DNA of 64,000 bases from Hymenobacter rigui (GTDB taxonomy: Bacteria; Bacteroidota; Bacteroidia; Cytophagales; Hymenobacteraceae). Positions 1-64,000 of the stretch are shown piece after piece; position 1 is the first letter of the stretch; every line of letters begins with the position of its first letter. The stretch is taken from contig NZ_RWIT01000002.1 in NCBI RefSeq assembly GCF_003944715.1, positions 372,001 through 436,000 on the forward strand, given 5' to 3'. A model generated the notes under the pieces. That model was not told the origin of the DNA and ran no database searches. It was given only the letters and a program-made list of their open reading frames with translations. Both the position numbers and the translations under genes were made by a program.

Positions 1-1018
<1,018 letters not shown>

Positions 1019-1047
1019 CGCCCCGCGCCTTCTGCTTTCGGGCATGT

Positions 1048-1083
1048 AAAAGCCCCTCGAGTTGCAGCTCGAGGGGCTTTTTG
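1048..1083 (+). terminator. Rho-independent terminator of pckA
   Basis: A GC-rich inverted repeat (AAAAGCCCCTCGAG and CTCGAGGGGCTTTT, 6-nt loop) followed by T residues lies 30 bp after the pckA stop. The A-rich left side lets it also act for the opposing gene that ends at 1097. Confidence 0.9.
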
Positions 1084-1096
1084 CTTGGCTTCTACT

Positions 1097-1474
1097 TTAG
1101 ATAGAGCTGGATTGCAGCAGTTTACTGGCGGCTTGTTTTTCCAGAGTGCCCTTGACAAGCAGGCCCGCTCCGAACAACAGTATTCCTACATACACCACGT
1201 AGCTCCCACCCAGATACAGCCAACTTAACAGGCTGAGCACTACGCCGCCAACTATAAACACGGCCCCAATCGTTACCAGCATTTGGGCGGCTTTGAGCTT
1301 TTTGCGGGCATCTTCGGTAACCAGCAGCCGCTGCATCTTCTGATATTTTTGGGCTAGCTGCTCTACTTGTTCGGGCATGGCACCTTCTTCCAGCAGCATA
1401 GGCACTACTTCCTGGGGCCGGCCGGCGGTGTAGAGTTGGATGGCGCGTTTCTGCGCGTATTTTTCTCGGTACAT
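1097..1474 (-). CDS. Hypothetical two-helix membrane protein
   Basis: This is a 125-residue protein I do not recognise. The first ~65 residues are charged and helical and include a PQEVVPMLLEEG segment. Two hydrophobic segments follow at about residues 66-86 and 90-108, separated by a short glycine/tyrosine turn, consistent with a helical hairpin in the inner membrane and a short basic tail. It is transcribed convergently with pckA and divergently from the S1/P1 nuclease gene, with about 80 bp between the two starts. Nothing nearby suggests a specific role. Confidence 0.7.
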   Translation of the reverse strand: MYREKYAQKRAIQLYTAGRPQEVVPMLLEEGAMPEQVEQLAQKYQKMQRLLVTEDARKKLKAAQMLVTIGAVFIVGGVVLSLLSWLYLGGSYVVYVGILLFGAGLLVKGTLEKQAASKLLQSSSI

Positions 1475-1511
1475 GATAACGTAGGGATACTGGGAAAGGC
1501 GGCAAATCTAG

Positions 1512-1519
1512 TAAGTTTG
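1512..1519 (+). promoter_or_regulatory. Putative -7 box (TAnnTTTG) for the S1/P1 nuclease gene
   Basis: TAAGTTTG matches the Bacteroidota -7 consensus and lies 33 bp before the ATG at 1553. No clear -33 TTG at the right spacing is seen, so this is a moderate call. Confidence 0.45.
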
Positions 1520-1552
1520 TCTTCTGACTTCATTCCTTTTCCTGTTAGTTGT

Positions 1553-2335
1553 ATGCGTAAGCGCCTGTTGCCGCTGCTGCTGGCCCTGCTGTCACCCCTG
1601 AGCCTGTGGGCCTGGGGCGCGGAAGGACACCGCACCGTCGGAAAAATTGCCGAACACCACCTCTCCCGCCACGCCCGCCGTGAGGTGAAGAAGCTGCTGG
1701 GCACCGAAACCCTCACCCTAGTGAGCACCTGGCCCGATGAAATCCGCTTCTACCCGGAGTTCAAAGACACGGCCCCCTGGCACTACGTGAATACCCCCTC
1801 CGGCCTGGGCCACGACGCCTACATTCAGGCCGTGAAAACCCAGACCAACGCCAACGCCTACTCGGCCCTGGAAACGCAGTTGCGCATTCTCGGCGACGAG
1901 AGCAAGCCGCAGGCTGAGCGCGCCGCCGCGCTGAAATACGTGGTGCACATCGTAGGTGACATTCACCAGCCCATGCACACGGGCCACGCCGAAGACAAAG
2001 GCGGCAACGACATCAAGCTAAAATACCGTGGCAAGGACACCAACCTGCACAGCCTCTGGGACAGTGGCCTGATTGACTATCAAGGCCTCAGCTACACCGA
2101 AATGGCCTGCCAGTACGACCGGAAGCTGCGCCACAGCCAAGCGCGTGCCTTCCAGAAAAGCACGCCCGAAGAGTGGCTGTGGGAATCGTACTCCTCCAGC
2201 GAGAAGCTGTACCAGGAGACTCCCGACGGCACCGACGTGGACTACAAATACTACCCCGCCCACGCCGAGCTGATGAAGCAGCGTATGGTGGAAGCCGGCG
2301 TCCGGCTGGCTGGTCTGCTCAACGACGTGCTGTAG
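1553..2335 (+). CDS. S1/P1 family zinc-dependent nuclease, secreted
   Basis: S1/P1 nucleases use a trinuclear zinc centre to cleave single-stranded nucleic acids to 5'-mononucleotides. The 260-residue product starts with a signal peptide (residues 1-18, MRKRLLPLLLALL...LWA) whose removal would expose the tryptophan of WGAEGHRTVGKIA, the zinc-liganding mature N-terminus typical of the family. Further zinc ligands are visible in HIVGDIHQPMH and in the GGND...NLHSLWD region. An upstream in-frame extension to 1367 exists, but it would overlap the opposite gene and hide the signal peptide, so ATG 1553 is preferred. It probably acts in the periplasm or outside the cell, for instance in phosphate or nucleotide scavenging. 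Confidence 0.93.
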   Translation: MRKRLLPLLLALLSPLSLWAWGAEGHRTVGKIAEHHLSRHARREVKKLLGTETLTLVSTWPDEIRFYPEFKDTAPWHYVNTPSGLGHDAYIQAVKTQTNANAYSALETQLRILGDESKPQAERAAALKYVVHIVGDIHQPMHTGHAEDKGGNDIKLKYRGKDTNLHSLWDSGLIDYQGLSYTEMACQYDRKLRHSQARAFQKSTPEEWLWESYSSSEKLYQETPDGTDVDYKYYPAHAELMKQRMVEAGVRLAGLLNDVL

Positions 2336-2361
2336 ACTGTCCTACTATTCCGACCTATTCC

Positions 2362-2395
2362 AACGCCCCGTTGACTTCGTGTAACGGGGCGTTTT
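2362..2395 (+). terminator. Terminator of the S1/P1 nuclease gene
   Basis: Perfect 11-bp stem AACGCCCCGTT / AACGGGGCGTT with a 10-nt loop and a following T run, 27 bp after the stop codon. Confidence 0.85.
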
Positions 2396-2419
2396 GCGTT
2401 TCTGCTGCCCAATTCGCCC

Positions 2420-2427
2420 TACCTTTG
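2420..2427 (+). promoter_or_regulatory. -7 box TACCTTTG only 4 nt from the rsmE start codon
   Basis: TACCTTTG matches TAnnTTTG exactly and is followed by CCCC and then ATG. Because transcription starts several bases downstream of this box, the message would begin at or next to the start codon, that is, be leaderless. The same geometry is seen at 53816-53823. Confidence 0.6.
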
Positions 2428-2431
2428 CCCC

Positions 2432-3145
2432 ATGCCGCACACCTTTTTCGCCCCTGACCTCAGCACTGCCCTCACCTACCAACTCCCCGAAGATGAGAGT
2501 AAGCACGCCGTACGCGTATTGCGTCTCTCCGAAGGCGACCCGGTAGTGCTACTGAATGGGCAGGGCGGCGTGTTTGAAGCGGAGGTGGCTGAGGCCAATC
2601 CCAAACGCTGCCAGCTGCGGGTAGTGCAGTCCCAGTTGGTGGCCCGCCGCCCCTACCACGTACACCTGGCCGTGGCCCCCACCAAAAACCTCGACCGCAT
2701 GGAGTGGCTGGTGGAAAAAGCCACTGAAATAGGCGTGGACCAGATTACGTTTCTGCGCTGCGCCCGCTCGGAGCGGCGTGAGCTAAAGCTGGACCGACTG
2801 GAGAAAATAGCAATCAGTGCCCTCAAACAGTCGGGCCAAGCCTGGCTGCCGCAGCTTACAGAACTCACCGATTTCGGCCGCTTCTTGCCCACCGTCGCGC
2901 CCGAAACCACGTTTATCGCCCATTTGGAAGATGGCGAGCGGACCCCGCTGGCAAGGGTAGCCGCCACGGCCAACACCTGCTGCGTCCTCATTGGGCCCGA
3001 GGGAGACTTTACACCCCAGGAAATTGACGCCGCCTTTGCCCGGGGCATCCGGCCCGTAACACTGGGCGCATCCCGCCTGCGTACCGAAACAGCTGCCCTG
3101 GCCGCCGTGCACACGGCGCACGTGGTGCGGGAGCTGGCGGGGTAA
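2432..3145 (+). CDS. rsmE: 16S rRNA (uracil1498-N3)-methyltransferase
   Basis: RsmE methylates N3 of U1498 in helix 44 of 16S rRNA, using SAM, on the assembled 30S subunit. The 237-residue length is normal. The N-terminal PUA-like part (residues 1-70) contains the family's SKHAVRVLRLSEGD segment. The C-terminal SPOUT knot shows the expected motifs: KNLDRMEWLVEKATEIGV, then LIGPEGDFTPQE, then LGASRLRTETAALAA, which form the trefoil-knot SAM site. It stands alone between a terminator and a convergent gene that ends 14 bp downstream. Confidence 0.96.
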   Translation: MPHTFFAPDLSTALTYQLPEDESKHAVRVLRLSEGDPVVLLNGQGGVFEAEVAEANPKRCQLRVVQSQLVARRPYHVHLAVAPTKNLDRMEWLVEKATEIGVDQITFLRCARSERRELKLDRLEKIAISALKQSGQAWLPQLTELTDFGRFLPTVAPETTFIAHLEDGERTPLARVAATANTCCVLIGPEGDFTPQEIDAAFARGIRPVTLGASRLRTETAALAAVHTAHVVRELAG

Positions 3146-3158
3146 AGGCGCGCTTTGC

Positions 3159-3857
3159 TCAGGCGGAGAAATAGCGCACTTCGGTATCGTTGTGCAGATC
3201 TTGAAAATCAAACACTAAGCAGGTTATCTTCATCAGGAGCTGCATGCTGTGGGCCAAATCCTCCGCCGTAGCCAGCGGCTGAAATGCCAGCAGCTTGTCC
3301 TTATGGTCGTAATAGGTGAACCCGAGGTTGCGTAATCGGCGCAGATGCACAGGGCGAATGGTAGATTCTTGGCGGTGGCGGATCAGCTCAGGTAGCGTTA
3401 GAATTAAGGTTCGACGCACACGCCGGATGGAAAGGCACAACCGCGTGGACTTACTCAATACCAAGGTAAAAGCAGCGAGGTCCCCAGCCAACAGTTGTTT
3501 CATGAGCTCCTGCAGTACAGAAGTATTAGTTGGCGGACTGGATGCAGCGTCCAAAAGTTTCTGGCGTTGCTGTTCGTAATTCAGCAGCATTTCATGGTGC
3601 AGCCCATGCGGCTCCTGCTTTGCCGTTATTGCCCGTTGCAAAAAACGAATCCACCGATCTACCTGCTCCAACTCATCTGCATGCTTATTTTGAAGCAGCT
3701 GTAGCAAATGTATCTGGTGTTTCACCAAGTGCTGCCCCTTCTGAATACGAGCAGCCAAGCGGTAGTCCTGCTCTTGCAAAGCTTCGCGTAATTGCTTGGC
3801 CAACGCACGTTGTTCGCGCGTGTAGTAGTTTAGTAGTAGCGTACTATTTTCGGTCAT
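3159..3857 (-). CDS. Hypothetical helical protein
   Basis: I do not recognise this 232-residue protein. It is Leu/Gln/His-rich and looks entirely helical, with probable coiled-coil stretches at about residues 10-90 (REQRALAKQLREALQEQDY and the following heptads), no signal peptide and no membrane segment. The C-terminal third has a basic patch (RRVRRTLILTLPELIRHR) and ends with a short acidic/aromatic tail. The frame is open to an ATG at 3911, but ATG 3857 (MTENSTLL) gives a cleaner start. Base composition is visibly more AT-rich than in neighbouring genes, which may indicate recent acquisition. It is convergent with rsmE and divergent from the DUF4159 gene. Confidence 0.6.
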   Translation of the reverse strand: MTENSTLLLNYYTREQRALAKQLREALQEQDYRLAARIQKGQHLVKHQIHLLQLLQNKHADELEQVDRWIRFLQRAITAKQEPHGLHHEMLLNYEQQRQKLLDAASSPPTNTSVLQELMKQLLAGDLAAFTLVLSKSTRLCLSIRRVRRTLILTLPELIRHRQESTIRPVHLRRLRNLGFTYYDHKDKLLAFQPLATAEDLAHSMQLLMKITCLVFDFQDLHNDTEVRYFSA

Positions 3858-3992
3858 ATTGAATACTGTCACGTGAATTCGTAGTAGCCGTGTTAAAGTA
3901 GCAACACCCACACGAATTTATAGCGCAGCGCGGCCGTTAAGCCTTGTATCACCACACATGGTGGCCGCCACATGCTTCCTTTTTTCCTGCCT

Positions 3993-4661
3993 ATGCATCG
4001 GTTATTCGCGTTTTTGCTTCTCCTTGTTTTACCGCTGGTGGCCGCCGGGCCGCCGCTCGCACCCAGCTTCCGCATTGCGAAGCTGCACTACGGTGGGGGT
4101 GGCGACTGGTACGCCAACAAAACCAGCCTGCCCAACCTCATCCGCTTCTGCAACCAGACGCTGCGCACCAACATTGACCCTGAGGAAGGGACCGTAGAGC
4201 TGGATTCGCCGGAGCTGCTCACCTACCCCTTTGTGCACATGACCGGCCACGGCAACGTCACGTTCACCGACGCGGAGGCCCGCAACCTGCGCCGCTACCT
4301 AATGGGAGGCGGTTTCCTGCACATCGACGACAACTACGGCCTCGATAAATTCATCCGGCCCGAGATGAAAAAAGTGTTTCCGGAGCTGGAATTCGTGGAA
4401 CTGCCCTTCTCCCACCCCGTGTACCACCAGAAGTTTCAGTTTCCGCGCGGTCTGCCTAAGGTGCACGAGCACGACGGCAAGCGACCCCAGGGCTTTGGCC
4501 TGCTCTATAAAGGTCGGCTGGTGTGCTTCTACAGCTTCGAGTGCGACCTGGGCAACGGCTGGGAGGACCTAGGTACGTACCCTGAGGACACGCCAGCCGT
4601 GCACGAAGCCGCCCTCAAAATGGGCGCGAATCTGGTTACCTACGCCCTGACACAGGAGTAA
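3993..4661 (+). CDS. DUF4159 family protein, secreted
   Basis: The 222-residue product begins with a strong signal peptide (MHRLFAFLLLLVLPLVAAG) and then a DUF4159 domain covering nearly the whole mature chain. Conserved features include FRIAKLHYGGGGDWYAN near the N-terminus and GGGFLHIDDNYGLD in the middle, a glutamine-amidotransferase-like fold typical of this family. DUF4159 proteins are widespread in Bacteroidota and often lie near MoxR/vWA/BatA-type membrane-stress genes, but none are seen here. An ATG at 3972 would add seven residues before the signal peptide. The biochemical activity of the family is unknown. Confidence 0.85.
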   Translation: MHRLFAFLLLLVLPLVAAGPPLAPSFRIAKLHYGGGGDWYANKTSLPNLIRFCNQTLRTNIDPEEGTVELDSPELLTYPFVHMTGHGNVTFTDAEARNLRRYLMGGGFLHIDDNYGLDKFIRPEMKKVFPELEFVELPFSHPVYHQKFQFPRGLPKVHEHDGKRPQGFGLLYKGRLVCFYSFECDLGNGWEDLGTYPEDTPAVHEAALKMGANLVTYALTQE

Positions 4662-4670
4662 GCTACTCAA

Positions 4671-4736
4671 AAGCAGCACTGGCATCAAAAAAACCGCAAG
4701 CATGGGCTTGCGGTTTTTTTGATGCCAGTGCTGCTT
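4671..4736. terminator. Bidirectional terminator with 30-bp perfect arms
   Basis: Bases 4671-4700 are the exact reverse complement of 4707-4736 (6-nt loop CATGGG). A7/T7 tracts interrupt the stem so that either strand gives a GC stem plus T run. It separates the convergent DUF4159 gene and the gene ending at 4735, whose TAA stop lies inside the right arm. Confidence 0.9.
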
Positions 4737-5259
4737 AAAACCGTCGTTGCAGAATTTCGCCCAGCACGAAGGCAGCGCGCACACTGGCCGGATTCTTCAG
4801 CATTTCACTTAGCGTCTGGCGGGTATCCTGGGTATTCACCGGCGGACGCGACCAGTAGTCGTCGGGGTTGGGCTGGCTGGCGGCCCGGGGCAGTGTTGCA
4901 GCCCGGCGCGCTTCCCGCTGGGGCACTTCCAGCGAGTGGGGTGAGGCTGGCTTTTCGAGGGAGCGAGCCGGAGCTGTGGTCTGCTCCAGGCTACGAGACC
5001 GGGGCGCAGCCTCCATCGGCAGTGGCCGCCCAGCCATGGTAGTAGCCGCTGGCGCTGGCGCAGCAGGAGGCCGGGCGCTGGCCTGAAACTGCTTGAGCAG
5101 CTCGTCGAAGCTGCCGGCGGGCAGGCTAGCTGGTTTGCCGGTGGTGCGGGGCCGCTCCCGCTGCTCACGCGCCGTAGTGGCCCGCGCCTTCTGCACCATT
5201 CGCCAGATGAATACCCCCAGCCCAATCAGAATCCAGAGCAGTGCTTTCAGTTCCGCCAT
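4735..5259 (-). CDS. Hypothetical single-pass membrane protein
   Basis: The 174-residue protein has one N-terminal membrane helix (about residues 5-22, LKALLWILIGLGVFIWRM) followed by a basic stretch, a long low-complexity Ala/Pro/Arg region (residues ~30-140), and a conserved-looking C-terminal segment, MLKNPASVRAAFVLGEILQ, ending RRF. An N-terminal anchor with a conserved short C-terminal AFVLGEIL..R motif recurs in Bacteroidota hypothetical proteins of unknown function. The topology suggests a cytoplasmic tail. Its start lies 70 bp from the end of the acyltransferase gene on the same strand, so the two may be co-transcribed. Confidence 0.7.
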   Translation of the reverse strand: MAELKALLWILIGLGVFIWRMVQKARATTAREQRERPRTTGKPASLPAGSFDELLKQFQASARPPAAPAPAATTMAGRPLPMEAAPRSRSLEQTTAPARSLEKPASPHSLEVPQREARRAATLPRAASQPNPDDYWSRPPVNTQDTRQTLSEMLKNPASVRAAFVLGEILQRRF

Positions 5260-5328
5260 TGTGCAACAGGAAAACGGGTTGAAGAATCCGGTAGCGCCCG
5301 TCCGATCCGGCAGATCCGGTACGCGGCC

Positions 5329-5898
5329 TTAACGTACGCCTTTTTCGGGGAAGCGGCCTTTTTTGGTGCGGTAGAAAGCTTTGATTTCCTCCAAGTCCTT
5401 CTCGTAGTCGCCGGTGGGCCAGAACGCCGGGCCCACGCCGGCTTCCTTTTTCTCGTAATCGAGGTAACCCAGCAGAATAGGCACCCCCGCTCCCAGGGCA
5501 GCGTGGTAGAAGCCTTTGCGCCACTTCGGCTGATAGGACCGGGTCCCCTCCGGTGTAATCAGAATGACCAGCTCCTCCCGCTCGTTAAACAGCTGCACCA
5601 TGCCATCCACGAGGCTGTTGTTTTTGCTACGGTCCACGGCCAGGCCGCCCAGGCTGCGCACCAGCGCACCCAGTACCGGAATGGTGGTCCACTCCTTTTT
5701 GATGGTGAGCTTCACATCTACGTCCATCAGGAAGAAAGCCGCCCGCGCAAACATGAAGTCCCAGTTGCTAGTGTGCGGTGCGGCAATCATCATGCTTTTT
5801 TTGATGCCGGGAGGCACCGGATACCCCAAGTGCCAGCCCGTCAGCCAGAACCAGAATTTAGAAAACAGGTACCAGAAGGTAGAAGTCTTTCGAGCCAT
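5329..5898 (-). CDS. 1-acyl-sn-glycerol-3-phosphate acyltransferase-like protein (PlsC family)
   Basis: PlsC-family enzymes transfer acyl chains to lysophospholipids at the inner membrane. The 189-residue protein has the catalytic HX4D motif as HTSNWD (residues ~42-47), a central VPVLGALVRSLGG-like substrate segment (here IPVLGALVRSLGG), and the block III motif PEGTRS (~117-122). A hydrophobic N-terminus (FSKFWFWLTGWHLGY) could sit in the membrane. It is shorter than typical PlsC (~240 residues) and belongs to the compact family common in Bacteroidota; the exact substrate cannot be told from sequence. A TAGCTTTG box lies at 5945-5952 upstream. Confidence 0.88.
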   Translation of the reverse strand: MARKTSTFWYLFSKFWFWLTGWHLGYPVPPGIKKSMMIAAPHTSNWDFMFARAAFFLMDVDVKLTIKKEWTTIPVLGALVRSLGGLAVDRSKNNSLVDGMVQLFNEREELVILITPEGTRSYQPKWRKGFYHAALGAGVPILLGYLDYEKKEAGVGPAFWPTGDYEKDLEEIKAFYRTKKGRFPEKGVR

Positions 5899-5944
5899 AG
5901 TACAAAAAGCAGCAGCCGGGTGGGGTTAAGTGGCTACCAGAATT

Positions 5945-5952
5945 CAAAGCTA
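5945..5952 (-). promoter_or_regulatory. Putative -7 box for the acyltransferase gene
   Basis: On the minus strand TAGCTTTG matches TAnnTTTG, 46 bp before the ATG at 5898. No matching -33 element is obvious. Confidence 0.35.
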
Positions 5953-5973
5953 GAGAAATGCGGCGGATGCCCC

Positions 5974-6819
5974 CTATTCCGGTGCCAGTAACGCCCGCAG
6001 CTCCGGTTCCCGGCGCAGGGTATAGCGGTAGCCAATGTCGAACAGCTCAGGGGCACGGCGGAAGCTCAGGGTGCGGTACTGGCATAGCTCCGGCGGCTCC
6101 AGCAGCAGGTGGCACAGCTGCTTACTGAGCACCGTATTGCCCCCAATTGCCAGGTTGAAGGTACGCTCCACCAACGCCCGCATGTTGGGCACCTGTGCTT
6201 CCGGGTTAGGCGGATTGCAATGCACACCCACCACGCGTAAATGGGCCGGTGCTCCTTCCAGCAGCGCTTCCACGGGCAGGTTGTTCAGCAGCCCGCCATC
6301 CACCAGTTGCCGCCCCTGGTACTCCACCGGTCGGTACAGGATGGGTACGGCCGCCGAAGCCAGCAAGGGCGGCAGCAGGGGGCCGCTGGAAAAGCGCACG
6401 GAAGTACCGGCCAGCAAATCGGTAGCCACCAGCGTGAGTGGTAGCCGTAGCTGCTCGAAGGTGCAGCCCACGCCCAAATGCTGCTCCAGCAGGCTTCCTA
6501 CGGCATCCAGGTGCAGAATACCGTGGCGACTGAGGGCAACACGGGTAAGGCGGGCAATACGCAGCTCCTGCAACAGCCGTAGAACTTCCCGCGGGGGCAT
6601 GCCTGCCGCATACAGCGCCGCCACAATCCCTCCCGATGACACACCCGACAGACACGCTACAGGCAGTTGCAGCTCATCCAGGGCCGCCAGCACGCCCAAA
6701 TGAGCAATGCCCCGGGCTCCCCCACCGGAAAGTGCCAGCCCCAGTTGGTAGCTGATGGTCGGGGCCTGGGTTCCGGTGGCTTGCACCTCGTTTACGGAAG
6801 GAGGCGGTACGGTCGGCAT
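5974..6819 (-). CDS. Patatin-like phospholipase family protein
   Basis: Patatin-like enzymes are Ser-Asp dyad acyl hydrolases. The 281-residue protein shows the oxyanion-hole glycine-rich loop LALSGGGARGIAHLG (about residues 29-43), the nucleophile elbow GVSSGG (GxSxG) and the catalytic aspartate in VDGGLLNNLP. It resembles the small bacterial RssA/YchK group rather than the large surface-exposed patatins. The frame is open to 6945, but that start would overlap the upstream MBL gene by 70 bp. ATG 6819 leaves a 56-bp gap and a normal N-terminus. The gene follows the MBL-fold hydrolase on the same strand and may share its transcript. Confidence 0.92.
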   Translation of the reverse strand: MPTVPPPSVNEVQATGTQAPTISYQLGLALSGGGARGIAHLGVLAALDELQLPVACLSGVSSGGIVAALYAAGMPPREVLRLLQELRIARLTRVALSRHGILHLDAVGSLLEQHLGVGCTFEQLRLPLTLVATDLLAGTSVRFSSGPLLPPLLASAAVPILYRPVEYQGRQLVDGGLLNNLPVEALLEGAPAHLRVVGVHCNPPNPEAQVPNMRALVERTFNLAIGGNTVLSKQLCHLLLEPPELCQYRTLSFRRAPELFDIGYRYTLRREPELRALLAPE

Positions 6820-6875
6820 CACGGAATTGGCGAGGCAGTAAGTGACGAAAAACCAAAAACCAGCAGTAAACCGCC

Positions 6876-7718
6876 CTACAGCTCGCTTAACCGGAAGCGC
6901 TCCGCCACCCGAACACCTTTTTCGGTATCCTGCACGGTTATGCATTCGGTTTGCGCGTCATGCTCCAGTACCAGCACCCAGTTTTCGGCGGCGGCACGGC
7001 GCAGCAGGGCCTCTTTTTCCTGCATCGTTACCAGTGGGCGCATATCATAGCCCATCACGTAGGGCAGCGGCACATGAGCGGCGCTAGGTATCAGGTCGGC
7101 CACGAAGGCGACCGTGCGGCCCTTGTACTGCAGCACCGGCAGCATCATTTTTTCAGTGTGACCATCTACGAATACGATTTCCTGGAACATCGGCAGCCCG
7201 GCCGGCACGCCCTCCTGTACAAACTGCAGGTGGCCACTTTCCTGAATAGGCCGAATATTTTCCTGCAGAAAACTGGCTTTCTCGCGCGGATTGGGCGTTA
7301 GGGCCCAGTCCCAATGCGCTTGGTTGCTCCAGTACGTGGCGTTGGGGAAGGCCGGCAGCAGCTTGGCATCCGGCGTGCGCACCACGGCTCCGCCCACGTG
7401 GTCGAAATGCAGATGGGTCAGGAATACGTCGGTGATGTCGGCGGATGTGAAGCCGAGTTGCCGCAGGGAGTTTTCCAGCGTATCGTCGCCGTGCAGGTAG
7501 AAGTGGCCCCGGAACTTGTCGTCCTGCTTGCTGCCGATGCCGGTATCTACCAGCGTCAGGCGGCCTGCGTCTTCCACCAACAGGCAGCGCAACGCCCAGG
7601 TACACATATTGTTGTCATCGGCGGGCACCAGCTTCTGCCACATGCTTTTGGGCACCACGCCAAACATGGCACCGCCATCCAGTTTGAACAGGCCGGTATC
7701 GAGGGTATGAACGGTCAT
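6876..7718 (-). CDS. MBL-fold metallo-hydrolase
   Basis: The 280-residue protein is a metallo-beta-lactamase-fold hydrolase with the full binuclear zinc set: HLHFDHVGG (HxHxDH), a histidine in VDGHTEKM, the bridging aspartate in VADLIPS and a final histidine in LEHDAQ. VDTGIGSK precedes them. Overall it resembles the AHL-lactonase/quorum-quenching-like branch, but sequence alone does not fix the substrate, which could be a lactone, ester or thioester. There is no signal peptide, so it is cytoplasmic. A palindromic repeat occupies most of the gap between it and accA. Confidence 0.9.
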   Translation of the reverse strand: MTVHTLDTGLFKLDGGAMFGVVPKSMWQKLVPADDNNMCTWALRCLLVEDAGRLTLVDTGIGSKQDDKFRGHFYLHGDDTLENSLRQLGFTSADITDVFLTHLHFDHVGGAVVRTPDAKLLPAFPNATYWSNQAHWDWALTPNPREKASFLQENIRPIQESGHLQFVQEGVPAGLPMFQEIVFVDGHTEKMMLPVLQYKGRTVAFVADLIPSAAHVPLPYVMGYDMRPLVTMQEKEALLRRAAAENWVLVLEHDAQTECITVQDTEKGVRVAERFRLSEL

Positions 7719-7758
7719 AGGGAGTGGGTGGGGTTGGAACAGTAAAGGAATAAAAAAA

Positions 7759-7845
7759 TGTCATCCTGAGCAGAGCGAAGGACCTTATCACGTTGCAACG
7801 ATTTGTTCAGCTGTGATAAAGTCCTTCGCTTCGCTCAGGATGACA
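7759..7845. repeat. Intergenic palindromic repeat (REP-like, 'tgtcatcctgag' family)
   Basis: Outer arms TGTCATCCTGAG and CTCAGGATGACA bound an imperfect hairpin in which GCGAAGGACCTTATCAC on the left faces GTGATAAAGTCCTTCGC on the right. It lies between the accA stop and the MBL-gene start. The plan (short outer arms, inner arms, ~25-nt centre) is the same as for the elements at 10675, 37241 and 45627. Confidence 0.8.
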
Positions 7846-7867
7846 AGGTTTTTTTAGCCGCTTGCTG

Positions 7868-8821
7868 TTACTCCAGCACCACGCCCATATTCGAGAACTT
7901 ATCGATGCGCTGGCTGATGCGCTCCTCGTGGGGCAGTGCCTCCAGCTCATCGAGGGTTTTGAGGATGGTTTTCTTCAGCGTTTTGATCATGGTGGCCGCG
8001 TCGGTGTGGGCACCGCCCAGGGGCTCCTTCACGATGCCGTCCACGAGCTTGTTGCCCAGCATGTCGGTGGCCGTGAGCTTGAGGGCCTCGGCGGCCTGTT
8101 CCTTATAGTCCCAGCTGCGCCACAGGATGCTGCTGCACGACTCCGGCGAAATAACCGAGTACCAAGTGTTTTCCAGCATCAGCACCCGGTCGCCGATGGC
8201 AATACCCAGGGCTCCACCCGAGGCACCTTCGCCAATGATGATGCAGATAACCGGCACCTTCAGCAGGAACATTTCCTTGAGGTTGCGGGCAATGGCCTCG
8301 CCCTGGCCCCGCTCCTCGGCCTCCAGGCCAGGAAATGCGCCGGGCGTATCAATGAGCGTTACGATGGGCTTACCAAACTTTTCGGCCAGCTTCATCAGGC
8401 GCAGGGCCTTGCGGTAGCCCTCAGGGTTGGGCATACCGAAGTTGCGGAGTTGACGCTGCTTGGTGTTGCGCCCCTTTTGTTGCCCGATAAACATTACCGA
8501 GCGGCCGTCAATTTCTCCGAATCCGCCCACCATGGCCTTATCATCGCCCACGGTCCGGTCGCCGTGCAGCTCGATGAACTTCTCAGTCATGCCCTCAATA
8601 TAGTCGAGGGTATAAGGCCGGTCGGGGTGGCGTGAGAGTTGCACGCGCTGCCAGCGCGTGAGATTTTGGTACGTTTCTTTTTTAAGCGCTTTTATTTTGG
8701 CTTCGAGGGCCGTTACAGCGTCCGATACATCTACCTGGCTATCGAGGGCCAGTTGTTGCATTTCGCGGAGCTTGCCTTCGAGAGCGGCAATTGGTTGTTC
8801 GAAATCGAGGAGCATTGCCAC
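7868..8821 (-). CDS. accA: Acetyl-CoA carboxylase, carboxyltransferase subunit alpha
   Basis: AccA with AccD transfers the carboxyl group from biotin to acetyl-CoA, the committed step of fatty acid synthesis. The 317-residue length is standard. The N-terminal helical part contains [18 protein letters not shown], and the crotonase-like core has the family blocks [45 protein letters not shown] and [19 protein letters not shown]. The start at 8821 fits other AccA proteins ([15 protein letters not shown]). accD is not in this window, as is usual when the subunits are unlinked. Confidence 0.97.
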
Positions 8822-8867
8822 GGCAGAGTGCGTCTTGGAGGTGCGAGGAGTTGGGTTGAGAAGAAAG

Positions 8868-8875
8868 CAAAGGTA
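8868..8875 (-). promoter_or_regulatory. Putative -7 box for accA
   Basis: TACCTTTG on the minus strand, 46 bp upstream of the accA ATG, matches the Bacteroidota -7 consensus. A -33 TTG is not found at the usual distance. Confidence 0.45.
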
Positions 8876-8997
8876 AGCGAAGGGCCGGATACAGTGTGCT
8901 GCTTGCTTGCCGGGATTTTTTCAAAAAACTTTCTCCCTGACTGCCAGCCCAAAACAGATCAGACAACTGCTTTTTTTAACTTTTTTTATTCCTAAGG

Positions 8998-9028
8998 TTG
9001 CACAGTCCATTTCGGCCCTCTACTTTTG
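8998..9028 (+). promoter_or_regulatory. Promoter of the first tRNA-Asp gene (TTG-N20-TACTTTTG)
   Basis: A TTG at 8998-9000, 20 bases and TACTTTTG at 9021-9028 match the Bacteroidota -33/-7 pair. The second tRNA-Asp gene has the same layout with the same spacing, which supports both. Confidence 0.75.
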
Positions 9029-9074
9029 CATCATCAAAACAGGAAGGGCACACGGCCTGACCAGTGAGATAAAC

Positions 9075-9148
9075 GGTTCGGTAGTTCAGTCGGTTAGAAT
9101 GCCGCCCTGTCACGGCGGAGGTCGCGGGTTCGAGTCCCGTCCGGACCG
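9075..9148 (+). tRNA. tRNA-Asp (anticodon GTC)
   Basis: A 74-nt cloverleaf: acceptor GGTTCGG / CCGGACC (one T-G pair), T8-A9, D-arm, anticodon arm CCGCC-CTGTCAC-GGCGG with GTC at the centre, 5-nt variable loop, T-arm GCGGG-TTCGAGT-CCCGT, discriminator G. CCA is not encoded. A terminator follows directly. Confidence 0.97.
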
Positions 9149-9149
9149 C

Positions 9150-9183
9150 AAAGGCCCTTCAGAGAAATCTGGAGGGCCTTTTG
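9150..9183 (+). terminator. Terminator after the first tRNA-Asp
   Basis: A 13-bp stem AAGGCCCTTCAGA / TCTGGAGGGCCTT (one G-T pair) with a GAAA loop and a T-rich tail. Confidence 0.85.
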
Positions 9184-9446
9184 CTTTTTCCGGCTTGTGG
9201 CTTTTACACTCCCCTCCTACAGGCTGGCTTGCAGCTGAGTCAGGGAATTCACCGGTCATAATGGCGTTTACAGGTGCCGATGTTTAGGTCAGGTACCTAA
9301 TGGGCCCGGCTGCTTTCTATTGGGTTGGCGGTTAAAACAGGTACTCAAGAAAAATTTTCAACTTTTTTTCAAAGGCTATTCGGTTTAGTAACAGACCAAT
9401 ACCCCTGTAAAAACCACGCCTACGCTGCCGCAATGCAGTTTTTTGT

Positions 9447-9477
9447 TTGCACAGTCAAAATCGACCTTCTATATTTG
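9447..9477 (+). promoter_or_regulatory. Promoter of the second tRNA-Asp gene (TTG-N20-TATATTTG)
   Basis: TTG at 9447-9449 and TATATTTG at 9470-9477 are separated by 20 bases, exactly as at the first copy. The sequence from the -33 region to the tRNA is a diverged duplicate of 8998-9074. The 9184-9440 spacer between the two units shows no gene. Confidence 0.78.
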
Positions 9478-9522
9478 CATCATCAAAACGGAAGGACACA
9501 CGATCTGACCCAATGATGAAAC

Positions 9523-9596
9523 GGTTCGGTAGTTCAGTCGGTTAGAATGCCGCCCTGTCACGGCGGAGGTCGCGGGTTCGAGTCCCGTCCGGACCG
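9523..9596 (+). tRNA. tRNA-Asp (anticodon GTC), second copy
   Basis: All 74 nt are identical to the tRNA at 9075-9148, including anticodon GTC. CCA is not encoded. It has its own promoter and its own terminator, so the two are independent transcription units. Confidence 0.97.
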
Positions 9597-9597
9597 C

Positions 9598-9635
9598 AAA
9601 AAGCCCCAGCATCAAATGATGCTGGGGCTTTTTCG
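9598..9635. terminator. Terminator shared by the second tRNA-Asp and the convergent gene
   Basis: A 14-bp perfect stem AAGCCCCAGCATCA / TGATGCTGGGGCTT with flanking A and T runs. It serves the tRNA on the plus strand and the ADP-ribosylglycohydrolase gene on the minus strand. Confidence 0.85.
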
Positions 9636-9638
9636 GCT

Positions 9639-10592
9639 TTACGCCGTTGCCTCCGTTGCTCGGTGGGCTAAGTTTTCAATATCGGCCCGGCGGGCCAGCA
9701 CCTGCAGCCACTCGGACGGAATAGCGGCCTCGCCGTAGTACAAGCCGGCCAAACCGCCGGTTACGGCCCCGGTGGTGTCGGTGTCGTCGCCGAGGTTGAC
9801 GGCGGCCAGCACGGTTTCGGCGTAGGTTTCGTGACGGAGCAGGCACCAGAGGCTGGCTTCCAGAGTGTGCATCACATAGCCCCCGCTGTCGATGGCCGTA
9901 ACGGCTATATCGGGCAGACGGCCACTCAGGATGCGCTCAAACTTATCAGCTTCATGGGCCGGAATATTCAGCTCAAGTAACTGAGCTGGGGCCGCAGTGC
10001 GCATGGCGGTGTAGGCGGCGGCCGGCGAGTGGCCGGCGCGCAGGTGGCGGGCTATTTCCAGGTACAGAAAACACGCCACGGCCGAGCGGATGTGCCCGTG
10101 CGTAACGGCCGACACCTGCCGGATCAGCTCAAAACGCTCCGGTAGCGGGGCATTTTCCTGATAGAAAGCCAGCGGCAGAATCCGCATCAGGGAGCCGTTG
10201 CCGTTGCTGTATTCATCGGTCTTGCCAGCCAGGATCAGGTCGGGGTCGGATTGCAGTCGGCTCAGGGCCTCCCGGGTGGTGATGCCGATATCGAACACCC
10301 GGCCGTGGGGCGTCCAGAGGTTTTCGTAGTACCAGCGGCGGCTGTATTCGGCCACTTTGCCCACGCTGAATCCATCGGCAATGGCCTGGGCCAGGCAGAA
10401 AGTAAGCGAGGCATCATCGGACCAGGTGCCGGCGGGCTGGTGGTGGGTGCCGTATTCGCGCATGTGCACCACGGGGTCTTGGCGGCGGGCGGGGCGGCTT
10501 TGAAACTCAACGGGCACGCCCAAAGCGTCGCCCACGGCCAGGCCCAGTAACGCAGAACGGAGTTGGGATTCGCGGGAGGGTATAGCTGTCAT
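9639..10592 (-). CDS. ADP-ribosylglycohydrolase family protein
   Basis: ARH/DraG-family enzymes remove ADP-ribose from proteins, nucleic acids or small molecules using two Mg ions. The 317-residue protein has the expected metal-site blocks: LGLAVGDALGVPVEF near the N-terminus, GTWSDDASLTFCLA (the family's TDD/SDD motif), YSNGNGSLMRILPLA, and the C-terminal LGDDTDTTGAVTGGLAG. Length is normal for a single-domain enzyme. There is no signal peptide. No partner ADP-ribosyltransferase is visible nearby, so general ADP-ribose turnover is more likely than a dedicated toxin-antitoxin pair. Confidence 0.93.
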   Translation of the reverse strand: MTAIPSRESQLRSALLGLAVGDALGVPVEFQSRPARRQDPVVHMREYGTHHQPAGTWSDDASLTFCLAQAIADGFSVGKVAEYSRRWYYENLWTPHGRVFDIGITTREALSRLQSDPDLILAGKTDEYSNGNGSLMRILPLAFYQENAPLPERFELIRQVSAVTHGHIRSAVACFLYLEIARHLRAGHSPAAAYTAMRTAAPAQLLELNIPAHEADKFERILSGRLPDIAVTAIDSGGYVMHTLEASLWCLLRHETYAETVLAAVNLGDDTDTTGAVTGGLAGLYYGEAAIPSEWLQVLARRADIENLAHRATEATA

Positions 10593-10674
10593 GCAGTATA
10601 TAAAGAGGGATACGCGCCCAAATTACGAGGAGAACAGGAATTGGGTGATGGTATGATGAGGTGACAGGTTGGTC

Positions 10675-10772
10675 CGTCATTCCGAGCGCAGCCGAGGAAT
10701 CTCGCGTGCTGACGTCTGGTTTACTACTACAACATCAGCACGCGAGATTTCTCGGCTGCGCTCGGAATGACG
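10675..10772. repeat. Intergenic palindromic repeat ('cgtcattccgagcg' family)
   Basis: The arms are imperfect reverse complements over about 40 bp: CGTCATTCCGAGCGCAGCCG then AGGAATCTCGCGTGCTGACG on the left, and the mirror on the right, with a ~15-nt centre. The same family recurs at 39360-39509 and 45627-45722. Confidence 0.85.
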
Positions 10773-10800
10773 TTCTTTTTATCAATTACCGTTCACCACC

Positions 10801-13800
10801 TCACCGTATTACCGCCTGCTTGCTGGCGGAGCGGCCGTAGCGGGTGGGGAAGTACATCAGCTCGGCTTTGGCGGGGTTGACGGTATAGTGGCCCCGGTAG
10901 CGCGGCTGCAGGGCAATGCGGAATGTGTGGCGGCCGACGGGCAGCACATCCATGAAAATGCCCACCTGGTGGCGCAGGTACTCCCGGTGCACCTCAAAGG
11001 CGTTGCCGCGCGCTGGCTCCCCGTAGGAGCAGCCCGCCGGGATGGGCACTTCCAGCAGTACGTAGCGGGCTTCGGCTTTTACCTCCACGGTTACTTCCAG
11101 CTCGGCCGGCTGCCCGGCCGGTAGCTGCACGCTGCTACTCTCCTGCCCGGCCAGGCGGGTGCGCACCACGAAAGGAGCGGCTACGGCGGCCGGCGCGGGG
11201 TTCCAGAACGATTGATAGGCCGTGGCGTACACCGGCAGGCCGCCCTGCTTGTGCAACGTGAGCGGCCCGGCAGCTGCCGGCATTGTCGTCTCAAACGGGA
11301 ATTTGTTGATTTCCTGGGTGAGCCCGCCGCTGAGCCGGGCCCGGGCCGTGAGGCCGCCGCTGGCCGGCACCACCAGGTCGGGGCCGATGGTGGCCAGAAT
11401 TTGGGCGGCTTCGTAGGTACTGGCCCAATGGCCCTGCTGGCGGCGCTGCTGCAATAAGTATGTTCGGATGCGCAACAGCTCCCGCTCCTGTCCGCCCTGG
11501 GCCCGGAGCAGCCGGTACGCCAGCAGCGTATTGCCGACGCGGTCCGGCAGAAGGTACCGGTAATATGAGCCCGTGTGCAGCGTATCGGCATAAAATACTC
11601 CGCCCAGCTCCGTACGCAGGCGGTAGCGACGCAGCGTATCCAACTGGAACGGCAGGCCGGTTTGCTGGCGCAGCTGCGTGAGGGCCAGGTACCGGTCGAG
11701 GGGCTGGCGGCCGCGCGGCTCCTGCTCCATGCGCCGGATCAGGGTGGCGAAATCTGGCTGGGCGCCCAGCCGGTAGAGCAGGTGCAGCAGCCGGATCCGG
11801 TCATCATCGGTTCGGAAATACAGGGCATCGAGGCGCTGCCCGTTGGGCGTGGCGGCCAGGGCCTGCCGCACAGCCGCATCAGCAAAGGCCATGTCCAGTT
11901 GCCGGAGCAGAAACTGCCGGAACGGGGCTTTGTCCAGCGCCACTTTGTAGCCCTGCTCCTCGGCCTGCAGCAAGGCCTCCAGCACGTGCAGCGTGGCCCA
12001 GGGGCTCACCGGCGACGTGGGCCAGGTGCCCCACAGGCCTTCCGGCTGATGGCGGCCGCGCAGCAGGTGCCGAATGAGCCGCTCTACGTTGCGGCCTTCT
12101 TTGAAAGGCTGCTGCAACCCCTGCCGGATGCGCTGCTCCAGCAGCAGCCCCAGCAGCTTGGAAGCCGCCTGCTCGTTGCAGAGGTACGCGTACCCCTGCA
12201 GGTGCCGGATTTCCTCCAGCAGCACGGGCAACGGGTCGCTTTCCAGCCGCACCGTCACGGGGCCCAGCTCCGGGCGTACTGACAGGGTAAGGGTCGTATC
12301 GGGGGCGGTAACGACGGCGAAGGTGCCCACCCGCTCCCGGGTACCGGCCGGCAATACCGGCAGGTGCCGCAACTCCCCATCCTGATAGCCGTTGGGCTGC
12401 ATCAGGCTGAAGCTCACGGACACGGAATCGGTATCGGAGGGGGCCGTGAAGGTGAGCGTATCCACGGCCGACGTGGCCACACGGCGGGCCTGAGTGCGGG
12501 CCGGCCCCTCGCCTACCCGGAAGCGGATGGTTACCTGGGCCGTATCGGGCAGGTAGTTGAGGGTTTTGCCCAGCACCTGCGGCCGGTCGCCCTGCACCAG
12601 GAAGCGTGGAGCGGCCAACTCTCCCATCACGGCTTTAAAAGACCGAAGCTTCTGGGTGAAGCAGCCGGTGCGGGCGTGGTTGTCGGAGGCCAGCACGAAG
12701 GTATCCCAGCCGGTAATATCGTCGGGAATAATCACCTCGGTGCGGGCCTGGCCCTGCTGGTCGGTCACCAGCGTGGGGCGCCACCAGCCCACGTCCGAGA
12801 AGCGCTGCCGCAGGGACAGGCGCGGGTCGCGGCCGGCGGCCAGGGGCAGGCCATCGGGGCCCAGCGCGGCCGGAGCACCATTCAGGCCCGGGGCCGGACG
12901 GCCGGGCACCCCGTTTTTGGTAGTGATGATCAGAACCCCATTGGCCGCCCGAGAGCCGTACATAGCCATGGCCGACTCGGGTTTCAGCACCTGCACGTTG
13001 GCAATCAGGTCGGGGCTGAGGCTGCTCAGGTCGCCGCTGTACGGCAGCCCGTCCACAATAAGCAACGGCTGGCCGCCTGGTAAGCTACTGGCTCCGCGGA
13101 TCATAACGCGGCTCCGGCCATCGGGCAACGTCTGAATCTGCAGGCCGGCTACCTTACCCTGCAGGTCTTGGGTTGAGGCAATGCTTTCCACCGCTACAGG
13201 TTGGCCTCCCACCTTCGTCACGCCGAAGCCTGTCACAACCACTTCCTGCAACTGCTTACTGTCCGTTGCCAACGCCTCCCGGATATCCAGCCCATCAATC
13301 CGGCGCTCCTTCGATACATAGCCGATAGAGGAAAACGTTAAAACACTGCCTTCGAGCGGGGCAGACAGCACGAAGCTGCCATCAGCCTGCGTGCTGACGC
13401 CGATGGTGGTGCCCTTCAGCAGCACCGTTACGCCGGGCAGTCCCTCCCCGGTGGACCGGTCAGTAACGCGGCCGCGCACCACCACCCAGCCGGGCTGCGG
13501 AATGACGGGAGTGGCTACCGGAATTTCGCGGCGGGCTTCCAGCTCTTCTTTTGGGGTGGGCTGAGCGGCCAGCAGGCGCCGGTCAATTTCGCGGGTGATG
13601 CGGCGCTTGAAGGTGCGCCAGGCTGGGCCGGTGGTAAGGCGGTCCAGGGAATCCAGCTGTACATAAGTGGTCCCGTTGGCCTGCACCTGAACATCAATGG
13701 CCGGGGCCAGTACGGAGTTATCGGCCAGCAGCAGCGCCAGGCGGTAGCGGCCGGGCGGCAAGCCGTGCACCGGCTGCGGCAGGTAGCGCAACAGCCGGTT

Positions 13801-16800
13801 GAAAGCAGGTACCGATGGCTGCGTGACCAATGTATACAGCACCGGCGGCAACCCAATACGGCCGCGCTGCACCGGCAGGCGCACCTCTACCCGCCCCTGT
13901 CCGGCTGGGGTGCTGGTGGGGTTGAGCAGCAATGGCTCGGGGCGGGGCGCGTGGTAGTAGCTGGTAGCCGGGCGGGGCCGCAGGTCGGCTTCGGTGTAGG
14001 CGAAATCGGCCAGGGGCAGCCGGGTAAAATCAGCTGACGCGTCCAGCCGGCCCAGCCGGTCATCGGGCAAACTGCGCATTTTCAGCAGGCCCGCCGTAAA
14101 CGTGTAGCGGAAGCCGGGCTCATGCAGAAACACCTGGCGCAGCCCATCGGAGCGGCGCAGCAGCACCGAATCAGGGCGGAACGGGCCGGCCAGCCAGGTA
14201 TACTGGCTTTCGGACTGGTAGCGAAAGGGTATGGCCGGGCGGTTGGGCAGCTGGGGCCGGCCCTCGCCCACGGCCTGCAGGCGGTTGCCCTGGCGCAACA
14301 GCAGCCGCTCGTGCGGCTGATTCCGGTCGATGAGCAGCAGAAACCGGCTCAGCTCACGCTGCTCCTGCACGGTCACGGGGCCCAGCTTCTCTACCTGCAG
14401 CTCGTGGCAGGGGTGGTTAGGGTCGATGCTGAGCGTGAGCTTGTGCAGGTGGCGCAGGCGCACATCGTGCAGGGTAATGCGGTGGGTGGGCGTCCGGATA
14501 GCCACCACGTGCCGGCCGCTGTCGGCCACCAGCGCGAAAGGCTCTTCCCCATTTACGGCCGCCACATACACCGGCAGGCCATCCACGTACACCGCCACCG
14601 TGGGCTGCACCCGACCGGAATCCACCACAAACGGAGCCAGCTGCGTGATGCCGCCGGGCGCCGGACGGTACTCGTAAAACGCACCAAACTCGGGGTACAG
14701 GAACTGATAAAACCGCAGCGAGTCGAGGCCCAGCCGCTGCCGCCACGCGCCCCAAGGCAACGGCTGCTGCGCCGGCTGATCGGCGTTATTCTCGAAGCCC
14801 GCGCCCAGCCCGAACCGCCGCCAGGAAATGCGTCCCTGCACCGCCGGCTCAAAATCGGGCAGGGCGGGCGCATCCGGCTGGTCGAACTTGCTGGTGTAGG
14901 CGTAGGCCGTCAGGTCGGCGCGGGGCACGGGGCGGCCGGCGCCGTCGCGCACGGTATAGCGCAGCTGCACTTTCTGGCCGGGGTACACCACTTCGGGCTG
15001 GTCGGCCTCAATGGTGAGCCGGTGCTGGGGCAGCGGCACGTTGTACTCGGCCGTGCGCAGCTGCCCGCCCCAGAAGTAATGCAGCGACACGTACCACGGC
15101 TCAGAGCCCAGGGCAGGCAGCCGCAATGCAAGGGCCGTGGTGTACTCGCGGCGCACCAGGGTGTTGCCCCGGTACAGATAGTACCAGAAGGAAAGCCGGC
15201 GCGGGTTATCCAGGGCCAGGAAAATGGAATCTGGGGTGCGGTCGGAGCGCACCAGCAGGCCGGCATTATCGGCGGCGAGAAACAGGGTGGCGGCGTGCTG
15301 CTGCGCATCCTGCAGCTGGTAGCGGGTGGCGCGGGCATCCACGGGGCGGGCCAGCGGCAGCGTTACCGCTTCCCGCGTGGTCATCTCCCCTTTCTCAGCA
15401 TTGAACCGGGTAACGCGCAGCGTGGCCGCTCCCGGCCGGGACTTGCCATCGACCAGGTAGCGGGCCACCACGGAATCCTGGCGCAGCTCCAGCTGCAGCT
15501 CCCCTTCTTCCAGCACATACCCCACGGTGGCAGCCTGCGTGCGGCGCTCATTGTCGCTGTTCAGGAACACGGCTTGCACCTGGTAGGTGAGGTTGGCGGC
15601 GGGCAGAGCCGTAGCGGGCAGGTTCAGGCGGGTTTCACCGACGGCATCCAGCGGCTGGGCGCGGGTCCAGAGGGTATCGGGCACAAACACCTGCCGGCCG
15701 GGGAAGCGGCCCACGCCGGCGGGCGTCACGCTCAGCCGCACGCGGGCATCCAGCAGGTTCAGCTCGTTGGCATCCTGCCCCCGCAGAAACAGCGCCTGCG
15801 TGGTGCCGGTCCGGTGCGTGGTCTGGGCCGGGCGTAGGGTGTAGCGCGTGTTTTTCAGCTCGTAGTCTTCCATCCGGAAGCTGCTTTCCGCCACCGTTTG
15901 ACCGTTCCGGCCCGGCTGCACCAGCTCCAGGGCAATGCGCTGGTCGGCACGCAGATTCAGGGTATCCAGCAGCGGGGCCGCGTACTCGTAGGAGCCTGGC
16001 CGCACCGGCCGCAGCACGGCCAGCAGCCGGCTCCGGCGGTCCTGCTCGGGCAGGAGGCGCAGCTCCAGCGGGCGGCGGTAGGGCCGCCCGTGGCGGCTGA
16101 GGATGCGGGCCTTCAGGCGCAGCGTATCGGCCTGGGGGCGGTAGCGGGGCTTGCTCAGCGCCAGATACGTCTGCCACCGTTGCCCGTGCTGCTCGGCCCG
16201 TCGGTCCTGCCGCTCCTCCCGCGCATCGGCGCTGAATGCGGCCCGCACCAGCCCAATGGGCCCGGTGTACACATTGGAAGCATACCGCAGCTGCCCCACC
16301 AGCGTGCGTACCGGCCCGGTCAGCAGCCCCAGCGGAAACCCGAATACCACCCGCTGGTACACCCGTCGCCAGGTAAGCGGGTAATGGCGGCCGGAAGGGC
16401 GCTGATATGGAAACGTCTGGGTAAGCGCGTGAAATGTGGTGCGGCCGCCCTGCTCCACCGCCAGCAGCCCTGCCCGCGCCCTGCGCCCGGACAGGCGGTA
16501 GGTTTGCGTAGCCGCATCAAACGGCACAGCGCGGCCTTTGGGCAGGGTCACGCGGGCATCGGGCAGCAGCCGGCCCACGGAGTCCAGCACCAGCACCGAC
16601 AGATCCACCTGATTATCCAGCAGCGTGAGCTGCCGGCTGGTGCGGGCGTGCAGCCAGAACACCAACTGCGGCCCTTCGGTGTGGGCCACCAGGTAGTAAC
16701 CCAGCGGCAGGGCCGCCAGCCGCAGCCGGCCCAGCGAGTCGGCATCCGTCGGAAACGAATCCACTGCTTGCGTGAAGAACTCCGGGCGGGCCGCGTTCAG

Positions 16801-16962
16801 CCCCCGCTCGTAGAGCACGCGCGTCTGGCTATCCGTCAGGCGAAATACTTTCGTGAAATAACTGCGCTGCCGGGCCACCGCTACCGGCTGCTGCGCGGAG
16901 CCAGCAACAGCAGTGGCCAGCAAAAAAATCAACAGAAACAGCGGACGTAAAAATTGCAACAT
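10801..16962 (-). CDS. Giant alpha-2-macroglobulin family protein with internal CarboxypepD_reg and TonB-receptor plug domains
   Basis: The 2053-residue protein starts with a signal peptide (residues 1-24). About 25-1150 are macroglobulin-like beta domains. At ~1160-1245 comes a carboxypeptidase-regulatory-like domain (VVVRGRVTDRSTGEGLPGV) and at ~1250-1355 a SusC-type plug (SRVMIRGASSLPGGQPLLIV, ending AANGVLIITTKNG). The macroglobulin core then resumes at ~1391 with VGWWRPTLVTDQQGQA and IIPDDITGWDTFVLA. The thioester motif is present as CNEQ at residues 1595-1598, inside an alpha-alpha toroid-like region. There is no TonB-receptor beta-barrel. Macroglobulins trap proteases or modify attackers. 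Bacteroidota versions with an embedded plug exist, but their mechanism is unknown. The gene stands alone, divergent from the small-secreted-protein pair. Confidence 0.9.
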   Translation of the reverse strand: MLQFLRPLFLLIFLLATAVAGSAQQPVAVARQRSYFTKVFRLTDSQTRVLYERGLNAARPEFFTQAVDSFPTDADSLGRLRLAALPLGYYLVAHTEGPQLVFWLHARTSRQLTLLDNQVDLSVLVLDSVGRLLPDARVTLPKGRAVPFDAATQTYRLSGRRARAGLLAVEQGGRTTFHALTQTFPYQRPSGRHYPLTWRRVYQRVVFGFPLGLLTGPVRTLVGQLRYASNVYTGPIGLVRAAFSADAREERQDRRAEQHGQRWQTYLALSKPRYRPQADTLRLKARILSRHGRPYRRPLELRLLPEQDRRSRLLAVLRPVRPGSYEYAAPLLDTLNLRADQRIALELVQPGRNGQTVAESSFRMEDYELKNTRYTLRPAQTTHRTGTTQALFLRGQDANELNLLDARVRLSVTPAGVGRFPGRQVFVPDTLWTRAQPLDAVGETRLNLPATALPAANLTYQVQAVFLNSDNERRTQAATVGYVLEEGELQLELRQDSVVARYLVDGKSRPGAATLRVTRFNAEKGEMTTREAVTLPLARPVDARATRYQLQDAQQHAATLFLAADNAGLLVRSDRTPDSIFLALDNPRRLSFWYYLYRGNTLVRREYTTALALRLPALGSEPWYVSLHYFWGGQLRTAEYNVPLPQHRLTIEADQPEVVYPGQKVQLRYTVRDGAGRPVPRADLTAYAYTSKFDQPDAPALPDFEPAVQGRISWRRFGLGAGFENNADQPAQQPLPWGAWRQRLGLDSLRFYQFLYPEFGAFYEYRPAPGGITQLAPFVVDSGRVQPTVAVYVDGLPVYVAAVNGEEPFALVADSGRHVVAIRTPTHRITLHDVRLRHLHKLTLSIDPNHPCHELQVEKLGPVTVQEQRELSRFLLLIDRNQPHERLLLRQGNRLQAVGEGRPQLPNRPAIPFRYQSESQYTWLAGPFRPDSVLLRRSDGLRQVFLHEPGFRYTFTAGLLKMRSLPDDRLGRLDASADFTRLPLADFAYTEADLRPRPATSYYHAPRPEPLLLNPTSTPAGQGRVEVRLPVQRGRIGLPPVLYTLVTQPSVPAFNRLLRYLPQPVHGLPPGRYRLALLLADNSVLAPAIDVQVQANGTTYVQLDSLDRLTTGPAWRTFKRRITREIDRRLLAAQPTPKEELEARREIPVATPVIPQPGWVVVRGRVTDRSTGEGLPGVTVLLKGTTIGVSTQADGSFVLSAPLEGSVLTFSSIGYVSKERRIDGLDIREALATDSKQLQEVVVTGFGVTKVGGQPVAVESIASTQDLQGKVAGLQIQTLPDGRSRVMIRGASSLPGGQPLLIVDGLPYSGDLSSLSPDLIANVQVLKPESAMAMYGSRAANGVLIITTKNGVPGRPAPGLNGAPAALGPDGLPLAAGRDPRLSLRQRFSDVGWWRPTLVTDQQGQARTEVIIPDDITGWDTFVLASDNHARTGCFTQKLRSFKAVMGELAAPRFLVQGDRPQVLGKTLNYLPDTAQVTIRFRVGEGPARTQARRVATSAVDTLTFTAPSDTDSVSVSFSLMQPNGYQDGELRHLPVLPAGTRERVGTFAVVTAPDTTLTLSVRPELGPVTVRLESDPLPVLLEEIRHLQGYAYLCNEQAASKLLGLLLEQRIRQGLQQPFKEGRNVERLIRHLLRGRHQPEGLWGTWPTSPVSPWATLHVLEALLQAEEQGYKVALDKAPFRQFLLRQLDMAFADAAVRQALAATPNGQRLDALYFRTDDDRIRLLHLLYRLGAQPDFATLIRRMEQEPRGRQPLDRYLALTQLRQQTGLPFQLDTLRRYRLRTELGGVFYADTLHTGSYYRYLLPDRVGNTLLAYRLLRAQGGQERELLRIRTYLLQQRRQQGHWASTYEAAQILATIGPDLVVPASGGLTARARLSGGLTQEINKFPFETTMPAAAGPLTLHKQGGLPVYATAYQSFWNPAPAAVAAPFVVRTRLAGQESSSVQLPAGQPAELEVTVEVKAEARYVLLEVPIPAGCSYGEPARGNAFEVHREYLRHQVGIFMDVLPVGRHTFRIALQPRYRGHYTVNPAKAELMYFPTRYGRSASKQAVIR

Positions 16963-17121
16963 AGGCCGGTTGAAGTATAATTTCTACCCGTCAGATGCTG
17001 GTAATTATCAGATTCCACAATCCGGCTCCGACTTTTTTTGCGTACTGACCGTATTCTGGCCGAATACTTGCCGTCAGGCGTCTTAACTTCGCCACCCGTT
17101 TTGCGGCTTACCCTTCTTTCT

Positions 17122-17403
17122 ATGCCCCGACTTTTTTTACTTCTCTGGCTGATGCTCATGGTCCTGGTGGACGTGAGCCCGGCATTGGGCCAGGCCGGCC
17201 CGGCGGCGCGCGCCAAAATGCGCGGTAAAGTGTACGTACACCGCCCCAACTACCGCACCTATAAAGGCCGGAGCAGCAAAGTCCGCCGCAAACGTACCGT
17301 GCGCTACCGCCAGAAATGGTTCCAGTTCTGGCGTCGCCGGAAGAAAACCACAACTCCCGCGCCGCAACGCTCCCGTAACCAGACGATTGGCGGCGGTCAG
17401 TAG
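17122..17403 (+). CDS. Small, very basic secreted protein (paralogue A)
   Basis: A 93-residue protein that I do not recognise. Residues 1-23 form a signal peptide (MPRLFLLLWLMLMVLVDVSP...). The mature part is dominated by Arg and Lys, includes ARAKMRGKVYVHRPNYR and a YKG step, and ends in a Thr/Pro/Arg-rich tail. The frame is open from 17038, but ATG 17122 puts the signal peptide at the N-terminus. The neighbouring gene at 17577 encodes a clear paralogue sharing the ARAKMRG.xYxHRPxYxxYKG core. The charge would suit binding to DNA, LPS or cell-wall polymers, but no function is known. Confidence 0.75.
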   Translation: MPRLFLLLWLMLMVLVDVSPALGQAGPAARAKMRGKVYVHRPNYRTYKGRSSKVRRKRTVRYRQKWFQFWRRRKKTTTPAPQRSRNQTIGGGQ

Positions 17404-17423
17404 CGTATAGCTGCCCAACATGC

Positions 17424-17467
17424 AACCGGTCTTTCTCGTCTATCCAGACAGGAAAGACCGGTTTTTT
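17424..17467 (+). terminator. Terminator after paralogue A
   Basis: Perfect 12-bp stem AACCGGTCTTTC / GAAAGACCGGTT with a 16-nt loop and a T6 tail. Confidence 0.88.
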
Positions 17468-17576
17468 GTGTTCACGCGACAATCACCATTCCGTTTTCTG
17501 CAAACAGAGACTCGCGGAATGCAATTTTTGATGAGTAGCGGAAGTTATGAGGCAACACACTAACCCGTTTTGGCCT

Positions 17577-17822
17577 ATGACTCGCGTTCTGATTCTGGTT
17601 TTTGCGCTGCTGATGCTAAGCGGCGGTCCTGTATCCACCGCTGAAGCCGGCCGGCCCACCCGCTACGCCCGCGCCAAAATGCGGGGCCGCAGCTACACGC
17701 ACCGGCCATTTTACAAGCTGTACAAAGGCACCAAGAAAAGTAAAAAACGCCTGGGCCTGTTCCGCAAAAAAGCCCGTACCGGCACATCGTCCTATAAAGT
17801 AGGCCGGCACTCCACGCGGTAG
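17577..17822 (+). CDS. Small, very basic secreted protein (paralogue B)
   Basis: An 81-residue protein with a signal peptide (MTRVLILVFALLMLSGGPVS) and a highly basic mature chain containing ARAKMRGRSYTHRPFYKLYKG and several KK/KR pairs. It is paralogous to the product of 17122-17403 over the central ~22 residues, with divergent tails. An upstream in-frame ATG at 17547 would add ten residues before the signal peptide; ATG 17577 is preferred. Each gene has its own terminator, so the two can be expressed separately. Function unknown. Confidence 0.72.
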   Translation: MTRVLILVFALLMLSGGPVSTAEAGRPTRYARAKMRGRSYTHRPFYKLYKGTKKSKKRLGLFRKKARTGTSSYKVGRHSTR

Positions 17823-17845
17823 CGCTGCCCTTCTCACTCTACAAT

Positions 17846-17900
17846 GCTCCACGGCCCGCCGCACCACCTCAACAGGTAGCGTGGCGGGCCGTGGAGCTTT
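17846..17900. terminator. Terminator after paralogue B
   Basis: Perfect 15-bp stem GCTCCACGGCCCGCC / GGCGGGCCGTGGAGC with a 22-nt loop and a short T run. It lies 43 bp from the convergent RING/TerD gene. Confidence 0.75.
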
Positions 17901-17942
17901 GTAGCTTGCAAACAGACCCATGAAAATTAGCGGGGCCGGGTA

Positions 17943-20183
17943 TCAGTCGGGCAGCAGCTGGGTGACGGCGGCGGGGTTGCGGGCCCACTCGCGGGTGTAG
18001 GCCTCGTCGGCGGCTTCGGGAGTTTCTACCAGCTGCAGGCCCTGGGCTTCGGCCTTGAGGTGCAGCAGTGTACCCACGCTCAGCTTGGCCTCGAGGCGGC
18101 GCAGCAGGCCTTCTACGGCCACCACATCAAGCTGGCCGGTGAGCTGACCGGCGAAGGGCAGCTCCAGCCACACCACTTCCCGGCGCTCCACCACCAGCAC
18201 CCCAAACACCAGCCCTTTGCTCAGGGGCTGCGTTACGCGCACCTGGTGCTGCACGCAGGAGGGGTCGTAGGCCACGCCGCTGCTGCGGCTGATGCGCATG
18301 GGCTGGGCGCTGCTCATCCACCCCACCACCAGGTTGGGCGACAGCGCGCCGTTGGTGTAGGCGTTGCAGGTGAACACCACGTACCGCGCCTCGGCCTGCT
18401 CCAGAGCCGGCAAATCCAGCTCAATGTACTCGGCCGTGCCCACCTTATCCGGGATGGACTGGATGTCGCCGCTGTGCTTGCAGCCGGTGGTGGTGAGCTG
18501 GTTGAAGGCGCAGTAGTCCACACGGTTGTCGTAGGCCACGCGGCAGCTCAGGTCCATATCCAGGTGCTGGGCGGGCAGGCCGGTGCCCCACTGCAGAAAC
18601 AGGCGCACGGCATCACCCTCCACGGCAAAGCGGGTGCCCATCAGGGCCGCGGGCAGGTCCTGCACCGTCTCGCTCCGGTCGCCGATGGCTACGGGCAGGT
18701 AGCGCAGCGTGGGGTCGATGAAGATGGTGCGGCCGGTAGTGGGCTGGGCCGCAAACCGGCGACGCACGGCTTCTAGGGCCAGTTCCGTCACCTGCTCGCG
18801 CATGGCAGTCAGTTGCTCGGGGGCGTAGCGGCTCAGCAGCGGGTGGGCCGGAACGCGCTTTCCCGTCCCGCCCAAGGGCTTTACCGTGCGCTGGTGGCGA
18901 GGGTCGAAGTAGGCTTCGGCGTACATGCTGAGGGTGAACAGCAGGCGGGCCGGCACCTGGTCGAGCACCGTGCGGAAGGCCGCTACCACCGGCTCGGGCC
19001 CGAACCAGAGCATGTTGGCAAACAGCGAGCGGGCAAACAGCCCCGGCCGCTGCTGCAGCAACGCCAGCGTGCGGGTGGCGTCGGTACGCAAGCGGGCCTG
19101 CTCCACCTGGCCCTGCCACACGGGATAGTCCTGGCGGTAAAACCGGTCGAGGGTTTCGCGCAGGCGGGTACGGCCGGCCCGCTGGCTGTATTCGGCCAGC
19201 CGCAGGGCCCGGATGAAGCGCACCCACATGCCGCGCTTGGGATGCATGATTTCGCACTGCTGCAACGGCGACTGGGGCAGCGCGTTCAGCCAGTCGGCCA
19301 CCATGGCCGCGTCGCGGCGGCTGTATTTTAGCTTCAGCGCCTCCAGGGCCTGGGCCCCGGCTGCCACGCGTTGGCTCCGGGCCGGCACCAAGTTGGTGCT
19401 GTTCTGCTGGTGGCGGTGCCGAATGGTTTTGGGCTCTACCAGCTGCAGAAACCCGGTGTGCTTAAACCAGAGGTAGCGCAACACATCGGTGGGCGAGGAA
19501 AACAGCGGCTGGGCCAGCGCCGGCTGCTGCCGGGCCACGTAGCTGTCGATAACGGCCATGCGGGTTTCCTTCATGGCAATGGGCACCCCGGCGGGCAGGG
19601 GCAGCACGGCCAGCAGCAGGCGCAGGCTATCCTGCTGGGTGGCATCGAGGGCGGTTTTGCTCAGCAGCAGGCTGCGCAGAAACGCCTCGGCGTCGGCCGG
19701 CGTCCAGATGTCCAGCACTTTCAGCTTGCTGCCCTGGCCCAGCAGCAACGGACCGGCCGCGCCGAAGGGCGTACCGCAGAAGGGGCAGCCGTTGTAGCGC
19801 TCCAGCGGAAATGCGTTGGCCGGAATGAGGTGGCCGCAGGGCAGGCGCGTACCCTGAGCCGGAAACTGCTGGGCAAACCACGTCAGCAGGTGGTCCACCC
19901 ACGATTCACCGGTGGGCACGTCCCAGCCCTTCACCAGCGGCAGCCAGCTTTTGCTAATGCCCATCACCTCCCGAAAAACGGCCAGCAAATCGTTCTGAAA
20001 CTCAGGAGTAGTACTTTCCAGAGCCCGCAGCAGCGGCTCCGACACGCCGTAGCCCAGGCGGGCCAGATTGGCTACCAGCGCGGCTGTAACGGGCGAAACG
20101 GTGGTAACACCCGCCGCCGGTGCAACCGCCGGCACGTACACCGCCTGCTGGCGCAGGCTCGCTTTCAGGAGTTCTTCTTGCAT
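17943..20183 (-). CDS. RING-like zinc-finger protein with C-terminal TerD-like domain (resembles the MXAN_6230/SCO0854 family)
   Basis: The 746-residue cytoplasmic protein has a zinc-finger-like Cys/His cluster at about residues 116-136 (LPCGHLIP...CPFCGTPF), a long helical middle (~190-480) and a C-terminal TerD-like beta-sandwich (~535-650) with LDMDLSCRVAYDN, the CKHSGD signature and an IELDLPAL strand. From memory this matches the MXAN_6230/SCO0854 RING-domain family, which I could not verify by search. TerD domains bind calcium and recur in stress and RNA-damage-response operons. ATG 20183 (MQEELLKASLRQQ) is chosen over one ten residues upstream. It is co-directional with the structured RNAs (20233-20533) and the nucleotidyltransferase at 20693, suggesting one functional unit. 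No vWA (Ro60-type) MIDAS motif is seen. Confidence 0.6.
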   Translation of the reverse strand: MQEELLKASLRQQAVYVPAVAPAAGVTTVSPVTAALVANLARLGYGVSEPLLRALESTTPEFQNDLLAVFREVMGISKSWLPLVKGWDVPTGESWVDHLLTWFAQQFPAQGTRLPCGHLIPANAFPLERYNGCPFCGTPFGAAGPLLLGQGSKLKVLDIWTPADAEAFLRSLLLSKTALDATQQDSLRLLLAVLPLPAGVPIAMKETRMAVIDSYVARQQPALAQPLFSSPTDVLRYLWFKHTGFLQLVEPKTIRHRHQQNSTNLVPARSQRVAAGAQALEALKLKYSRRDAAMVADWLNALPQSPLQQCEIMHPKRGMWVRFIRALRLAEYSQRAGRTRLRETLDRFYRQDYPVWQGQVEQARLRTDATRTLALLQQRPGLFARSLFANMLWFGPEPVVAAFRTVLDQVPARLLFTLSMYAEAYFDPRHQRTVKPLGGTGKRVPAHPLLSRYAPEQLTAMREQVTELALEAVRRRFAAQPTTGRTIFIDPTLRYLPVAIGDRSETVQDLPAALMGTRFAVEGDAVRLFLQWGTGLPAQHLDMDLSCRVAYDNRVDYCAFNQLTTTGCKHSGDIQSIPDKVGTAEYIELDLPALEQAEARYVVFTCNAYTNGALSPNLVVGWMSSAQPMRISRSSGVAYDPSCVQHQVRVTQPLSKGLVFGVLVVERREVVWLELPFAGQLTGQLDVVAVEGLLRRLEAKLSVGTLLHLKAEAQGLQLVETPEAADEAYTREWARNPAAVTQLLPD

Positions 20184-20232
20184 GACGAATAGCGGGCACC
20201 CCGGCACCCGCATAACATGTGACAGTTATACG

Positions 20233-20422
20233 TGAAGCAGGCCGGACTCGAACCGGCGACCCAAAGGGAAGTAAGCTCAGCTGGGCCCGGAAACCGGTAA
20301 GGGCCGCGCTTTTGGATTTGAACCAAAACCCCGAAGGGTCTACCTGAGAAGTAAGCGCAACTTGACCACAACGGATAATTGCTGAACTAAGACTTTTGCT
20401 CTACCAACTGAGCTACTGCTTC
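20233..20422 (-). ncRNA. tRNA-like RNA with a hugely extended anticodon arm (nested Y-RNA-like insert)
   Basis: Minus strand, 190 nt. Its ends form canonical tRNA parts: acceptor GAAGCAG (20416-20422) with CTGCTTC (20234-20240), T8-A9, a 4-bp D-arm with AGTTGGTA loop (20398-20413), A26, and T-arm GCCGG-TTCGAGT-CCGGC (20241-20257) abutting the acceptor. Instead of a 17-nt anticodon arm there are 139 nt. They begin and end with complements AAAGT (20392-20396) / ACTTC (20268-20272, one mismatch), continue as AGTTCAGC / GCTGAGCT (8 bp, one G-U), and are capped by the module at 20296-20367. CCA is not encoded, as in the tRNA-Asp genes. It is not a usable tRNA and is too short for a group I intron. 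Its position beside the RING/TerD gene fits tRNA-mimicking Y-type RNAs. Confidence 0.65.
20296..20367 (-). ncRNA. Y-RNA-like module with a second, internal tRNA mimic
   Basis: Minus strand, 72 nt, nested in the RNA above. The outer stem GGT-C-AA / TTACC has a single bulged C, like the Ro60-binding stem of Y RNAs. Inside is a compact tRNA mimic (20304-20360): acceptor TTGCGCT / AGCGCGG (7 bp with two G-U), then T-A as positions 8-9, a short TCT-CAGGT-AGA D-like hairpin, an ACCC-TTCG-GGGT tetraloop hairpin in place of the anticodon arm, and T-arm TTTGG-TTCAAAT-CCAAA next to the acceptor strand. This order is what published bacterial Y RNAs with tRNA-like domains show. Whether it is a processed RNA or a domain of the larger one is unknown. 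Confidence 0.6.
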
Positions 20423-20482
20423 AATTTCAATACGAATGATAAGAAAATGACTACCTACCCACCGCTCCGCCGGCCGGAGCCG

Positions 20483-20533
20483 GGTAATGGCGCAGCTGTT
20501 TTTTACAGAAAAAGAAGTAAGCTGCGCTTGACC
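20483..20533 (-). ncRNA. Second Y-RNA-like hairpin without tRNA mimic
   Basis: Minus strand. The same GGT-C-AA / TTACC bulged-C stem recurs, with a 2-nt bulge (CA) on the 3' side at the same place as in the first module (CC). It is followed by a GCGCAG / CTGCGC stem and a CTGT-AAAAA-ACAG inner hairpin. The 9-mer GCTTACTTC occurs here (20514-20522), in the first module (20348-20356) and in the 3' part of the tRNA-like RNA (20268-20276). It lies upstream of the larger RNA on the same strand, between it and the nucleotidyltransferase gene. Confidence 0.5.
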
Positions 20534-20692
20534 AGGCGTTCGAACGACGGAGCAGGCGGGAGATAATCCGGCGGCCAAGATAGCAAAGCCGGTGAGAAAC
20601 TGGCAGCCTGGCCGTGTCGCGCATCAAGCAAGGACGAAGGCTGACAGCCACTTTTCTATCCCCCCGACTTACCAGGCCGCTCCCGCATCTTT

Positions 20693-21775
20693 TCAGGCCG
20701 GGTGCGCTGCGTACCATGCCCGCCGCACCTGCACCAGCAGCTGCTCGGCGGCGGCCCGGTCGGGGGTTTTGGGCAAGCCGGAGGCGGCAAAGGAGGCTTC
20801 TACGCGGGCTACCAGGGCTTCGGCCTCGGCTACCAGCTGCTCGTACTCGAACTCGCCGCGGCGGATTTGCAGCAGGAACTCCCGGTTGGGGCGGCGCACG
20901 TGCAGACGGCCGGTGGTGGCAATTTCCTCGGCCATGCCCAGCAGCCGGAACACGTGGAGCATGTTCTTGGCGTCGTAGTTTTTGCCGTGCTGCACCGTGT
21001 TCTGGTACCGCTCGGGGTTGCGCTTCTGCTCCCACTCCTGGTACTCCCGAAACACGCGGCAGTAGGTGCTGTAGCCGTTGCGGTTGAAGCTCAGATAGGC
21101 CACGGGCACCTCCCCCTTCGGCACGGCCGAGAGCAGCACATCCTGGGAGGTTTCCGCGTCGCGCAGCAGGCCCCGGTAGCCGTGGCGGCCATCGGGCGTT
21201 TCGTCCACGAACAGGGCGTACAGGTCCGTCAGGTGGTTCACGTTGGCTAGGCCGCACTGGCTGGCAGCGTAGCCGCGCCGGTCCAGCCAGGTAGCTACGG
21301 GCTGCGCCCCGGCCCCCACGGTCACGTAGCAGAAATCCAGCACCGATTTGCGCTGGGGCGGCTCGGGGTGGTTGATTTTCTTGTTCAGTCCCCGGGCCTT
21401 TTTGATCTGGGCCACGGCATACTCAGCGAAGCTCTGGCGGCACAGTTGTGAAAGGAAATCCTCCACCTGAAACACCTCGAACAGCGGATGCCGCAGCCGT
21501 ACGCAATCCGCGGGCGAGGCCAGCAGCTCCAGGGCCGTGGGGTTGCTTTTGAGCAGCAGCTCCACGAAGCGGCGCAGCTCGTAGTACACCTCGTCGTTAG
21601 TGGCGTTGGCTACCTGGGGCACGTAGTCGAGGCCGTAGAACTCGGTTTCGGGTAGGATGAACACGCCCTTCAGGTCCACATCGGAGTGGGGCAGGTCGGT
21701 GCCGTAGGCGCGGCTGCCGCTCAGGGCTTCAAATAGAATCAGGCCCCGCTGGCGCAGGTCGTCGATAGTCAGCAT
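20693..21775 (-). CDS. Nucleotidyltransferase of the DNA polymerase beta superfamily (COG3541-like)
   Basis: The 360-residue protein begins with a minimal nucleotidyltransferase domain: FEALSGSRAYGTDLPHSDVD followed by LKGVF. The GS motif and the paired aspartates of SDVD would bind metal-NTP. The remaining ~280 residues are helical and charged (for example KKARGLNKKINHPEP) and match the general build of COG3541-type proteins, which are found in phage and RNA-repair neighbourhoods. The substrate is unknown; tRNA or other RNA 3' ends are plausible given the context. ATG 21775 (MLTIDDLRQ) is preferred to 21838, which would overlap the divergent GNAT gene. It is upstream of, and on the same strand as, the structured RNAs and the RING/TerD gene. 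Confidence 0.8.
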   Translation of the reverse strand: MLTIDDLRQRGLILFEALSGSRAYGTDLPHSDVDLKGVFILPETEFYGLDYVPQVANATNDEVYYELRRFVELLLKSNPTALELLASPADCVRLRHPLFEVFQVEDFLSQLCRQSFAEYAVAQIKKARGLNKKINHPEPPQRKSVLDFCYVTVGAGAQPVATWLDRRGYAASQCGLANVNHLTDLYALFVDETPDGRHGYRGLLRDAETSQDVLLSAVPKGEVPVAYLSFNRNGYSTYCRVFREYQEWEQKRNPERYQNTVQHGKNYDAKNMLHVFRLLGMAEEIATTGRLHVRRPNREFLLQIRRGEFEYEQLVAEAEALVARVEASFAASGLPKTPDRAAAEQLLVQVRRAWYAAHPA

Positions 21776-21806
21776 ATTGCCACGAATGTAACTCCATTGG
21801 TTCAGG

Positions 21807-22286
21807 ATGCCGGCTTCCCTTATACAACTGCGGCCCACCCAGGAGGCCGATTTACCGCACCTCTACGCGTTTCAGCTGGATGCCGAAGCCTGCCGCCTGG
21901 CCGCCTTCGTGCCCGCCGAAAACGCCGACCGGGCCGCCTACCTGGCCAAATTTCAGCGGTTTCTGCACACGCCCACCATCCACATGCAGAGCATTCTGGT
22001 AGACGGGGAGCTGGCCGGCAGCATCGCCAAGTTTGAAATCGAAGGCGAAGCTGAAATTACGTACTGGCTCGACCGGCGCTACTGGGGCCGGGGCGTGGCC
22101 ACGGCCGCGCTGCGCCAGTTTTTGACCCTGGAGCCGGCCCGCCCCCTGCACGGCCGGGTGGCCTGCGACAATTTCGGCTCCCGGAAAGTGCTGGAGAACT
22201 GCGGCTTCGTGCCAATCGGCACCGATACAGGCTTCGCCCCCGCCCGGCAAACGGAGGTGGAAGAGGTTATCTACCAGCTGTCCTAG
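21807..22286 (+). CDS. GNAT family N-acetyltransferase (RimJ/RimL-like)
   Basis: A 159-residue acetyl-CoA-dependent acetyltransferase of the RimJ/RimL type. It shows IQLRPTQEADLPHLYAFQ at the N-terminus, AEITYWLDRRYWGRGVATAA (the acetyl-CoA-binding R/QxxGxG/A loop as RRYWGRGVATA) at about residues 89-104, and the closing ACDNFGSRKVLENCGF segment typical of the group. The acceptor substrate cannot be deduced. The gene is divergent from the nucleotidyltransferase with only 31 bp between starts, so they may share a control region. Confidence 0.9.
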   Translation: MPASLIQLRPTQEADLPHLYAFQLDAEACRLAAFVPAENADRAAYLAKFQRFLHTPTIHMQSILVDGELAGSIAKFEIEGEAEITYWLDRRYWGRGVATAALRQFLTLEPARPLHGRVACDNFGSRKVLENCGFVPIGTDTGFAPARQTEVEEVIYQLS

Positions 22287-22301
22287 CGCCGTCGTTGCCT
22301 C

Positions 22302-22411
22302 CGGTCCGACGCCGGAGGCGTCCGACCGGTTGTCGTCCGGAGCCGTTGTTCCATCGTCGTGCCGGTGTCAGCACACAGCCAACCGGTCGGACGGCTGCGC
22401 CGTCGGACCGG
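22302..22411. repeat. Palindromic repeat, left copy of an inverted pair flanking a nucleotidyltransferase gene
   Basis: 110 bp running from CCGGTCCGACG to CGTCGGACCGG, with internal dyads TCCGACCGGTT / AACCGGTCGGA. It is homologous, in opposite orientation, to 23275-23385; both share the central TTGTCGTCCGGAGCCGTTGT. Its end is 5 bp from the stop codon of the gene at 22417. Confidence 0.85.
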
Positions 22412-22416
22412 GGGAC

Positions 22417-23238
22417 CTACTTGTATAGCCAGGCCCGGAACACGGCATCCAGGGCCGGCGTGGGGTTGGGCTGGTGCGGGACGGGCAGGGTGGCGCGGGC
22501 GGCCTGGCCAGCGTCGTATTCCTGCTGCAGGTAGGCCACCAGCGCCGCCGGCCGGGGCACGGTGGTTTTCTCGTTGGCAGTGGATTTCTGAGCGAGCAGC
22601 TCATCCACCGTGCTGTTCAGGGCCGGGGGCAGCAGCTCGCGCAGCCGGGCAAACTCCATCGGCGGCACTTCGGTGGGGCGCTGCTGAATCCAGCTAGCGG
22701 CCAGGGCCGAGCGCAGGGCGTAGAACAGCCGCTTGAGGCGCACCTGCTCGCCGGTCAGGTCCTCCTCCACCCCACGCCGTAGCTGGCCCAGGTAGTGGTG
22801 CAGGCCGGCCCGCGGGTTCCAACAGGCGGGCAGCAGCGGCTGCAGCGCCGCCCGAAACCCGGCCGCCTCCCGGTACACCACCGGCGACTGAAGCCACTCC
22901 AGCAGCGCCGCGTTGGAGCCGCGCAGCAGCTTCAGGGCCTTGCGCAGCTCCCAGCCGCCCAGGTCCAGCTCGTCGTCCACGGGGAAGCTGAGCGTGTCGG
23001 GACCGTCATCGAGGGTCAGGTACCAGTCGGCGGAATGACTGTAGATGAAGCGCACGTCGTAGTCGGAATCGGGCGAGGGGAAGCCCCAGGCCCGGCTGCC
23101 CGACTCGCAGGCGTACAGGATGCGGATGTTGTGCGTGGCTTCGAGTTGGGTGAGGGCGGTCTGGATGCGGTGCTGCACGGGCAGAATTAGAGAGTGAATG
23201 ATGGAATTGATTTCTACAGCTGTTCCGGTCAATGGCAC
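22417..23238 (-). CDS. Nucleotidyltransferase domain protein (COG3541-like), second copy
   Basis: A ~273-residue protein with the nucleotidyltransferase signature ILYACESGSRAWGFPSPDSD and YDVRFIY, where GSRAWG and DSDYD form the NTP/metal site, followed by WELRKALKLLRGSNAALLEW and a helical C-terminal half. It is a distant homologue of the product of 20693-21775. No in-frame ATG lies near the domain; GTG 23238 is the most likely start and TTG 23232 or GTG 23244 are alternatives, so the first ~10 residues are uncertain. The ORF is open much further upstream only by chance. It is bracketed tightly by the inverted repeats at 22302 and 23275, suggesting it moved in, or was trapped, as a unit. Confidence 0.78.
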   Translation of the reverse strand: MPLTGTAVEINSIIHSLILPVQHRIQTALTQLEATHNIRILYACESGSRAWGFPSPDSDYDVRFIYSHSADWYLTLDDGPDTLSFPVDDELDLGGWELRKALKLLRGSNAALLEWLQSPVVYREAAGFRAALQPLLPACWNPRAGLHHYLGQLRRGVEEDLTGEQVRLKRLFYALRSALAASWIQQRPTEVPPMEFARLRELLPPALNSTVDELLAQKSTANEKTTVPRPAALVAYLQQEYDAGQAARATLPVPHQPNPTPALDAVFRAWLYK

Positions 23239-23274
23239 CAGCACCGATACTATGGCGGATTTTTGAACGGAATA

Positions 23275-23385
23275 CCGGTCCGACGGCGCAGCCGTCCGAC
23301 CGGTTGGCGGCCTGCTGACAACCACACGACAACGAAACAACGGCTCCGGACGACAACCGGTCGGACGGCTACGCCGTCGGACCGG
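23275..23385. repeat. Palindromic repeat, right copy of the inverted pair
   Basis: 111 bp, the inverted counterpart of 22302-22411. Both ends carry the CCGGTCCGACGGCG / CGCCGTCGGACCGG type arms, with more perfect outer dyads than the left copy. It begins about 37 bp upstream of the nucleotidyltransferase start. Confidence 0.85.
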
Positions 23386-23508
23386 TGCCCCGTTGTGGCA
23401 ATGCAAGGTAAAGTCACGGCCCGCTGTTTTGGTACGTATGGTCGGTTCATTCTGCCTGGTATATTTGGCCGCCGCGCACTGCTTCGCGGGTTGTAACACT
23501 TTTGCCCT

Positions 23509-24309
23509 GTGAACTACCGTCGCCTTTTCTGGCTTCTGCCGGGTTTGCTCAGCGCCTGCTCTCCCGATACGCCCACCACCGAACAGCCTGCCCGGGCTCC
23601 GGCCCCCAGCGCTGCCGCACAGGCCCCCACCCCGGCCCCGACCGATACGCTGGCTACCTTCCGCTGGGAATCGGAAATGTGCACTTACACCGGCCGCTAC
23701 GATCCGCGTAAGTACACGGCCCGGCAGCTCGCCGATACCCACGAACTGCTCAGCGGCGGACTGCTCACCACCTCGGCCACCGTGTTTAAGCCCGCCGATA
23801 TTGCCCGGCTCAGCGTGGATACCCTGGAGGCCGAATACACCAACGTGCTGGCCCATATCAACGGGCTGCAGCCGGTGCCGGGCGCGCCGTGGCTGGAGTT
23901 TAAACGCCGCAAGCTCCAGGAGCTCAACGACGAGTACCGCGCCATCAAGCTCACCATGCAGGGCTACGCTAACCCTCGCCTGCTGCTCAACGCCCCGTAC
24001 CCGGCCGCGTGCAAAGCCTACGTGCGGGGCCTGGCCGCCGCCAACGACAGCCTGATCCGGGCCGACTGGCAGCAGCTGGTGCGCGAGCAGCAGCGGAACA
24101 ACAGCATTCCGGAAAGCCTGCAGGAGCGTTTTGAGCAGGAAGCCGCCGCCCCCGACTGGCACGGCCACGCCCAGGTGGCCCTCATCAGCTTCGGCTGGTG
24201 GAACTGCATCAACGAAACCATCCGGCGCGCTGAGCCCACCGAGCAGCTCTACCGGCAATACGAGCAGCTGTTCATAGGTGTGCAGTCGGAGTGTGAGGAT
24301 GTGGAGTAA
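23509..24309 (+). CDS. Hypothetical lipoprotein
   Basis: A 266-residue protein starting at a GTG, with a lipoprotein signal peptide (MNYRRLFWLLPGLLSAC; Cys17 would be lipidated), a ~30-residue Ala/Pro/Thr linker and a helical mature domain. Six further cysteines are implied by CTYTG, CKAY, CINET and ECEDVE-type positions, consistent with a periplasmic location. I do not recognise the domain. The stop codon overlaps the first base of the repeat element at 24309-24462. Confidence 0.7.
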   Translation: MNYRRLFWLLPGLLSACSPDTPTTEQPARAPAPSAAAQAPTPAPTDTLATFRWESEMCTYTGRYDPRKYTARQLADTHELLSGGLLTTSATVFKPADIARLSVDTLEAEYTNVLAHINGLQPVPGAPWLEFKRRKLQELNDEYRAIKLTMQGYANPRLLLNAPYPAACKAYVRGLAAANDSLIRADWQQLVREQQRNNSIPESLQERFEQEAAAPDWHGHAQVALISFGWWNCINETIRRAEPTEQLYRQYEQLFIGVQSECEDVE

Positions 24310-24462
24310 GAGCGTGTTGGGAAATGTATGAACCCGTTGTTTCCGTCAGGCTGAACTTGCCGAAGCTTCTCCACCACTCCGTTGAAAAAGCCCCGGACAA
24401 AGCAACAGAGATGCTTCGCGGGGCTCGGCATGACGTTCTTTTCTGATTTCCAAATACGCTCT
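24309..24462. repeat. MITE-like repeat with terminal inverted repeats
   Basis: 154 bp with end repeats AGAGCGTGTTGGGAAAT and ATTTCCAAATACGCTCT (about 15 of 17 matching). Inside is a degraded copy of the 'gtcatgctgagcttgccgaagcatctc' palindrome family seen at 37241. It occupies most of the gap between the lipoprotein and TMEM175 genes. Confidence 0.7.
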
Positions 24463-24491
24463 GATACGTACTCCCCTAACGTTCTTTCCTC

Positions 24492-25085
24492 ATGACCAAA
24501 GCCCGCCTCGAGGCCTTTAGCGACGGTGTCCTGGCCATCATCCTCACTATTATGGTGCTGGAAATCAAGGTGCCGCACGGGGCCGACTGGGCCGTGCTAC
24601 GCCCGTTGCTGCCGGTGGTCCTGAGCTACGTGCTGAGCTTCGTGTACGTGGGCATCTACTGGAACAACCACCACCTGATGATTGGCACCGTGAAGCGCCT
24701 GAGCGGTGGTATTCTGTGGGCCAACCTGCACCTGTTGTTCTGGCTTTCGCTCACGCCCTTTGCCACCGGCTGGATGGGCCAGAACCAGTTTGCCCCGGCC
24801 CCCATGGCCACCTACGGCTTCGTGCTGCTGATGTCGGCCATGGCGTACTACGTGCTGCAGCAAACCATCATCCGGGCCGAGGGGCCCGGCTCGCGGCTGG
24901 CCGCGGCGCTCGGGCCCGACTGGAAAGGCCGGGTGTCGCCGCTGCTGTATTGCCTGGGCATCGGGGGCAGCTTCTGGCACGCGGGCGTCGGCGGGTTTTT
25001 CTACGTGCTGGTGGCCCTGCTGTGGCTGGTGCCCGACCGGCGCCTGGCGCGTGCCCTCGCGCACCGCCCGGAGCCGGGGCCCTAG
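24492..25085 (+). CDS. TMEM175 family (DUF1211) membrane protein, probable potassium channel
   Basis: A 197-residue membrane protein opening with the family hallmark RLEAFSDGVLAIILTIMVLE (RxxxFSDG) in the first transmembrane helix. About six hydrophobic segments follow, with YWNNHHLM, NLHLLFWLSLTPFATG and a final helix near residues 165-185. Bacterial TMEM175 proteins form tetrameric K+-permeable channels with a hydrophobic Ile/Leu filter from helix 1. It is followed 54 bp later by the M28 peptidase on the same strand; the pairing is probably incidental. Confidence 0.9.
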   Translation: MTKARLEAFSDGVLAIILTIMVLEIKVPHGADWAVLRPLLPVVLSYVLSFVYVGIYWNNHHLMIGTVKRLSGGILWANLHLLFWLSLTPFATGWMGQNQFAPAPMATYGFVLLMSAMAYYVLQQTIIRAEGPGSRLAAALGPDWKGRVSPLLYCLGIGGSFWHAGVGGFFYVLVALLWLVPDRRLARALAHRPEPGP

Positions 25086-25138
25086 CCCGCTCCCCGAACT
25101 TCTGCTACCTTATGGCCTGCTACCTACCTGCTTCTGCT

Positions 25139-26857
25139 ATGCTGCCCCGTCTGCTTCCCGCGGCCCCGCTCCTGCTCGGCCTGACTTTGGCCGGCTGCCA
25201 CACCCGGCCCGCCTCCACCACCGCCACCACGCCCGTCCCGGCCGAAACCACCGCCCCGGCGGCTCCCGCGCCCGGCGCGGCCCCGGCCGAGGCTATTGGG
25301 GCGGCCAGCATCAGCCGGTATCTGCGGGCGGTGTCCTCGGATGAGATGCTGGGGCGCAAGCCGTTTACCGAGGGCGAGACGCGCAGCACCCAGTATCTGG
25401 CCGATGAATTCCGGCGGCTGGGCCTGCAGCCGGGGCCCAACGGCACGTATTTCCAGCCGGTGCCGCTGGTAGAAATTACCGGCACGCCCGCCCCGGCCCT
25501 GCTCATCAAGGGCAAAGGGCAGCCGCTGAGCCTTGCCTACAAGACGGACTTCGTGACCTTCACCCAGCGCGAGCAGCCCACCGTGAGCGTGCAGAACGCG
25601 CCGCTGGTGTTTGCCGGCTACGGCGTGGTGGCCCCCGAGTACGGCTGGGACGACTACGCGGGCCTCGACGTGAAAGGCAAAACCGTGGTGGTACTGGTGA
25701 ATGACCCCGGCAACGCGGGCCAGGACTCCACGCTATTCAAAGGCCGGGCCATGACCTACTACGGCCGCTGGACCTACAAATACGAGGAAGCCGCCCGTCA
25801 CGGAGCCGCCGCCGTGCTCATCGTGCACGATACCCAGCCGGCCGCCTACCCCTGGAGCGTGGTGCTGAGCGGGGCCGTGAGCCCCAAGCTGCGCCCCCAA
25901 ACCGACAACAAAGGGGCCGACAAGTGCGCGCTGGAAGGCTGGCTGACGCTGGACGCGGCCAAACAGCTGTTCCAGGCCGCCGGCCAGAACTACGAACAAC
26001 TGTACGCTGCGGCCAATACCAAGGGCTTTAAGCCGCGCGCATTGGGCGGGCTCACGCTCTCGGGCAGCATCCAGAACAAATTGCGCCGCCAGACCTCGCG
26101 CAACGTACTGGCCGTGCTGCCCGGCACCACTCGCCCCCAGGAGTACATTCTCTACTCGGCCCACTGGGACCATTTCGGCATCGGCAAAGCCATTCAGGGC
26201 GACTCCATCTACAACGGGGCCGTGGATGACGGCACCGGCCTGGCTGCGCTGCTGAGCATTGCCGAGGCCTTCCGGAAAAGTCCGGAAAAGCCCCAGCGCA
26301 GCATCGTGTTTCTGGCCGTTACGGCCGAGGAGCAGGGTTTACTGGGCTCGGCCTACTACGCCCAGCACCCGCCCTTCCCGCTCAACAAAACCGTGGCCGA
26401 CCTGAACATGGACATGCTCTGGCCCTACGGCCCGATGAAGGACCTGACGGTTATCGGCTACGGGCAGTCGGAGCTGGAGGACTACGCCCGCGCGGCGGCC
26501 CGGGAGCAGGACCGCTACGTGCTGCCCGACCAGACGCCCGAAACCGGTATGTTCTACCGCTCCGACCACTTCAACTTTGCCCACTTGGGCGTGCCCTCGC
26601 TCTACGCCAGCGGCGGCTTCGAGAGCCGCACCCAGGGCAAGCAGTGGATTGCCGACAAGCGCCGCGCCTACACCGCCGACATGTACCACAAGCCCGCCGA
26701 CCAGTTCGACCCCGCCTGGGACCTCACGGGCATTGCCCAGGACGCCCAGCTCTATTTCCGCGTGGGCCAGCGCCTGGCCTCAGAAACCACCTTCCCGAAG
26801 TGGCGCGCAGGCTCGGAGTTCCGGTCGGCGCGGGAACGGAGCATGGGCGGGAGGTAA
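25139..26857 (+). CDS. M28 family metallopeptidase with PA domain, lipoprotein
   Basis: A 572-residue aminopeptidase-type zinc enzyme. A lipoprotein signal (MLPRLLPAAPLLLGLTLAGC) is followed by a Thr/Ala/Pro linker, a protease-associated insert (~100-290, with FAGYGVVAPEYGWDDY and GAAAVLIVHD) and the peptidase core. Zinc ligands and catalytic residues are visible in YSAHWDHFG (around residue 340), NGAVDDGTGLAAL, TAEEQGLLGS, LNMDML and YRSDHFNFA. ATG 25139 is used; ATG 25112, ten codons earlier, would lengthen the signal. It is probably attached to the outer or inner membrane and degrades peptides in the periplasm or at the surface. Confidence 0.92.
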   Translation: MLPRLLPAAPLLLGLTLAGCHTRPASTTATTPVPAETTAPAAPAPGAAPAEAIGAASISRYLRAVSSDEMLGRKPFTEGETRSTQYLADEFRRLGLQPGPNGTYFQPVPLVEITGTPAPALLIKGKGQPLSLAYKTDFVTFTQREQPTVSVQNAPLVFAGYGVVAPEYGWDDYAGLDVKGKTVVVLVNDPGNAGQDSTLFKGRAMTYYGRWTYKYEEAARHGAAAVLIVHDTQPAAYPWSVVLSGAVSPKLRPQTDNKGADKCALEGWLTLDAAKQLFQAAGQNYEQLYAAANTKGFKPRALGGLTLSGSIQNKLRRQTSRNVLAVLPGTTRPQEYILYSAHWDHFGIGKAIQGDSIYNGAVDDGTGLAALLSIAEAFRKSPEKPQRSIVFLAVTAEEQGLLGSAYYAQHPPFPLNKTVADLNMDMLWPYGPMKDLTVIGYGQSELEDYARAAAREQDRYVLPDQTPETGMFYRSDHFNFAHLGVPSLYASGGFESRTQGKQWIADKRRAYTADMYHKPADQFDPAWDLTGIAQDAQLYFRVGQRLASETTFPKWRAGSEFRSARERSMGGR

Positions 26858-26961
26858 CGCCTCAAAAGTTCGTTGCCGCCAATTATGGTACTTGCATCCT
26901 TCCATCCATCAAAGCAGATAATCGGACCCGTTGACAACGGCTACGCATTACGCCAGTTCCT

Positions 26962-27792
26962 ATGCACCAGCTAAGCACTGGCCAGTTTTACGGGCAAACC
27001 AATGGTTTGCTGCAGGTAGGAGGACTCACGCTCACGGACACCGAGTATACCTACGAGCACGTAGACTGGCACTACCACGAAAACGCCTATTTTACCTTTA
27101 TTCTGGCGGGGCGGGTATTGGAGGGCGACCGGAAGCAGTTGCAGCCGTATGCCGCGGGCAGCCTGCTGTTCCACCACTGGCAGGAAGCACACTATAACCG
27201 CAAGCCGCCGGGCTACACCCGAGGATTTCATATTGAGGTGCCGCCGGCCTGGTTTGAATCGGTGGGGCTGGCATCCTGCGCCGTGCAGGGCAGCCTCCAC
27301 GTTCAGGAGCCGGCCGTTAAGCATAGCATCTACCAGATTTTCCGGGAAACCCGGCTGCACGACTCGACCAGTGCGCTGGCTATCGAATCCCTGTTGACCA
27401 CGGGGCTGCAGCACCTGGCCCGCACGGTGGAGCACGCCTCGCGGGTGGCTCCGCCCTGGGTTGGCAGAATACGGGAGCTGCTGCACGACGCGCCCCTTAC
27501 TCCCTGGACGTTAACCGAGCTGGCCGCCGAGGCAGGCATTCACCCGGCGCATCTGTCCCGGGGCTTTCCCCGGTATTTTTCCTGCACGCTGGGCCAGTAC
27601 GTGCGCCGCCTGCGCGTGCAACGGGCTCTGGCGCTGTTTTCTGACCCTCAGCAGTCGTTGCTGGATATTGCCCTGGCGTGCGGTTTTTACGACCAGAGCC
27701 ATTTCATCCGCTGCTTCCGCGCCGTTATGCACGAGCGGCCCGCGCGCTATCGGCAGCTGCTGGGGCGGGAGCCACGCCCGGGGCTACGTTAA
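26962..27792 (+). CDS. AraC family transcriptional regulator
   Basis: A 276-residue regulator. The N-terminal ~150 residues form a cupin-like sensor (EHVDWHYHENAYFTFILAG, SLLFHHWQEAHYNRK). The C-terminal ~100 residues hold two helix-turn-helix motifs: TLTELAAEAGIHPAHLSRGF and LLDIALACGFYDQSHFIRCF, with the closing FRAVMHERPARYR typical of AraC/XylS. It lies upstream of a serine hydrolase on the same strand and may control it, but no operator was identified. Confidence 0.92.
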   Translation: MHQLSTGQFYGQTNGLLQVGGLTLTDTEYTYEHVDWHYHENAYFTFILAGRVLEGDRKQLQPYAAGSLLFHHWQEAHYNRKPPGYTRGFHIEVPPAWFESVGLASCAVQGSLHVQEPAVKHSIYQIFRETRLHDSTSALAIESLLTTGLQHLARTVEHASRVAPPWVGRIRELLHDAPLTPWTLTELAAEAGIHPAHLSRGFPRYFSCTLGQYVRRLRVQRALALFSDPQQSLLDIALACGFYDQSHFIRCFRAVMHERPARYRQLLGREPRPGLR

Positions 27793-27823
27793 ATCTGTGC
27801 TATTTCGGGCGGCCAGAGGCGGG

Positions 27824-27831
27824 TAATTTTG
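27824..27831 (+). promoter_or_regulatory. Putative -7 box for the serine hydrolase gene
   Basis: TAATTTTG matches TAnnTTTG, 22 bp before the ATG at 27854. No clear -33 TTG at 20 bp spacing. Confidence 0.45.
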
Positions 27832-27853
27832 CGGCCTCTCTCTTCTGGTTTCC

Positions 27854-29563
27854 ATGAAACATCTTGTATTGTTGCTGTGGGCACTGCTCACGGCCGCCCG
27901 GCTCGTTGCCCAGCCCGCCCCGTTTGTTCCCGACAACGGCATTACCTCGCCTTTTCACCGGGCTCACGTCGGAGAAATCCTTTTCAGTAGCCAGGCAGTG
28001 GCGCCCGACGCTTACACCGATGCGGCGTTTACCCAATCCAGCCTGTTTACCCCGAAGAGCAGCCTGTTTATTACCGTGTTTCTGGGTACTTCTCTGACCA
28101 ATGCCCTGCACGAGCTGGCCCCGGCCGCAACGGCAGAGGACTTGGTGAAACAGGGTAACTACCAGTTTACCTTTTATGTGGACCAACGGCAGGTGTTCGT
28201 GAGCAACCTGCACCCCGGCGCACCCTATGCCACCCTCAAAAACACGGAAACGGTGTGGCACAAACCGCTGGTGAACAACCAGACCACCACCAGTTGGTGG
28301 AGCCAGTCGCTGTGGAACCGGTTCTGGGCCGGCGGCGGCGAACAAGCCCTGACCGAGGGCCGGCACGTGCTCCGGGTAGAAATCCGGCCGTACCTGCAAA
28401 CCACCACGCTGCAGGTGGGCCCCGTGCTGGCCAGCGGGCAAATAACGCTGCAGATGAAAACGCCCATCATCGACGTCAGCACCGTTCGTTTAACCCCGCT
28501 CCTGCCGTATCCGGGACTGCCTGTTTCCACACAGTCGTTTGACGTCAACAAAATCAAAGCTTTGAAAGGCAACATTGAGGCGGGCGTGTTCAAAGCCATT
28601 ACCAGCGTAGTAGTCATCAAGGATGGGCAGCTGCTGGTAGAGGAGTACTTCAACGGGGCCACCCGGCATACCCTGCACGACCCTCGGTCGGTAGGAAAGT
28701 CCTTTGCCTCCGCCCTCACCGGAATGGCCATTGCCGACGAATTTCTGCCCAACGAATCCCAGACGTTGGGCCAATTGTACAACCTGAAGCAATACCCCCA
28801 TTTTACCCCGGCCAAGGCGCGTATCACGCTGGGCGAACTGCTCACCATGCGGTCTGCGTTTGCGGGCAACGATGATGACTCCGATTCGCCCGGCAACGAG
28901 GAGAACATGTATCCCACGGCGGATTGGGCAAAATTCGCGCTCAGCCTGCCCCTGGATTCCATCAGGCCCCGCGGGCAGTGGGCCTATTTTACGGCCGGCA
29001 CCATCCTGCTGGGCGACGTGCTGGAGCACCACGTAGCCGGGGGGCTGGAAGCATACGCCGACCGCAGGCTCTTCCGCCCCTTGGGCATCACGGAGTATCA
29101 GTGGCAGTATACACCTCAGCACGTGGCAAATACGGCTGGCGGCCTTCAACTCCGCGCGCTGGACTTCGCTAAATTCGGTCAGCTGTACCAGAACGGCGGA
29201 AAATGGCAAGGGCAGCAACTGCTGCCCGCCGCCTGGGTTACCAAAACCTTTACCAAACACGTAGCCATTCCTAACCGCAGTAACGAGTTCTATGGGTACC
29301 TGTTCTGGAACAAGACGTACCAGGTGCAGGGCAAGGCCTACGAAACCTTCTACTGCGCGGGCAACGGTGGCAATAAGATATTTGTATTCCAGAACCAGCC
29401 GTTGGTGGTGGTAGTGACGGCCACCGCCTACGGAACCGCCTACGCACACCCGCAGGTGGACAAGATGATGGCCGACTTTATTCTGCCGGCTGTGCTGGGA
29501 ACCGGCACCGGTAAGGCCGTTATTCGTTCTACCTCATCGGACCCCGCGGGCAGGCGCCGCTAG
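27854..29563 (+). CDS. Serine hydrolase (class C beta-lactamase/PBP-like), secreted
   Basis: A 569-residue protein with a signal peptide (residues 1-19, MKHLVLLLWALLTAARLVA), an N-terminal beta-rich region of ~200 residues, and a beta-lactamase-fold domain (~230-550). The catalytic SxxK motif is SVGK in DPRSVGKSFASALTG. The second motif (usually YxN) appears to be YFT in GQWAYFTAG, and the third region is CAGNGGNKIFVF, where KTG is usually replaced by HxG/GxG in esterase-type members. It is more likely an esterase or peptidase than a true beta-lactamase. It sits 61 bp after the AraC gene. Confidence 0.87.
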   Translation: MKHLVLLLWALLTAARLVAQPAPFVPDNGITSPFHRAHVGEILFSSQAVAPDAYTDAAFTQSSLFTPKSSLFITVFLGTSLTNALHELAPAATAEDLVKQGNYQFTFYVDQRQVFVSNLHPGAPYATLKNTETVWHKPLVNNQTTTSWWSQSLWNRFWAGGGEQALTEGRHVLRVEIRPYLQTTTLQVGPVLASGQITLQMKTPIIDVSTVRLTPLLPYPGLPVSTQSFDVNKIKALKGNIEAGVFKAITSVVVIKDGQLLVEEYFNGATRHTLHDPRSVGKSFASALTGMAIADEFLPNESQTLGQLYNLKQYPHFTPAKARITLGELLTMRSAFAGNDDDSDSPGNEENMYPTADWAKFALSLPLDSIRPRGQWAYFTAGTILLGDVLEHHVAGGLEAYADRRLFRPLGITEYQWQYTPQHVANTAGGLQLRALDFAKFGQLYQNGGKWQGQQLLPAAWVTKTFTKHVAIPNRSNEFYGYLFWNKTYQVQGKAYETFYCAGNGGNKIFVFQNQPLVVVVTATAYGTAYAHPQVDKMMADFILPAVLGTGTGKAVIRSTSSDPAGRRR

Positions 29564-29695
29564 CCGCGGCGGCGGCGCTCCACTCAGACTGCATGTTTAC
29601 CCACTGCCCGTACCGGGTTAGTCAGGCCCCGCACCGCTACACGCTACTTGGCGCTCCTACTGAGTGCAGCCGAGCGGCTGAAAGCGAAAGCATTA

Positions 29696-32467
29696 CTACA
29701 GCCGCGGGTCCACAGCTTCGCTTTCCAGGGCCAGCACGCCGAATACGCACTGGTGTACCTCGCGCAGGGGGGCGCCGGCCACGAACCGTTCCAGGCCTTC
29801 CACGCCCAAGGCGAATTCGCGCAGGGCCAGGTTGCGCTTGCTTTTCACGTTTCGTTCGCGCAGGCGCTCCAAGTTGCCGGGCAGCAGGTAGTCGGGGCCG
29901 TAGATGATGCGCAGGTACTCGCGGCCGCGGCATTTGAGGGCCGGCTGCACCAGGTGTTTCTGGCCCGCGGGGATGAAGTCGTAGGGTTTCACCACCATGC
30001 CTTCGCCCCCGGCCGCCGTGAGGTTCAGCCACCACTGGGTGGCGGCTTCCACGTCGGCAATATCCTGCAGGTGCACCACGCGGTAGGGCGTGGCCCGCAG
30101 CAGGCCTTCATCCTGGAGGCAGATGGCGCGCAGGGTTTCCATGTGCCAGGCGTGGTCCTTATCGAAGTACGTGCGGCCTTCGGTGGCGAGCAGGTGGAAG
30201 GGGGCCAGCCGCAGATCCTCCACACTGTCCACGGGCCAGCAGTAGCGGCGGTAGGCCTCGGCGTAGTGCCGGGCGGCTTGCTGGCGGGCGCTGGTGCGGG
30301 CCAGCAGGGCCTCTACCCCATCGAGGCCTCGGCCGGCGGCCCGGCTGAGCACGGCCACGGCTTCGGGCAGAGCGGCCGTAGCGGCGGCGGCCACGGCGGC
30401 GTACTGGTCCTTGATCAGCTGCTGGGCCTTGGCCGACCACGGCAGCAGCTCGGCGTCGAGGCAGAGCCAGTCGGTGCCGAACTGCTCCCAGAAGTTGCTG
30501 GCCGTGAGGGCCGCCTGCAGGCGGGTGAGGAAGGCGGCTTCCAGCGTAGCATCAGTGAAGAAGTTGCGGCCGGTGCGGGTGTACACCTTGCCCGGCCCCT
30601 CGCCCACCACCCCGAAGCGGCGGCGGGCGGCGTCCTCACTGCGGGCCAGCACCACCACCACGCGGCTGCCCATGTGCTTTTCCTCGCACACCACCCGCTC
30701 CTGCCCCTGGCGGCGGAAGTAGTCGAAGGCTTCGGCCGGGTGCTCCAGCAGGTCGGGCAGGGCCGAGGTTTCGGAAGGGCTCATGGTGGGCGGCAGGTAC
30801 AGCAGCCACTTGGGGTTGAGGGCAAACCGGCTCATCACCTCCAGCGCCGCCGCCGCGTTTTCCTCCCGCACCGTCACCGACGGCAGCAGGCGCGTGCAGA
30901 TAATCTGCTTGCCCAGCACGTCGCGCAAATCCAGCAGGTCGTCGTGCGCTTGTTGCGCGGTTAGGTGAGTTGTTAGTTGTTGGTTGTCAGTTGCTGGTTC
31001 GTTCACCGATTCACTGGCAACCGACAACTGGTAACCGGCAACTGCCAGGGGCCGGATCGGCTCGCAGTACACCTGGGCGGCGGGCACCGATACCAGCTCC
31101 CGCTCGGGGTAGCGCAACGCGGTGAGGCGGCCGCCGAACACGCAGCCCGTATCGATGTCGATGGTGTTGTTGAGCCACTCGGACGCGGGCACGGGCGTGT
31201 GGCCGTACACCACCATGGCCCGGCCGCGGTACTCGGCGGCCCAGTTGTAGCGCACCGGCAGGCCAAACTCGTCGATTTCGCCGGTGGTTTCGCCGAACAG
31301 CGCGAAGGCCCGCACGGCCCCCGAGCCGCGGCCCTGCATTTCCTCGCGCATGCCCGCGTGGGCCACCACCAGCTTGCCCCCATCGAGCACGTAGTGGCTT
31401 ACCAGCCCATCCAGAAACTGCCGCACCTGGCTTTTGAACGTGTCGGATTCCAGGGCCAGCTGCTGCACCGTTTCGGCGAAACCATGCTTTTCGTTCACCT
31501 GCTTGCCGTTGAGGTAGCGCAGCAGCTTGATGTCGTGGTTGCCGGGCACGCACAGCGCCAGCCCGCTTTGCACCATGTGCATTACCAGCCGCAGCACCTT
31601 GGGCGAATCGGGGCCCCGGTCCACCAAGTCACCGAGGAAGAGGACACGGCGTATGGCCTCACCCCCCGGCCCCCTCTCCGGAAGAGAGGGGGAGACGAAA
31701 GATTCGGTTCCGCTACCGTCAGGCTCCCCCTCTCTTCCGGAGAGGGGGCCGGCCCCGAGGGGGTCACGTGAGGCCACCCGCGTTACGCGCACGCCCAAAT
31801 CCCGCGCATCCAGCACGGGCGTTTCTTCCACGGCGTAGCCTAGCTGCGCGAGCAGCTGCACCAGTTCCTGGTAGCAGCCGTGCACGTCGCCGATGATGTC
31901 GAAGGGGCCGGTGTCCTGCTTGCGGTTGCTGTAGAGCGGGTCGCGCTGGATGGTTTGCACGGCGTCCACTTCCTCGGGGCCGCGCAGGTGGTAGATGTGA
32001 CGGAAGCCTTCCTGCTTGAGGGTTTTGAGGCTGCGGCGCAGCTGCTGGCGCTGGTTCGGGATGACGTGGCGGCCTAGGTGCCGACGCTCGGCGCGCTGGC
32101 GGTTGCGGTCCTCGGCCACCCGGTCGGGCACGTCCAGAACGACGGCCGTGGGCAGCACGTGGTAGTCGCGGGCCAGCTGCACCAGGGTTTTGCGGGCTTC
32201 GGGCTGCACGTTGGTGGCGTCCACCACCGTCAGCAGACCCCGCTTCAGACGCAGGCCCACGAGGTAATGAAGCAGGGCAAAGGCATCGGTGGTAGCCGAC
32301 TGGTCGTTTTCATCATCCGACACCAGTGCCCGGCACTGGTCCGACGACACAATTTCGGTGGGCGCGAACAGCCGCCGCGCAAACGTGGATTTGCCGGCCC
32401 CGGAGGTACCGATGAGCAGGACAAGAGAAAGTTCGGGAAGCTTGAGGGAGGTAGCAGGTTGGGGCAT
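29696..32467 (-). CDS. pnkp: Polynucleotide kinase-phosphatase-ligase (bacterial Pnkp) with two in-frame repeat insertions
   Basis: Bacterial Pnkp heals and seals broken RNA: 5' kinase, 2',3' phosphatase and an adenylyltransferase (ligase) domain, working with Hen1. The 923-residue protein has Walker A GTSGAGKST (20-28) and VVDATN in the kinase. The binuclear metallophosphatase has IIGDVHGC (~190), FLGDLVDRGP, GNHD, VAHAG and YGHTP. The ligase has the nucleotidyl lysine in EEKHMGSR (Lys ~597), GGEGMVVKP and KCRGREYLRIIYGP. Known Pnkps are ~850-870 residues. The excess is explained by about 40 residues at ~232-271 encoded by a palindromic repeat, and ~28 at ~473-501 encoded by a second repeat. 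ATG 32467 is chosen because the ORF upstream overlaps the divergent promoter. hen1 lies 3.2 kb away on the same strand. Confidence 0.95.
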   Translation of the reverse strand: MPQPATSLKLPELSLVLLIGTSGAGKSTFARRLFAPTEIVSSDQCRALVSDDENDQSATTDAFALLHYLVGLRLKRGLLTVVDATNVQPEARKTLVQLARDYHVLPTAVVLDVPDRVAEDRNRQRAERRHLGRHVIPNQRQQLRRSLKTLKQEGFRHIYHLRGPEEVDAVQTIQRDPLYSNRKQDTGPFDIIGDVHGCYQELVQLLAQLGYAVEETPVLDARDLGVRVTRVASRDPLGAGPLSGREGEPDGSGTESFVSPSLPERGPGGEAIRRVLFLGDLVDRGPDSPKVLRLVMHMVQSGLALCVPGNHDIKLLRYLNGKQVNEKHGFAETVQQLALESDTFKSQVRQFLDGLVSHYVLDGGKLVVAHAGMREEMQGRGSGAVRAFALFGETTGEIDEFGLPVRYNWAAEYRGRAMVVYGHTPVPASEWLNNTIDIDTGCVFGGRLTALRYPERELVSVPAAQVYCEPIRPLAVAGYQLSVASESVNEPATDNQQLTTHLTAQQAHDDLLDLRDVLGKQIICTRLLPSVTVREENAAAALEVMSRFALNPKWLLYLPPTMSPSETSALPDLLEHPAEAFDYFRRQGQERVVCEEKHMGSRVVVVLARSEDAARRRFGVVGEGPGKVYTRTGRNFFTDATLEAAFLTRLQAALTASNFWEQFGTDWLCLDAELLPWSAKAQQLIKDQYAAVAAAATAALPEAVAVLSRAAGRGLDGVEALLARTSARQQAARHYAEAYRRYCWPVDSVEDLRLAPFHLLATEGRTYFDKDHAWHMETLRAICLQDEGLLRATPYRVVHLQDIADVEAATQWWLNLTAAGGEGMVVKPYDFIPAGQKHLVQPALKCRGREYLRIIYGPDYLLPGNLERLRERNVKSKRNLALREFALGVEGLERFVAGAPLREVHQCVFGVLALESEAVDPRL
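30967..31050. repeat. Repeat of the 'gttgtcagttgct' family inside pnkp
   Basis: A run of GTTGTTAGTTGTTGGTTGTC and related units, with a degenerate inverted part (CAACCGACAACTGG) on the right. It matches the family of the perfect inverted repeat at 62556-62655 (AGTTGTCAGTTGCTCGTTGT). It is translated in frame into a low-complexity linker between the phosphatase and ligase domains. Confidence 0.65.
31655..31775. repeat. Palindromic repeat ('cctcaccccc...ggccccctctcc' family) inserted in frame in pnkp
   Basis: Outer ends GGCCTCAC / GTGAGGCC and 27-bp perfect inner arms (31668-31694 and 31724-31750, GGCCCCCTCTCC and GGAAGAGAGGGGGAG joined). The element reads through in frame as ~40 residues (including GPLSGREGE and SPSLPERGPG) just before the conserved FLGDLVDRGP of the phosphatase domain. 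Repeats of this type are normally intergenic. Confidence 0.88.
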
Positions 32468-32484
32468 CGGGGGATAAAACGCTC

Positions 32485-32492
32485 TATATTTG
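32485..32492 (+). promoter_or_regulatory. Putative -7 box for the gene at 32516
   Basis: TATATTTG matches TAnnTTTG exactly, 23 bp upstream of the ATG, in the 48-bp gap between the divergent pnkp and hypothetical genes. A TTG lies 23 bp before it, slightly further than the usual 19-21. Confidence 0.55.
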
Positions 32493-32515
32493 GCCGTAAC
32501 GAATGCGCTACACCT

Positions 32516-33064
32516 ATGAAAATTAACAGGAGACTCAATACCCTTACCTATTCGGAATACGGCAGTGTCCTGAGCCAGCACCAAAAATACACCGACTTTA
32601 ATACGCTGGGCCTGTTTCGCTCTATTATCGAGAATGAAAAGCTCAACCTGACTCAGAAAATAGACCTGCGTAACTTGGCCGAAGCAGTCTTCGGAAAGAC
32701 GTTTGAGTTCCTGCAGCTCAAAGATCCGGCAACCTACTTCGCCCTTACCACCCTGGGCGAGCAGCTCACCGTAGCCGATACAGCCCAGCGGTGGACGGAC
32801 ATCCGGGTCAACCAGCAGATAATCCTGCGGGACAAAAAGCTACGCCACCGCAACTTCGGCACCTACTCCAGGCACAACTGCGGCTACGACGACTGTCCGC
32901 TGAAAGGCGTGATGCTGCGGCAGACCGATAGCACGCGTGCAGTACGACCAATGTCGTTTTGCGCTGATAAGAACCGGCATACAATCCGCCTAAAAGCAGT
33001 AGCCCGCAAGCAGGACCGCAAGTTCTTCAGGCAATCCGTTTCCAGTCAGGCTGATGATGAATAG
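32516..33064 (+). CDS. Hypothetical protein
   Basis: A 182-residue protein I do not recognise. It has no signal peptide or membrane segment. The N-terminal half is helical (LFRSIIENEKLNLTQKIDLR, LAEAVFGKTFEFLQL). The second half is basic and contains CGYDDCPLKGVML, whose two cysteines, with a later SFC and nearby histidines (RHRN, SRHNC), could bind zinc. It overlaps the following SUKH gene (the ATG at 33054 lies inside its last codons), suggesting translational coupling. Base composition is more AT-rich than that of the flanking pnkp. Confidence 0.6.
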   Translation: MKINRRLNTLTYSEYGSVLSQHQKYTDFNTLGLFRSIIENEKLNLTQKIDLRNLAEAVFGKTFEFLQLKDPATYFALTTLGEQLTVADTAQRWTDIRVNQQIILRDKKLRHRNFGTYSRHNCGYDDCPLKGVMLRQTDSTRAVRPMSFCADKNRHTIRLKAVARKQDRKFFRQSVSSQADDE

Positions 33065-33512
33065 AACTTGCATGTCGATTCAGCAACTCATAGCAACTCT
33101 CAAAGCAGACCTACCGCAGAAGGATATAACGCTTTATCCGCCGGCCAGCGCGCAACTGATGCAGCAGCTGGAGGCAGCGTTAGGTGTAGTCCTTCCGGCT
33201 GACTTTCGGGAGTTTTATGCCTTCTGCAACGGGTTCGGGTCAGCTGAATTCCTGTTTCATATCACCCCAATTGAGGAAATACTCCATTTCAAAGACTACC
33301 AGCCTCACCAATTCCTCTTTGCCGAGTATGGTGCTTGTGTTGATTTCTGGATAGTGGAAATAGCGCCGGAGGCAACCAGCTACCGGATTCTGAGTCAGGG
33401 TTCAGCTGGCGAAATGGTCTTTCTTACCGATTCGTTAGCCTTATTTATCCACCGATTCTTGCAGGGGGACATTTTTGGATTGCTTGACTGGGCGGCTGAG
33501 CTTGCTAACTGA
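33054..33512 (+). CDS. SMI1/KNR4 (SUKH) family protein
   Basis: A 152-residue SUKH-superfamily protein. Typical features are the N-terminal ASAQLMQQLEAALGVVLPAD, then FREFYAFCNGFGSAEFLFHI (the LP.dfr.fy...nG motif), the PIEEI strand and VDFWIVEIAP. SUKH proteins are best known as immunity proteins against nuclease toxins but also serve housekeeping roles. No toxin gene is seen next to it. The ATG at 33054 overlaps the preceding stop codon; ATG 33072 (MSIQQLIATLKADL) is an equally plausible start. Confidence 0.85.
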   Translation: MMNRTCMSIQQLIATLKADLPQKDITLYPPASAQLMQQLEAALGVVLPADFREFYAFCNGFGSAEFLFHITPIEEILHFKDYQPHQFLFAEYGACVDFWIVEIAPEATSYRILSQGSAGEMVFLTDSLALFIHRFLQGDIFGLLDWAAELAN

Positions 33513-33548
33513 TCAGCTACCAAGCTCCCAATATGATTACCTACCCTC

Positions 33549-35540
33549 CTACCGCCCGCCCGTAATGCGGAACTCGACGCGGCGGTTGAGGCGGCGGGTG
33601 GCCTCCTGGTCGTTGCTGGCGCGGGGCTCGGCCCCACCAAGGCCCCGGCCCGTAATCCGCTCGGGGGCCACGCCGTGGCTCACCAGATAGGCCTTCACCA
33701 CGGCCACGCGCTGCTCGCTGAGCTGCACGTTCAGCTGCGGGTCGCCCTGGTTGTCAGTGTGGCCGCGCAGCTCGATGGTGAGCTGGGGGCTGGCCACCAG
33801 CAGGGCCAGCAGCCGGTTGAGGTCGGGGGTGGCGGAGGGTAGCAGCACGGCCTTGCCCTGCTCAAACTGCACGTTGTCGAGGCGCAGGGTGGTGCCGGGC
33901 TGCACGGGCCACAGCACCACATCGTGGCCCGAAGGACCGGCCGGCAGCTGGAACGTAGTATCGGCCGGGAAGTAGCCGGCCAGCTCGGCCTGCACCTGGT
34001 AAGCCTGCCCCGACTGGCCGGCCAGCAGAAACTCGCCGGCGGCGGTGGGCGTGCGGCTGCCGGCCGGTGCCCCGGGTCCGCTGAACTGCAGCCGGGCCTG
34101 CGGCAGCGGCTGCAGGGTGGTGGCATCCAGCACGCGGCCCAGCCAGGTAGCCGTGCCGGTGGCCGCCCCCACCGAGGCCGACGGGGCCGGCCGAAACAGG
34201 CTGCAGCCGGCCAGATCGGTGTACACGCCGCGGCGCAGGCGCGTAGCCTGGCGGCGCTCCAGGTCTACTTCAAAAATAGATTTAGGCCCGGCCAGCAGCA
34301 ACCGGCGCCGGCCCGCGCCATCCTGCTCCAGCAGCACGTCGCTGTAGCCGCCCTGCTCAGGCAGGCCATCCAGGGGCAGCAGCTCGGGGCCGGGGCGCTG
34401 GCTGGCCAGGTCCACGGTCAGCAGGGCCCCGTCGGCGCTGTACACGTCGTACAGCTTGCCGGTTTCATCAAGCCCGAAGTTGGCATGGGTGCCGGCTTTG
34501 GCAAACCCGATGGCCGGATAATACGCTGCTTTTCGCAGGGGGTCCGTTTCCCACACCGTCACCACCGAATCGGTGGCCGGACTTACGCGCACCAGCAGGT
34601 GAGCGTCGCTGGTCTGGAAATACAGGTCGCCGCGGCGGTCGGTGGCGGCCGAAATCCAGACGTTGCCGGGCCCCTGGGCGGGCAGCTCCCAGCCGGTGTA
34701 CTCGCCGCGGCGGGTGGCCGGGTTGTATCGGTATACCTGCTCAGGCTGGTCGGTGGGGGATTTGGTGACGGAGTACAGGCAGTTATCGAAGCCCTTGGCC
34801 AGGGCGTACGACTGAAACGGCAGCACCCGGCGGTGCACCCGCGGCTCGGCGGCCAGGTTCAGCCCGCTCCACTCGTGAATGGTGCGGCAGTCGTCCTCCC
34901 AAATACCGTCGTGGGTGCGCAGGGCCGCAATACCGTAGATTTTATCGTCGCAGCGCTGGTCGGCGTAGCGGCGGCTGGGCAGGCCGGGTCCGGCAAAGGC
35001 AAAAGAAGCCACCAGTTGCCGGCCCGCGGCCAGGGTGGCGGCATCCTGGGCCGTGGCGGCCTGATATTCCAGCTGAAACTCGTAGCCGCCCCGCCACAGC
35101 CGCCGCCCCAGCACCCGGCGGCGGCCCGCCGAATCGGCGAAGGTGTATTCGTAGCGCACTTCCTGAAACGCGCCGGCATCGTGCTGCTCCAAACGCACCA
35201 CCTGGGCCTGGGGCAGCGCCGTAAGGGCCTGCCACAACGAATCGACCGGCCCCGCGGCCAGTGGTGGCCGGTTGACGCGCCCGGCCGGCAGCGGGTGCAC
35301 GCTGAAGCGCACGATGGCCGGGGCCGCGTCCCAGCTGTTACCGGCGTAAAAGCTCATGGCCGGCGCTACCTCCTCGTGCACCTGCCAACCGTGCGGATAG
35401 GCAAGCTGGTAGCCGGTGCGGGCATCGGTGAAGGTTTGCCCACCAGCCGGCACTTGCGCCCCGGCCCGCGGCCCGATGAGCAGCAGCGCCAGGAGCAGCA
35501 TAGTCAGCCGTACCAACAGCCCGTCAGGAATAGGTAACAT
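33549..35540 (-). CDS. OmpA-family C-terminal domain protein, secreted/outer membrane
   Basis: A 663-residue protein with a signal peptide (cleavage near residue 28, after GPRAGA). An N-terminal region resembles PsbP/lipoprotein-type domains (TGYQLAYPHGWQVHEE, residues ~38-180). A beta-propeller-like middle (~190-430) and a carboxypeptidase-regulatory-like domain (~435-520, GRVLDATTLQPLPQARL) follow. The C-terminal ~115 residues form an OmpA peptidoglycan-binding domain (TIELRGHTDNQGD, LSEQRVAVVKAYLV, ITGRGLGGAEP, NRRVEFRI). It probably anchors an outer-membrane or periplasmic assembly to peptidoglycan. It lies between pnkp and hen1 on the same strand but is functionally unrelated as far as can be seen. 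Confidence 0.87.
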   Translation of the reverse strand: MLPIPDGLLVRLTMLLLALLLIGPRAGAQVPAGGQTFTDARTGYQLAYPHGWQVHEEVAPAMSFYAGNSWDAAPAIVRFSVHPLPAGRVNRPPLAAGPVDSLWQALTALPQAQVVRLEQHDAGAFQEVRYEYTFADSAGRRRVLGRRLWRGGYEFQLEYQAATAQDAATLAAGRQLVASFAFAGPGLPSRRYADQRCDDKIYGIAALRTHDGIWEDDCRTIHEWSGLNLAAEPRVHRRVLPFQSYALAKGFDNCLYSVTKSPTDQPEQVYRYNPATRRGEYTGWELPAQGPGNVWISAATDRRGDLYFQTSDAHLLVRVSPATDSVVTVWETDPLRKAAYYPAIGFAKAGTHANFGLDETGKLYDVYSADGALLTVDLASQRPGPELLPLDGLPEQGGYSDVLLEQDGAGRRRLLLAGPKSIFEVDLERRQATRLRRGVYTDLAGCSLFRPAPSASVGAATGTATWLGRVLDATTLQPLPQARLQFSGPGAPAGSRTPTAAGEFLLAGQSGQAYQVQAELAGYFPADTTFQLPAGPSGHDVVLWPVQPGTTLRLDNVQFEQGKAVLLPSATPDLNRLLALLVASPQLTIELRGHTDNQGDPQLNVQLSEQRVAVVKAYLVSHGVAPERITGRGLGGAEPRASNDQEATRRLNRRVEFRITGGR

Positions 35541-35688
35541 TCTTCAAAATTACGAAGCCTGCAGCTATTTCCGGTATCTGTTTCAGCAAGGCGGCTTTTT
35601 CGGGTACACCGCGCGTGTCCGACAACAAACTTTATCTCCGCATAGTCCTAATTAAGAACAAGCGTTACGCATAGTCCCACCTAACGCG

Positions 35689-37122
35689 CTACCGCTCAAA
35701 CACGGCCAGTTGAGAAGGAGCCCCGACCTCGGCGTACTCCGGGCCCAGCGGCTCCAGGCGTACCCGGTAGCCGTGGCGCTGGGCCACGCCGGCGGCCCAG
35801 GCGGCAAACTCGGCCCGGCTCCACTCGAAGCGGTGGTCGGAGTGCCGGAACTCGCCGGCCGAGAGGGTTTCGTAGCGTTGGTTGTAGTCGGCGTTGGGGG
35901 TGGTAACGAGTACGCTGCCGGGCCGGGCCCGGGCAAACACCACCTGCTCAAAGGCGGCCAAGCGGCTTTCATCCAGGTGTTCAATAACTTCTACCACGGC
36001 CGCAGCATCGTAGCCTTCCAGGCGGGCATCGTGGTAGAGCACCGAGCCCTGGGCCAGGGTGAGCCGCTCACGCTGGCGCGGGGGCATTTCCGAGAGGTGC
36101 AGGCGCTGCCCGGCCCGTTCCAGCTCCCGCCACGCCACATCCAGGGCCAGTACGTGCTCAATCTGCGGGTTTTTCAGCAGCCGGCGCACCAGCTTGCCTT
36201 CCCCGCAGCCCAAATCCAGCACCCGCTTGGCACCCAACTGTCCGATTATGTCGGCCACCCGGTCCAGGCGCAGATCATGGAGATTTTGACGGGTGGTGGT
36301 TTGCTGCGGGCCATCGGCAGGCAGGTCGCCGCTGGTTTCCACAGAAGCTGTTTCTTCCCCGGCTACGTCGTCGGATGCCTCAGCATCCACGGCCAGCAGG
36401 CGCTCCAGCGTGGGGTTCACAAACTCGGCGAAGCGCAGGTAGCGGCGCGTGATAAACTCCCGCTCCGGGTGCAGGGGCAGCCAAGCTCCGCCCCGACGCA
36501 GCAGCTTCTCGGCTTCTTCCCGGTTGATCCAGTAATGTTTGTCGCCCCGGTCCAGCACCGGAATAAGCACATAGAGGTGGCTGAGCAAGTCCTGCAGGCG
36601 CAGAGCCGGGTGGCGCAGGCGCAGCGTGTGGTAGCGGCTGGCTCCCCAGTCGGGCACGGTGGGGTCCAGGGGGTGGGGTTCTATGCTGATTTCGTAGCCC
36701 AGGGGCGCAAACAGCCGGTGCAGCTGCTCGGGGCTGGCGGCGGGCAGGGCCGCCACAGTGGCTTCCAGCGGCAGCCGCTGCTCGGGCAGTTCGGGGCGGT
36801 CCTTGCAGGTGCCATTCATGGCCGTATTAAAGGCCTTGGTCAGGGCGGTGCTCAGGAACGAGGAGGCCGCGTAGGGCCGGTCGTTTACGTACTGTTCCAG
36901 GGCAAACCCCTCCCCGGCAGGCCCCCGGTGGTTGCGCACCAGCCCAATGGGGTCAATATCAAGTAGCAAAGCGGCAGTGCAGCGCTCCGCCGTGGCTTCG
37001 GGGTAAAATATGTGAGCCTGGCCATAAGCAATGTCAATAGACTGCAGACGAGCCGGATTTTTGTGCAGCAGATAGCCCAAATCGGTGGCGGGCTGGTGGG
37101 TAGTGGAAATGGTGAGCAGCAT
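35689..37122 (-). CDS. hen1: 3'-terminal RNA ribose 2'-O-methyltransferase Hen1
   Basis: Bacterial Hen1 methylates the 2'-OH at the 3' end of cleaved RNA before Pnkp seals it, so that ribotoxins cannot cut the same site again. The 477-residue product has the long N-terminal domain (1-~270, MLLTISTTHQPATDLGYLLH, KNPARLQSI) and a C-terminal SAM methyltransferase with VLDLGCGEGKLVRRL (~306), the metal-binding VVEVIEHLDESRL (~378), TTPNADYN and the signature RHSDHRFEWSRAEF (~425). ATG 37122 matches family starts; a longer frame to 37158 is rejected. Its partner Pnkp is encoded 3.2 kb away on the same strand rather than adjacent as is common. Confidence 0.96.
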   Translation of the reverse strand: MLLTISTTHQPATDLGYLLHKNPARLQSIDIAYGQAHIFYPEATAERCTAALLLDIDPIGLVRNHRGPAGEGFALEQYVNDRPYAASSFLSTALTKAFNTAMNGTCKDRPELPEQRLPLEATVAALPAASPEQLHRLFAPLGYEISIEPHPLDPTVPDWGASRYHTLRLRHPALRLQDLLSHLYVLIPVLDRGDKHYWINREEAEKLLRRGGAWLPLHPEREFITRRYLRFAEFVNPTLERLLAVDAEASDDVAGEETASVETSGDLPADGPQQTTTRQNLHDLRLDRVADIIGQLGAKRVLDLGCGEGKLVRRLLKNPQIEHVLALDVAWRELERAGQRLHLSEMPPRQRERLTLAQGSVLYHDARLEGYDAAAVVEVIEHLDESRLAAFEQVVFARARPGSVLVTTPNADYNQRYETLSAGEFRHSDHRFEWSRAEFAAWAAGVAQRHGYRVRLEPLGPEYAEVGAPSQLAVFER

Positions 37123-37240
37123 GGATAGTCTAATGCTAACAATACACAGCACCGCCAAAAACGCGGGCAGGCGGCAAGATACAGGGTTTGCCGTTTTGCA
37201 GGCTGTAAAAGCCGCGCATTGCGGAATTGCTATACACTAC

Positions 37241-37335
37241 CGTCATGCTGAGCTTGCCGAAGCATCTCTACCGCAGTGCTAAACAATAGCATTTCAACGA
37301 AGCGGTAGAGATGCTTCGGCTCCGCTCAGCATGAC
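37241..37335. repeat. Intergenic palindromic repeat ('cgtcatgctgagc' family)
   Basis: Arms CGTCATGCTGAGCTTGCCG with AAGCATCTCTACCGC, and the reverse complement GCGGTAGAGATGCTTCG with GCTCCGCTCAGCATGAC, around a ~25-nt centre. A degraded copy lies in 24309-24462 and half a copy in 39410-39462. Confidence 0.85.
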
Positions 37336-37342
37336 ACGTTCC

Positions 37343-39256
<1,914 letters not shown>

Positions 39257-39359
39257 GAGGAACCAGAAGTGTGAAAACCAATAGCCCCCCGCTGCATAAG
39301 GGCGGAGGGCTGGATAGTGGATAGAATCGGATAAATAAGCCGTATGACGACGAATAGAC

Positions 39360-39509
39360 CGTCATTCCGAGCGCAGCCGAGGAATCTCGCGTGCTGACGT
39401 TGTGCTGGTAACCTTAACGAAGCGGTAGAGATGCTTCGACTTTGCTCAGCATAAAGGTTAGTCTGGCAACATCAGCACGCGAGATTCCTCGGCTCCACTC
39501 GGAATGACG
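39360..39509. repeat. Compound repeat: one palindrome family nested in another
   Basis: Outer arms belong to the 'cgtcattccgagcg' family (as at 10675). The centre (about 39410-39462) is half of the 'cgtcatgctgagc' family (GAAGCGGTAGAGATGCTTCG followed by a GCTCAGCAT end), itself flanked by TAACCTTAA- and AAGGTTA-type sequence. This suggests that one element inserted into the other. Confidence 0.8.
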
Positions 39510-39523
39510 GTACTTGATGCCCC

Positions 39524-40993
39524 TTACCGCTGCACGCCGCGCACGATGACTACCTGGCCGCCTTCCTTGTTCTTGTTGCGGGTTTCGTTGGAGCCGTCGG
39601 CGTTCAGGAATTTATCGTCCTGCCAAGTGTGGGGGTGCAGGTTGAGCAGGAAGGTATTGGGCACGCCCACCAGGTCGGAAATGTCCTGCATGGCTCCGTA
39701 TTCCCAGCTGCTCAGGCGCTGGTCGTTGCTCTTATTGTACTTGGCGTTGAAGGTGGCATCCTGGCGGCGGTGGTTCATTTCCAGCATCGGCTTCAGCTGC
39801 TTGCTGCTCATGCCGTACTGCCACACGCGGCCGTCGTGCTTGTTGTTGGCGTAGAACGAGTCGCCGTCTTCCTGAATGTAGACGAAGTCCTTGGTCACGC
39901 ACAGGTTATCGGGGTTCACGATGCTGTTGCCGGGGTCGGTGGCGCCGTCTACGGCCACTTCCAGCTTGCCTTTCAGCACGTTATCGGCCTGCAGGGTGAG
40001 CTTGTACACGCGGCCCCACATGGTAAAGCCGGTTACGGGCGTCACCTTGTCCGACTGGCTCACGCCGGTGGCGGTGAAGTACACCTCCCGGCCCGCGCCG
40101 TTGCCGCCCTTGCGGTAGTCCACGTCCTCTACCCGGGCAAACTGAATGGCATTCTTAGCCACCGACTGCGCCGCAATCTGGGCGCCGGTGGAGGTTTTGG
40201 CGTTGTCGATTTCCACAAACTCCACGTCGTACTGCTGGCCGGCCACCATGTTGGTTTCCGCCGGGTCGGCGGTGGTGCGCTTGAGCATGTAGAGCTTGCC
40301 GTTGTCCAGGTCGCCCACGGTGTTGCTCACGTAGGCAATCAGCTGGCCGTTGCCGCTGTCTTCGCCAATGAGGATGACGGTTTTGCCGGGAAACGCATCC
40401 TTGGGCAGCGGTACGGCATTTTCCATGGAGGCGTGGCCCAGGGCCGGCTTCATGCGGCTACGGTCCTTTTTGTTGGCCGGGCCCAGCGGGTCGAGGGCGT
40501 GCACCATGCTTTCCCCGTCGGTTTCGCCGGCGGTCAGGAAGGTGGGGCCGAAGCCGTGCTCCTCGGGCGTGGCCAGCGTAGCCGAGCACAACCGGAAGTT
40601 GCCACCGTCGCCGTCCAGAATGTACTCGCCCTTCACCGGCTTGAAGGTTTTGTCCAGGTACACCCGGGACACCGAGAACATGATTTCGTGGTTGTTGATG
40701 AGGATGTAGCCCTCCCCGTTCGGGTTTTTCAGCAGCCCCGAGCCGTCGGGCTGAGCCCCGAAGATGAAACCCGGCGACTCCGGCAGCACATCGTCGGAGC
40801 TGATCAGGGGCAGGATTTCCAGGCTCTCGAAACCGCTCAGCGGTTTTACCAGGGCCGGATTCACGGAATAGGCTTTCAGCTCAACTTCTGAGGTCGGGTT
40901 CGATTCAGTTTCGGAGTCGTTGCAGGCGCCCAATAACGCCAGCAGCAGCAGGGCCGGCAGCTTGGGCACGAAGGCGTAACGGTTGGAGTACAT
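39524..40993 (-). CDS. PhoX/DUF839-like lipoprotein
   Basis: A 489-residue protein with a lipoprotein signal (MYSNRYAFVPKLPALLLLALLGAC) and a beta-propeller body of the DUF839/PhoX type. Indicative segments are YILINNHEIMFSVSRVY, PTFLTAGETDGESM, ILIGEDSGNGQLIAYVSN, VYFTATGV...WGRVYKLTL, NPDNLCVTKDFVYIQEDGD and a C-terminal NLHPHTW. PhoX enzymes are calcium/iron phosphatases, but this divergent member lacks an obvious full set of PhoX iron-ligand residues that I can place, so phosphatase activity is uncertain. ATG 40993 gives the clean lipoprotein signal. Confidence 0.8.
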   Translation of the reverse strand: MYSNRYAFVPKLPALLLLALLGACNDSETESNPTSEVELKAYSVNPALVKPLSGFESLEILPLISSDDVLPESPGFIFGAQPDGSGLLKNPNGEGYILINNHEIMFSVSRVYLDKTFKPVKGEYILDGDGGNFRLCSATLATPEEHGFGPTFLTAGETDGESMVHALDPLGPANKKDRSRMKPALGHASMENAVPLPKDAFPGKTVILIGEDSGNGQLIAYVSNTVGDLDNGKLYMLKRTTADPAETNMVAGQQYDVEFVEIDNAKTSTGAQIAAQSVAKNAIQFARVEDVDYRKGGNGAGREVYFTATGVSQSDKVTPVTGFTMWGRVYKLTLQADNVLKGKLEVAVDGATDPGNSIVNPDNLCVTKDFVYIQEDGDSFYANNKHDGRVWQYGMSSKQLKPMLEMNHRRQDATFNAKYNKSNDQRLSSWEYGAMQDISDLVGVPNTFLLNLHPHTWQDDKFLNADGSNETRNKNKEGGQVVIVRGVQR

Positions 40994-41140
40994 AGCAGGA
41001 AAAGAGGTAGGTGAAAGGATGCCACAAAGGACTCCCCCCAGTATTATTCCATCTTTATCCATTTGTTACTGCATTGCTATTTTCCAACTTACAATCAAGT
41101 GGTTGTGGCAACAGTTGCGTAATACAGCTGCCTGCAAGCA

Positions 41141-41230
41141 GTGTAGAGACGCGACACTTCGCGTCTCGTCGTTGAACGACACACATCAGGCGGTGCGGAC
41201 GACGAGACGCGAAGTGTCGCATCTCTACAC
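41141..41230. repeat. Intergenic palindromic repeat ('gtgtagagacgcgacac' family)
   Basis: 33-bp arms (41141-41173 and 41198-41230, with only one or two mismatches) around a 24-nt centre, GTGTAGAGACGCGACACTTC at the left end. It lies between the PhoX-like gene and a terminator. Confidence 0.85.
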
Positions 41231-41264
41231 CTCGTTCAAGCAACTGTCATAGTTGGCACCTCGA

Positions 41265-41304
41265 CCAAAAAGTAAACGCCCCGACTATAACCGGCCGAGG
41301 CGTT
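41265..41304 (-). terminator. Probable terminator of the type IX cargo gene
   Basis: On the minus strand AAACGCC(TCGG) pairs with (CCGG)GGCGTTT and is followed by ACTTTTT, 43 bp after the stop codon. Confidence 0.6.
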
Positions 41305-41346
41305 TGTTCATTTGTATAAACTCGCATTTACGCCTTTGCCACTCTC

Positions 41347-44079
41347 CTACTTCACCACCAGCCTGGAACTGGCGCCATCCTCGGCGCGCAACACATACAC
41401 GCCCGGCGCGAGGCCGGCGGTTTCCAGCTGGCTGGCTTTGCGCAGGGTACGTACCGGGCGGCCCAGGGCATCGTGCAGTGTGCCCGATACGGGGCGACTC
41501 AGCTGCACCCGGCCCTGCGTGGGGTTTGGATACAGCTGCAACGGGGCGGCGCGGCGGGCCGAGGCGGTAGCCGTCAGGGGGCCGCGCGTGCGGATATCAT
41601 ACACCGATACCGTGCTGCTGACCTCGTTGGCCAGCAGCAGCAGCGGCTGGCCGGTGGGGCTGTTGGAACCCAAGATGAACACGATACCCTCGGGACCCTG
41701 GTCGCCGGTGCCGGCGGTGAGGCTGCGATTATTCACGTACTGCACCAGGCGGGGTTGGGCGGGGTTGTTCAGGTTGAACACGGCCACACCCCCAATGCGC
41801 TCCAGCGAGACAAAGGCGTACAGCGTATCCCGGATTAGGCCGGTGGTCACGCCCTCGGGCTCGGGGCCTTTGTCGTCGGAGCGATTCTTGCGGGCGGGGG
41901 TACCGGTGGTGTTGCTGGCGTTGAAGATGGCCCCGTAGGCGGCATCGGTGCTGGTGAGGCGCTCCAGCAGGTCGCCGCTGTCGTGCACCAAGGCCCCGGT
42001 GGTGGCGTTGAAGATGCTGAACGAGCGGCCCCCAAAGGCGTAAATTTCATCGAAGTCGCCGTCCCCGTCGATGTCGCCGAGCTTGTTGGTGACGTTGAGG
42101 CGGCCCAGAGCCTGGGCGTTCTTGAGCAGGGCAGCCTGCGGGAAGCGGGTGGCATCCAGCGGATAGGCCGCGTCGCCGAGGCGCACGGCTTCGGTCAGGG
42201 CCGAGTACTCACGGGCGTCGCCCTCGTTGGCCGTAAGCAGGTAGCGCTGGCCGGCTACTTCGAAGGTGGCCAGGGCATCGGGCTGGCGCATGCCTTTGAT
42301 GGGCCAGTTGGCCAGCAGCACGTCCGGGGTCTGGTCGGAGGCATCCAGCGCGAAACCAGCCAGGGCGTGGTCCTGGTAGCCCACCGGGCGCAGGGCGGTA
42401 AACTGCCTGGTCGTCAGATCCAGCGTAGCAATGGCGTTGTTTTCCTGCAGCGTGATGTAGGCCGTGCGCGAGTCGGCGGACACGGCCACGTACTCCGGCT
42501 CCAGATCCTGGGCCACGGTGCTGGGCGCGGCAGCCGTGCCCCCGTAGATGCGGATGCCCTGCTGGCGCAGCGCGGCGGCCTGCCCGTTGTAGCCCGTAAA
42601 GCCCACGGTGGTCACGCTGGCCTGGGTGAGGCCCGCCACGCCCCCGCTGTAGTCAATCACCGATACCGAGCCCTCGGGGTCCAGGGAGTAATCCGACTTC
42701 GGTTCGCCTTCGTTGGCGGTGAGCAGCAGCCGGCCGTCGGGCGAGAAGGTGACCATATCAGGCATGGCCCCCACTGTCACCTGTTTCAGAAACGTGCCGT
42801 TCTGGTCAAACAGCACCACCGCGCCGTTCTGCTGGGGGTCGGTGTTTTCGATGGCGCAGGCCACCACCCCGTTGCGCACGGCCACCGAGTTGATGTTGCC
42901 GTAGGGCCTGATGTCGATGGAGGCCACGGCCACGGGTACGCCCGAAGCGGGCAGACTCAGAATATCGAGCTTACCGCCCACCGAGTTGGCCACGTACAGG
43001 CGCTGGGTGGTGGGGTCGTGAGCTACAATTTCGGCCGAATTGGTGCCGGCCGCGCCGTTCTGGTACGAGCTCAGACGGTTGAGCGTGAGGTTGCGCTCCT
43101 GGGCTGGAGCGGCGCTTTCGTTGTCCTTGATGTACACCAGCACCTCCGTGGCCCCGGCGGCCAGGGTGGCGTTGGTGGGGTTTTGCAGCTTCAGCGTGAA
43201 GTACTCCGCCCCTTCGGCCAGGGCGTCATCCGTAATAGGGATAGTGAGCGTCTGCGCGGTGTTTGCAATGGCGGGGAACGTCAGCGTCTGGGTAACAGCG
43301 TAGGTGAAATCCTGGCCGGCCGCGGCAGTACCCAGGCCGGGCACCACAGCTATTTCCACGGTGGTGGCAGTGGTGGCCGAGGGGTTAGTGATGTTCACCG
43401 GAATGCTCACGGTGCCTGCGTTTTCACTGACCACCACCAAGGCGGAGCCCAGGCGCAGCTCGGGCAGCACCGGCGTGGTGGCGCGGCTTAGCTCCACCTC
43501 GTCGAAGGCGGCCCAGTCGTCGTTGCCGTTCTGCTTGGCGGCCAGCCGCAGGCGCACGTGGGTGGCGGTGGCGGGCACGGGCACCGCCACGGTCTGGTAA
43601 GCGCGGGTATCCTTATTAAGCTGCACGTAGGTTTTGGTGGCCGGCCAGGAGGTGCCGTTGTCGAAGGCCACCACGTACGCCAGCGAGTCGGAGGCATCAA
43701 ACCCATTGCTGAAAAACCGGAACGACACCTGGTTGGCGGCCGAAGCTCCGCTCTGGATGGCTACCGGGGCAAAATCCAGGTAGTGCCAGGTAGGTTGGTC
43801 GTTGGTGACGGGGTTCTGCAAATCCTGCATACCCCAGAGCAGCGCCCCGGCCGCCGGCACGGCCTGTACCCCGCTGGTGCCGGTGGTGCCCACGCTGGCC
43901 ACGGGGGCCCATATATCTGTGAGACTGGGGAAAATGTAAGTGGCTGGTGTGGCCGTGAAGCTCCAAGTATCGGCGGCAGTGCCTTCGAAGCCCTGGCGGA
44001 GCGTTTGGGCCAGAACCGGGCCATTGAGCAGCAGGCCCAGCATGGAGAGGCTCACCCATTTGGGTATCGGTTGGTGCAT
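41347..44079 (-). CDS. Choice-of-anchor I-like protein with Calx-beta domain and C-terminal type IX secretion signal
   Basis: A 910-residue secreted protein. A signal peptide (cleavage around residue 25, after GPVLA) is followed by a beta-sandwich (choice-of-anchor type, 30-215) and a Calx-beta domain (~220-335, VVVSENAGTVSIPVNITNP, ITDDALAEGAEYFTLKLQNP). A large choice-of-anchor I propeller comes next (~345-830; FSPDGRLLLTANEGEP, EPEYVAVSADSRTAYITLQE, LGDIDGDGDFDEIYAFGGRS). The last ~75 residues are a type IX sorting domain (LQLYPNPTQGRV...LAPGVYVLR...SSRLVVK) that directs outer-membrane export and surface attachment. ATG 44079 is preferred to 44112 for its signal peptide. Related proteins include putative alkaline phosphatases and adhesins; the activity is unknown. 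Confidence 0.88.
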   Translation of the reverse strand: MHQPIPKWVSLSMLGLLLNGPVLAQTLRQGFEGTAADTWSFTATPATYIFPSLTDIWAPVASVGTTGTSGVQAVPAAGALLWGMQDLQNPVTNDQPTWHYLDFAPVAIQSGASAANQVSFRFFSNGFDASDSLAYVVAFDNGTSWPATKTYVQLNKDTRAYQTVAVPVPATATHVRLRLAAKQNGNDDWAAFDEVELSRATTPVLPELRLGSALVVVSENAGTVSIPVNITNPSATTATTVEIAVVPGLGTAAAGQDFTYAVTQTLTFPAIANTAQTLTIPITDDALAEGAEYFTLKLQNPTNATLAAGATEVLVYIKDNESAAPAQERNLTLNRLSSYQNGAAGTNSAEIVAHDPTTQRLYVANSVGGKLDILSLPASGVPVAVASIDIRPYGNINSVAVRNGVVACAIENTDPQQNGAVVLFDQNGTFLKQVTVGAMPDMVTFSPDGRLLLTANEGEPKSDYSLDPEGSVSVIDYSGGVAGLTQASVTTVGFTGYNGQAAALRQQGIRIYGGTAAAPSTVAQDLEPEYVAVSADSRTAYITLQENNAIATLDLTTRQFTALRPVGYQDHALAGFALDASDQTPDVLLANWPIKGMRQPDALATFEVAGQRYLLTANEGDAREYSALTEAVRLGDAAYPLDATRFPQAALLKNAQALGRLNVTNKLGDIDGDGDFDEIYAFGGRSFSIFNATTGALVHDSGDLLERLTSTDAAYGAIFNASNTTGTPARKNRSDDKGPEPEGVTTGLIRDTLYAFVSLERIGGVAVFNLNNPAQPRLVQYVNNRSLTAGTGDQGPEGIVFILGSNSPTGQPLLLLANEVSSTVSVYDIRTRGPLTATASARRAAPLQLYPNPTQGRVQLSRPVSGTLHDALGRPVRTLRKASQLETAGLAPGVYVLRAEDGASSRLVVK

Positions 44080-44139
44080 TCGGGAAAAGGGTTGGTGAAA
44101 GGAATGCGCCAAAGCTACCGGGGCAGTGTTAGGGCAACT

Positions 44140-45570
44140 TTATGAAGCAGTTACCGAATCGTGAAGCCCGGATTGCCGGCGCACTTCCTCCCCGGCCAGA
44201 AACCGTCCGTACCAATGGCCCGAGTCCTTAATGGTGCGGCGCTGGGTATCGTAATCCACGTGCACCAGCCCGAAGCGGGGCGCGTATCCCTCGGCCCACT
44301 CGAAGTTGTCGGTGAACGACCAGGCGAAGTACCCGTCCACCGGCACGCCTTCCCGCCGGGCGCGCAGCACCTGCCCGATGCAGGCCTGCAGATACGCCTG
44401 CCGGGCTGCATCGGGCACCCGGCCCATGAGGTTGGGCTGGTCGGGGAAGGCAGCGCCGTTTTCGGTGACGAGCAGACGGGGCGCGTTGGGGTAGGCCGCG
44501 AACTGCCGGAGCATGTGGTAGAGGCTTTCGGGATACACTTCCCAGCCCATGTCCGTGAACGGCACACCCCGGGCCGCCGCGCCCACCAGCCGGGCCCAGA
44601 GCAGCGGCACGTAGGGCGCGTGCTGCACCACCTCGCGGGTGTAGTTCTGCACGCCCAGAAAATCGAAGGCGAAAGGCAGCCGGGCCTCGTCGCCGGGGCG
44701 GTGGTAGCGGTCCAGCCAACCCAGCACCGGCAAATCGACCACGGGGTAGCCCAGGCCGAGGGCGGGCTCCACAAAAAGGCGGTTGAGCAGGGCGTCGGCG
44801 CGGCGGGTGGCGCGCTCGTCGCGGGCTAAGCCGGGGCGGCTGGGCGTTACGTAGGAGCAGGAAAACGTGGTACCGATTTGGGCCGTAGCCGGCAGCGCCG
44901 CCCGCAATGCCCGGCCGCCTTCGGCCTGGGCCAGGGCCGCGTGGTGGGTGGCGGCCAGAAACGCGCCCAGACTGCGCCGCCCAGGCGCGTGCACGCCTAG
45001 CAGGTGGCCGGCCCCGGTGAACACCATCGGCTCGTTCAGCACCATCCAGTGCCGCACCCGGTCACCGAAGCGGGCGGCCAGTAGCTCCACGTACTCCGTA
45101 AACCAGCCCACTACGCTACGGTTGGTCCAACCTCCCAGCTGCTGCAAAGCCGAAGGCAAATCCCAGTGGTAGGCCGTAAGCCAGGGCGTAATGCCCCGCT
45201 CCAGGCAGCCGTCAATCAGGCGGTCATAAAACCCTATTCCCTTTTGGTTAATACTACCTCTACCAGCCGGTAAAACCCGCGCCCAAGCCACCGAAAAGCG
45301 AAAATCAGCTATACCCATTTGCTTCAACAAATGGGTATCCCCGGGCCAGCGGTGGTAGAAGTCGGTGGCTATGTCAGCAGTTTCGCTGCGCTTGATGCGC
45401 CCCCGGCGGCGCACAAAATCATCCCAGATACTGGGGCCTTTCCCGTCCAGGTTCCAGGCTCCCTCCGTCTGGTACGCCGCCGCCGATACGCCCCAGCGGA
45501 AGTCCGGCCCAAAGTCAGCCCGGGAAAAAGCAGCGGGGCCGGAAGCCGGATAAAACGCGGGAGGCAGCAT
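44140..45570 (-). CDS. Family 1 glycoside hydrolase (beta-glucosidase)
   Basis: A 476-residue GH1 (beta/alpha)8 enzyme releasing terminal beta-linked glucose or related sugars. The N-terminal signature FRWGVSAAAYQTEGAWNLDG is present, then DFRFSVAWARVLPAG, the acid/base glutamate in MVLNEPM (~residue 180) and the nucleophile in LLVTENGA (~370), with FAWSFTDNFEWAEGY forming the aglycone and -1 subsites. There is no export signal, so it is cytoplasmic. No sugar transporter or regulator is adjacent. Confidence 0.95.
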   Translation of the reverse strand: MLPPAFYPASGPAAFSRADFGPDFRWGVSAAAYQTEGAWNLDGKGPSIWDDFVRRRGRIKRSETADIATDFYHRWPGDTHLLKQMGIADFRFSVAWARVLPAGRGSINQKGIGFYDRLIDGCLERGITPWLTAYHWDLPSALQQLGGWTNRSVVGWFTEYVELLAARFGDRVRHWMVLNEPMVFTGAGHLLGVHAPGRRSLGAFLAATHHAALAQAEGGRALRAALPATAQIGTTFSCSYVTPSRPGLARDERATRRADALLNRLFVEPALGLGYPVVDLPVLGWLDRYHRPGDEARLPFAFDFLGVQNYTREVVQHAPYVPLLWARLVGAAARGVPFTDMGWEVYPESLYHMLRQFAAYPNAPRLLVTENGAAFPDQPNLMGRVPDAARQAYLQACIGQVLRARREGVPVDGYFAWSFTDNFEWAEGYAPRFGLVHVDYDTQRRTIKDSGHWYGRFLAGEEVRRQSGLHDSVTAS

Positions 45571-45626
45571 GGGCAGGCGCAGTTATTTAAATTGTTTGGA
45601 GAGAAGATAATCAGATACTACCTGAA

Positions 45627-45722
45627 CGTCATTCCGAGCGAAGCCGAGGAATCTCGCGTGCTGACGTTGGGAATGGGTCTGCAACATCAGCATAGGAGAT
45701 TCCTCGGCCTCGCTCGGAAGGA
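45627..45722. repeat. Intergenic palindromic repeat ('cgtcattccgagcg' family), degraded
   Basis: Same family as 10675-10772; the left arm is intact (CGTCATTCCGAGCGAAGCCG), while the right arm has lost its last bases (CTCGGAAGG instead of CTCGGAATGACG) and carries a mutated inner segment (CATAGGAGATTCC). Confidence 0.8.
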
Positions 45723-45805
45723 AACTGCTACTGCTTCTCGAACAACTCCATTTTTAGGTAGTACAAAAGACGCTCTGGGCGGCCACGCGTTTCCTTCTCC
45801 CCCCT

Positions 45806-46816
45806 TCACCGTTTCACCAGTAGCCCCCTGCCCGCTTCCAGCAGCAGCTTATCCAGCACGGCGGCCGTTTCATCCGGATAATTGACGGGAATAGGGCGGC
45901 CGTATTGCAGCCAGTGGTCCAGTACGGCCAGGGACTTATCCTTGAGGTTCCTGACGACGGGCACGCCCATATCGGCCAGGGCGGCGGCGTTGCAGGCCTG
46001 CTCGTACTGCTGTTTCATGGGCAGCACCAGCAGCTTTTTGCCCAGGTACAGCGCCTCGGCGGGCGTTTCGAAGCCGGCCCCGCAGAGCACGCCCGCACTC
46101 CGGGCCAGACTATCGGTGAAGGCCGCCCCGCTCACGGGCCACACCTGCACGTTGCCGTGCTGGGCAGGCTGCGGGCTGTGCTTGCTGAAGACGTGCCACT
46201 GCACCGTGCGGCTCAGGTAGCGCAGGCGGCGCACCAGGGTTTCCTCATCGAAAGCGGGCAGATACACCGTGTAGTGGCCGTCGTTGGCGGGAGTCAGTTC
46301 CCGCACCTGCCGCCGGATAACGGGCGTGCTGATGTGGGGTTCGTAGCGCTGAAAGTGGAAGCCGTAGTGGCGCGTGGCCGGCGCATAGTGGCGCAGCACC
46401 GCCCGCCCCACCGGGTCGAAGGAAGCCGGCTCAGGCGCGTAGTCGCTCAGCACGGCCGCCTGATGGCTCAAAGCCACGCAGGGCACGCCTTGCTGCTGGC
46501 AGGCCCAGGCCGAAACCGGCTCAAAGTCGCTTATCACCAAATCGTACTCCTCCACCGGCAGCTGCCGGATTTCGCGCAGAAAGGCTTTGGAGTTCAGCTG
46601 CACGAAGGTTTTGACGAAGTTAATGCCACCCTTCCTGCCAAAAATGAACCCCAACCCGTGGCAGTGGTAGCGCACCGGAAACGGCAGCGGAATATCGGCG
46701 GGCGGGCCGCTCACGAGCACATCTACTTCTCCCCGCTGCTGCAGCAGCGGCACTATATCCAGGGCCCGGCTCAGGTGCCCGTTGCCGGTGCCCTGAATGG
46801 CGTACAAAATGCGCAT
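45806..46816 (-). CDS. Glycosyltransferase family protein (MurG/GT28-like fold)
   Basis: A 336-residue GT-B protein. It begins MRILYAIQGTGNGHLSRALD, the glycine/histidine loop of GT28-like enzymes, has EYDLVISDFEPVSAWACQQQ in the first Rossmann domain and the donor-site region AGVLCGAGFETPAEALYLGK followed by PMKQQYEQACNA in the second. It resembles the conserved TIGR00661-type family found in bacteria and archaea rather than MurG itself. It lies 26 bp downstream of the phosphoesterase on the same strand, a pairing common in Bacteroidota that suggests a shared cell-envelope lipid or glycolipid pathway. Confidence 0.88.
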   Translation of the reverse strand: MRILYAIQGTGNGHLSRALDIVPLLQQRGEVDVLVSGPPADIPLPFPVRYHCHGLGFIFGRKGGINFVKTFVQLNSKAFLREIRQLPVEEYDLVISDFEPVSAWACQQQGVPCVALSHQAAVLSDYAPEPASFDPVGRAVLRHYAPATRHYGFHFQRYEPHISTPVIRRQVRELTPANDGHYTVYLPAFDEETLVRRLRYLSRTVQWHVFSKHSPQPAQHGNVQVWPVSGAAFTDSLARSAGVLCGAGFETPAEALYLGKKLLVLPMKQQYEQACNAAALADMGVPVVRNLKDKSLAVLDHWLQYGRPIPVNYPDETAAVLDKLLLEAGRGLLVKR

Positions 46817-46842
46817 GAAGCGAGAATAACAACGAAAAATAA

Positions 46843-47748
46843 CTAGCTCACCCCCATTTCGCGCAGCAAACCAGCCAGTAGTTCAGCGGCGGGTGCATCG
46901 GCCGCTGCTTCGGCTTCGTCGGGCTCGGCGGGGTGGGCCGTTGCGGTTTGCTGCATGCGGGGGTCGAGGTGGTAGTGGTAGAGCTGCCAGCCGGTTTCGG
47001 CGGTGTACTCCAGGGCCGTGAGGTTTTCCACCCAGTCGCCGGAGTTCAGGTAGCCGACTTCGCCCTGAGCAGTGGTCAGGGCTTTGATTTCGGGGCAGTG
47101 AATATGGCCGCAGGCGACGTAGCGGTAGCCCTTGTCAGCGGCAATGGCAGCGGCGGTCTGCTCGAAGTCACTCACCAGGCTCACGGCGCTTTTCACCCGG
47201 TCCTTCACCGCCTTCGACAATGCCACCCGGGGCCGTCCCACCCGGGCCAGCCCCCAGTTCACGAGGCGGTTCAGGAGAATCAGCAGGTCGTAGCCGTGGC
47301 CGCCCAGGCGGGCCAGCCAGCGCGAGTGGCGCATGGTCACGTCGAACACGTCGCCGTGAAACAGCCAGGTTTTGCCGTGGGGCAGGTCCAGCACCAGCTT
47401 GTTGTCGATGCGCAGCGCCCCCAGCCGGGTGCCGGCAAACTTGCGCAGCAGCTCGTCGTGGTTGCCGGTGAGGTAGTGGATGCGGGTGCCCTTGGCCGCC
47501 AGCCCGGCCAGGTAGCGCACCACCCGCATGTGGGCCGGGGGCCAGTAGTTTTTGCTGAACTGCCAGATGTCCACAATGTCGCCGTTGAGCACCAGGGTGC
47601 GGGGCCGCACGCTTTTCAGGTAGCGCAGCAGCTCGGGGGCGTGGCAGCCATAGGTACCCAGGTGCACATCGGAAATCACGCAGACCTCCAGCCGGCGCCG
47701 GGGGGGCTTGCGCGCGGTCTTGTTGGCCGCAGTCGGGGCGTCGCTCAT
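46843..47748 (-). CDS. Metallophosphoesterase, UDP-2,3-diacylglucosamine diphosphatase-like
   Basis: A 301-residue calcineurin-like phosphoesterase with the binuclear metal motifs VISDVHLGTYG, LNGDIVDIWQF, TGNHDELLR, FHGDVFDV and VACGHIHCPEI. The arrangement, with the long helical RHSRWLARLGGHGYD segment, is that of LpxH-like UDP-2,3-diacylglucosamine diphosphatases of lipid A synthesis. Bacteroidota contain several related paralogues, so lpxH identity is not certain. N- and C-terminal ~30 residues are low complexity. Its ATG overlaps the stop of the upstream small gene (ATGA) and it is followed by the glycosyltransferase, giving a three-gene operon. Confidence 0.88.
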   Translation of the reverse strand: MSDAPTAANKTARKPPRRRLEVCVISDVHLGTYGCHAPELLRYLKSVRPRTLVLNGDIVDIWQFSKNYWPPAHMRVVRYLAGLAAKGTRIHYLTGNHDELLRKFAGTRLGALRIDNKLVLDLPHGKTWLFHGDVFDVTMRHSRWLARLGGHGYDLLILLNRLVNWGLARVGRPRVALSKAVKDRVKSAVSLVSDFEQTAAAIAADKGYRYVACGHIHCPEIKALTTAQGEVGYLNSGDWVENLTALEYTAETGWQLYHYHLDPRMQQTATAHPAEPDEAEAAADAPAAELLAGLLREMGVS

Positions 47749-47972
47749 AAGGCAGGGCGGGCAGTTAGGCCGGCGCGGGGCCGGATGCGCCGCCCGGGGC
47801 GAATGGCCGAGGGCGGGCCGTCCTCATCGGCGGCGTGGCTGAAGTGCCAGGGCAGCCGCACAGCGCCCACGGAGCGCAACGCGTAGGCCAGCACCAGGGC
47901 CAGCTGAAACGCGAGGTACGCGGCGGCGCGCACCAGGCGGCGCAGCAACAACAGGGCAATGGGAGTCCGCAT
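47745..47972 (-). CDS. Small hypothetical membrane protein
   Basis: A 75-residue protein with one hydrophobic segment (residues ~3-32, IALLLLRRLVRAAAYLAF and the following LALVLAYAL) and a polar, basic C-terminal tail. I do not recognise it. Its TGA stop overlaps the ATG of the phosphoesterase, implying translational coupling. ATG 47972 is used; ATG 47999 would add nine residues. The coupling to LpxH-like and GT28-like genes hints at a membrane accessory role in the same pathway (inference). Confidence 0.55.
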   Translation of the reverse strand: MRTPIALLLLRRLVRAAAYLAFQLALVLAYALRSVGAVRLPWHFSHAADEDGPPSAIRPGRRIRPRAGLTARPAL

Positions 47973-48191
47973 GCTTTCTACCCGTTTGATCCACTGCAAA
48001 AATCGATATACAGTGTGATGCCGGGGTTACGGTCGGGTTACGGTTTCGTCACGTTTGGCTGATTGCGCCCTTCTGGCTGGAGCCGCCCCATGTATGGTTA
48101 GATACATGTATTCCAGCAACATTTGCGCTGCCGCAGCGTTAGGGCCGCAATTCATTTTGCCGGGTCCCTCCTGACCTCTATTCCTTCCTGC

Positions 48192-48827
48192 ATGCTGGAA
48201 TTCCACGATTTCCACAAAGCCTACAACGGCCACACCATTCTGCGTCTGCCTGATTTCAGCATCGACTCCGGAATTTACTGGCTTCGCGGCCACAACGGGT
48301 CCGGCAAAAGCACCTTTCTGCAGTCGGTAGCCGGTATTCTATCATTCGAGGGCGACATTGTGCTGGATAAGCACCTATCCATAAAAAAGCATCCGGCCGC
48401 TTACCGTAACAAAGTGAATTTTGCGGAAGCAGAGCCGGTATTTCCGGATTTTCTGACGGGCACCGATCTGATCCGGTTATTCAAATCGGCCAAGCAGGCC
48501 CCGGCCCGGCAGGAGGAGCCGTACGTGGAAAGTATGGGCATGTCGGCCTACGTGACGGCCCCCATCAGCACCTATTCGAGCGGCATGCTCAAGAAGCTGG
48601 CCTTGGTGCTGGCTTTCTTGGGCCGGCCCGGCTGCATTCTGCTCGATGAGCCCCTGACTACACTGGACGCCGATTCGCTGCCCATACTTTTTAGCTGGAT
48701 TACTGAACAGCAGCAGCAGGCGGGCACCACGTTTCTGCTCTCCTCGCACCAGGAGCTGGAAAACGACATGCTCCCGAACGTGCGAGAAATGCTAGTGGCC
48801 GGGGCTACGCTGCACTATCCCGCATGA
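48192..48827 (+). CDS. ABC transporter ATP-binding protein
   Basis: A 211-residue ABC ATPase with Walker A GHNGSGKST, a Q-loop region (VNFAEAEPVF, where Glu/Asn replace the usual Gln), signature YSSGMLKKL, Walker B CILLDEPLTTLD and the H-loop SSHQELEND. It is short and lacks some of the helical subdomain, like ATPases of small exporters or ABC-2 systems. ATG 48192 (MLEFHDFHKAYNGH) is chosen over a longer frame from 48123. Its stop overlaps the start of the membrane subunit gene by 4 bp, so the two subunits are made together. Confidence 0.92.
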   Translation: MLEFHDFHKAYNGHTILRLPDFSIDSGIYWLRGHNGSGKSTFLQSVAGILSFEGDIVLDKHLSIKKHPAAYRNKVNFAEAEPVFPDFLTGTDLIRLFKSAKQAPARQEEPYVESMGMSAYVTAPISTYSSGMLKKLALVLAFLGRPGCILLDEPLTTLDADSLPILFSWITEQQQQAGTTFLLSSHQELENDMLPNVREMLVAGATLHYPA

Positions 48828-49939
48828 ACAGCGCCCACACCCGCGTCCTTATCAGGGTGGTAGCCAAGGGCTTCTACCGGGCCCACACCGGCCTGCTCCT
48901 CTCCCTGTTCATCCTGCTTTTCAGCAATTTCTTTTATACCAACGTCCTCAACCAAACCCATTTAACGCCCGACCAAATCATCGAAACCGCCCTGAAGCTG
49001 GCCATATCCAGCGTCAGTGAGCCCCAGGGCGCGGCTATTTTTGCGGTGTTGTTGTGGGCCTACAGCGCCAAAACCTGGCAATATGCCCGCGCCCGCCTGC
49101 AGGCTCCGGACACGACTTTTCTCTACTACAGCCTCAACGCCTTGCCCCAACCCCGGCAGCTGCGGGCCTGGGCCGTGGTGCAGCTGGTTATGGTGCTGCC
49201 GCTGCTGGTAATGGGCGCTTACGCCATACTGGTAGGCGTGGCGTACGGCTACTGGCTGGTACCGCTGCTCGTGCCGGCGTACCTGCTGGCCCTCACCGCC
49301 TACGGTGCCCGGCTCTACTACCGCCTGACCAACCACCTGCACTCTGAGCCGGCTGCTTCGGTGGGGCCACGGTGGCTGCGCCGCTGGCCCAAACCCCTGT
49401 TCAGCCTGTTTCTGTTTGAGCTGCTGACCCGCCAACGCGTTGCCTTCGTTGTTACCAAAGTAGCTGCCGTAGTGAGTATTGCCCTACTCTTCGGCGTATT
49501 TCCCGACTCTCACTCCGACGCGCGGCTACTGGGTATTGTTGGGCTGTGTGTAGCCCTGATCCACGCGGTACTGGTGTATCAGTCCAATGAGTTTGAACTG
49601 ACCTACCTGCGCTTCGCCCGCAACCTCCCGTACGGCAAAAACCGGCAATTTGGGCAGCAGGTGGCCTTGTTCAGCTTGCTGCTGCTGCCCGAAATGCTGT
49701 GGATTATCTATTTCTCCGGCCTACCCCAAGCCCTGCTTGGCTTACTGATGATGGTAAGCGTTACGCTGCTGTTCCGGGCCGTGCTCTACCAGACGGGTCG
49801 CCGCATGAACCGGTACCTGCGGATCGTGTTCGGGTTGTTTATGGGGTTTCTGCTGCTGGGCCTGTTTGGGTACACGGCGGTGCTGGCCGTCGGCAGCCTG
49901 CTGGCCGCCTGGGTTATGCAGCTACGCCACGCCGAGTAG
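48824..49939 (+). CDS. ABC transporter-associated membrane protein (permease subunit)
   Basis: A 371-residue polytopic protein with about eight to ten hydrophobic segments (for example LLSLFILLFSNFFYTN near 22-40, VVQLVMVLPLLVMGAYAILV near 125-145 and a helical pair at the C-terminus, FGLFMGFLLLGLFGYTAVLA). It overlaps the upstream ATPase gene by ATGA and is therefore its membrane partner. No substrate-specific motif is visible; the family is one of the unassigned Bacteroidota ABC-2-like exporters. Confidence 0.82.
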   Translation: MNSAHTRVLIRVVAKGFYRAHTGLLLSLFILLFSNFFYTNVLNQTHLTPDQIIETALKLAISSVSEPQGAAIFAVLLWAYSAKTWQYARARLQAPDTTFLYYSLNALPQPRQLRAWAVVQLVMVLPLLVMGAYAILVGVAYGYWLVPLLVPAYLLALTAYGARLYYRLTNHLHSEPAASVGPRWLRRWPKPLFSLFLFELLTRQRVAFVVTKVAAVVSIALLFGVFPDSHSDARLLGIVGLCVALIHAVLVYQSNEFELTYLRFARNLPYGKNRQFGQQVALFSLLLLPEMLWIIYFSGLPQALLGLLMMVSVTLLFRAVLYQTGRRMNRYLRIVFGLFMGFLLLGLFGYTAVLAVGSLLAAWVMQLRHAE

Positions 49940-50021
49940 ACGTTTGGTCCGATGCGAACCAATTCCTACCGCTTGCCAGCCGTCATTGACCGAAACCTGC
50001 GGCAGCGGGCCGGGCTTTGTG

Positions 50022-50029
50022 TATCTTTG
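50022..50029 (+). promoter_or_regulatory. Putative -7 box for the gene at 50080
   Basis: TATCTTTG matches TAnnTTTG, 50 bp before the ATG. No TTG at 19-21 bp upstream was found. Confidence 0.45.
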
Positions 50030-50079
50030 TATCCTCCAAAAATCAGCCTCTGTTATAATTCGCATTTTCACCTCCTATA

Positions 50080-50640
50080 ATGAAGAAACTTCTCCTCCTC
50101 GCCATTCTGGTGCTGACCACGCTGGCTGCCTCGGCCCAGTACATGCCCGGCAAGCCCCGCAAAAAATACACCTTTCCTAAAAAAGACGAGGAAAGCCCTT
50201 ACGTACTCAACGTGACTAAAAACACGGATGAAGACGCCGAAGTGGATGCCTGCGTAACCCGCGTGGCTTACCGCCCCTACAGCCTGCTGCTCACCGAAAT
50301 CAACGAGCTGAAGCGCATGAACAACTGGGCCGATACCACGTACCAGCGCCGCTTCCAGCAGCTGGCCGCCGGCGGCCAGCTGGTAATCACCATGTACCGC
50401 CGGGGTGCCGCCAACGCCGACCCCGCTTACCTGAGCCTGGTTGCCAAAACCAAGGATGGCAAAGAAGTGCTGAACGTGCCCGGCCTCCCCGCCGGCAACG
50501 GCCGCTTCTGGAACCGGGACCTGTACATGAGCAAGCGCACTATCCCATTTGGTAAAGTCGATGCAGCGCAGGATATCTTCCTGACTATCAACGACGCCAA
50601 AACCAAGCAAAACTTCGAGTACATCATCAAGGCCGAGTAG
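50080..50640 (+). CDS. Hypothetical secreted protein
   Basis: A 186-residue protein with a signal peptide (MKKLLLLAILVLTTLAASAQ) and a mature domain I do not recognise. The N-terminal 40 mature residues are Lys-rich (KPRKKYTFPKK); the remainder looks alpha/beta with one cysteine (DACVTRVAYRPY) and ends in IIKAE. No lipobox is present, so a soluble periplasmic protein is likely. It stands alone, bounded by a -7 box upstream and a strong terminator downstream. Confidence 0.7.
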   Translation: MKKLLLLAILVLTTLAASAQYMPGKPRKKYTFPKKDEESPYVLNVTKNTDEDAEVDACVTRVAYRPYSLLLTEINELKRMNNWADTTYQRRFQQLAAGGQLVITMYRRGAANADPAYLSLVAKTKDGKEVLNVPGLPAGNGRFWNRDLYMSKRTIPFGKVDAAQDIFLTINDAKTKQNFEYIIKAE

Positions 50641-50661
50641 TCAGCCCCCCGATTACCGCAT

Positions 50662-50701
50662 GCAAAAGCCCGGCTTTTCCTACGAAAGGCCGGGCTTTTG
50701 C
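50662..50701. terminator. Bidirectional terminator
   Basis: 13-bp stem GCAAAAGCCCGGC / GCCGGGCTTTTGC with flanking A/T runs, between the hypothetical secreted-protein gene and the convergent Nudix gene. Confidence 0.88.
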
Positions 50702-50715
50702 GCGTAGTAGACAGG

Positions 50716-51237
50716 TTATTTGCGAGCCTCCCGGAGCTGCGCCCACTGCACCGCAATAATGGTTTTGGCATCCTCCAGGGGCAGCTTCCACAAGTCGGCG
50801 GCGGCGAAGGGTACGGCTTCAATCTTCTCGTTTTCCTCGGCCAGCCCCCCACCGGGGCCCGACTGGTGACTGACTTCGGCGTAGAACACGGTGATGACTT
50901 CTGAGCTGGTGCCGGGCGAGGGCAGCATGCGGGCAATCTGCTCCAGGTGGTCCACATCATACCCCAACTCCTCCTGAATTTCGCGGCGGATAGCCGTTTC
51001 GGGTGTTTCCTCCCCATCTACCATACCGGCGGCCAGCTCCAGAATTTCGGCTTCCGGCCCGATGCGGTACTGCCGGGTAAGAATATACTGCCCGGTGCCG
51101 GTGTGGTACACCAGCGCGGCCACCGCCGTACCGGGCTCAAACCGCTCCCGCCGCAGCACGTCGGGGCCATCCTGCACCCGCAGCACGCTGAGTTTGTAGT
51201 GCCCATCGAAGGCTGTTTTTCGCTCGATGATCTGCAT
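50716..51237 (-). CDS. Nudix hydrolase, ADP-ribose pyrophosphatase-like
   Basis: A 173-residue Nudix enzyme. The Nudix box GX5EX7REUXEEXGU is complete: GMVDGE, ETPETAI, RREIQEELGY (about residues 70-93). The preceding strand EILELAAGMVDG and the C-terminal FYAEVSHQSGPGGG followed by NEKIEAVPF resemble the NudF/ADP-ribose pyrophosphatase subfamily, which cleaves ADP-ribose to AMP and ribose 5-phosphate. The substrate assignment is by family resemblance only. Confidence 0.9.
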   Translation of the reverse strand: MQIIERKTAFDGHYKLSVLRVQDGPDVLRRERFEPGTAVAALVYHTGTGQYILTRQYRIGPEAEILELAAGMVDGEETPETAIRREIQEELGYDVDHLEQIARMLPSPGTSSEVITVFYAEVSHQSGPGGGLAEENEKIEAVPFAAADLWKLPLEDAKTIIAVQWAQLREARK

Positions 51238-51431
51238 AGTAAAATAAGGTAAGTGATGCTGAGGAAGCCAATGTATACGAATTTTGCGGCCCCGTGCCGG
51301 ACCGTTGTTGCTCCTGCCCGGAGTGCGCGCCGGGCTATGGAGTGCGTTACGGTAAAAAAAGCCGACCTTTGCGGGCTCTTATAGCTGTGTCATTTTCGCT
51401 GCCCCTCCGGGCGGCTGCTTTTTTTTCCTAG

Positions 51432-52886
51432 ATGTCGTTCGACGAACTCAACCTGATTGAGCCCATCCTTACTGCGCTGCACGAGGAAGGCTACGTTACC
51501 CCCACACCCATTCAGCAGCAGGCCATTCCGCAGGTGCTGGAAGGCCACGACCTGCTGGGAATTGCCCAGACGGGCACCGGCAAAACGGCCGCCTTCACCG
51601 TTCCTATCCTGCAGATTCTGCACCAGACGGCCCAGGTAGAGCGCCACGCGCCCGGCCGCATCCGCTGCCTGGTGCTCACGCCCACCCGCGAGCTGGCCAT
51701 TCAGATTGGCGAAAGTTTCCGGGCTTACGGCCGTCACCTGCCGAAGCTTCGCTCCACCGTTATTTTCGGCGGCGTAGGTCAGCACCCGCAGGTGCAGGCC
51801 CTCAAGCGCGGCGTAGAAGTACTTATTGCCACGCCCGGCCGGTTGCTCGACCTGATGAATCAGGGCTTTATCGACCTGCGCACCATCGAGGTGTTTGTGC
51901 TGGACGAGGCCGACCGCATGCTGGATATGGGCTTTATCCATGACATCAAGCGGATTCTGCCCAAGCTGCCCAAGCAGCGCCAGACGCTGTTCTTCTCGGC
52001 CACCATGCCCGGCCAGATTCAGGAGCTGGCCGACAGCATTCTGCGCCCCAACCCGGTGAAGGTGACGGTTACGCCCGTGTCGAGCACGGCCGATACCGTA
52101 ACCCAGGCCGTGTACATGGTGGAGAAAACCGATAAGGCTGACCTGCTGGAGCACGTGCTGCAGGACAAGAATATCCGCCGGGTGCTGGTGTTCACGCGCA
52201 CCAAGCACGGGGCCGATAAGGTGGTTCGCACGCTGCTTAAAGCCAACATCGGGGCCGAGGCCATCCACGGCAACAAAAGCCAGAACCATCGGCAGCGGGC
52301 CCTCAGCAACTTCAAAGCCGGCACCACCCGCGTGCTGGTAGCCACCGATATTGCGGCCCGCGGCATTGATGTGGAGGAGCTCACCCACGTTATCAACTAC
52401 GAAATTCCCAACGAGCCCGAGTCCTACGTGCACCGCATCGGCCGCACCGGCCGCGCCGGCGCCGACGGCACGGCCCTTTCCTTCTGCGACGACGAGGAGC
52501 GCGCTTACCTGCAGGACATCCAGAAGCTGATCCGCCGTCAGATTCCGGTCGTGCAGAACCATCCGTACACTTCCAGCGCCGTGGCGCCGGTGCCGCTCTC
52601 GGGCGGTCCGGCCATCAAGCGCCCCAAAGGTCCGGCCGGCCGGCCGGCCCGGCCGGGTCGGGGTCCGCAGGCCGGTGGCAGCGGCCGTCCGGAAGGGCAG
52701 CGTGGTGCTGGCAGCCAGGGCGGTGGCCGCCCCGAGCGGGCTGGCGGCAACGCGGGTCGGGAAGGGCAGCGCGGCGGCCACGCCGCGGCGGGCCGACCGG
52801 CCGGCACTGCTCATCCTGAAGGCGGCAACGCCGGCGGAACCAGCCGGGGCGGCCAGCGCCGCTACCGGGGCGGCAGCGGCCGCTAA
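51432..52886 (+). CDS. DEAD-box RNA helicase with Gly/Arg-rich tail (RhlE-like)
   Basis: A 484-residue ATP-dependent RNA helicase. The Q motif is [11 protein letters not shown], motif I AQTGTGKT, motif Ia PTRELA, motif II DEAD, motif III SAT, and in the second RecA domain [15 protein letters not shown] and [10 protein letters not shown]. Residues ~375-484 form a disordered Pro/Gly/Arg-rich tail that would bind RNA nonspecifically. RhlE-type helicases help ribosome assembly and mRNA turnover, often in the cold. The start at 51432 ([16 protein letters not shown]) fits the family. Confidence 0.95.
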
Positions 52887-52907
52887 GCCTGTATCCAGCC
52901 CTAGTCT

Positions 52908-52938
52908 TCAACGCCCCGGCCGGTCTGGTCGTGGCGTT
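52908..52938 (+). terminator. Possible terminator of the helicase gene
   Basis: Stem AACGCC(CCGG) with (GGTC)GGCGTT around a short loop, 22 bp after the stop. The T tail is poor, hence the low score. Confidence 0.45.
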
Positions 52939-53065
52939 GTGCGTTAGCAGAGGGCGGGCAGTTTGGATGGGGCCGGACCGATGCAGTGAGGATAAACAAT
53001 TCGGGCCGGAAGTTGCTTATTTTCCCGGACGCCCGGTGGGCGGTTTTTACCTCCTTCGTTTCGTT

Positions 53066-53548
53066 ATGGCACAACGCACTCTTCCCGTTATTCAGGCCCT
53101 GCGCGACACTGCTCAGCGCCTCAACAGCCAGGCTCCATATCAGTGGGGGCACATGGGCAGCTGCAACTGCGGCCACCTGGCCCAGACGATTACCCGGCTC
53201 ACAAAAGCCGAAATCCACGCCCGCGCCATGGAGCGCTACGGCGACTGGGAGCGGCAACTCACCGATTACTGCCCCACCAGCGGCCTGCCTATCGATGAAA
53301 CCATTGATGAGATGCTGGCCCTGGGCTTCACCCGCCAGGACCTCACGCACCTGGAGCGTCTTTCCGACCCTACCATCCGGGCGGCTATTCCCTTCGAGCG
53401 CCGCGACGCCCTGCGCCACAACCAGCGCGACGATGTGGTGCTGTACCTGCGTACCTGGGCTGACCTGCTGGAAGGCGACCTGCTGGCCGGAATTGAACTT
53501 CCTGCGCTATTGCCCCAGCCCACCCCCGAGTTGGTAGCTGCCCAGTAG
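53066..53548 (+). CDS. Hypothetical cytoplasmic protein
   Basis: A 160-residue protein I cannot assign to a named family, though it looks conserved. It has no signal or membrane helix. Features include the Cys-rich WGHMGSCNCGHLAQTI segment (~27-42) and GLPIDETIDEMLALGFTRQD. The SCNCGH cluster might bind metal. A longer frame from 52931 is rejected because its extra codons are low-quality and the ATG at 53066 starts a compact MAQRTLPVIQALRDTA helix. A terminator follows. Confidence 0.65.
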   Translation: MAQRTLPVIQALRDTAQRLNSQAPYQWGHMGSCNCGHLAQTITRLTKAEIHARAMERYGDWERQLTDYCPTSGLPIDETIDEMLALGFTRQDLTHLERLSDPTIRAAIPFERRDALRHNQRDDVVLYLRTWADLLEGDLLAGIELPALLPQPTPELVAAQ

Positions 53549-53573
53549 CCCGAAGGAGCAATCAACACACGCG

Positions 53574-53611
53574 CAAAAGCCCCGTTAGCCAACTGGCCAA
53601 CGGGGCTTTTG
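53574..53611. terminator. Terminator after the gene at 53066
   Basis: 13-bp stem CAAAAGCCCCGTT / AACGGGGCTTTTG with a 12-nt loop. The A/T flanks allow action in both directions, serving the convergent small lipoprotein gene too. Confidence 0.85.
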
Positions 53612-53640
53612 TCTGTCAGAACCGGCCGGAGCCGGGTGCC

Positions 53641-53811
53641 TTAGTAGTTTACGTTGCTGCGCTGCGCCTCGCGGTAGCCCTCGGGGCGGTGGCTACGCTT
53701 ATAGGCCGCGTCGGCGTTGGGGTCCTTCTCCGCGTCGGGAGCTTGCGAGCAGGACGACAGAATCAGGGAAGCGCCAGCGGCGAGCAGGAAAAGCAGACGA
53801 AGATTTTTCAT
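53641..53811 (-). CDS. Tiny lipoprotein (56 residues)
   Basis: A 56-residue open frame below usual annotation cut-offs but convincing. The N-terminus is a textbook lipoprotein signal (MKNLRLLFLLAAGASLILSSC, Cys21), followed by 35 polar residues rich in Asp, Ala and Arg (SQAPDAEKDPNADAAYKRSH, then RPEGYREAQRSN and VNY). It has an excellent promoter ending 4 nt before the ATG, and ends near a bidirectional terminator. Such short lipoproteins usually sit in the periplasm attached to a membrane; the function is unknown. Confidence 0.75.
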   Translation of the reverse strand: MKNLRLLFLLAAGASLILSSCSQAPDAEKDPNADAAYKRSHRPEGYREAQRSNVNY

Positions 53812-53815
53812 GCGC

Positions 53816-53846
53816 CAAAGGTACGCACCGCCCCGAAACCGGGCAA
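53816..53846 (-). promoter_or_regulatory. Promoter of the tiny lipoprotein gene (TTG-N20-TACCTTTG, 4 nt from ATG)
   Basis: On the minus strand TTG (53844-53846), 20 bases and TACCTTTG (53816-53823) reproduce the -33/-7 pair seen at both tRNA-Asp genes. GCGC and then ATG follow, so the transcript would be leaderless or nearly so. Confidence 0.7.
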
Positions 53847-53904
53847 GCCTTCCGGCTGCTTACAGGGCAGCAATTCGCCCCTTGCTCATATCTTACAAAT
53901 GTAA

Positions 53905-54544
53905 CGCCCCGTTGCACCCTACATGCAGCGCACACTCCTGTTAACAATTATAATCCATCTCACCCATCATGCGTAGACAAGTTCGTTTCAATTACCTCCT
54001 GCCACAGTTGTAAATAGCAGGTTGACTACCCTTGGAGGCTGCACCGGGTTCCTCACATTGGCCGTGGCCTAATCGAAGCGTTGGATTGCGAATTTGCGCG
54101 CTAACCATCTGATTTAGCCAGACAGACCGTTGTTACTTATCAAAGAGCCAGGTAAGGCAATAAATTTAGCATCTAACACTCTCTCACAGGGTTGTCTAAC
54201 AAGAGCAATATACTTTGCTCACTATTTTAACTATTCCTGTTACCAAACAGTCATGATCTAATTCATTTAATCTAAACCCATGGTAAATATACTTGCTTTA
54301 TACATTCTCAAATACAGCAACTTATATATCTACTTATTTACCATCTAACAACATTATTAGCACAAATAACGATATGACTATACCTGCTAAAAAAGCCTTC
54401 CTTCGTACATCTATTTTATCTCACTGACGCCCAATATGAAAGCAAGGTTTGTGCGTGTGTATAGAAGCCTGCCAAATTGTATCGGACTAATACGCTACCG
54501 TGAAACACCGGCAGTTCACCCAGGTTTTACGATGTTTCGCCGAT
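53905..54544. other. AT-rich gap without genes
   Basis: About 640 bp of markedly AT-rich sequence separate the tiny lipoprotein gene from the XRE gene. The longest start-to-stop frames are under 20 codons and lack gene-like composition. I see no tRNA, no DnaA-box cluster and no CRISPR. A weak GAAACA / TGTTTC stem near 54500-54537 might end the XRE transcript. Confidence 0.6.
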
Positions 54545-55159
54545 TCAGGCAGTAGCATCCGGCTGATAATCAGCAAATGTGCCATCCTGGTAGAAAATAA
54601 CGATGCGACGAATTCGCTTACCCGGCTCAGCTAACCCCTGGGCCAGCGCTGCATCGGCCGGGGCGGGCGCGGAGGCGGCTGCACTCGCAATCGGCGTAAC
54701 TACTTTATTTTCAAACATTGAACTAAAAGTCGGCGTAACCTCCGTCACTGTGCGGCTTTCAGCAGTTGGCTCGGGGGGAGCCACGGGTACAGCTACGGGC
54801 AGGGAAGCTGGCTCTGGAGCAGGAGCAGCCGCGGGTATAGCAGCAGGTACAGTGCGCTCAGGCGCGGGCTGTGGCGATGCCACGGCCCGCGCAGGCTCAG
54901 GTGCCACCTGACGGGCCTGGGATGGGGCTACAGGGGCTGTCAGGGTCTGGGGAGCCAGCATTGGGCCTTCACCGTTAAGTAACCAGAGCAGCGACAGGTC
55001 TGGAAACGCGCCAATAATCTTCTGCACTACTTCCAGGCTGGGCTTATTACGGCCGCTGAGGATGTGACTGACAATAGGCCGGGAAACGCCAATGGTATCA
55101 GCAAACTGCGTAGGAGTAAGCTGACGGGCTGTTAACAGTGTGCGAATACGCTCAAGCAT
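54545..55159 (-). CDS. XRE-type HTH transcriptional regulator with long disordered linker
   Basis: A 204-residue DNA-binding protein. Residues 1-65 form a Cro/CI-type domain (RQLTPTQFADTIGVSRPIVS then HILSGRNKPSLEVVQKI). Residues ~75-170 are Ala/Pro-rich low complexity, and the last 30 (RRIVIFYQDGTFADYQP) form a short conserved-looking strand pair seen in other Bacteroidota XRE proteins. It lies in an AT-rich island with a cluster of TTTACAAATG-like dyads directly upstream (55173-55316), suggesting autoregulation. ATG 55159 is the only good start. Confidence 0.85.
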   Translation of the reverse strand: MLERIRTLLTARQLTPTQFADTIGVSRPIVSHILSGRNKPSLEVVQKIIGAFPDLSLLWLLNGEGPMLAPQTLTAPVAPSQARQVAPEPARAVASPQPAPERTVPAAIPAAAPAPEPASLPVAVPVAPPEPTAESRTVTEVTPTFSSMFENKVVTPIASAAASAPAPADAALAQGLAEPGKRIRRIVIFYQDGTFADYQPDATA

Positions 55160-55172
55160 AGAAAAGTCATTA

Positions 55173-55316
55173 TTTACAAATGTACTGTAATGATTTTAAC
55201 CGCATGGACTGCTTATCATTTGTTATCAATTGTAAACAAGGCTTGGCTACACTATTTTAATGCTTTACAATTGACAATTATCTGTATTCTGATTACATAT
55301 GTTAAACAAATGTAAA
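55173..55316. promoter_or_regulatory. Cluster of TTTACAAWTG dyads upstream of the XRE gene
   Basis: TTTACAAATG at 55173-55182, CAATTGTAAA (reverse complement of TTTACAATTG) at 55227-55236, TTTACAATTG at 55264-55273 and CAAATGTAAA at 55307-55316: four related sites in 144 bp, in both orientations. A perfect dyad TTACAAATGTAA also lies at 53893-53904 on the other side of the gene. They are candidates for operator sites of the XRE protein. Confidence 0.5.
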
Positions 55317-55676
55317 CTAATATTCTGCTTGCTATACCCCTCACCTCAACTATCCTTCCTACTTAAAGCTTACAGTTAAATAAGCCACTTGATGGGCCAT
55401 TAGCGGTGCATCATCCTACTAGTTGCAAACGGCTCTATGTACTGCTTCCTCCACGACTACCGTTTGCCATCCCTTGTAAAATCCCCCCCCCCCAGGTAGA
55501 CGCTGTTATGGTGGGCTTACTGAGAAGCTTGTGTTTCGTCAACCCAGAGTATCTTCCAACTGTCGGGCGTTTGGGCATGCCCTTTCCCAACTTTCGACGT
55601 AGCAGCCCAGGTTACAACCGGGCTGCTCAATGCTCTTCTCCTGGCCAACCCGAATGGCGACACTCCCGCCTAACGC
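55317..55676. other. Intergenic stretch with an 11-C run and a hairpin
   Basis: No convincing gene. A plus-strand frame at 55406-55756 has unlikely composition and runs into the L,D-transpeptidase terminator and gene end. A homopolymer of eleven C lies at 55483-55493. A GCAGCCC / GGGCTGC hairpin is present near 55604-55628. Confidence 0.6.
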
Positions 55677-55728
55677 ATCGGGCCCCCACCCGCCCGACCC
55701 GTAGAGGGTTGGCAGATGGGGGCCCGAT
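55677..55728 (-). terminator. Probable terminator of the L,D-transpeptidase gene
   Basis: Perfect 12-bp stem ATCGGGCCCCCA / TGGGGGCCCGAT around a 28-nt loop, 21 bp after the stop codon. It lacks a strong T tail. Confidence 0.6.
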
Positions 55729-55748
55729 GAGTTGGGGAATCCGGGGAG

Positions 55749-57512
55749 TTAGTTGAAGTACTCTTTGGCCAAGGCCTTGTCGTGGCCGTAGATGTCGTCG
55801 CGGAAGTGCACCTTGCCGGCTTCATCCACCCAGGTAGTGAAGTACACCAAGTATACGGGCAGCTTCTCGGGCAGCGTCACGTACTTCTCGCGGCGGCCGG
55901 CAATGGTATCCAGTATGGCGGTCCGGTCCCAGCCCGGCTTGTCGCGCAGCAGGTATTCGGCCAGCTTGATGGGTTCGGCCACGCGCACACAGCCGTGGCT
56001 GAAGCCGCGCTTGGTCTGGCTGAACAGCTCGTCGTGGGGCGTGTCGTGGAGGTAGATATCGTTCGAGTTCGGGAAGATAAACTTCACGTCGCCAAGGTCG
56101 TTCTTGGGACCGGGCCGGCGGCGCAGGGTATACTTCCAGGTCTTCTGGCTCACGTTGGCCCAGTCGATGCTGTTGGGGTCGATGGGGGTAGCCTTGGCAC
56201 CCCAGCCCTTCACCACTTCCATATCGAGGCGGTCGAGGGTAGCCTGGGCATTGGCTTCCAGCTTCGGGCGCAGCTCCTTGTCGATGATGCTGAAGGGCAC
56301 GTTCCAGTAGGGAGCCAGCACCACGAATTCCATCTTGTCGCTGAACACCGGCGTGGCGTTGAGCGTCTTGCCCACGATGACGGGCATGGTGAACTGCTCC
56401 TTGCCATCCTCCACCACGTGCAGAGTGTACTCGGGGATGTTTACCAGCAGGTAGTCCGGCTCGAACTTCTTCGGAATCCAGCGCCACCGCTCCATGTTCA
56501 GCGTAATCTGGTCGATGCGCTGATTGACCGGCACGTTGAGCAAACGTAGGGTTTCACCGGCCACGATGCCATCGGCCTTGAGGCCATTCAGCGACTGGAA
56601 TTCCTTCACGGCCGCGACTAGCTCGGTATCGTATTTCTGGGCGGCCGGGGCAGGAGTAGCCGGCTGGCCGGGCTTGTTGGACACTGCTACGGCGGGCGTT
56701 GCGGTGGTAGCCGGGGTAGTGGCATCCTTGCCCAGCAGGCGGGCCCGCAGGGCGGCCACGGCCGAAGAGGTGGCACCCGGCACCAGCCGGGTACCGGCCG
56801 GCAGCGTGGGCCAGCCGCCGTTGCGCTGGATCGTGCGGTAGTCGGCCAAGGCTTTTTTCAGCCGGTCATACTCGGGGTGCAGGGGCTCAAAGTCGTAATA
56901 GCCGTAGGTGCTTTCGCGCTCCTTCAGAATGGTTTGCAGGGCGCGGTGCAGCTTCACTTTGTTGCGCTTCACTTTCCAGTCAATCGTCTTGACGGCGCGC
57001 GGGTCTACGGTGCCCCGGTAAAAGTCGGAAGCGTAGTTGAAGTAGGTCCCGGACAGGGCCACATCGATTTCCTTCTCCAGCGCGTTACGCCGGGTAGAGT
57101 CGCCCTGAGCAGCTTCCAGTTCTTTAAAAAGCTTATCGAAGTCCTTGGTTTTGTATTCTTTAGGATCAAGGCCTTCGTCGGCAGCCTTGTTGATGACGCC
57201 GAGCAGGGTTTGGGCCTGGGGCACTACCTCGTGGTTGCGAAACCAGCCAAGGCGGTAGTTTCGCTCCCGGTAAAATTTCTTGGCCCATTCCAGCTGGTCC
57301 TTGAATTTGGGCTCGGCTACCATGTACTTCTCAATGTACATGCTGTCGAGCGTAGGCTGGGCACCCCCAGCCTTGGTAAGGCCGGCGGGCAGGGCGTCCT
57401 TCATCTGCGCTTTCTGATCCTGACTGCACGACACCACGGAGGTGCACAGCAGCAGGCCCAATAGCCAGCAGCAGAAAGTGGTGAGAAAAGAGGGACGGTG
57501 GATTTCGTTCAT
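55749..57512 (-). CDS. L,D-transpeptidase (YkuD family, YcbB-like), lipoprotein
   Basis: A 587-residue cell-wall enzyme that forms 3-3 peptidoglycan cross-links or attaches proteins to peptidoglycan. A lipoprotein signal (MNEIHRPSFLTTFCCWLLGL..., Cys29 in SVVSC) is followed by a scaffold domain (~35-250), a peptidoglycan-binding-like segment (AVKEFQSLNGLKADGIVAGE, ~300) and the YkuD domain with the catalytic SHGCVRV (Cys ~505). TMPVIVGKTLNATPVFS and PYWNVPFSI precede it. Residues ~265-290 are an Ala/Thr/Pro linker. ATG 57512 is used; the longer frame to 57536 adds eight unlikely residues. Confidence 0.94.
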   Translation of the reverse strand: MNEIHRPSFLTTFCCWLLGLLLCTSVVSCSQDQKAQMKDALPAGLTKAGGAQPTLDSMYIEKYMVAEPKFKDQLEWAKKFYRERNYRLGWFRNHEVVPQAQTLLGVINKAADEGLDPKEYKTKDFDKLFKELEAAQGDSTRRNALEKEIDVALSGTYFNYASDFYRGTVDPRAVKTIDWKVKRNKVKLHRALQTILKERESTYGYYDFEPLHPEYDRLKKALADYRTIQRNGGWPTLPAGTRLVPGATSSAVAALRARLLGKDATTPATTATPAVAVSNKPGQPATPAPAAQKYDTELVAAVKEFQSLNGLKADGIVAGETLRLLNVPVNQRIDQITLNMERWRWIPKKFEPDYLLVNIPEYTLHVVEDGKEQFTMPVIVGKTLNATPVFSDKMEFVVLAPYWNVPFSIIDKELRPKLEANAQATLDRLDMEVVKGWGAKATPIDPNSIDWANVSQKTWKYTLRRRPGPKNDLGDVKFIFPNSNDIYLHDTPHDELFSQTKRGFSHGCVRVAEPIKLAEYLLRDKPGWDRTAILDTIAGRREKYVTLPEKLPVYLVYFTTWVDEAGKVHFRDDIYGHDKALAKEYFN

Positions 57513-57780
57513 GCGGGGTGGTCGGGAGAGAATCAAAAAATCAGTTCCTGACGCGCACCGGCCAGGCAGCCGGCGGAGTCAGGGCGTTGTACTGATTTCG
57601 GCGGCGCGGAGTTGCCACGGCCGATAATTCGCCCTCAACGCCGCAAGGTAGCGCATTTCGGTCGACTCTTTTCTATCCGCCCGGGCCGGATTTCCCGTAA
57701 ACCGTAGGCTGCCGCTTTGGCTGCCTTTGCCCCGCTACTCACCGGAGGCCCGCCGGCCTCTCTCCTGCCCTTTCCCACTT

Positions 57781-59586
57781 ATGCCCGACCAGCTGCTTGC
57801 CGCCGACCCGCACAGCCACGCCCGCCCCGCCGAGGTAAGCGTGCATCACCTCGCCCTCGACCTGACCGTGGACTTTCAGCTCCGCCAACTGCGCGGCTCC
57901 GCCACCTGGCAACTCACCCGTTCCACCTCCTCAGCTGAGCACCTGCTGCTGGATGTGCGCGGCCTGCACTTAGAGGCCGTGCTGCTCGATGGTCCCGATG
58001 GCGCCCCGGCCGAATTCGAGCTGGGACCTGACGATGCCGTGCTGGGCCAGGCCCTGCGTATCAGCCTCCGTCCTGATACCACGGCCGTGTGCATCCGCTA
58101 CCGAACGGCTCCCGACGCAGCCGCGCTGCAATGGCTCAGCCCCGAGCAAACGGCCGGCCGCCAGCAGCCGTTCCTGTTTACCCAGTCGCAGGCTATTCTG
58201 GCGCGCACCTGGCTGCCGTGTCAGGATTCGCCGGGGGTGCGCTTCACCTACGAGGCCCGCGTGACGGTACCGCCGCATCTGCTGGCCCTGATGAGTGCAG
58301 AGAACCCGCAGCAGCTCGACCCGGGCGGCCATTACCAGTTTCACATGCGCCAACCCATTCCGGCCTACCTCATGGCCCTGGCCGTGGGCGACGTGCAGTT
58401 CCAGGCTCTGAGCGCCCGCACCGGCGTGTACGCCGAGCCGGTTACCTTACCGGGAGCGGCCCGCGAGTTTGAAGACCTGGAGAAGATGGTAGCCGCCGCC
58501 GAAGACCTGTACGGTCCTTACCGCTGGGAGCGGTACGATTTGCTGGTGCTGCCGCCCTCCTTCCCGTTCGGGGGCATGGAAAACCCACGGTTGACTTTTG
58601 TAACGCCCACGATTTTGGCCGGTGACCGGAGCCTGACCAGCCTGGTGGCCCACGAGCTGGCCCATTCCTGGAGCGGCAACCTGGTCACTAACGCCACCTG
58701 GAACGACTTCTGGCTGAACGAGGGCTTCACTGTGTACTTCGAGCGCCGCATTATGGAGCAACTCTACGGCCGGCCCTACGCCGATATGCTCCAGGTGCTG
58801 GGCAATACCTCCCTGCATCACACCCTGCAGGAACTCGGCCCCGATAGTCCCGATACGCACCTGCACCTCAACCTGGCCGGCCGCGACCCGGACGAGGGCC
58901 TTAATGATATTGCCTACGAGAAGGGCGACTATCTGCTCCTGACCCTGGAAAATCTGGTGGGCCGTCCTACCCTCGATACCTTTATAAAGGAGTACTTCGC
59001 GCGGCACAGTTTTCAGAGCATGGACACAGCCTCGTTTGTGCAGTACCTGCGCCGGGAGCTGCTCGACCAGCACCCCGGCCTGGAGGAGAAGCTGCAGCTG
59101 GAAGCCTGGATATATGGCCCGGGCATTCCGGCCGGAGCGCCGCCCGTTTTCTCGGAGCGGTTTGCGGCTGTGGATGCCGCGGTGCAGAGCTGGCAACGGG
59201 GTACCCCGGCCACTCAGCTCGCCACGGGCAGCTGGAGCAGCCACGAGTGGGTACACTTCCTGCAGCATCTCCCCCGCCAACTTTCTTCCGAGCAACTAGC
59301 CGAGTTGGATGATGCTTTTGGCCTTACCCGGTCCGGCAACTCGGAAATTCTGGCAGCCTGGTTTCCGCTTACAGTTGCGGCGGGCTACGCGCCGGCTGAT
59401 GAGGCGTTGCACCAGTTTCTGCGGCACGTGGGGCGGCGCAAGTTTCTTACGCCCCTGTACCGGATACTGCTGACTACCCCGGGCGGCCCCGAGCGGGCCC
59501 TGCAGCTCTACGCGCTGGCTCGTCCCAACTACCACGCTGTGGCTACCAGCACGCTGGATGCCCTGGTAGGTCGTCCGCCGCACTAA
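57781..59586 (+). CDS. M1 family metallopeptidase (leukotriene A4 hydrolase/aminopeptidase-like)
   Basis: A 601-residue zinc aminopeptidase. The N-terminal beta domain (1-200) precedes the catalytic domain with the exopeptidase motif GGMENP (~264) and zinc site VAHELAHSWSG (HEXXH ~291-295), with the third ligand in NEGFTVYFERRI. The C-terminal ~160 residues are helical as in LTA4 hydrolase homologues. No signal peptide is seen, so it is probably cytoplasmic. ATG 57781 (MPDQLLAADPHSHAR) is preferred to an upstream in-frame codon at 57727. Confidence 0.94.
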   Translation: MPDQLLAADPHSHARPAEVSVHHLALDLTVDFQLRQLRGSATWQLTRSTSSAEHLLLDVRGLHLEAVLLDGPDGAPAEFELGPDDAVLGQALRISLRPDTTAVCIRYRTAPDAAALQWLSPEQTAGRQQPFLFTQSQAILARTWLPCQDSPGVRFTYEARVTVPPHLLALMSAENPQQLDPGGHYQFHMRQPIPAYLMALAVGDVQFQALSARTGVYAEPVTLPGAAREFEDLEKMVAAAEDLYGPYRWERYDLLVLPPSFPFGGMENPRLTFVTPTILAGDRSLTSLVAHELAHSWSGNLVTNATWNDFWLNEGFTVYFERRIMEQLYGRPYADMLQVLGNTSLHHTLQELGPDSPDTHLHLNLAGRDPDEGLNDIAYEKGDYLLLTLENLVGRPTLDTFIKEYFARHSFQSMDTASFVQYLRRELLDQHPGLEEKLQLEAWIYGPGIPAGAPPVFSERFAAVDAAVQSWQRGTPATQLATGSWSSHEWVHFLQHLPRQLSSEQLAELDDAFGLTRSGNSEILAAWFPLTVAAGYAPADEALHQFLRHVGRRKFLTPLYRILLTTPGGPERALQLYALARPNYHAVATSTLDALVGRPPH

Positions 59587-59808
59587 GCTGCTCCAGCAGC
59601 CGGCCGTGTCGTACCGCTGGTGAAGCGCATTACGTTACTTTCGTCCGGAAAAATGGGCCGCGCAACCGCTGAAGCGCGCGGGTTGACATTACTTTTTTAC
59701 TTGTGCAGCTGGCCGGATGGCCCGAAGCTTGCTTGCAAAGCCCGGTAAGTAAGCCGGATTTTCCTCGGAGGCGGCTGTTTCTTTCATTTGCTTTAGTTGA
59801 TTTCTGCC

Positions 59809-60747
59809 TTGAAAAACCATAAACCGCTCGGTAAGCTCATTGCCATTGGAGGCAATGAGGATAAGGGCACCTACCCAAACCCCCGCACCAAAAAGAAGTA
59901 CTATCTCAATTTTTTTGAGCTGGGTATTCTGAAACGGGTGGTACTGGAGTCAGGCAAGGAGGACCCTCAGATTGAGGTAATCACCACGGCCTCTATGATT
60001 CCGGAAGAAGTAGCCCGCGTTTATTTGTCCTCGTTCACGATGCTGAACTGCAACAACGTGAACATTATGGACATCCGCACCCGTGAAGACGCGCTGCAGC
60101 CCCAGTACCTGGAGCGCCTGCGCCAGGCCGATATTGTCATGTTCTCGGGGGGCAACCAGTCGCGCCTGACCGAAATGTTCGGCGAGACGGAATTTCTGAC
60201 CACGCTCAAGCAACGGTACTACTCCACGCCTAACTTCATTATTGCCGGTACCTCGGCCGGGGCCGTCGCCATGTCGAAGACGATGGTGAAGGGCGGCAGC
60301 GTGCCGGATGCGCTGATGAAAGGGGCCGTGAAAATGGGCAGCGGCCTGGGCTTTCTGGATAACGTGGTCATCGACTCGCACTTTGTGAAGCGGGGCCGTT
60401 TCGGCCGTTTGCTTGAGGCAGTGGCGCTGCATCCCAAGCTCATCGGCATTGGGCTGGGCGAGGATACGGGTGTGCTCATCACGGAAGGAAATCAGCTGGA
60501 AGCCATCGGCTCCAACCTGGTTATCATCATGGACGGGCACAAGCTGGAACACAATAATGCCGCCGCCGCCAAAAAAGGGGAAGCCATTTCCATCGAAAAT
60601 ATGCTGCTGCATGTGCTGGTGAAGGGCAACCTCTACGACGTAACCCAGCGCGAGTTTTACCCCGACTTGAAGCTCCGTCAGCAGGCCGCCGAGTCAGAAC
60701 GACTCACGGCCGGCAAATCGGCCAACGCCCCAGCCCCGGCCGGGTAA
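59809..60747 (+). CDS. cphB: Cyanophycinase
   Basis: Cyanophycinase is a serine peptidase (family S51) that cleaves the storage polymer cyanophycin to beta-Asp-Arg dipeptides. The ~312-residue protein has GKLIAIGGNEDKG at the start, FSGGNQSRLTE, the nucleophile elbow GTSAGAVAMS (Ser ~149), and LGFLDNVVIDSHFVKRGRFG and GLGEDTGVLI, all diagnostic. No ATG is available: TTG 59809 (translating MKNHKPLGKL) is preferred, with TTG 59797 four codons earlier as alternative. The isoaspartyl peptidase at 60920 would finish the degradation; no cyanophycin synthetase is in the window. Confidence 0.94.
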   Translation: MKNHKPLGKLIAIGGNEDKGTYPNPRTKKKYYLNFFELGILKRVVLESGKEDPQIEVITTASMIPEEVARVYLSSFTMLNCNNVNIMDIRTREDALQPQYLERLRQADIVMFSGGNQSRLTEMFGETEFLTTLKQRYYSTPNFIIAGTSAGAVAMSKTMVKGGSVPDALMKGAVKMGSGLGFLDNVVIDSHFVKRGRFGRLLEAVALHPKLIGIGLGEDTGVLITEGNQLEAIGSNLVIIMDGHKLEHNNAAAAKKGEAISIENMLLHVLVKGNLYDVTQREFYPDLKLRQQAAESERLTAGKSANAPAPAG

Positions 60748-60767
60748 GCTCGATTAACCAAATGCAT

Positions 60768-60802
60768 AAAAACCCCTTATTCAGGCTGAATAAGGGGTTT
60801 TT
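60768..60802. terminator. Bidirectional terminator between cyanophycinase and isoaspartyl peptidase genes
   Basis: Perfect 17-bp stem AAAAACCCCTTATTCAG / CTGAATAAGGGGTTTTT with a 1-2 nt loop. A and T runs on both sides serve both convergent genes. Confidence 0.92.
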
Positions 60803-60919
60803 AGATTTATCCAAATGCTATATTGCCTGATCGGGAAGCCGTTGCTCTATTGCAACGGCTACTCCTTATATATATAGCCACCTGAAACGCAGCCAGGACC
60901 GACGCCGTGTGCTTTCGGT

Positions 60920-61897
60920 TTAGCCTTTGTAAATGGCGACCGAAGGAGTGTGGTCGGCGGAGGTTTGCCAGGCCCGGTACATACCTTCGGAATTGAAGGG
61001 CAGGGCCACGTTACCGGCCGCATCCACGGCTACCAAGCCTCCCTCCCCTCCAATCGGCGCCAGTTTGTCGTGCACTACCACGCGGCAGGCTTCGGCCAGA
61101 CTCAGGCCCCGGTACTCCATCAGGCAGCTGATATCGTGCGCTACCACGGCCCGCAGGAAAAACTCGCCGTGCCCGGTGCAGCTGATGGCGCAGGTGCGGT
61201 TATCGGCGAAGGTGCCGCTGCCGATAATGGGCGAGTCGCCGATGCGGGAGAACTGCTTGTTGGTCATGCCGCCGGTGCTGGTAGCGGCGGCCAGGTTGCC
61301 GTGCTGGTCGAGGGCCACTGCGCCCACGGTGCCCATTTTCTTTTTCGGGTCTTCGTGCGTGGGGGTAGCCGCCGTATCGGCGGACTGCGCTTCGGAATGG
61401 TCGAGGCGCATACGGCCTTCCTGCAGCGCCTCCTGCAGCTGGTCGTAGCGCTGCTGGGTGAAGAAATATTCCTGGGGCTGGGTGGGCAGGCCGTGCAGCC
61501 GGGCCAGCTCATCGGCCCCGGGCCAGGCCAGCAGTACGTGCTCGGTTTTCTCCATCACCAGCCGGGCCGCCCGGATGGGGTTCTGCACCGTTCGGGCTCC
61601 GGCTACGGCTCCGGCTGCGCGGTTGCGGCCGTCCATAATGGCGGCGTCCATTTCGTGGTGCCCGTCGTGGGTGAATACCGCGCCCCGGCCTGCATTGAAC
61701 AGCGGGCAGTCTTCGAGGCTGCGCACGGCCTGCTCCACGGCATCCAGCGCGGCCCCACCCTGCCGGAGCACGCCGTAGCCGGCGGCCAAAGCCGCCTGCA
61801 GGGCCTGGTGGTAGGCATGTTCTTTTTCGGGGGTCATCAGGGCGGGCGAAATGGTGCCGGCCCCGCCGTGCAGGGCCAGAGCGAAGGGAGCAGTCAT
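60920..61897 (-). CDS. Isoaspartyl peptidase / plant-type L-asparaginase
   Basis: An Ntn-hydrolase that cleaves beta-aspartyl dipeptides (and asparagine). The 325-residue precursor begins FALALHGGAGTISPALM, contains CPLFNAGRGAVFTHDGHHEM, and has the autocleavage site before GTVGAVALDQHGNLAAATST (nucleophile Thr ~188), then GDSPIIGSGTFADN and CTGHGEFF. After self-processing it forms an alpha/beta heterotetramer. It is convergent with cyanophycinase, whose dipeptide product is its natural substrate, so the two probably form a cyanophycin breakdown pair. Confidence 0.94.
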   Translation of the reverse strand: MTAPFALALHGGAGTISPALMTPEKEHAYHQALQAALAAGYGVLRQGGAALDAVEQAVRSLEDCPLFNAGRGAVFTHDGHHEMDAAIMDGRNRAAGAVAGARTVQNPIRAARLVMEKTEHVLLAWPGADELARLHGLPTQPQEYFFTQQRYDQLQEALQEGRMRLDHSEAQSADTAATPTHEDPKKKMGTVGAVALDQHGNLAAATSTGGMTNKQFSRIGDSPIIGSGTFADNRTCAISCTGHGEFFLRAVVAHDISCLMEYRGLSLAEACRVVVHDKLAPIGGEGGLVAVDAAGNVALPFNSEGMYRAWQTSADHTPSVAIYKG

Positions 61898-61999
61898 GGG
61901 TAAAAAAGTTGGTGGGTGGGCAAAAACGCAAGGTAAAGGTAGTCAGGCTACGGGCCCGGAATGGGCTTACGCGACCGGAACGAACCGCGTTTTTTTTCG

Positions 62000-62007
62000 T
62001 AGGTTTG
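62000..62007 (+). promoter_or_regulatory. Putative -7 box for the DUF3127 gene
   Basis: TAGGTTTG matches TAnnTTTG, 37 bp before the ATG at 62045, in the short divergent gap with the isoaspartyl peptidase gene. Confidence 0.45.
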
Positions 62008-62044
62008 GTTTACTGTTTTCAACTCCCCAAACATATTCAACCTT

Positions 62045-62464
62045 ATGGCTTACGAAGCTACCGGCCGCCTGCACGAAATTTTCGACGAACAGCAGGTGAG
62101 CGAAAAATTCCGCAAGCGCGAGTTCGTGCTGGAGGTCGTAGACGGCCAGTATCCCGAGCATATCAAGTTCCAGCTGGTACAGGATAAAACCGCGCTTATC
62201 GACCCCTACAAAATCGGCGACGAAGTAAAAATCTCCTTCAACCTGCGGGGCCGCGGGTTCAACAAGAACGGCCAGATGCTGTACTTCACCAACCTCGAAG
62301 CCTGGCGCATCGAGTCGGGTGCCGGTGCCGCCGCTGCTCCCCAGGGTGGTGGTTATCAGCAGGCCGCTCCCCGCGCTGCTGCCCCCGCTCAGAACTCTAA
62401 CCCGAACCTGCGCGCCTCGGCCGCTCCCATTGCTTCGGACGACGACAACGACCTGCCTTTCTAA
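62045..62464 (+). CDS. DUF3127 domain protein with SSB-like acidic C-terminus
   Basis: A 139-residue protein. Residues 1-90 form a DUF3127 domain (EATGRLHEIFDEQQVSEKFR, EFVLEVVDGQYPEHIKFQLV, NLRGRGFNKNGQMLYFTNLE), an OB-fold-like family common in Bacteroidota and often near single-stranded DNA-binding proteins. Residues ~95-130 are Gly/Gln/Ala/Pro-rich and the end is SDDDNDLPF, closely resembling the acidic DDDIPF tip by which bacterial SSB recruits repair proteins. This suggests single-stranded nucleic acid binding with SSB-style partner recruitment (inference). Confidence 0.88.
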   Translation: MAYEATGRLHEIFDEQQVSEKFRKREFVLEVVDGQYPEHIKFQLVQDKTALIDPYKIGDEVKISFNLRGRGFNKNGQMLYFTNLEAWRIESGAGAAAAPQGGGYQQAAPRAAAPAQNSNPNLRASAAPIASDDDNDLPF

Positions 62465-62523
62465 GGTTAAAAAGCTGCTGGCTGAGAGTTACTAGCTGTT
62501 AGCTTTCGGCTGTCTTACCTCTT

Positions 62524-62559
62524 AAAAGCCGCTTCCGCACGCCGGAGGCGGCTTTTTTT
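62524..62559 (+). terminator. Terminator of the DUF3127 gene
   Basis: Stem GCCGCTTCCG / CGGAGGCGGC (one G-T pair) with flanking AAAA and a T7 tail, 60 bp after the stop. The T tail merges with the start of the repeat at 62556. Confidence 0.85.
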
Positions 62560-62655
62560 AGTTGTCAGTTGCTCGTTGTCAGTTGTCAGAACCCATCTAA
62601 CAACAAGCAGCTAACAACGAGCGAACAACTGACAACGAGCAACTGACAACTAAAA
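62556..62655. repeat. Perfect 31-bp inverted repeat ('gttgtcagttgct' family)
   Basis: Bases 62556-62586 are the exact reverse complement of 62625-62655, with a 38-nt centre of related AACAA/AGCAGCTAACAA units. It ends 3 bp before the ATG of the kinase gene, so the message leader or start would be affected by a hairpin if transcription begins upstream. Related units occur inside pnkp (30967-31050). Confidence 0.9.
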
Positions 62656-62658
62656 CGC

Positions 62659-64000
62659 ATGCACACGCTGCACCAACTGCGCACCGGCGCGCTGGCCGGA
62701 GCCACCCGCCTGGACCTACGCGGAGGTCTGACTGAATTTCCGCGGGAAATTTTTGCGCTGGCCGATACGCTGGAAATCCTCAACCTCACGGGCAATGCCT
62801 TGCGGGAGCTGCCAGCCGACCTGCACCGCCTGCACCGGCTACGGATTCTGTTCTGCTCCGAAAACCAGTTTACCGAAGTTCCCGCCGTGCTGGGTCAGTG
62901 CCAAGCGCTGGAAATGGTTGGCTTCAAAGCCAACCAGATTCACACCCTGCCCGGCGCGGCCCTGCCCCCCCGGCTGCGCTGGCTGATTCTGACCGACAAC
63001 CAGCTGACCGCGCTGCCCCCGGAAATTGGCCGTTGTGCGCGGCTGCAGAAATTGATGCTGGCCGGCAATCAGCTGCGGGAGCTGCCGCCGGAGCTGGGCC
63101 AGTGCCAGAATCTGGAGCTGCTACGCCTCTCGGCCAACCAGTTGCCCGGGCTGCCTGATTGGCTGCTGCAATTGCCCCGCCTGACCTGGCTGGCGTACGC
63201 CGGCAACCCGTTTGCGGAGCCGGCTGAGGCGGCGGCCCTGGCCCACTCCCCCATCCGGGAAATCAGCTGGGGCGAAATTGAGCTGCAGCACGTATTGGGC
63301 GAAGGTGCTTCGGGAGTAATTTCTCAGGCCGAGTGGCAGAACACGCCCGTAGCGGTAAAGCTGTTCAAAGGAGCCGTAACCAGCGACGGACTGCCGCACA
63401 GCGAAATGGTGGCCTGCATCCGGGCCGGGGCTCATCCCAATCTGATTCCGGTCCTGGGCAAAGTGGTGAACCACCCGGCCGAAGCGGAAGGCCTGGTGCT
63501 GGAGCTCATCAGCCCGGAATTTGGCAACCTGGCCGGGCCGCCCAGCTTCAGCACCTGCACCCGCGACGTGTACGCACCGGGCACCACCTTTTCGCTGACG
63601 GCGGTGCTGCGGATTGCCCAAGGTATTGCGGCGGCGGCGGCCCACCTGCACAGCCGCGGCATTCTGCACGGCGACCTGTATGCGCATAACATTCTGGTAG
63701 CGGCCGACGGGCGCAGCCTGCTGGGGGATTTTGGCGCGGCGGGCTTCTTTGACGTGGGCTCACCGACGGCAGCCGCGCTGCAGTGCCTGGAGGTGCGGGC
63801 GTTTGGCTACCTGCTGGAAGAGCTGCTGGACTTTTGTCCGGAGGCTACGGCTGACAATGCCACTGCTCAGCAGCTCCGGCATTGGCAACAGCGCTGCCTG
63901 CAGCCCACCATTGCAGCCCGGCCGTTGCTCGCGGAAATCAGCCAGGAGCTGCAAGGGCTATTGTTTTCTGCGGAAGCCGCTCAACCTTCCGGGTCGGGGC
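62659..64000 (+). CDS. Leucine-rich-repeat protein kinase (3' end outside window)
   Basis: Open from ATG 62659 to the window end (447 codons). Residues ~20-190 are leucine-rich repeats of the LxxLxLxxNxLxxLP type (LEILNLTGNALRELPADLHR, LRWLILTDNQLTALPPEIGR). Residues ~210 onward form a protein-kinase fold: LGEGASGVISQAEW (P-loop), VAVKLFKG (ATP lysine), LHSRGILHGDLYAHNIL (catalytic loop with HGD in place of HRD) and LLGDFGAAGFFD (DFG). With HGD the protein belongs to the arginine-lacking group but keeps the catalytic Asp and the Asn. It is probably a cytoplasmic signalling or stress kinase. The start follows a perfect inverted repeat by 3 bp. Confidence 0.88.
   Translation, partial: MHTLHQLRTGALAGATRLDLRGGLTEFPREIFALADTLEILNLTGNALRELPADLHRLHRLRILFCSENQFTEVPAVLGQCQALEMVGFKANQIHTLPGAALPPRLRWLILTDNQLTALPPEIGRCARLQKLMLAGNQLRELPPELGQCQNLELLRLSANQLPGLPDWLLQLPRLTWLAYAGNPFAEPAEAAALAHSPIREISWGEIELQHVLGEGASGVISQAEWQNTPVAVKLFKGAVTSDGLPHSEMVACIRAGAHPNLIPVLGKVVNHPAEAEGLVLELISPEFGNLAGPPSFSTCTRDVYAPGTTFSLTAVLRIAQGIAAAAAHLHSRGILHGDLYAHNILVAADGRSLLGDFGAAGFFDVGSPTAAALQCLEVRAFGYLLEELLDFCPEATADNATAQQLRHWQQRCLQPTIAARPLLAEISQELQGLLFSAEAAQPSGSG

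Follow-up and report, generated by a model that had tools for sequence, protein, structure and literature searches.

The systems closest to the locus described here are the bacterial Y RNAs and the Ro60-type proteins with which they associate. The partner of the D. radiodurans Y RNA is the TROVE-family protein Rsr. Burroughs and Aravind (2016) reportedly described a tRNA-like RNA in Band-7/SPFH RNA-repair systems, which would share with the present locus a tRNA-like RNA in a repair system. YrlA (RF02553), encoded in the Salmonella rsr-yrlBA-rtcBA operon, combines a Ro-binding stem with a tRNA-like D-arm, T-arm and acceptor and sits in an RNA-repair operon with RtcB (PMC8394870, PMC7790460). 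YrlA superposes on tRNA as a circular permutant (PMC11472068); there and in the RF02553 consensus its acceptor is closed and both its termini lie in the Ro stem. Ro60 binds Y RNAs primarily at a bulged C (PMC4030889). The Salmonella operon responds to damaged tRNAs, and YrlA may, as the authors of that work propose, competitively inhibit an anticodon nuclease (PMC7790460). In the D. radiodurans Y RNA, by its Rfam consensus (RF01053), the sequence UUACUUC follows directly after a helix, a feature shared by the RNAs described below, whereas a tRNA body in tRNA order is absent from the D. radiodurans RNA.

The locus compared with these systems lies in Hymenobacter rigui (contig NZ_RWIT01000002.1), and all positions refer to the 64-kb window, by which we mean the whole stretch of DNA that was analysed. 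Direct reading of the minus strand confirmed a canonical acceptor, T8-A9, D-arm and T-arm at the ends of a 190-nt RNA, as the original prediction had stated; these elements enclose a Y-type insert in the anticodon arm, AAAG/CTTT being the remnant of the anticodon stem, and the RNA ends at the discriminator A as its final base, CCA not being encoded. The RNA features of the locus are as follows.

20233..20422, minus strand: tRNA-bodied Y-like RNA, 190 nt (direct reading; homologues; family covariation)
20422-20416/20240-20234, minus strand: acceptor GAAGCAG/CTGCTTC (direct reading)
20413-20398, minus strand: D-arm GCTCAGTTGGTAGAGC, preceded by T8-A9 (U8-A9) (direct reading)
20257-20241, minus strand: T-arm GCCGG-TTCGAGT-CCGGC (direct reading)
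20398..20422, minus strand: acceptor 5' strand, U8-A9 and D-arm (25-base pattern search of own genome)
20274..20388, minus strand: outer Y module in permuted order (direct reading; compared with simple chimeras)
20268..20274, minus strand: UUACUUC element of the outer module (direct reading; comparison with simple chimeras)
20296..20367, minus strand: nested direct-order Y module with inner tRNA mimic, at the tip of the insert (direct reading; homologues; covariation)
20479..20537, minus strand: stand-alone Y-like hairpin, 59 nt, GGUCAAG-helix-UUACUUC...helix-CAUUACC (motif and folding)
20576..20582, minus strand: TATCTTG, 49 nt ahead of the first GGTCAA (possible Bacteroidota -7 element)

The outer module is built on a helix of AGTTCAGC and GCTGAGCT (20388-20381/20281-20274), with AATTATCC on the 5' side of the helix and a degenerate GGGCCCAG on the 3' side. 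Within the nested module (20367-20296), the GGT-C-AA/TTACC blocks (GGUCAA/UUACC) can pair leaving one C over, UUACUUC lies at 20354-20348, and a 7-bp acceptor-like helix (TTGCGCT/AGCGCGG), a UUCG hairpin and a T-arm (TTTGG-TTCAAAT-CCAAA) complete the mimic. The stand-alone hairpin upstream (20537-20479) has the GGUCAAG, UUACUUC and AUUACC blocks in common with the 190-nt RNA; this hairpin, the adjoining RlaP genes and the membership of the 190-nt RNA in an array had all been missing from the original prediction. By the Bacteroidota promoter consensus the TATCTTG sequence is a possible -7 element, and TAnCTT[GA] stands 43-50 nt before the first GGTCAA motif in seven of nine named Hymenobacter loci tested as well as in the window. 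The 25-base pattern at 20398..20422 had a single zero-mismatch match in its own genome, with five more at 2-3 mismatches.

Standard tools did not call the 190-nt RNA: ARAGORN, and Rfam at gathering score, reported only two tRNA-Asp genes in the 64-kb window, both elsewhere. At a relaxed threshold the RNA scored 17.3 bits against the tRNA model (RF00005), below the gathering score of 29; some homologues, with an insert of 53-69 nt, exceed that gathering score. The YrlA model (RF02553) had no match in the window, and in five RING loci scanned its best match, 34.2 of 69 bits in L092, covers two tandem units and was not counted as YrlA; Rfam YrlA and Y RNA matches were under gathering scores. Single-sequence folding gave z -3.63 for the whole 190-nt RNA, with 0 of 200 shuffles as good, and z -3.72 for the stand-alone hairpin; the minimum-energy fold of the whole RNA is formed without the D-arm. 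The inner 72 nt alone gave z -1.55 with 12 of 200 shuffles as good, a stability that is not unusual.

The tRNA-bodied RNA is one member of a large conserved ncRNA family unnamed by Rfam. A wider search yielded 367 relatives, and the best 80 of these (L083-L162, named loci) include Hymenobacter, Flavobacterium, Chitinophaga, Niastella, Microscilla, Aquimarina and Emticicia; in what follows, "the 80 loci" are always these best 80 of 367. When stretches of at most 2 kb upstream of the RING/TerD gene were searched with at most one mismatch allowed, 334 sense motif copies were found, in 80 of the 80 loci and at 1-7 per locus, against 0 antisense copies in the same stretches and 3 in the remaining 625 kb, while a reversed-pattern control gave 0 copies upstream and 14 elsewhere. 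Uniqueness to the strain and decay, which the original prediction named as grounds against itself, are contradicted by the motif in all 80 relatives (best 80 of 367) and by the compensatory changes reported below.

Within the genus, a RING gene match was present in 16 of 120 genomes and the exact pattern GGTCAA-N5-GCTTACTTC in 15 of 120, the two occurring together in 14. The exceptions are G106 (exact motif), G108 (two one-mismatch copies), G094 (one one-mismatch copy) and G115 (a RING fragment only, without motif); the G106 and G108 arrays (L220 and L221) had no RING match in the 7.0 and 5.2 kb examined. With one mismatch allowed, 36 of the 120 genomes match, but the reversed control also matches many, and therefore only the exact same-genus matches are informative. 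The exact motif was met in 21 stretches of viral contigs, a number not above a chance estimate for 15 fixed bases that was made without a control.

A covariance model of the chimeras (R1) was run against 198 genomes of Bacteroidota. The highest scores, 108.5, 99.6, 99.6 and 92.9 bits, came from the three genomes apart from its own that have a RING match in a draw of equal size, and these three may include training-set species. Further matches were 67.8 bits in G131, where the RNA is of another family, and 64.4 bits for the window RNA; matches of 73 nt, presumably ordinary tRNAs, reached at most 58.5 bits. Ordinary tRNAs are hit by R1 as well, so that all of the 198 genomes (198 of 198) contain a match. 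The distribution is sporadic, at 4 of 198 Bacteroidota genomes with its own included. Covariance-model searching, which had been proposed as a check with tRNA and Y RNA/YrlA models, stayed below gathering score with the Rfam models (17.3 of 29 bits for tRNA; no YrlA in the window) and gave the window RNA 64.4 bits with the model of its own family.

The arrays contain three RNA forms, counted by script for tRNA bodies and by a looser pattern with two mismatches for hairpins. Stand-alone hairpins are the commonest: 219 copies of the motif have a 3' partner and fall beyond any parsed tRNA body, and 79 of the 80 loci contain such copies. The script found 99 tRNA-like units upstream, 87 of them with the motif (three of the 87 being partial parses, and one the window's), so that tRNA bodies with the motif occur in 74 of the 80 loci and in the window, with no tRNA body found by the script in 6 of the 80. 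In the tRNA-bodied form the halves of the Y stem are reversed, the order being the 3' half (AAUUACC), a loop, the 5' half (GGUCAA), the helix and UUACUUC. In the nested form, of which 12 cases including the window were aligned, a direct-order module within a tRNA body surrounds an acceptor-like helix, a hairpin and a T-arm.

Covariation was examined in an alignment (A4) of 29 non-redundant sequences out of 65 chimeras of 105-140 nt, with L104 and L108 left out. In these 29 simple chimeras 96.9% of 834 cells pair, and double changes are seen in 22 of 29 pairs. On none of the five measures does a shuffle equal the alignment (0 of 500), and a shift of the partner by one column lowers pairing to 47-52%. 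The tRNA bodies were picked by acceptor, D and T stem pairing, so covariation of these stems is partly circular, and the module is therefore the fair test. Its 13 pairs are 94.2% paired, and in the 8-bp inner helix, which lay outside the selection, double changes occur in 7 of 8 pairs (29 simple chimeras). Among the 12 nested mimics 94.8% of 250 cells pair, and in the acceptor-like helix 6 of 7 pairs carry double changes. The covariation check on homologous loci upstream of RING/TerD genes, which had been proposed alongside the original prediction, came out in its favour for both the module inner helix and the nested acceptor-like helix. Together with the homologues it supports the two central claims: that the anticodon arm of a tRNA body holds a Y-like module, and that this module encloses a second tRNA mimic.

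The GGU-C-AA stem gave a different picture, with double changes in only 1 of 5 pairs (29 simple chimeras). The C matching the bulged C of Y RNAs is invariant in 29 of 29 chimeras, as are the flanking AA/UU, that is, two A-U pairs. RNAalifold on the same 29 relatives predicted 27 pairs and left the two A-U pairs beside the C open, as did the single-sequence folds of the whole RNA and of the inner 72 nt, and for this reason the single bulged C rests on invariant bases rather than on covariation. A single bulged C in the GGUCAA/AAUUACC stem is plausible from the sequence, and because the two A-U pairs are invariant and left open by RNAalifold, an internal loop may stand in its place.

Of 53 non-redundant chimeras, 43 form all five anticodon-stem pairs across the insert, against a mean of 6.8 and a maximum of 14 when the partners are shuffled. 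In the window RNA, 4 of 5 stem pairs form and there is no canonical anticodon loop. In most relatives the insert interrupts the anticodon arm and does not, as the original description had it, replace it. Where the insert fits best depends on the lineage, the usual positions being after 2, 3 or 5 stem bases. In most Flavobacterium chimeras it comes after the second base of the 5' strand and leaves the remainder of the anticodon arm intact, as in GG[insert]ACA-CTTTTAA-TGTCC. The Flavobacterium loops are mostly CTTTTAA or CTTCTAA, with CTTATAA, TTTCTAA and TTGTTAA also present, and CTGATAA and CTCTTAA loops occur in other Bacteroidota chimeras. Across the Flavobacterium loci (L116-L162) the loop bases vary chiefly at position 35 (CTTTTAA, CTTCTAA, CTTATAA) while the tRNA bodies are closely similar, and judged from these sequences it is as if the anticodon loop itself were evolving.

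Directly downstream of the 190-nt RNA, also on the minus strand, lies the gene with which the array family is associated.

17943..20213, minus strand: gene for a RING / predicted Ro60-like / TerD protein, MXAN_6230/SCO0854-like (conserved start 20183; profiles and predicted structure)

The window protein aligned over residues 21-692 with NF041916, the model of the MXAN_6230/SCO0854 family, whose name states no function, at 162.4 bits; this is below the cut-off of 600 bits, and the protein is therefore a distant branch. Pfam gives only a weak match to its RING finger, at 23.3 of 27 bits. In a model of the whole protein built with 30 sequences (mean pLDDT 77.9), residues about 520-690 match TerD (Z 15.5), and Ro60 entries stand at ranks 7-9, with Z 9.4, 8.1 and 7.9 over 298-313 residues: 9nfa (Ro60/La complex), 9l5y (Thermus phage phiLo) and 2nvo (D. 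radiodurans). When segment 148-515 was modelled alone (pLDDT 83.5) and compared with 972 chains, the Ro60 entries 9nfa, 9nep and 2nvo ranked first (Z 8.2, 8.1 and 7.7; 288, 288 and 273 residues aligned; rmsd 5.2-6.2), two of the three, 9nfa and 9nep, being related entries, and the next match had Z 6.7 over 138 residues; by the structural aligner's notes, a Z near 8 is unremarkable for helical repeats and can reflect a common arrangement. Ro60 was absent from the Foldseek best 50 for both the whole protein and segment 148-515, hhalign of the RING protein against 18 TROVE proteins gave a probability of 0.1% and hence no sequence-profile link, and TROVE (PF05731) was absent among the Pfam matches of 30 members of the RING-protein family. 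On the predicted fold, the middle segment of the RING protein is probably a Ro60-like ring, the ring of Ro60 being one of HEAT-like repeats. The original prediction that no Ro60 gene lies beside the locus holds in so far as its own genome has no TROVE (PF05731) match, but the adjacent RING/TerD protein has a predicted Ro60-like ring.

What the protein shares with Ro60/Rsr (TROVE, PF05731) is a predicted ring-type fold of about 280 residues, putative cognate Y-like RNAs and a repair neighbourhood, while the two differ in that no sequence similarity is detectable and that the vWA domain of Ro60 has RING and TerD-like parts as its counterpart in the RING protein. The best matches in a viral library were two phage proteins, A0A8S5LVH0 (named tellurium-resistant-like) and H6SUA9, at probability 1.00 and E about 0.01. 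PADLOC gave no match for five proteins.

Upstream of the RNA array, the window contains two RlaP-type genes, found in the same place in only 2 of 15 other same-genus loci.

20693..21838, minus strand: RlaP-like pol-beta nucleotidyltransferase (PF10127, 80.1 bits, above the cut-off of 23)
22417..23241, minus strand: RlaP nucleotidyltransferase (PF10127, 254.7 bits, above the cut-off of 23)

Neighbours of the 80 loci were counted in flanks of at most 4 kb after single-linkage clustering, with one representative of each cluster annotated. RtcB was near 27 of these best 80 loci, TatD near 23, T4-type RNA ligase near 10, RlaP types near 8 and 7 (the second type by likeness to the window gene), RNase T-type exonuclease near 7 and PNKP-type kinase-phosphatase near 4. 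A WYL regulator was present at 43 of the 80 loci, in 42 of these upstream and on the other strand, and two Variovorax plasmids have a RING relative near rtcR. Elsewhere in the window (10801-16962, minus strand), a 2053-aa frame contains a SusC/RagA-like segment within a longer protein (165.2 bits; cut-off 368).

TROVE genes were present in 23 of 296 Bacteroidota genomes, and 20 loci from 19 of these 23 served as the canonical Ro60 sample. The pattern GTG[CT][CT]GT...TACTTCG, drawn up after some of these loci had been inspected, had 59 occurrences, in 16 of the 20 loci, all of them on the gene strand (0 on the opposite one), with 1 match for the reversed control; on this result UUACUUC also marks RNAs of canonical Ro60 genes. 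One canonical Ro60 locus scored 38.8 of 80 bits against the D. radiodurans Y RNA model. By element order, the 80 RING loci and the window gave 76 copies in tRNA order, 8 in both orders, 1 in YrlA order, 22 in neither and 232 without a T-arm, and the 20 canonical Ro60 loci gave 17 copies in YrlA order, 2 in tRNA order, 20 in neither and 20 without a T-arm. Beside the RING gene the permuted YrlA order, with T-arm, closed acceptor and D-arm between the halves of the Ro stem, is not the prevailing one. The tRNA-like domain characteristic of bacterial Y RNAs is present as tRNA bodies and nested mimics, with covariation. In YrlA the acceptor is closed and the RNA ends in the Ro stem, whereas the RING-locus RNA begins and finishes as a tRNA does, and a loop caps its Ro-type stem; judged by the order of its elements, the tRNA-bodied RNA corresponds to YrlA in un-permuted form. 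One Flavobacterium genome apparently has both a RING-type array (L151) and two TROVE loci (L189/L202), the contigs being of equal length (2955061 bases).

The original prediction had called such an arrangement undescribed. Neither a tRNA-ordered Y RNA nor a RING-TerD Ro60-like protein appeared in the literature searched (PMC7824862, PMC7159879, PMC7790460, PMC8394870, PMC4030889 and PMC11472068 among it), which covered only part of the key papers, so that the tRNA order may be new. tRNA mimicry by bacterial Y RNAs as such is already known in the permuted form of YrlA (PMC8394870, PMC11472068), and Y RNAs with tRNA-like domains had rightly been named as precedent.

On this evidence we consider it likely that the locus makes Y-type RNAs, un-permuted and tRNA-ended, for a Ro60-like RNP that acts in the repair of RNA, probably tRNA. 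Transcription would start from a promoter before the first hairpin (TAnCTT[GA]), and RNase P, RNase Z, the CCA enzyme and modification enzymes would finish the RNA ends; if tRNA enzymes do finish them, the RNAs would therefore be excised from the RING mRNA leader. The RING protein would bind the GGUCAA/AAUUACC stem as Ro60 binds Y RNA, and through the tRNA face the RNP would recruit repair enzymes that act on tRNA (RtcB or an ATP-dependent ligase, RlaP, PNKP) or else nucleases that cut it.

A more specific job, compatible with this reading as Y-type RNAs of a Ro60-like RNP, is that the RNAs are decoys or sensors for anticodon nucleases, such that toxins hit the RNP, which signals or repairs. 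We regard this as possible, if on balance doubtful. It would account for the presentation of a tRNA elbow and, in many members, of a near-complete anticodon stem-loop, with varied loops (CTTTTAA, CTTCTAA and others) on closely similar bodies, and it accords with RtcB, T4-type ligase, RlaP and PNKP nearby and with the sporadic distribution over 4 of 198 genomes. The window RNA, however, has no canonical anticodon loop, and Salmonella YrlA fragments were not detected when tRNAs were cut (PMC7790460), although competitive inhibition is what the authors of that work propose.

That the elements serve as a cis-regulatory leader only, in the 5' UTR, through which the RING protein controls its own mRNA, appears unlikely. 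The last motif does start at a median of 89 nt before the RING match in the 80 loci, as a leader would have it, but 1-7 copies per locus, complete tRNA bodies with both ends conserved and nested mimics are beyond a leader's needs, and arrays without a nearby RING match exist. We consider it quite improbable that the Y module is an intron-like insert whose flanks are joined, for example by RtcB, into a working tRNA. The closing of the anticodon stem across the insert and the RtcB-type gene in the flanks of 27 of the 80 loci are what such splicing would predict; the insert position, however, differs by lineage, 79 of the 80 loci have motif copies with a 3' partner that belong to no parsed tRNA body, and the anticodon changes on a closely similar body, so that aminoacyl identity is unlikely to be kept. 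The intron, as a first reading, was rejected on the variation of insert position and anticodon. A decaying tRNA cluster with insertions and no function, suggested by the failure of tRNA finders at default scores to report the 190-nt RNA, deserves almost no credence and was rejected, being contradicted by covariation with its compensatory changes and by recurrence in Hymenobacter, Flavobacterium, Chitinophaga, Niastella, Aquimarina, Emticicia and others.

Beyond the reading as Y-type RNAs of a Ro60-like RNP in this locus, we put forward tentatively that the MXAN_6230/SCO0854 RING-TerD family may be a second Ro60-type RNP branch, unrecognised by sequence, across phyla and phages, with Y-like RNAs of each lineage's own (UUACUUC or UUCCUUCU after the helix). 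The Bacteroidota RNAs would then be natural un-permuted tRNAs whose anticodon arm bears a Ro handle and which at times enclose a tRNA mimic, acting as sensors of tRNA damage or as scaffolds, and the YrlA RNAs would be their circular permutants. A natural un-permuted counterpart of YrlA makes the origin of Y-RNA tRNA mimicry testable and offers a new way to study the relation between Y RNA and tRNA; an uncharacterised RING-TerD protein family gains a predicted partner and job, and bacterial RNA repair gains a large unnamed ncRNA family, whose motif has 334 copies across the 80 loci.

Several loci outside the arrays described above were also noted. SCO0854-family RING genes lie on plasmids of Variovorax (L222, L245), Niallia (L223) and Streptomyces (L225, L244, L246), flanked by hairpin-like stretches that contain UUCCUUCU; in these six plasmid loci TTCCTTCT was found on the gene strand and outside the gene in 9 of 9 cases, a count from loci related within genera and with a pattern chosen after some had been inspected. 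In Rhodococcus phage Weasels2 (L226:3095-5600), a RING_SCO0854-like protein scored 275.8 of 600 bits. An array of UUACUUC hairpins comes directly after its gene; read by eye, one hairpin has the YrlA order, and an annotated RtcB lies downstream. In a third family (L242:6400-6800, L243:6500-7100) the tRNA bodies hold another anticodon-arm module (UUACU..UUCGC ... GUUCCUA), hairpins of the same kind accompany them, and the gene that follows encodes a protein of 594-596 aa to which neither Pfam nor NCBIfam has a match; RtcB is present in both loci, RlaP and a WYL regulator in L242, and an exonuclease-like frame, recognised by eye, in L243.
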